Source: a virus. From it: a stretch of 20,002 bases of DNA. The stretch spans positions 1-20,002 of the IMG/VR virus record IMGVR_UViG_3300040801_000841. One strand, 5' to 3'. The notes under the pieces are model-generated. The model saw only the letters and a program-made list of their open reading frames with translations. It had not been told where the DNA came from and searched no databases. The stretch's first letter is position 1, and each line of letters opens with the position of its first letter. The position numbers and the translations under genes were made by a program. Below are positions 1-20,002 of the stretch, piece after piece.

Positions 1-360
1 ACCGTTATAAAAGACGGCACAACTATTCAATCCCAAAGCCACATTACCGCCCAAGCAGTAATTGGCAAACAATGCTATTTCGGCCCTTGTGTAATGATTA
101 TCAATGAAAGAAGGATTTCCAAGTGGCGGGAAATGGATCAAAAGCTACAGGGTCCGGTCATTGGGGATTTTTGCAGGATCGGGGCGGCTTCAAGAATCGC
201 GCCGGGGGTTAAGATTGGCAACAACTGTGAGATTGGGATGGGTGCAGTTGTAATGGATGATGTTCCTGATAATCAGGTTTGGTTCTCAAGGAAAGCCAAA
301 GCTGAGTATCAATATGATACCCCTGAAGGACAGAGGATGAGCGATGTCGTCCATTCATAG
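1..360 (+). CDS. Hexapeptide-repeat O-acyltransferase, 5' end missing
   Basis: The reading frame is open from base 1, so the gene starts outside the window; 119 residues are visible. The residues follow the hexapeptide pattern (I/V-G-x-x-x-x) of left-handed beta-helix acyltransferases, for example VIGDFCRIGAASRIAPGV followed by KIGNNCEIGMGAVVMDDVP. A short loop, INERRISKW, interrupts the coils, as in WxcM-N/maltose-acetyltransferase-like enzymes. The family usually transfers an acetyl or other acyl group from acyl-CoA to a sugar hydroxyl or amine, working as a trimer. The ATG at 94 is internal to the coil domain and is unlikely to be the start. The 3' end overlaps the following glycosyltransferase by 17 bases. 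The family assignment is firm, but the sugar acceptor cannot be told. Confidence 0.82.
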   Translation, partial: TVIKDGTTIQSQSHITAQAVIGKQCYFGPCVMIINERRISKWREMDQKLQGPVIGDFCRIGAASRIAPGVKIGNNCEIGMGAVVMDDVPDNQVWFSRKAKAEYQYDTPEGQRMSDVVHS

Positions 361-1084
361 CCATTGGAGAGATCGTAAGATTCTTACATTTGCGGTAGTT
401 CTCCGGTCTGGCGGAGATTACGTGGTCGAAGACCCGATCATCCTTTCCAGACAGGTTATGAGACATCTTAGAATCCCACATCGTTTTATTTGTTTGACCG
501 ATTTGGATTTCAAAGATGAGTATGCAGAAACTCTTCCACTTATAAATAATTGGCCCGGATGGTGGAGTGTTATTGAGCTTTTCAGGATGATCGGTCCTAC
601 AATCGTTACGGGTTTGGATACTTTGGTTATAGGCAATATTGATCGACTTGGGGAAATGGCTCTTACCTGTCCTGAAACTGATTTTTATATGACAAAACCC
701 CAACCGTTTGCCATTAGAAAAGGGCAAAAAATGTGCAGTGGGGTGATGATATGGAATGGTGACTGGACTTGGTTGTATGAGGAATTTGATCCTGTTTATA
801 TGAATAAATTCGCCGGGGAGCAGGATTATACCACTTGGCAGTTGATAAGAACAAAAACAAAAGTAAGACTCCTTCAAGATGAATTTGACGGATTTTATTC
901 TTATAAGAATAACTGTAGAGAAAAAGGGATGTATCCGAAGGATGCGAGGATGATAGGATTTCATGGACATCCTCGCCCAAGAGAGTGTGAAGAAAAATGG
1001 GTGAAGGATGTTCTATCTGATTATTCTTTACCTCCCCACTCTTTTGTGGAAGTGTTTGAAAAAGCTCATGCGGGGGAAATATGA
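344..1084 (+). CDS. GT-A-fold glycosyltransferase (GT8-like)
   Basis: 246 residues. The N-terminal strand (KILTFAVVLRSGGDYV) opens a nucleotide-sugar-binding Rossmann-like half. Residues 90-100 (GLDTLVIGNID) match the metal-binding 'D-x-D-T-L-V-x-G-x-(L/I)' segment of GT8-type enzymes, although the first Asp of the usual DxD is Gly here. Further family-like blocks are SGVMIWNGD (132-140), GEQDYTTW (158-165) and a late GFHGHPRP (205-212), where a histidine often contacts the metal or diphosphate. It probably transfers a sugar from a nucleotide-sugar donor; acceptor unknown. It overlaps the genes on both sides (17 and 4 bases), so it is part of the same transcript as the two acyltransferases. 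The glycosyltransferase class is confident; family number and linkage are not. Confidence 0.78.
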   Translation: MSSIHSHWRDRKILTFAVVLRSGGDYVVEDPIILSRQVMRHLRIPHRFICLTDLDFKDEYAETLPLINNWPGWWSVIELFRMIGPTIVTGLDTLVIGNIDRLGEMALTCPETDFYMTKPQPFAIRKGQKMCSGVMIWNGDWTWLYEEFDPVYMNKFAGEQDYTTWQLIRTKTKVRLLQDEFDGFYSYKNNCREKGMYPKDARMIGFHGHPRPRECEEKWVKDVLSDYSLPPHSFVEVFEKAHAGEI

Positions 1085-1800
1085 AACCGAGTTACCCCGC
1101 AACGTGTTCTTTATCTTTTCCAAGGCATCATTGCGTTACTTTTGCCACAACTCAGGAATATGTTGATAAAGCCGCTGTTTCTGGAAGGTTGTTAGAAGTA
1201 ATCTACTTGAGCAGTCTTCAGGCTCCGATACGGAATCACATCAGGTGGATTCCATCAGACAATCCAGTTTGGGACTTCTTTGAATACCATAATCAAGTAA
1301 TGGAAGAAGTTGGTCATGCTCCACATGAAATAAGCGAATTTTCAAAAATATCCCCCCATGCTCTTATTGGAAATCCTGGGATGCGGTATGCTACAAAGGG
1401 TGATAGAATAATTTCAATGTTTCATTCTGGTAATGTAGTAATAAAAGCGGGTGTTGAAATAGGGCCGCTTTCTTCCATAGCAAGAGCTACTTTGGACTCT
1501 ACCATAATAGGAGAGAACTGTAAAATAGGTCATGGTGTTTTGGTGGGACATAATTGCATAATTGGAAAAAGAAATATTCTCACTGATACAGCTACGGTTT
1601 ATGGCTCGGTGCATATTGGGGATGATTGCTATATTTCTGGAAATACAATTATCCGAGACCACTTGACCATTGCAGACAGGACTTTTATTGGGATGGGATC
1701 GGTGGTAACAAAGTCTATTCTTGAGCCGGGATGGATTTATGTAGGCAATCCGGCCAAACCACTCAGGAAGATGAAAGATGGGGAACGTCCTTGGGTTTAG
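1081..1800 (+). CDS. Hexapeptide acyltransferase (LpxD/PglD-like C-terminal coil)
   Basis: 239 residues. The ATG overlaps the previous stop (ATGA, 1081-1084). Residues 1-90 form a non-coil domain that I do not recognise. Residues about 92-215 are left-handed beta-helix coils, including GENCKIGHGVLVGHNCIIG (144-162) with two histidines (151 and 157) placed like the catalytic histidines of LpxD/PglD-type N-acyltransferases. The C-terminal GNPAKPLRK (222-230) is the common closing motif of sugar acetyltransferases. Expected role: acylation of a sugar made or transferred by its neighbours. It is a second, distinct acyltransferase in the same cassette. The fold is confident; substrate and acyl donor are unknown. 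Confidence 0.8.
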   Translation: MKPSYPATCSLSFPRHHCVTFATTQEYVDKAAVSGRLLEVIYLSSLQAPIRNHIRWIPSDNPVWDFFEYHNQVMEEVGHAPHEISEFSKISPHALIGNPGMRYATKGDRIISMFHSGNVVIKAGVEIGPLSSIARATLDSTIIGENCKIGHGVLVGHNCIIGKRNILTDTATVYGSVHIGDDCYISGNTIIRDHLTIADRTFIGMGSVVTKSILEPGWIYVGNPAKPLRKMKDGERPWV

Positions 1801-2456
1801 TTCAAGAAACCATAGAGAAGACCCTAAAAGATAGGAATTGGGATTTCTATAGGGATCATTATTTGAATGGGGATTATTCCTTTCAAGAGTTGGTCCGTTT
1901 AAATAATTCCTGGTATGTTGCATTAGAGGAAAACAGAGTTTTTTATCATCAGAAGTGGATAAATAAATTCCTTGGAAAACTCTCTGCTGAGTTTCCTGTA
2001 AGAGTTGTAGAGTTGGGATGCTATAGGGGGGAGTTGGCTGCTGAGATTCTTCCAAAGTATGATGATATTGTTTCTTGGGATGGATATGACATTTGTCATT
2101 ATGCCGTTGATTTTTCAGCTTGCAATGACAAAAGATATTTCCCAACAAAGCTGACTTGTAGTTTTTGGCAATTGCCGGATTTCAAATTTGAGATTTTTGT
2201 TTCTGCCCACACTATAGAGCATTTATCAAACGAAGAAGCAATAGATTTGATGGGATTTCTTGAAAGGAATTGTAGGAAGGGGATTTATCTTGAAATGCCT
2301 ATTAAGGAGGAAGGGAAGAAATGGCGGGGTGGCGCTTCCTCTCATGTTTTAGAATTAGGTAGAAAACATTTCAGACGCTTCTTTCATTCTCATGGTTGGA
2401 AAACAGTGCATGAAGCAACGTATGGGATGGATTGGTCTATAGGGCTGGCAAGATGA
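1791..2456 (+). CDS. SAM-dependent methyltransferase (class I)
   Basis: 221 residues from a TTG start at 1791. An ATG at 1731 in the same frame would overlap the upstream acyltransferase by 70 bases and adds residues that do not look like protein. The TTG has a GATGGGG ribosome site at 1777-1783 and overlaps the upstream stop by 10 bases. Motif I of class I methyltransferases is clear (VVELGCYRGELA, residues 72-83), followed by an acidic post-I strand (WDGYD, 96-100) and a motif-III/IV-like VSAHTIEHL (137-145), as in ubiquinone/sugar methyltransferases. The N-terminal 60 residues are helical and aromatic-rich. Likely role: methylation of a sugar, lipid or peptide acceptor in the cassette's product. 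The enzyme class is confident, the acceptor unknown. Confidence 0.78.
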   Translation: MGLVQETIEKTLKDRNWDFYRDHYLNGDYSFQELVRLNNSWYVALEENRVFYHQKWINKFLGKLSAEFPVRVVELGCYRGELAAEILPKYDDIVSWDGYDICHYAVDFSACNDKRYFPTKLTCSFWQLPDFKFEIFVSAHTIEHLSNEEAIDLMGFLERNCRKGIYLEMPIKEEGKKWRGGASSHVLELGRKHFRRFFHSHGWKTVHEATYGMDWSIGLAR

Positions 2457-3136
2457 TCCCACCGATTCTTATAACAGGCTGCGCGAGGTCTGGAACCTCA
2501 ATGACAGCGGGGATCATTGATAGATGTGGGGCTTTTGGAGGGAAGGTTCAGGGTCCAACAGTTTATAATGCCAAGGGTCAATTTGAAAATACAGCTATTA
2601 GGGACGGTGTGATAAAGCCCTTTCTTCGTAGGATGAAATGCGATCCGAAAGGGCAAAAACCACTTCCTGATCTTTCAAAAGTAAGAATTGTAGAAGCTGC
2701 GGCAGAATGGTTGAGAACACAGGTCTACAATGTGATGAGAGATCATGGTTACGAGTATGGCCCTTGGTATTACAAGGGAGCTAAGATGTGCCTCCTTTGG
2801 CCTTTTTGGGCTAAGGCGTTTCCAAAGGCTAAATGGATACTTGTAAGAAGAAGAAAAGAAGACATCATAAGCTCTTGCTTGAAAACCTATTTCATGGATG
2901 CCTATAGAACGGCCGATGGTTGGGCTGGTTGGGTGGATCACCATGAAAAGTGTTTTGAAGATATGAAAGCTGCCGGGCTTTGGGTTAGAGAGATTTGGCC
3001 GTCAGAAATGGTAAATGGTGATTTTAGCGCCATGGAAAAGGTTGTTTCTGAGATTGGACTGACTTGGAACTCAGAAGCACCTGCTTTTGTTTCTCCAAAA
3101 CTTTGGCACTATACGGGAGGTTCAAATGGCCGTTAG
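2453..3136 (+). CDS. P-loop sulfotransferase
   Basis: 227 residues from the ATG at 2453, which forms an ATGA overlap with the methyltransferase stop. The upstream ATG at 2432 only adds seven residues. Residues 5-17 (ILITGCARSGTSM) match the 5'-phosphosulfate-binding loop of PAPS-dependent sulfotransferases, and residues 130-141 (LVRRRKEDIISS) match the 3'-phosphate-binding block R-x(4)-D-x-x-S. The enzyme would move a sulfuryl group from PAPS to a hydroxyl, often on a glycan. It is close to the usual 220-300-residue length of bacterial and phage members. Its last 11 bases overlap the neck gene at 3126, which ties this cassette to the virion operon. The family is confident; the target (host glycan, phage glycoprotein or small molecule) is open. 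Confidence 0.8.
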   Translation: MIPPILITGCARSGTSMTAGIIDRCGAFGGKVQGPTVYNAKGQFENTAIRDGVIKPFLRRMKCDPKGQKPLPDLSKVRIVEAAAEWLRTQVYNVMRDHGYEYGPWYYKGAKMCLLWPFWAKAFPKAKWILVRRRKEDIISSCLKTYFMDAYRTADGWAGWVDHHEKCFEDMKAAGLWVREIWPSEMVNGDFSAMEKVVSEIGLTWNSEAPAFVSPKLWHYTGGSNGR

Positions 3137-3530
3137 AGTTAGCGAAACAGAAGTAAGGCAGATTATTACGACCACTTTTGATTCTCTCAATCCGTTTATC
3201 ATTGCTGCCAACTTTTTTGTGAATGCGGTTTTATCAGGAGAGGGATTTACAGAAGCCTACCTAAAGCAGATTGAACTTTGGGCTGCTGCCCACTTTGTCT
3301 GCATTGCTGATCCTCGGTTAAAGGAAAAAAGGATTGGGGATGCTCAAGAACAATATAATGTTCCTTGGGTTAGACCGGAATCTGAGGGATTGCATACCAC
3401 TTATTACGGCAGAATGGCGATCATGTTAGATACCAGTGGGGTTCTGAGCAGACAGGGAAAAAGAAAGATCGTTATCCAAAACATCAATAGTTCTGACAGA
3501 ACCCATGATGGTACATGGAGTGCAAGTTAA
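3126..3530 (+). CDS. Head-tail connector (adaptor) protein, DUF4054-like
   Basis: 134 residues from the ATG at 3126, which has a strong GGGAGG ribosome site at 3115-3120, 5 nt upstream. Longer starts in frame (3087) lack such a site. The protein is mainly helical: an N-terminal segment with a phenylalanine-rich helix (about 20-38), a central helix with LWAAAHFVCI (51-60), and a C-terminal part ending near YYGRMAIMLDTSG (93-105). This is the layout of gp6/Ad1-type adaptors that ring the portal. Its position, first of four small neck genes before the tail tube, supports the role. No single residue motif is diagnostic, so the call rests on architecture and synteny. Confidence 0.65.
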   Translation: MAVRVSETEVRQIITTTFDSLNPFIIAANFFVNAVLSGEGFTEAYLKQIELWAAAHFVCIADPRLKEKRIGDAQEQYNVPWVRPESEGLHTTYYGRMAIMLDTSGVLSRQGKRKIVIQNINSSDRTHDGTWSAS

Positions 3531-3868
3531 TGGACTTCGGGCTTAATCAGTACGCGGTGTATTGGGGCAGTCCGGTTCCGAATGGGAGAGGCGGCTTTAC
3601 CTTCGCTGCGCCCGTAGAAATAGAATGTAGGTGGGAACAAAAGACTGAATTATTCATATCCTTTGAAGGCCACGAAGAAAGAAGTCAAGCGGTGGTCTGG
3701 TTGGATCAGGATGTAGACGTAAATGGCTACCTTTGGTTAGGAAGACTGACTGCTTTGGATAGTTCTTCTGTTACTCCTGACGATCAATCTGGGGCTTTAA
3801 GGATTCGGGATTTTAAAAAGGTTCCTTCAATCAGTGCCGATGAATACTTGAGGAAAGCATGGCTGTAA
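3530..3868 (+). CDS. Head closure / head-tail joining protein
   Basis: 112 residues. The ATG at 3530 overlaps the upstream stop by one base (TAATG), with GGAG at 3517-3520 as ribosome site. The sequence is beta-rich: an N-terminal strand (QYAVYWGSPV) with a following G-R-G-G-F loop, then VEIECRWEQKTELF, a glutamate-rich turn, and a strand pair before VNGYLWLGRL. This is the small-barrel pattern of SPP1 gp16/lambda gpFII-like head-closure proteins, which seal the portal after packaging and form the docking surface for the tail. Gene order (adaptor, closure, gp10-like, terminator) agrees. The assignment comes from size, fold pattern and order rather than a unique motif. Confidence 0.6.
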   Translation: MDFGLNQYAVYWGSPVPNGRGGFTFAAPVEIECRWEQKTELFISFEGHEERSQAVVWLDQDVDVNGYLWLGRLTALDSSSVTPDDQSGALRIRDFKKVPSISADEYLRKAWL

Positions 3869-4284
3869 GAAAAACAGCTACGGGGATTCAGGGCATTGAT
3901 ACCGTAATGCAGAATCTTCACAAGGAACTTAAAAGGATTCAAGGTAAGTCCACCACAGGTCTTACTCGCGCAGCATGGCACGTGATGAAGGAGTCCATAA
4001 AGATTGTTCCGGTAGCTACAGGGTTTTTGAAAAATAGTTCTTATGTAAAGCCCCCCTTCATTGGGAAACGCTATTCTTACGTTGAATTTGGCTACCATGC
4101 AGCTTACGCCTTATATGTGCATGAAAATCCAAGGTCGGGCAAAACAGGTGGGTTCTCGCCGTCGGGGTATAGATACCCCGATGGGAAGTGGGCAAGAGTA
4201 GGGGAATATAAGTTTCTTGAAAAACCACTGAGAAATAGCCAGAGAAAAATTGTTCAAATCATAAGGAATTATGCTTCAAAATGA
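3859..4284 (+). CDS. HK97 gp10-like neck / tail-completion protein
   Basis: 141 residues, overlapping the previous gene by 10 bases. The features of the HK97-gp10 family are visible: an N-terminal GIQGIDTVMQNLHKEL helix, a second helix with AAWHVMKESIKIVPVATGFLK ending in the conserved P-V-x-T-G-x-L-(K/R) turn, then strands around SYVEFGYHAAYALYVHE (about 75-91), and a C-terminal helix FLEKPLRNS. Members join the tail tube to the head neck. A short G+C-rich hairpin (4163-4180) lies inside the gene and is probably coincidental. The family match is good. Confidence 0.75.
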   Translation: MAVRKTATGIQGIDTVMQNLHKELKRIQGKSTTGLTRAAWHVMKESIKIVPVATGFLKNSSYVKPPFIGKRYSYVEFGYHAAYALYVHENPRSGKTGGFSPSGYRYPDGKWARVGEYKFLEKPLRNSQRKIVQIIRNYASK

Positions 4285-4670
4285 ATCCTGTTCCCGAAGA
4301 CGTAAAAGACATGATCTTGGATTCCAGTTCCGGGTTATCCTATACTTTGGGGACGGATCTCTTTTTACATTCACTTCCTGAAAGTCCTGATGAGCTTATT
4401 TGTCTTCTGGGAACTACTGGATTCGAACCGGAATCATACGACCTCTTTTACCCCGGCTTTCAAGTTCTTGTTAGGGGAACAAAAGGGGATTATGCAACGC
4501 CATACGCTACGGCTGAAACGATTTTCGATTTTCTCAGATTAAAGAAGAATGTTTCTTGCAATGGGGCAAAGTATCTTTCCTTCATTGCTTCCACAGACAT
4601 TCTTCCATTGGGGGAGGACTATCAAGGCAGGTATTCATTCTCATTGAATTTCATAGTGACCAGAGGATAA
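4281..4670 (+). CDS. Tail terminator / minor capsid protein (PF12691-like)
   Basis: 129 residues. The ATG overlaps the previous stop (ATGA). The order of elements fits tail-terminator proteins of the lambda gpU/PF12691 type: an N-terminal helix, a strand with the pattern FQVLVRGTKGDYATPYATAE (residues about 54-73), a helix IFDFLRL, and a final strand pair with GRYSFSLNFIVTR. The family caps the growing tail tube and fixes its attachment to the neck. It lies directly upstream of the tail-tube gene, its usual place. Moderately confident. Confidence 0.65.
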   Translation: MNPVPEDVKDMILDSSSGLSYTLGTDLFLHSLPESPDELICLLGTTGFEPESYDLFYPGFQVLVRGTKGDYATPYATAETIFDFLRLKKNVSCNGAKYLSFIASTDILPLGEDYQGRYSFSLNFIVTRG

Positions 4671-4676
4671 GGAGGT
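4669..4676 (+). promoter_or_regulatory. Strong ribosome binding site of the tail-tube gene
   Basis: AAGGAGGT is a full-length complement to the 3' end of bacterial 16S rRNA. It lies 7 nt before the ATG at 4684 and is the best such site in the window, as expected for the most abundant tail protein. Confidence 0.85.
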
Positions 4677-4683
4677 AAATCAA

Positions 4684-5112
4684 ATGACAACTGCTGCTGT
4701 TGCTGGAATTGGTACTCTTTTCAAGAGAGGCACCGAACATGATTCAAGCGTAACAACTTATGCGTCTATTGGGGAGGTCAATAGTATTTCTTGGGATGGC
4801 ATGAGTCGGGAAACCTATGATGTAACCACCCTTGATTCTACTGGTGGTTATGCTGAGTTCATTACAGGGTTGCGGGATGCCGGTAGTCTTAATATCGACA
4901 TGAACTTTCAGCGTGATACTTACGTTGATATGCTTGCTGATTTTGAGGCTTCTACAGCGTGTTATTACCAAATTGTTTTATCTGATACTGGCGCGACCAC
5001 TCTTACCTTTCAGGGATATGTTACTGCTCTACCGCTTACCATCCCGACGAAGGATAAGATTACTTGTGCAATGACCATTAAGATTACGGGCGCTCCGTCC
5101 CTGTCTTCCTAA
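4684..5112 (+). CDS. Major tail (tube) protein
   Basis: 142 residues. The N-terminus (MTTAAVAGIGTLFKRG) and the EVNSISWDGMSRETYDVTTLDS block (about 30-51) are typical of siphovirus tail tube proteins of the lambda gpV/TTP family, where the 'D-V-T-x-L-D-S-x-G-x-x-x-x-(F/Y)' turn precedes a beta-sandwich. Later strands include SLNIDMNFQRD and the C-terminal ITCAMTIKITGAPSLSS, which pairs in the hexameric ring. It would stack into the non-contractile tail tube around the tape measure. It has the strongest ribosome site in the window, and sits between the tail terminator and the chaperone pair. There is no C-terminal Ig extension as in lambda gpV. Confidence 0.85.
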   Translation: MTTAAVAGIGTLFKRGTEHDSSVTTYASIGEVNSISWDGMSRETYDVTTLDSTGGYAEFITGLRDAGSLNIDMNFQRDTYVDMLADFEASTACYYQIVLSDTGATTLTFQGYVTALPLTIPTKDKITCAMTIKITGAPSLSS

Positions 5113-5139
5113 TTTTAAATCTCTTGGAGAAAGTAGAAG

Positions 5140-5514
5140 GTGAGCAAGATGTTGTTAACCAAGCAACTCTTTTCCGATGTCAAGAATACAAACAAACTGA
5201 AGATCATTAAAGTGAAAGTTCCTAATACCGAACATGAATGTTATTTGAAGGAAATGTCTTTAGCGGAAGTGGATGCTTTTGATTTGAGCCGTTTGGATGA
5301 AAAAGGGAATGTCATCACCGCTGATTTCAGAACCAGATTTCTTCTGAGAACACTTTGTGATGAAAAAGGCACTTTGCTTTTTGATCCTGATAGTCCACAA
5401 GATTTCTTGATGTTAAGTTCTTTACCTGCGAAAATACTTCGGCCATTGGCGAAAAAAGCACAAGATCTTAATGGAATGACCGATGAAGAAATAGAGGCCA
5501 CGGAAAAAAACTAA
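5140..5514 (+). CDS. Tail assembly chaperone, short form (gpG analogue)
   Basis: 124 residues from a GTG at 5140. An ATG at 5149 is an alternative and has AGAAGG at 5135-5140 as its own ribosome site. The protein has an N-terminal beta part (LKIIKVKVPNTEHECYLKEM) followed by helices (LAEVDAFDLSRL, FRTRFLLRTLC) and a C-terminal helix ending DEEIEATEKN. This matches phage tail assembly chaperones that bind the tape measure while tube subunits add on. The last two sense codons (AAA AAC) lie inside a slippery heptamer and the stop follows at once, so a share of ribosomes should continue in the -1 frame. Length, place and frameshift signal together make the call firm. Confidence 0.82.
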   Translation: MSKMLLTKQLFSDVKNTNKLKIIKVKVPNTEHECYLKEMSLAEVDAFDLSRLDEKGNVITADFRTRFLLRTLCDEKGTLLFDPDSPQDFLMLSSLPAKILRPLAKKAQDLNGMTDEEIEATEKN

Positions 5515-5768
5515 AAAACCGGCCAGTGAAGATGTTTCTTTTCTCACTGGCCAAAGAGCTGGGGGTTCCTCATCCTGATTTTTTAATGCAGATCCTTACC
5601 CCTCTTCAATTAAGAGAATGGATTGCTTATTCCAATATAATAAATAGACGGGACGAGGAACCCCTACAAAAAAGTAAGCCCAAAACAGTAGCACAAAGTC
5701 CGAATGAAGCGGCAGAAATGTTTAAGTTAATGGCAGAAGTGGAAGCCCGAAAGAAAGCGAAAAAATGA
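5140..5768 (+). CDS. Tail assembly chaperone, frameshifted fusion (gpG-T analogue)
   Basis: Predicted long product of -1 frameshifting at A AAA AAC (5505-5511). The 124 residues of the short form are followed by 85 residues read from 5511 in the next frame, giving about 209 residues. The second part, alone visible as an ORF from GTG 5526, has the gpT/DUF4035 look: FSLAKELGVPHPDFLMQIL then TPLQLREWIAY, recalling the 'L-x(n)-REW-x-AY' block of that family, and a lysine-rich tail. In lambda the fusion recruits tube subunits to the tape measure at a fixed low ratio to gpG. The second ORF has no ribosome site of its own, and its GTG lies in the base of the stimulatory stem, so independent initiation is unlikely. 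The second ORF ends overlapping the tape-measure start by 4 bases. Confidence 0.8.
5505..5552 (+). promoter_or_regulatory. -1 programmed frameshift signal with stimulatory stem-loop
   Basis: The slippery heptamer A AAA AAC (5505-5511) is in the correct phase with the chaperone codons AAA AAC, and a TAA stop follows at 5512-5514. After a 9-nt spacer there is a perfect 9-bp inverted repeat, GGCCAGTGA at 5521-5529 and TCACTGGCC at 5544-5552, with a 14-nt loop. No T-run follows the stem, which argues against a terminator. The -1 frame is open from 5487 through the whole downstream ORF. Confidence 0.85.
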
Positions 5769-8050
5769 GTCTTGGCCATGCTGTAGGCGATTTAAAGGTT
5801 TTTCTCGGATTGGATGTCACTGGATTTCAAAAGGGGGCAAAATCCGCAGAACAATCTATGCTTAATTTGGATAAGAGAGCACGTTCTCTTGGGAATGCCA
5901 TCACTGGTTTTCTGTCTGCCTACGCACTTCAAAGAGTTGGACGTTCCTTATTGGAAATTGGTTTGCTTAATCAGCAAATTGATGTTTCTATGAAGGCTGT
6001 TATTGGGACTTATAAAGAAGCTGCTGAAGATATAAGTTATGTAAGAACTGAATCAGAAAGACTTGGTTTGGTTTATACCGCTCAAATTCTGGACTTTAGG
6101 CTTCTTACTGCTGCTGCACAAGGTACTGCTTTAGCTGGAAAAGATGTTAGAGATGTTTTTACTGCTTTAGGTACGATGGGAACGGTTCTTCAGCTTCCTG
6201 CTGATACCATTTCCGGTGCCGTATATGCCATTCAACAGATGATTTCAAAAGGGACTGTGCAGTCTGAAGAACTCCGGGGGCAATTAGGTGAGCGGCTTCC
6301 TGGTGCTTTTCAAATTGCAGCCAGAGCTATGAAAATGACAACTGCTGAATTGTCGGATTTCATGGCTGAAGGTAAGTTGATGGCAGATGAGTTTATCCCG
6401 GCTTTTTCTGCTGAAGTTATGAATATGCTTGGTAAGGACGTTCCTGCTGCTGCTAAAATGGCCCAATCTGAGTTGAATAGACTTTCTAATTTAATTTATG
6501 ATATTGGTTCTTCTATAGCAAGCAGTGAGGTAATGAGGGAGTTTGCCAGGGCGATTCAAGACGTAAATATAGCTGTACGGGAATGGTATTTTGCAAATGA
6601 AGATGTAATTCAACAAAATATAGTTAAGGCAATAGATAATATTCGGTGGGCGTTTAGGGAGTTAGGGGATGTCATAAAAACGCTAAATGAACTCCCAGAC
6701 GGGCCGTTTGATTTTTTTCAAAGGGTTTTATCTGGTGGTGCTATTGGTATGTTAGTTGGAAATCCAGCACTCGGTGCTTTTGCTGGGGCTATTTATGATC
6801 TTGTGCAGAGGATTAAAGAATTTCAAAAGGAACTTGAAGAAACAAATCCAGAATTAAAGAACTTTACTGGTGAAATAGAAAAACAGATTCATGGGCTTTT
6901 TGGACTTGAATGGCAAATTGAGAAAATCCAACAGAGGTTAAAAAGTCCATTTCATTTTAGATCTGATGAGGAAGAACTGAAAAGTCTTCAAAGTAGGTTG
7001 GAGACTTTGAAAATCACTCTTGATAATATTTACAATGCAGACTCTAAGTCCGATCCAGATAGAGACAGATTTTTTGGGATGAAGGAGGCTAAAGGTCGGG
7101 TTGGTTCTTCTTACATGGCCGCTGTTGAAAGTCAGGCTAAAGCTGAAAAATTAAGAGAAAAAGAACTCAAACGGTTGAAAAAACTTGCGGATGAGAGACA
7201 AAAGGAACTTGATCGAATCCGTAAGATGAATGATGATTATTGGAATGCCCTTGCTTCTTCTTATGGTCCATATAAAGAAGACCCGGATAGAGAAAGGCTG
7301 AACGGTTTAAAAGAGGCTGAAACAAGAGTAAAGGCCTTGTATGAGGCTTCTCAAAGACTCCAAACCTTAATGACCGTAATGGGTCAGGCAGATGAAGATT
7401 ATGTAAGTGGAAATTGGATTCTTGCTCTTAAACAAGGTGCTGATGAGTATGGGGATAGCATCAAAGATACTTTTACACAGATCAAAGAGATCGGGGTAAA
7501 TGCTTTCAAGAGCCTTGAAGACACAATGGTAAACTTTTTTATGACGGGCAAACTTGAAGCTGCGGATTTCTTCAGATCTATCGCAGAAGATATGGCAAGA
7601 TTGATGGTCAGGCAGAACATTACAGGACCACTCGCTCAATTAGCCGGTACTGGTTTGAGTATGCTGTTTAGTTCTTCTGACGGTTATAGGGGAGCCGGTA
7701 CACGAGGGGTTCTTCCAGGTAGTCCTAATTGGCACGCCAACGGTGGGATAATTACAGAGCCGATAGTTGGAAGAGGACTTAGAACCGGCAGAACACATGT
7801 TTTTGGTGAGGATGGGGATGAATTGATTACTCCTTTATCTGGGAATAGAGGAGGAGGATCTTCTGGTGGAAGTAATGTTCAGGTGATAGTTAACAACCAT
7901 AGCAACCAACCAGCTACAATAAATGAAACTCAGACCGGCGATGGGATGCGGCAGATCATGGTTACAATCGGCAACGACATCCGGCGCATGGGTCCGGTGG
8001 GACAAGCTATCGGTAGTCGGTTTGGACTTTCAGCGCGAGGGATAGCATAA
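5765..8050 (+). CDS. Tail tape measure protein
   Basis: 761 residues. The ATG overlaps the upstream stop (ATGA). Residues about 60-215 carry the tape-measure N-terminal domain: the stretch around LQLPADTISGAVYAIQQMIS, then SKGTVQSEELRGQLGERLPG and AFQIAARAMKMTTAEL, is nearly textbook. The middle (about 330-560) is a charged helical/coiled-coil region with a duplicated segment (see the repeat entry). Residues about 560-760 resemble the lambda gpH C-terminal end: ADFFRSIAEDMARLMVRQN, a Gly-rich loop, GGIITEP, and VFGEDGDELITPL. The protein sets tail length and is ejected ahead of DNA. By the usual ~0.15 nm per residue, the tail would be about 110-115 nm long, a short siphovirus tail. Confidence 0.92.
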   Translation: MSLGHAVGDLKVFLGLDVTGFQKGAKSAEQSMLNLDKRARSLGNAITGFLSAYALQRVGRSLLEIGLLNQQIDVSMKAVIGTYKEAAEDISYVRTESERLGLVYTAQILDFRLLTAAAQGTALAGKDVRDVFTALGTMGTVLQLPADTISGAVYAIQQMISKGTVQSEELRGQLGERLPGAFQIAARAMKMTTAELSDFMAEGKLMADEFIPAFSAEVMNMLGKDVPAAAKMAQSELNRLSNLIYDIGSSIASSEVMREFARAIQDVNIAVREWYFANEDVIQQNIVKAIDNIRWAFRELGDVIKTLNELPDGPFDFFQRVLSGGAIGMLVGNPALGAFAGAIYDLVQRIKEFQKELEETNPELKNFTGEIEKQIHGLFGLEWQIEKIQQRLKSPFHFRSDEEELKSLQSRLETLKITLDNIYNADSKSDPDRDRFFGMKEAKGRVGSSYMAAVESQAKAEKLREKELKRLKKLADERQKELDRIRKMNDDYWNALASSYGPYKEDPDRERLNGLKEAETRVKALYEASQRLQTLMTVMGQADEDYVSGNWILALKQGADEYGDSIKDTFTQIKEIGVNAFKSLEDTMVNFFMTGKLEAADFFRSIAEDMARLMVRQNITGPLAQLAGTGLSMLFSSSDGYRGAGTRGVLPGSPNWHANGGIITEPIVGRGLRTGRTHVFGEDGDELITPLSGNRGGGSSGGSNVQVIVNNHSNQPATINETQTGDGMRQIMVTIGNDIRRMGPVGQAIGSRFGLSARGIA
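7052..7360 (+). repeat. Duplicated helical segment inside the tape measure
   Basis: Two similar blocks about 76 residues apart: residues 430-457 begin DPDRDRFFGMKEAKGRV and residues 506-532 begin DPDRERLNGLKEAETRV, each followed by a Tyr/Ala/Glu-rich helix. The stretch between them is a Lys/Glu/Arg-rich coiled coil. This looks like an internal duplication that lengthened the tape measure. Confidence 0.65.
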
Positions 8051-8051
8051 A

Positions 8052-8402
8052 ATGGCAACCTGGCCCGGTACACTCCCTCAAGACTTTTTGGTTGATGGCT
8101 ATCAAGAATCCCCACCGGATAACTTGATTCGTCAAACAATGGAAGTTGGACCACCGAAAGTAAGAAGGCGGCAAACATCAGCCCCAAGGATTGTTCAGGC
8201 TGCACAAATATTGAATGCGACTGAGCTTGGTTATTTGGAAACATTCGTCGTGACTACTACCTCATACGGTGCGGATCAGTTCGATATGCCACATCCGCGT
8301 TCAGGATCTACAGTTTACGCAAGGTTTTTTAAAATGCCAACTTACACCGCTCTTAGTCCTGGGATTTGGAGAGTTGGCTATCAATTTGAGATCCTACCAT
8401 GA
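8052..8402 (+). CDS. Minor tail protein, gpM-like
   Basis: 116 residues, starting 1 nt after the tape-measure stop. The start MATWPGTLPQDFLVDGYQES and the following PPKVRRRQTSAPR are typical of a small conserved gene found straight after the tape measure in many lambda-like tail modules. Later strands (FDMPHPRSGSTVYARFFKMP, WRVGYQFEILP) suggest the split beta-barrel seen in distal-tail proteins. Likely forms the first ring below the tube (lambda gpM or distal-tail equivalent). Function is inferred mostly from position and family appearance. Confidence 0.62.
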   Translation: MATWPGTLPQDFLVDGYQESPPDNLIRQTMEVGPPKVRRRQTSAPRIVQAAQILNATELGYLETFVVTTTSYGADQFDMPHPRSGSTVYARFFKMPTYTALSPGIWRVGYQFEILP

Positions 8403-8872
8403 GTAGAACAGTATCTGCCACTTTTCGTGCTGCTGCTTACGCGCAACAAACCAGTGAGGTCTTTCTTTTTATCTTGCAGCTCGACCATGAGGATTTGGAA
8501 ACTCCGATTCGTGTGGTCAATAATCAAACAGCAATTACCAGCGGTGGGAATGAATATACCCCATTTCCGTTTATGATCGACTTTCCGCAAGATGACCCGG
8601 AAGAACTACCACAGGTGAGGCTGACCATTGATAACTGCGCCCGTGAGCTTACGGCTTCTATCAGGGCTTTGGATAGCGCACCTACAGCGACTTTATCCGT
8701 GGTATTGGCCAGCACCCCCAACGTGATTGAAGCGGGGCCGATGGTGTTTTCAATGCAGAGTATTTCTATATCAGCAACATCTATCTCCGCTATTTTGGCG
8801 GCGGAGGATATGCTCAACGCAATATATCCGAAGGACAGCATTACACCAGCAAACTTTCCGGGGGGATTCTGA
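8399..8872 (+). CDS. Minor tail protein, DUF1833/gpL-like
   Basis: 157 residues, overlapping the previous gene by 4 bases. Recognisable DUF1833 features: an N-terminal helix FRAAAYAQQTSEVFLFIL, a DLETPIRVVNN strand, NEYTPFPFMIDFPQDDPEELP with the acidic turn, then VRLTIDN, and a C-terminal ITPANFPGGF. The family is regularly located between the gpM-like and the NlpC/P60-like tail-tip genes and corresponds to the N-terminal half of lambda gpL. There is no cysteine cluster like that of the lambda gpL C-terminal iron-sulfur domain. Confident on family, moderate on role. Confidence 0.75.
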   Translation: MSRTVSATFRAAAYAQQTSEVFLFILQLDHEDLETPIRVVNNQTAITSGGNEYTPFPFMIDFPQDDPEELPQVRLTIDNCARELTASIRALDSAPTATLSVVLASTPNVIEAGPMVFSMQSISISATSISAILAAEDMLNAIYPKDSITPANFPGGF

Positions 8873-9282
8873 TGATCCCCGCCTGGGTCGCAGATTATGT
8901 TAACATCCCCTTTAAAAATAAGGGAAGGGATAGAACTGGTGCTGATTGCTACGGCTTATGTAGGCTTGTTGCGCTTGAGCATGATGGGGTTTTGATGCCG
9001 AGTTATCTGGATCAATACGAGGACGCAAACTACGAGAGAACTGCACATATTGTGAGTGATTTAAGTAGGCTTGATTTTATCAAAGTCCCAAACCCAGAAG
9101 TAGGTGCGATGGTGGTACTGCTGGTCAAGGGTTTACCGTGGCATGTAGGGAGAATTGTTTCAGAAGATTTTCATTTTTTGCATACCATGAGGCGGCTTGG
9201 ATCATCGGTTATTGAGCAGCTTTATACTCTTACATGGCCTGAAAGCAAAATAGTTGGTTTCTATCGCTATGCCAGATTCTAA
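8872..9282 (+). CDS. NlpC/P60-like tail-tip peptidase (gpK-like)
   Basis: 136 residues. The start overlaps the previous stop by one base (TGATG). RTGADCYGLCRLV (residues 21-33) contains the NlpC/P60 nucleophile cysteine (C26) in the usual 'D-C-(Y/W)-G-L' setting. PWHVGRI (89-95) supplies the catalytic histidine (H91), and HFLHT (101-105) may give the third polar residue. Such proteins cleave peptidoglycan stem peptides, or serve in tip assembly, at the tail tip during infection. The lambda gpK N-terminal JAB/Mov34 domain is absent, so this is the stand-alone form. The catalytic pair is present; enzymatic activity is inferred. Confidence 0.82.
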   Translation: MIPAWVADYVNIPFKNKGRDRTGADCYGLCRLVALEHDGVLMPSYLDQYEDANYERTAHIVSDLSRLDFIKVPNPEVGAMVVLLVKGLPWHVGRIVSEDFHFLHTMRRLGSSVIEQLYTLTWPESKIVGFYRYARF

Positions 9283-12200
9283 TACTGAGAAATCCCTCCA
9301 ACTTGTCGCTTGTCCGCGCCCGTTTTCGGACATTCAGGTGGTGCGACAAATAGATGCTGGTGGGACGGTTGCGGAAATCTTGATCGCAAACGGCATGGTT
9401 GATATTTTAAGCGGCCATCTTGTAGATGCTCGGATTGAGATTGACGGCGTTGAAGTGCTGCCTGAATGGTGGAGCAGGGTTCGTCCAAAATCCGGCCACC
9501 TGATGACTGTAAGGGCTATTCCTGCGGGCGGTGGTGATGGCGGCGGCAAAGACGTTATGCGGGCCGTCTTGATGATCGGCGTTATCGCTGCTTCAATCTG
9601 GGTTGGTGGTCTTGGTTTTGCTGCGGCCCCGTATCTTGGGGGCGCTCTTGGTGTATTGGGTTCCCTTGCAGTCAATGCTTTAATTCCACCATCGGCCGAG
9701 GACAACCAAAACAAGGCTATTACCACCAGTAGGGGCAACTCAATTACCGGCACCCGAAACACTTTTGTTCCATACGGGCCGGTTCCGCAAGTCTTCGGAA
9801 AGCGGTTGATATATCCACAATATGCCGCAGCACCTTACGCCGAATATATTGGCGATGAGCAATACATGCGGCTGCTCTTTCTCATAGGTTATGGCTACTA
9901 CGATTTAACTGACCACAAGATCGGTGCCACGGCCATCGCCAGCTATGATGACGTTGAAACGCAAGTCTATACCCCGGCCGCGCCATTGACGGCGGGCAAC
10001 GGGCTTTTCCCATCTACCGTTTACACCGAAACCTTGTCCATCGAACTTTTAAAAGATGCGGCTCATACCGAAACCACCCAGGAAGATTGCGACGAGATCC
10101 AGGTGGATATTTATTGGCCAATTGGGCTGTACTATTTGACTAACGATGGCAATCCGGCGCGGCTTTATAACAACTTCACCATCGAATATAGTCTGACCGG
10201 CGAGGACGATTGGACGAGCATCAGCGACACCAACGCCAGGGCCAAGATAACTCGGCCGTTCACAAAGACATTTCGGGTTACGGTTACAAATGGTCAGTAC
10301 GATGTCCGGGTTACGCGCCTGACCGATGACGGTGACAGCGAAAGCAACAAGCACTACGACACCACCTATTGGACGGCGCTCAGGACCGTCACTCACAAGG
10401 CGGCGGTGGAGCTGGACACTTGCACCTATGTGGCGATGCGGATCAGGGCCAGCGGGCAGCTAAATGGGGTTATTGACCAATACAACGTGGTAGCGACCCG
10501 CAAGCTGCCCATTTACAACACCGGGACCAGTACTTGGAGTGCGGTCACGGCCACGCGAAATGCGGCTTGGGCTTACTGTGAGGTTTTGCGCGGGGTAGCG
10601 AATAGATTGGCCGTGGCCGATAGTAGGCTGGACCTTACCACTATTGCTGCCTGGGCTGCCAGGATGGACACGGCGGGCTGGACCGTGGACATGGTGGTGG
10701 ACTACGAAACCACCCCTTTTGCTTTGATAAAGCGGATCGCTGCTGCCGGTCGGGCCTCCTACGGCATCCGCGATATGAAGTTTTCCGTGGTTGAGGACAT
10801 AGAACAGACCACGCCACGCCAGCACATCACGCCGCGCAACTCATGGGGGTTTTCGGCCGAGCGCACCTTTGTCGATTTGCCCCACTGCTTGCGGGTGCAG
10901 TTTCACTCCGAGGACTTGGAGGGTTACGCCGAGGATGAGCTGTTTGTCTATGCCGATGGGTACACCAGCGCCAACGCGACGAAGTTTGAAACCCTCAGAA
11001 TTGACGATATCGTAGACCCCGACCTGGCATGGAAGATCGGTCGTTATCACATAGCGCAAGCCATCCTGCGGCCCTGGAAATACACCGCCAGCATGGACCC
11101 CGAGCATCTTGTCACCACCAGGGGCGACTTGGTGCGCCTGCAACACGACTCAATCTTGGCGGCCCTCGGGCGGGCGCGCGTCAAGACGGTCACGCTAAAC
11201 GGCAGCAGTCAGGCCACGGCTATCACTATTGACGATGCTGTGACCATGGCGGCCGGGACCACTTACGGGGTGCAGATCCGCAAAAAGACAGGGGTTGAGG
11301 TTACATCCACGGTCAATACTGTGGCGGGGGAAAATACAACCTTGACTTTTTCATCCCCAATTGCAGCCGAGAGCGTGCCGGAAGTCGGCGATTTAATTTT
11401 ATTCGGTGAAAGCGGCGAGGAGAGTTTCGACTGCATCATCAAGTCGATCCGGCCGGGGGCGGACCTGACGGCTACCTTGGAATTGCTGGACGCCGCCCCG
11501 GATATTCACGATGCGGATACCGGAGAGATCCCCGCCTATGATCCCAACGTCACGCTGCCGCCCGAGCTTAACCGGGTATCGCCGCCAGCGCCCAGCATTA
11601 TATCGGTATCCACGCAGCACAGCTTGGACGAGAGTCACGGGCCAGCGGGGCGGCTTGAGGTGGTCGTTTATTGGAGCGTGTCGCCGCCGAGCCTGTTTCA
11701 GCCACCCGTTTACTATTTTCAGGCCGAATATACTTATGCCCCCGAAGATGGGACCGAGAGTCAGGGACCGTGGCGGCGTATCGCGGACATCCCAGCCGAC
11801 CAACGTGCTGCGTTTTTTCCGGTGGACTTGGGGGCGATTTATGATTTCCGCGTTCGGTCGGTATCGGCGCAGGGCGGGGTGAGTGCTTGGGATACTTATG
11901 ACGATTACACGGCCAGTGTCGATTCGTGGGTAGGGGTCAACGTCGCGGGCCTTCAGGTGCTTGGTGGTGGAACGTCTTGGACTGGCCGGGACTGCAATAT
12001 TGAGTGGACCGCTACGACCCACAGCCGGGCGCGGGGATATAAGATAGTTGTCGCCAATACCTCTACCAGCGCTGTTTTACGCGAGGAATATGTGGAGGGG
12101 ATCAATAATACCCACTACGAATACACATATTCCATGAATTACGAGGACACCGGCGGCGGGCCGTTGCGGGCGCTCACCTTCTACGTCTATGTCTATGACG

Positions 12201-12652
12201 TTTTCGGAACGCTTTCAAGCTCCGACCCCGGCGACCTGGCAACCTTGGCCGCCACTAATCCGGCCCCGGATATGAGTTCCGGCACCCCTACCGTCACAGC
12301 CATGACGCGGGGGTTAAAATGGGATTGGCGGGCCATCTCCCCTTCTGATGCAGACCTGTCGAGCTTTACCTTATATGTTTCCAAGACCCAGAGCGATGTC
12401 ACCAATATGGAGGCATCGGCCATCGCGGCGACGGTGGGGCCAAAAGAAAAGGTCTGGCACACGTGGGTTTTGGACCCTGGGGACACCTATTACGGGCGGG
12501 TGCTGCCCTATGATGATTTCGGAGCCGGGGTGCCGAGCCAGATCACCAGCGAGGAACCCATCAGGCTCTCCAGCGAGGACGTTTTAGAGGAGCTGGCATA
12601 CTCCATCACGATTACCGATAGCGACGGCCACGTATGGCCGGAGGCGACTTGA
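9269..12652 (+). CDS. Central tail hub / host-specificity protein (TipJ/gpJ-like)
   Basis: 1127 residues from the ATG at 9269 (a TTG at 9254 would add five residues; neither has a clear ribosome site). The N-terminus has the GVEVLPEWWSRVRPK block (60-74), a glycine run GGGDGGG (87-93) and a hydrophobic segment (about 98-140), which is characteristic of TipJ-type hubs that fuse a gpI-like part to gpJ. Next come hub beta-domains with GTRNTFVPYGPVPQVFGKR. The C-terminal third contains three fibronectin-III-like units (about 768-890, 890-990, 995-1098). The chain stops without the usual hub C-terminal segment, which instead appears in the next gene. It forms the tail tip that plugs the tube and carries receptor-binding proteins. 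Notably GC-richer than the genes before it. Confidence 0.8.
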   Translation: MPDSNTEKSLQLVACPRPFSDIQVVRQIDAGGTVAEILIANGMVDILSGHLVDARIEIDGVEVLPEWWSRVRPKSGHLMTVRAIPAGGGDGGGKDVMRAVLMIGVIAASIWVGGLGFAAAPYLGGALGVLGSLAVNALIPPSAEDNQNKAITTSRGNSITGTRNTFVPYGPVPQVFGKRLIYPQYAAAPYAEYIGDEQYMRLLFLIGYGYYDLTDHKIGATAIASYDDVETQVYTPAAPLTAGNGLFPSTVYTETLSIELLKDAAHTETTQEDCDEIQVDIYWPIGLYYLTNDGNPARLYNNFTIEYSLTGEDDWTSISDTNARAKITRPFTKTFRVTVTNGQYDVRVTRLTDDGDSESNKHYDTTYWTALRTVTHKAAVELDTCTYVAMRIRASGQLNGVIDQYNVVATRKLPIYNTGTSTWSAVTATRNAAWAYCEVLRGVANRLAVADSRLDLTTIAAWAARMDTAGWTVDMVVDYETTPFALIKRIAAAGRASYGIRDMKFSVVEDIEQTTPRQHITPRNSWGFSAERTFVDLPHCLRVQFHSEDLEGYAEDELFVYADGYTSANATKFETLRIDDIVDPDLAWKIGRYHIAQAILRPWKYTASMDPEHLVTTRGDLVRLQHDSILAALGRARVKTVTLNGSSQATAITIDDAVTMAAGTTYGVQIRKKTGVEVTSTVNTVAGENTTLTFSSPIAAESVPEVGDLILFGESGEESFDCIIKSIRPGADLTATLELLDAAPDIHDADTGEIPAYDPNVTLPPELNRVSPPAPSIISVSTQHSLDESHGPAGRLEVVVYWSVSPPSLFQPPVYYFQAEYTYAPEDGTESQGPWRRIADIPADQRAAFFPVDLGAIYDFRVRSVSAQGGVSAWDTYDDYTASVDSWVGVNVAGLQVLGGGTSWTGRDCNIEWTATTHSRARGYKIVVANTSTSAVLREEYVEGINNTHYEYTYSMNYEDTGGGPLRALTFYVYVYDVFGTLSSSDPGDLATLAATNPAPDMSSGTPTVTAMTRGLKWDWRAISPSDADLSSFTLYVSKTQSDVTNMEASAIAATVGPKEKVWHTWVLDPGDTYYGRVLPYDDFGAGVPSQITSEEPIRLSSEDVLEELAYSITITDSDGHVWPEAT

Positions 12653-12656
12653 CGAT

Positions 12657-15600
12657 ATGACGAATTATTACATAGACCCCGATGACGGCACCAGCGGCGG
12701 AGCCGGAACCTTCGCCGACCCGCTCGATTCCTGGGCAAACCTGCCGAGCATGTCTGAATCGGATTGTGTCTACTTTTTATGCGGAACCACTTTTACTGCG
12801 CCAGACCGTCTACGCATACAATGGAGCGGCACCGAGGCCAACCCAGCTGTAATCGGAGCTTATTATTCAGACGGTGGGTCACCAGCGGCAGCGGTTCATG
12901 GTGTCAATGGAGATGGCCGTCCGATTATCAGCGGAAGCAACTATACTATCCCGGCAAACGACTCTTACCAAGGCTTAATACATATTTCCGGCGAGTACGG
13001 TTATATTACGATAGAAAATATTGAGGTATATCGTTCCGGTGATGTAGGTGTGTATCTCACTGGGAATTACACAGCAGACTCCCCACACAATATCACGATC
13101 TCGAACGTATATATCAACGGATCTTGGGGGTCTGGTATTTATTGCAACAAAGTCGCATATGCCTATGTGACTGTTGAGGATTGCGAGGTTTACCACCACA
13201 ATCACAGGGTTCCTACTGTTGGCGGGAATTGGGGGGCTGGGATTAGTTTCGTTAACAGCCCATACGCAAACGCTACAGTCAGGAGAAACTACGTTCACGA
13301 GGGTTACGGCGAGGGCATATCTTCCACAAGAGTCGTGCAGCTTTCAGTTGCCGATCATTGCGGCCACGTTACAGTGGAGGATAACCTTATTTGGAATAAT
13401 CGCCGCGTTTCAATCTATTTTAACTCAACCGAATATAATATAGCCAGAAGAAATATCGCTATAGGTGCTGGCCCCAGTGTTGTGATAAGCGCTGGCACCG
13501 AAGAGGGCCGCGGTTGGAACGCCAGTGGGATTACGGTTAATTCAGAAGTTAGAACAACGCCCCTTTCGAATGTGGTTAATTACAACACAGTTTATAATAA
13601 TATTGTTGTCGGTCATGCAACGGGCTTCACCTTCGGCTCTGCTTACACCGAAAACGCAAGCTCTACCGGAAACAAATTTTATAATAATACAGCCATCGCC
13701 AATTTAAGAAACTACAGCATATCATCTGAGATCGGAAGTAACACGCTCTCAGGAATAGAGTTTAAGAACAACATCAGTCTATGCCCGTCAGACTCAACCT
13801 CTGTCGATGTGCGCGATAACTATACATGGATCGCCACAAAATCCGGCTTGGTGATTGATTATAACTCTTGGCACAGCCAGCCGTCGAATTGGGCTGGTGA
13901 CAATGATGTTCAAACCGATGGGAATTGGACCCAAATCGCCGGGTTTCAATCTCTGACCGCACCAATAGATATTGATGTTTTGCAACCGCTTGAAATTTGC
14001 TCCGCTGTTGGGGCCGCAACGCCTCTGGGAAGTCCGTACAACCTCAAAATCGCGGATACAAGCACCTATGACGTAGGCCCGCCGCTTGCGATTGATGTTG
14101 ACACGGTAGAAAACGACACGGACCTGGGGGCGATCCCATTTCAGGGTACGACATCAACAGGATATGAATATGTTGGGTATTATACCAGCAGCGGGGAACC
14201 AACATCTAATCCGAGTATAGAAACATACCTTGCCGATGATCGCACCTATCTTAGAAAGTGGACTGCGACCGAAGACGGGACCGCCAGATCGGTGCGTTTT
14301 TATGTGGCCGATACGTGGGATTCAAACGCCACATGGGTTGTTGCTTATAAAGATGCGGTTGGCGCCGGGAATTTATCCATCTTGGGTTATGCGGCCATTG
14401 AAGACCCAAGTGTAACGGACGATTGGACTGCGGCATACACAATATCTGCGCCCCCTGGAGGCGATCTTGGCTTTAGCTCTGGCGACGATCTGTATTTCGG
14501 ATTTGCGGTTGATCCTGTCGGGGCCGAAACCTGCGAAACGGCACGGGAGAACACCGGCACGAACGCGCTGCATTATATCACAACATCACTCGCAAGTGGT
14601 GTTTTGCTCGAAATTGATGTCGGGGATGTAAATGTGTCGGCTGTAAGCTTTGAATTGCCTTTTGTTTTGGAGTATTCGGTTGGTGGGGCGGTTTCTGATA
14701 CAACCGATCCGACCGTGGCGATAATTACCCCGGCCGATGATCCTTACACAGCTACGGGGCTGCACAACGTAACGGTTGCTGGGGTTGCCTCTGATGTTTC
14801 CGGGATCTCTTTGGTCGAGTGGGAAACGACTCACGGAGGGGCTGGGACTGCTCTTGGCACGACAGAATGGACGGCATTGGATGTTCCAATATCTTCCGGG
14901 GCCACCACGATCACGATAACCGCTACAGACGCGGCGGGGAACGATGACGATGATACTATCGTCGTCAATTTTGCTGGGCCAACGGGCGGGGTGTTGCTCG
15001 GTTATGATGACGAGGATTCAAGTGGGATTCCTACCACAACCCCTGACTATATTTCTATAACAGATGCCCCCCGGCATTATTTTAGGGTGCCCGAAACAAC
15101 CACCGAGGCCGGTATGATCTCCGGGGTCTATTTTTACGCCGGGGCAACATGGGACCCGCTGGCGGCATGGGTGGCGGTTTATCAATATCATAGCAGTTCC
15201 GTATATGAGCTTTTAGGATATGCTGAGATCGGTGAGGTTGCATACGAAGCCTGGAATTTTGTGCCTATTACAACGCCAGCAGCAGGAAAGAGCCTAATTT
15301 TTGAATCCGGGACCGTTCTTGTTCCGTCTCTGGTTTTGTCCTGCGACGAGAACAATCAAGTCTATTACGGAAGGGACTACCCTGCTGCCGAAAACACTCT
15401 TTTTGCATCAACTGCGATTGGAAGCGTTCCCACCAGCGCATTTTTGACAGCCGGTTTATCCACCAGTCTTTTCGACCGGGCGATCACCATTTGCTATGTG
15501 CCAACCAGCTTAGACGTTACCGACCCGGTGGTGACGATCACCAGCCATACCAGCCCCTATAGTGCCGGGACCGCTCCGACCATCACCATCGCCGGGACAG

Positions 15601-17300
15601 CCACCGACGATGTGGGTGTGGTGGAAGTCACCTGGGAGGATGATCAAGGACATAGCGGCACGGCCAGTGGGACCAGTTCTTGGATGATCGCCGATGCCGA
15701 GCTGGTGGTGGGCACAACCGTTTTTACGATCACCGCAGAAGACGCAGCAGAAAACACAGGCGAGGCCGAGCTTACGGTGACGCGGGTTTCAGCCACGGCC
15801 TCCCGGTTGCCAAAAATCTATGACGGCGACAAGGTGACGGCTGCGATGACCTATTCATCGTCTGAGCCTGGTGGTGAAATCAAGTGGATTCAGTACGCAT
15901 ATAAAATTCAGGACATTATAGACAGAGTTATCGTATGGTCGCCGGATAATATGTCGGGGTATGTTGGCTTGTCCGAAGATGGGATAATATGGAATTATTA
16001 TGGTGGTGTGGATGCCAGCGAGGCGCTGGATGATGATGGACGGATGGTGGATTACGGAACCGAGACACCTTATGGCGTGTTGATGGTCGGTGGGGGCGCA
16101 TATAATTTGCCGCTGCCGCAAGCCCGGACAGCTCGGTATGGGCGGTTTTATTTTCACGTTCCGGAAAGCGAGACGCGAACGATCAACGAACTGCGGATCG
16201 TGCGCGAGGTGGTGGCCGAGCAGATGTACGCCGAAAACCTTGGGGCGATCAGCGCGGACATCACCGGGGTCAGCGCCGGGACGATGCAGAGCCAAAACCT
16301 GGATGGCGACACCGGCACCCTGATTGACCTGAACAACGCCAACGCCATCTTTGGCGGCACAGAATCAAAAAAGATCGAGCTGGACGGCGAGGACGGCATC
16401 GCCTACGTCCGCGAGGGCGGCAAGCTGGTGGTGGGTGATAACAATATCACCCTTGATTCTACCAACACCGGCGGATCACAGGGCAGGATCGAAGTTGCCC
16501 CGGACGGAGGCAAAACCGGTCAAGACTACGTTTTGATCGAGTCCGGCAACGTCACACAAATGTATTATAGTGCTGGCGCCCACAGGCCCTATGGGACGCT
16601 GAATCGGATTGAAGTGGGTGTGGGCACACATGGGGAAACGATCACCATCCCAGGATATTGGCGTGAGCAACCGCGTGTGGTGATTATGCCGGAGAGTATC
16701 GCGGTCTATAACGCCAGCTACTCAGCTCAAAATCAGAAGCTGATTTGCCGCCCCACCAATCTCCAACTTGTGGCCGGCACCACAGATCGCTACCAGTTTA
16801 CCGGATTCATGGCATTGGAGATCAGCTCGGCCTCTGTGGTTGGTGACGGCACCATGACCGGATTTGTCTACACGCCGACCAGCAGAAACGATTTTCCGGC
16901 CGTCACGGTGACATGCAGCAGTGTGGAGGCTGGGTGCCAACGGGTTGTAATCACCTATAGCCATAACTGTTGTTACGGTGAGCCGCAGCAAATGTATTCG
17001 ATCTCAAGGACGGTGAATTTCGATGTTTATTATTCGGCAGCCTGGCATACGATTAAAAGCGAATACTGGCGACGATATACCACATACGCCGACCGAATTT
17101 ATTCAACAGCCGATACCGGGTGGGTGGGGGCCAACATCACCAGCTACCGGCTGACCATGAGCGGCACCAACGCCTATGAAATCGCGGGTGGGGGTGATCA
17201 GAAAAGCCAGAGCCTGGAGCCGGTCAGCAGGACGGAATATTTGAGCAGTACCACGCAGCAGGTAACGGGCCAATACACCTGGATGGCGTCGGGGAGATAG
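12657..17300 (+). CDS. Tail spike/fibre: beta-helix, Ig-like repeats and hub-type C-terminus
   Basis: 1547 residues, starting 4 nt after the hub with GGAGG at 12640-12644. Residues 1-about 450 are a right-handed parallel beta-helix of the pectate-lyase-like type: YYIDPDDGTSGGAGTFADP opening, many Asn-ladder coils such as ITIENIEVYRSG and VTVEDCEVYHHN. Such domains often bind or cut surface polysaccharides; no catalytic triad can be assigned. Then follow a beta-domain (about 500-676), an Ig-like domain (about 682-772), a second beta-domain (about 778-952), a second Ig-like domain (about 955-1043), a discoidin-like region (about 1050-1180), and a segment AENLGAISADITGVSAGTMQ (1192-1211) normally found at the end of hub proteins. 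The last 300 residues are unassigned beta-rich sequence. Likely receptor-binding protein. Confidence 0.75.
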   Translation: MTNYYIDPDDGTSGGAGTFADPLDSWANLPSMSESDCVYFLCGTTFTAPDRLRIQWSGTEANPAVIGAYYSDGGSPAAAVHGVNGDGRPIISGSNYTIPANDSYQGLIHISGEYGYITIENIEVYRSGDVGVYLTGNYTADSPHNITISNVYINGSWGSGIYCNKVAYAYVTVEDCEVYHHNHRVPTVGGNWGAGISFVNSPYANATVRRNYVHEGYGEGISSTRVVQLSVADHCGHVTVEDNLIWNNRRVSIYFNSTEYNIARRNIAIGAGPSVVISAGTEEGRGWNASGITVNSEVRTTPLSNVVNYNTVYNNIVVGHATGFTFGSAYTENASSTGNKFYNNTAIANLRNYSISSEIGSNTLSGIEFKNNISLCPSDSTSVDVRDNYTWIATKSGLVIDYNSWHSQPSNWAGDNDVQTDGNWTQIAGFQSLTAPIDIDVLQPLEICSAVGAATPLGSPYNLKIADTSTYDVGPPLAIDVDTVENDTDLGAIPFQGTTSTGYEYVGYYTSSGEPTSNPSIETYLADDRTYLRKWTATEDGTARSVRFYVADTWDSNATWVVAYKDAVGAGNLSILGYAAIEDPSVTDDWTAAYTISAPPGGDLGFSSGDDLYFGFAVDPVGAETCETARENTGTNALHYITTSLASGVLLEIDVGDVNVSAVSFELPFVLEYSVGGAVSDTTDPTVAIITPADDPYTATGLHNVTVAGVASDVSGISLVEWETTHGGAGTALGTTEWTALDVPISSGATTITITATDAAGNDDDDTIVVNFAGPTGGVLLGYDDEDSSGIPTTTPDYISITDAPRHYFRVPETTTEAGMISGVYFYAGATWDPLAAWVAVYQYHSSSVYELLGYAEIGEVAYEAWNFVPITTPAAGKSLIFESGTVLVPSLVLSCDENNQVYYGRDYPAAENTLFASTAIGSVPTSAFLTAGLSTSLFDRAITICYVPTSLDVTDPVVTITSHTSPYSAGTAPTITIAGTATDDVGVVEVTWEDDQGHSGTASGTSSWMIADAELVVGTTVFTITAEDAAENTGEAELTVTRVSATASRLPKIYDGDKVTAAMTYSSSEPGGEIKWIQYAYKIQDIIDRVIVWSPDNMSGYVGLSEDGIIWNYYGGVDASEALDDDGRMVDYGTETPYGVLMVGGGAYNLPLPQARTARYGRFYFHVPESETRTINELRIVREVVAEQMYAENLGAISADITGVSAGTMQSQNLDGDTGTLIDLNNANAIFGGTESKKIELDGEDGIAYVREGGKLVVGDNNITLDSTNTGGSQGRIEVAPDGGKTGQDYVLIESGNVTQMYYSAGAHRPYGTLNRIEVGVGTHGETITIPGYWREQPRVVIMPESIAVYNASYSAQNQKLICRPTNLQLVAGTTDRYQFTGFMALEISSASVVGDGTMTGFVYTPTSRNDFPAVTVTCSSVEAGCQRVVITYSHNCCYGEPQQMYSISRTVNFDVYYSAAWHTIKSEYWRRYTTYADRIYSTADTGWVGANITSYRLTMSGTNAYEIAGGGDQKSQSLEPVSRTEYLSSTTQQVTGQYTWMASGR
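14154..15785 (+). repeat. Two copies of a beta-domain/Ig-like pair in the spike
   Basis: Copy 1 spans residues about 500-772, copy 2 about 778-1043. Both beta-domains share the course 'G-Y-(Y/D)...YFRV or YLRKW...SVRFYVADTWD / GVYFYAGATWDP...AAWVAVY / WVVAYKD...LLGYAEI / ILGYAAI'. Both Ig-like parts start T-D-P-(T/V)-V and carry VEW/VTW and a TI(T)ITA-x-DAA-x-N motif. The copies are diverged, so the duplication is old or the modules were acquired separately. Confidence 0.7.
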
Positions 17301-17301
17301 C

Positions 17302-17649
17302 ATGAGCAGTACGGCGAGAATATATGATGCCTTGCAAGCCGGGGACGACGACGCGGCGGTAAACGAGATCATCGCCACGATGCTGTCAACTGCCCGGCAG
17401 TCCGCCTCAGACCATGATGTGATGACCTGGCGGCGGGATAATTACCAGGATTTGAGGCGCTGGGCCGGACCGCAGGTAACGGATTACATCGCAGCCCAAG
17501 CGCGGGTGGCGGCCGGGGGCGCGCTGGCACTTGAGGGGCAGCTGGCCCTTGACGGTCTTTACCGGCAACAACTGGCGGCGGATTTGAGGTTTCCACCAAA
17601 CCCTTTTGTCCCGGACCCGCCGGACCCTCCGGTGATACCTCCGGAATGA
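17302..17649 (+). CDS. Small protein of unknown function with proline-rich tail
   Basis: 115 residues. The ATG lies 1 nt after the spike stop, with GGGGA at 17291-17295 as ribosome site. Residues 1-95 are predicted helical and Ala/Gln/Arg-rich (STARIYDALQAGDD, EIIATMLSTARQ, DVMTWRRDNYQDLRRW). The end is a proline-rich stretch with three P-D-P/P-x-P steps, closing VIPPE. No known family is recognised. Its place directly after the receptor-binding protein, and tight coupling, would suit a fibre chaperone, a virion accessory protein or part of a lysis/assembly set, but nothing in the sequence decides between these. Confidence 0.6.
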   Translation: MSSTARIYDALQAGDDDAAVNEIIATMLSTARQSASDHDVMTWRRDNYQDLRRWAGPQVTDYIAAQARVAAGGALALEGQLALDGLYRQQLAADLRFPPNPFVPDPPDPPVIPPE

Positions 17650-17659
17650 GGAGATAATA

Positions 17660-17971
17660 ATGGGATCAGCAAAACGGGCAAGCATCGCGGCAGACGTAGA
17701 TTTCCAGGCGCGGGTGGAAATGGTGCTTTACTACAACGCCGCCGATATTCTTTCGGCCGAAGAAGGCACCTATGGGGACAACGCTATAGCCACAGCGAAA
17801 AAAGTAGTGAACGGACTTATCCCTATTGCCAATTTTTGCAAGCTGCTTGTGATGGAGGATACTTTTGGGCCACTTGTTGATGCTGCTGCGAATGTGGATG
17901 CACTGACAGATGGGCAAATCAATACCGCTGTGCCGATTATGATAGTGGTATTAAACAAGGCGGCGATATGA
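17660..17971 (+). CDS. Small conserved-looking phage protein of unknown function
   Basis: 103 residues with a good ribosome site (GAGGAG, 17648-17653) six bases before the ATG. The start MGSAKRASIAADVDFQARVEM and a later D-x-x-I-N-x-A-V pattern resemble a group of small tail-region phage proteins that begin by '(D/N)-x-x-F-x-x-R-V' and end with a small-residue helix. The middle (DILSAEEGTYGDNAIATAKKVV) is helical. No enzymatic motif, signal peptide or membrane segment is evident. Likely a virion or accessory protein, but the role is unknown. Confidence 0.6.
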   Translation: MGSAKRASIAADVDFQARVEMVLYYNAADILSAEEGTYGDNAIATAKKVVNGLIPIANFCKLLVMEDTFGPLVDAAANVDALTDGQINTAVPIMIVVLNKAAI

Positions 17972-18054
17972 ACCCGCTTTGTGATTTCAAGCGGTTCTGT
18001 GAGTACGTTGCGGCGATGTTTGCCATGCGCCTTTATTATGAGGGGTTGGAATAA
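17968..18054 (+). CDS. 28-residue ORF coupled to both neighbours
   Basis: The ORF reads MNPLCDFKRFCEYVAAMFAM then RLYYEGLE and stop. Its ATG overlaps the preceding stop (ATGA, 17968-17971) and its stop overlaps the next ATG by one base (TAATG, 18052-18056). This double coupling is what real genes in the operon show, and no alternative ORF explains these 83 bases. The peptide has two cysteines and an amphipathic aromatic helix. It could be a genuine small protein or simply a leader that carries ribosomes to the next gene. No function can be proposed. Confidence 0.45.
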   Translation: MNPLCDFKRFCEYVAAMFAMRLYYEGLE

Positions 18055-19274
18055 TGGCTGTTCATATCAGGAGTGAAGGCGGAACTATAATCACATCTGA
18101 GGACGGAACTCCCATCCATAGTGAGGGTGAGGTTACGATCCAGCTTACCGCCTCAATCGCAGCCACATCAAGTACACCGGATATTGGCAGTGGGATTGAT
18201 CGCTACCTAACTGCCAATATCGCCGGGGTTTCTGCAACCCCCGATATTACCGTTTCCGAAAACACAATTTCCTTTGTTGCCTCTATTACGGGGACATCGC
18301 TTACTCCGCAAATCCATTACGTTCTTGCCCGTCATTTGGTTGCGGATATTGTAGCTGAATCAGAAACTCCAAATATTCCACCTTGGCGGAGTTCTGCAAC
18401 GAGACCGCACCCGTTTATCAAGTCCGAGGGTGGCACTACCATTACTTCCGAGAGTGGCACCAGGATAAGAAACGAAGGGGCGGCGATTGGATTCCAGGCT
18501 TCAATCTCTGGCACATCTTCAACGCCTGATATTGCATATGGATACCATTTATATTTAACCTCCAATATTTCCGGCATATCTTCAACGCCTGATATTTCTG
18601 CCTCTATGGCAGCGGACATGGAACTCATCGCCAATATTGGTGGGGTATCGTCAACTCCTGACATTGATCTTGGGAGCATGGGGCGATATTTCTCCGCTAA
18701 TATTCGTGGGGAATCGTCCACGCCAGATATTACGGCGACGATTGTTGGGCAAGCAATTCATTTTACGGCTTCTGTTTCTGGAACATCATCGACTCCTGAT
18801 ATTACCCCGGCACTCAAGCGGTATTTGATTGGAAATATCACTGCAAACTCTGAAACACCAGCCGCAGACGCTACGGTACAACGTAATCTGTTGGCTTCAA
18901 TTCTTGGAGAGTCGGTTACTCCGACCGCTGATTTTGGTGGGTTTAAACGCTATTTCACTGCGGCCATTTCTGGGGAATCTTTTACCCCGGATATTGCGGT
19001 ATCGCTTGCCGGGTTTGTATTTTTCACCGCTTCAATTTCCGGTACATCTTCAACCCCGGATATTGCGGCGGTAAACCAGCGGAAACTTATTGCCCGCATT
19101 GTAAACAATTCTGCAACCCCAGACGTTGACTATATTCTACATCGGTATTTAATAGCATCTATATTAGCGGAGTCCACCACCCCATCGGTGGCGGCGTTGA
19201 TTTCGGGTCTTGGGATCATTATAGACCCGACCATCGAATCATTAACAGTTACAAGAACAATCTCAAGCATTTAA
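18054..19274 (+). CDS. Repeat protein with about fifteen S-x-T-P-D-I units
   Basis: 406 residues, coupled to the 28-codon ORF by TAATG, with GAGGGG at 18040-18045 upstream. It consists of a Ser/Glu/Gly header (residues 5-28), four repeats, a second header (122-144), and eleven further repeats. Each unit is about 22 residues of the form '(L/F)-x-A-(S/N/D)-I-x-x-x-S-x-T-P-D-I' plus a short variable linker. Each unit could form one or two beta strands, so the whole may be a beta-solenoid or extended fibre. It lacks a signal peptide, enzymatic motif or coiled coil. Its place among fibre genes suggests a virion appendage or adhesin-like part. I do not recognise a named family; the role is inferred. 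Confidence 0.75.
   Translation: MAVHIRSEGGTIITSEDGTPIHSEGEVTIQLTASIAATSSTPDIGSGIDRYLTANIAGVSATPDITVSENTISFVASITGTSLTPQIHYVLARHLVADIVAESETPNIPPWRSSATRPHPFIKSEGGTTITSESGTRIRNEGAAIGFQASISGTSSTPDIAYGYHLYLTSNISGISSTPDISASMAADMELIANIGGVSSTPDIDLGSMGRYFSANIRGESSTPDITATIVGQAIHFTASVSGTSSTPDITPALKRYLIGNITANSETPAADATVQRNLLASILGESVTPTADFGGFKRYFTAAISGESFTPDIAVSLAGFVFFTASISGTSSTPDIAAVNQRKLIARIVNNSATPDVDYILHRYLIASILAESTTPSVAALISGLGIIIDPTIESLTVTRTISSI
18066..18134 (+). repeat. First SEGG header block of the repeat protein
   Basis: Residues 5-27. It is itself three 8-residue steps: IRSEGGTI, ITSEDGTP, IHSEGEVT. A related block occurs at 18417-18485. Similar E-D/G-G-x steps occur as short beta-roll caps in other phage tail-region proteins, which is a recollection and not something shown here. 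Confidence 0.65.
18138..19202 (+). repeat. Array of about 15 protein-level repeats, period about 66 nt
   Basis: The conserved T-P dipeptide falls at residues 41, 62, 84, 106, 157, 179, 201, 223, 247, 269, 290, 311, 335, 355 and 376. Spacings are 20-24 residues except for the 51-residue step that holds the second header. The units differ in codons (TCAACGCCTGAT, TCGACTCCTGAT, TCAACCCCGGAT for S-T-P-D), so selection acts on the protein rather than the DNA. Confidence 0.8.
18417..18485 (+). repeat. Second SEGG header block of the repeat protein
   Basis: Residues 122-144, again three 8-residue steps: IKSEGGTT, ITSESGTR, IRNEGAAI. It sits between repeats 4 and 5, so the gene looks like a fusion or duplication of two header-plus-repeat units. 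Confidence 0.65.
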
Positions 19275-19286
19275 GGGAGACACGAC

Positions 19287-20002
19287 ATGGGATCATTGAC
19301 CAATCACGCAGAAGACGAATTGTTGGATCATGTTTTCAACGCCGCCTATTCCCCTGTTGCAACGGTCTATTTGGCTCTTTCAACAGCGGACATCGGTGAG
19401 GCGGGGAGTGGGCTTTCTGAGCCTCTAACGGCGAATGGATACGCCCGTAAGGCAATCACCTTCGCCGCCGCCGCAAGTCGCAAGGTGACGCAAACAGGCG
19501 CCGTTACGTTCGACACAGCGACGGACTCATGGGGCACAATTACCCATTGGGGAATTTACGATTCAGGAACCAGAGCGGCGGGCAACTGCTTGGCCTACGG
19601 GGCCTTCACTTCCAGCTTTGCTCCGGTTTCCGGCAATGCCCCAACTATTGCGGACGGCACCATTTATGTTCAGATCAACGCCACTTCCACTGGCGCTGGG
19701 TTCACTGATTATGCCGTCCATAACTTGCTCAATCTGATGTTCCGCAATGTGGCCTTTTCCAAGCCCTCAACCTATGTTGCGCTTTGCACCGCAACAGTTG
19801 CTGATGCGGCCACCAGTATCACCGAGGAGGCCGGGACCGGATACGCTCGGAAGCAGGTCAACATCAATGGCGGGTCTTCTCCTACTTGGGATCTCTCATC
19901 TGGTGGGGTGGTGGACAATACTCACGAGATTGTGCTTGATCCGGCTACCGCAAACGACTGGACAGAAGTCGTGGCAATGGCGATTGTGGACGCAGCTTCA
20001 AG
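19287..20002 (+). CDS. Tail fibre/virion protein with tandem duplicated domain, 3' end missing
   Basis: 238 residues are visible from the ATG at 19287 (ribosome site AAGGGAGA, 19273-19280), and the frame stays open to the right edge. The N-terminus MGSLTNHAEDELLDHVFNAA followed by VATVYLALSTAD and NGYARKAITFAAAASR is typical of a widespread phage virion/fibre domain. A second copy begins at about residue 139 (TDYAVHNLLNLMFRN, STYVALCTAT, GTGYARKQVNI). The first copy also has ITHWGIYDSG, matched by VVAMAIVDA in the second. Likely an appendage or receptor-binding element; no catalytic motif is seen. The full length is unknown. Confidence 0.72.
   Translation, partial: MGSLTNHAEDELLDHVFNAAYSPVATVYLALSTADIGEAGSGLSEPLTANGYARKAITFAAAASRKVTQTGAVTFDTATDSWGTITHWGIYDSGTRAAGNCLAYGAFTSSFAPVSGNAPTIADGTIYVQINATSTGAGFTDYAVHNLLNLMFRNVAFSKPSTYVALCTATVADAATSITEEAGTGYARKQVNINGGSSPTWDLSSGGVVDNTHEIVLDPATANDWTEVVAMAIVDAAS
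19296..20002 (+). repeat. Tandem duplication of the fibre domain
   Basis: Copy 1 covers residues about 4-133 and copy 2 about 139 onward, offset by 138 residues. Matching landmarks: NHAEDELLDHVF / DYAVHNLLNLMF, VYLALSTAD / YVALCTATV, GYARKAITF / GYARKQVNI. Copy 2 reaches the window edge. Confidence 0.65.

Follow-up and report, generated by a model that had tools for sequence, protein, structure and literature searches.

Near its 3' end, a stretch of viral DNA of 20,002 nucleotides (IMG/VR record IMGVR_UViG_3300040801_000841, positions 1 to 20,002; hereafter the window) carries a gene for a protein composed of short tandem repeats. The question raised by this locus is what such a protein is for, and whether it belongs to the virion. 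The features relevant to this question are listed below; L012 and L073 denote two contigs with homologous genes, and L004 a closely related sister phage.

9254..12652, + strand: homologue of the central tail fibre J, 97% identical in L004
12657..17300, + strand: large upstream fibre protein with Ig-like parts, its N-terminal part unlike that of L004
17968..18054, + strand: ORF of 28 aa, overlapping the start of the repeat gene in TAATG and kept in L004
18054..19274, + strand: tandem-repeat protein of 406 aa (the end coordinate takes in the stop codon)
18066..18128, + strand: head motif 1, IRSEGGTIITSEDGTPIHSEG, residues 5-25
18132..18383, + strand: repeat block 1, units 1-4
18414..18476, + strand: head motif 2, IKSEGGTTITSESGTRIRNEG, after a linker, at about residues 121-141
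18480..19199, + strand: repeat block 2, units 5-15, collinear with the homologues in L012 and L073
19200..19271, + strand: C-terminal cap beginning GLGIIIDPTIE
19287..20002, + strand: Gp80-family partner gene (PF23140, GP4 fibre I), matched in two stretches and running off the window

The protein contains exactly 15 S-x-T-P units between residues 39 and 374, which agrees with the approximate count given in the original prediction. The successive spacings are 21, 22, 21, 52, 21, 23, 22, 24, 21, 21, 22, 23, 21 and 21 residues. The regularity that had been claimed, with spacings of 20-24 residues and a period of 22, is therefore real, but the commonest spacing is 21 and there is one break of 52 residues after unit 4. 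This break holds a second copy of the head motif that opens the protein, so that the layout is head, four units, linker, head, eleven units and cap. The unit consensus is L/F-x-A-x-I-x-G-x-S-x-T-P-D-I, and the head consensus is IRSEGGxxITSExGTxIxxE, with one copy ahead of each block. The two heads, the cap and the synteny with a Gp80-family gene had not been part of the original prediction.

All 15 units have the serine, threonine and proline without exception, and for each of these residues all four codons of its box (TCN, ACN and CCN) are in use. Between units, the pairwise means over the 14-residue core are 0.71 for pS and 0.34 for pN. Because pS is near saturation while pN is well below it, the repeats are old and under purifying selection, with synonymous change between units nearly saturated and the protein constrained. 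Diverged codons under a selected protein pattern, as originally proposed, are thus borne out. At the DNA level, Tandem Repeats Finder reported no repeat array at the gene. The repeats are not a product of chance, since an HMM built from the L012 and L073 units, with the window left out, scores the window protein at an E-value of 6e-58, compared with about 1 for the best-scoring of 200 shuffled sequences.

L012 and L073 are IMG/VR contigs that were retrieved with degenerate DNA patterns, and their proteins contain 8 to 20 LxAxIxGxSxTP units with a period of 21. The reverse HMM search gave E-values of 1.2e-34 for L073 and 2.8e-23 for L012. The alignment with the window protein is collinear in both cases, longer units included, and the cap has a clear counterpart in L073 (ALGVIIDPSIE) and a weak one in L012. 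All three proteins share L-x-A-x-I/V-x-G-x-S-x-T-P units at a period of about 21 residues and an adjoining Gp80 gene. In contrast to the window protein, those of L012 and L073 lack the head motifs and carry a fused N-terminal domain. In L073, this domain appears beta-helix-like, judging from a weak Pfam lead and the look of the sequence, and is followed by about 20 units; in L012, it is different and has no Pfam match. The gene order in L012 is J, a protein of 266 aa, repeat protein and Gp80, and in the window J is likewise followed, after other genes, by the repeat protein and Gp80, whereas the L073 pair lies downstream of head genes (portal and major head protein) and not after J. The repeats also have an open, repetitive frame on the antisense strand (SGVxDxPxI; window 18335-18757 on the - strand, L073 1733-2950 and L012 752-1321 on the + strand). 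This frame is probably a by-product of codon symmetry, and it yields spurious homology matches.

Searches of Pfam, PHROGs and PDB sequences with the repeat protein gave no credible match, which upholds the expected absence from named families. Using the window, L012 and L073 repeats as queries, tblastn against phages and plasmids returned no match, although repeats of this kind may be hidden from it by the low-complexity filter. No viral contig matched the direct peptide patterns, and contig L003, found with the first period-21 DNA pattern, was discarded as a single chance match. A scan of genome contigs yielded 50 stretches without any genuine repeat protein, and the HMM search found no relative in 754 genomes sampled from the classes to which a Rhizobium and a Lysobacter centre belong. 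Of the viral and bacterial relatives that were to be sought according to the original prediction, viral ones were obtained with the DNA patterns, namely L012 and L073, and none in these bacterial genomes.

The gene directly downstream of the repeat gene belongs to PF23140 in 3/3 phages (window, L012 and L073). Pfam names this family 'Podophage GP4 fiber I protein gp80', after the Ralstonia podophage GP4. The window's Gp80 gene matches it with an E-value of 1.5e-43 and 148.6 bits, against a gathering cut-off of 27. A match to PDB 8jou (E 2.4e-4) lies in the second half of this gene. The repeat protein itself has no match to the family. Together with the extra N-terminal domains of the homologues, this neighbour of fibre type is in line with the virion-gene setting and appendage role that had been proposed. 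The label of the family differs between resources, as PHROGs lists phrog_240 as 'head protein' and several phage records follow this name instead of the Pfam one.

The association with Gp80 was also assessed in ten phage loci picked by Gp80 homology alone, in which genes were scored for repeats of 18-24 residues. A score of z > 4 was found for 6/20 immediate Gp80 neighbours and 6/79 other genes (p 0.014), and at z 6 the counts were 5/20 and 1/79 (p 0.001), both in an exploratory analysis. With the score in an earlier form, the best threshold yielded p 0.018 and the others were not significant, and a version with two additional loci, which were not blindly chosen, gave p 0.002-0.005. The enrichment of repeat proteins next to Gp80 is therefore modest and exploratory, the score having been tuned along the way. 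Examples of such neighbours are a LamG protein of a Desulfofustis phage, gp28 of the mycobacteriophage Stinger and a Mu gp48-like baseplate protein of PVJ1. The domains to which repeats next to Gp80 are fused are of the LamG lectin, Gly-rich and Mu gp48 types. In the Burkholderia phage DC1, gp53 is a Gp80-family protein that matches 8jou at 1e-56 and adjoins the repeat protein gp54.

Several further repeat proteins were observed around Gp80 genes. In the Burkholderia phages DC1 and BcepIL02, a previously unremarked repeat protein directly follows Gp80 (L093 9259-10116 and L094 6294-7151); that of DC1 is flanked by Gp80 on one side and by a homologue of PDB 8jou chain D on the other. Baseplate-region proteins adjoining Gp80 carry short-period repeats at their N-terminus in L085 (5402-6427) and L089 (5403-6326), the Mu gp48-like assignment coming from L085. 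Three genes past Gp80, gp11 of Octadecabacter DB virus 2 (L088 7065-8591) contains the tandem repeat HALTAxSVEAASETTAPEIGQT of 22 residues, and its annotation as 'ribonuclease E' looks wrong. The Slicko01 genes at 21477-25317 were rejected as a candidate pair because they encode neither Gp80 nor repeat proteins.

The sister phage L004 provides a comparison within nearly identical surroundings. Its genes closely resemble those of the window until the repeat gene begins, and there the DNA similarity stops after ATGGCTG. In the same slot, L004 encodes a protein of 379 aa with a head, four units, a second head and about nine LxAxxGxxxxTGTxA units. The units of L004, taken together with those of L010, showed no detectable homology to the SxTP units in hhalign comparisons of unit profiles (E 0.13 and 0.5), and were rejected as their homologues. 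The following gene of L004, which is cut by the contig end, has a start unlike that of the window's Gp80 gene. The two phages differ by a cassette swap of unrelated repeats in the same layout. The large fibre gene (window 12657-17300, L004 6456-10982) also has a shared C-terminal part and a different N-terminal part, which in the L004 version scores as a right-handed beta helix. A repeat protein with 22-residue units like those of L004 (ADAGAYVLTGTAA) is encoded by L010, a Manatee Spring podovirus, at 5000-5737, its annotated start being possibly downstream of the first units. At the other end of the window, positions 1-3136 hold, as read by eye, hexapeptide acyltransferase-like, glycosyltransferase-like, methyltransferase-like and P-loop sulfotransferase-like genes, which are unusual ahead of tail genes.

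The first heads of the window and L004 proteins are alike, with a pairwise p of 0.0002 by shuffling. The pattern [ILV]xxExGxx[ILV]xxExG occurs in three proteins (window, L004 and CRP-5 gp55) among 5,726 ORFs, against a shuffle mean of 0.8 ORFs; CRP-5 gp55 had been retrieved through Gp80. With an HMM of the L004 and CRP-5 heads, the window did not score above shuffles. Head homology across the three is consequently a lead and not proven. CRP-5 gp55, CRP-4 gp54 and MEP401 gp59 all have the head motif, repeats of about 20 residues and an adjoining Gp80 gene. CRP-4 and CRP-5 are cultured Roseobacter phages, and MEP401 is a cultured Methylophilales phage, as is MEP402, which has this layout too.

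Structure prediction of the monomer with AlphaFold2 gave low-confidence models that are all-beta and not disordered, so that the disordered outcome which would have spoken against the original prediction did not occur. The whole protein was modelled with a pLDDT of 40 and a pTM of 0.37, and a stretch of six units, run with eight rows, with 52 and 0.50; both models place one long strand in each unit. Foldseek and fold searches with these models gave no significant match. Intertwined trimers often score poorly when modelled as monomers. The side fibre of the siphovirus LSH1 is a published case of this (PMC13243795).

The repeats, the selection on the protein, its homologues, the Gp80 synteny and the cassette difference from the sister phage are direct observations, and we infer that the protein is most likely an exposed, exchangeable appendage part with a virion location, a beta-rod fold, contact with Gp80 and a role in host contact. 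More specifically, we read it as a stalk or adhesin that can be swapped between phages and that belongs to a Gp80-linked appendage of the virion, with a probability of about 0.55. Each unit of 21-24 residues would form one long beta strand (L-x-A-x-I-x-G), a tight S-x-T-P turn and a short strand, and the units could stack into a beta rod, either as a monomeric solenoid or as an intertwined fibre. A head stands ahead of each repeat block and may serve in docking or capping. Like GP4 fibre I, the Gp80 protein would connect this rod to the tail or neck, and exchange of the exposed repeat surface as a cassette between phages would alter what the virion touches.

An unlikely alternative that nevertheless deserves attention is a decoration of the head or neck, in which the repeat protein and Gp80 sit on the capsid or collar and not at the tail tip, making weak contact with hosts or surfaces as head fibres do. 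The position of the L073 pair after the capsid region, the 'head protein' label in PHROGs and, in L084, L087 and DC1, the location of Gp80 a few genes past the one for the major capsid protein are consistent with it. However, the pair follows J in the window and in L012, GP4 gp80 is a fibre in Pfam, and Gp80 lies in the baseplate region of L085 and L089.

The repeats could also be a weakly constrained flexible linker without a specific fold. The low confidence of the models would fit, and the authors of the LSH1 study considered such a linker for an unmodellable segment of their own, while also wondering about an unnoticed repeat (PMC13243795). This explanation is nevertheless rather improbable given the excess of pS over pN, the invariant S, T and P, and the collinearity of the homologues down to longer units and cap. 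Least probable is a protein outside the virion, such as a morphogenesis factor, a chaperone or a secreted product. In its favour, phage JC1 gp54, whose DC1 relative is a repeat protein, is absent from the JC1 virion table, which also counts against the stalk or adhesin, whereas gp53, the counterpart of DC1 gp53, was detected in virions (PMC9144972). Against a protein outside the virion, the partner Gp80 is virion-associated in relatives, and homologous or similar repeats are fused to beta-helix-like, lectin and baseplate domains.

Beyond the stalk or adhesin proposed for the window, it is possible, though rather doubtful at present, that these loci represent an unrecognised and widespread appendage class of siphoviruses, podoviruses and myoviruses, consisting of a conserved small Gp80 and an exchangeable beta-repeat protein. 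In such a class, the unit sequence could be replaced wholesale while heads and blocks keep their alternating layout; what is conserved would then be the geometry of the rod rather than its sequence. If true, this would account for a recurrent annotation gap, namely hypothetical, repetitive and unmodellable proteins adjoining Gp80 genes, and would make Gp80 a marker for variable appendage proteins in many phages. It would also mean that unrelated repeats fill one structural role in near-identical viruses, which would make shaft and receptor roles testable.

Among known systems, Gp80/GP4 fibre I (PDB 8jou) is the family of the adjoining gene; the repeat protein itself is not a Gp80, and no solved chain fits it. 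The top fold match in the PDB, although not significant (E 0.39), was Curli CsgA, for which no sequence relation was found. CsgA is a secreted bacterial amyloid with beta repeats of about 22 residues. DC1 gp54 and BcepIL02 gp56, the latter annotated as a virion structural protein, resemble the Gp80-linked class in having short-period repeats right after Gp80, but their units are GxxxLxL...GxGxR without SxTP. CRP-5 gp55, CRP-4 gp54 and MEP401 gp59 are alike in layout, but have other unit sequences, for example LADLTGTGTISAxG. The original prediction had regarded such an appendage as not described for this phage type; this has to be qualified, since a comparable virion module, in which repeats went unrecognised, has been published for LSH1 (PMC13243795). 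All three members of this module, gp34-36, were found in virions (PMC13243795). One is a lyase-like beta-helix protein whose C-terminal part is poorly predicted, one resembles 8JOU_g and is described as a fibril that joins an adhesin to the GP4 collar, and one has an Ig fold. Compared by published description, no repeats are reported in LSH1, but its module combines, like that of the window, a poorly predicted beta-like segment with a GP4 fibre-like partner. LSH1 gp34-36, seen in virions, are the closest described counterpart of the window module.
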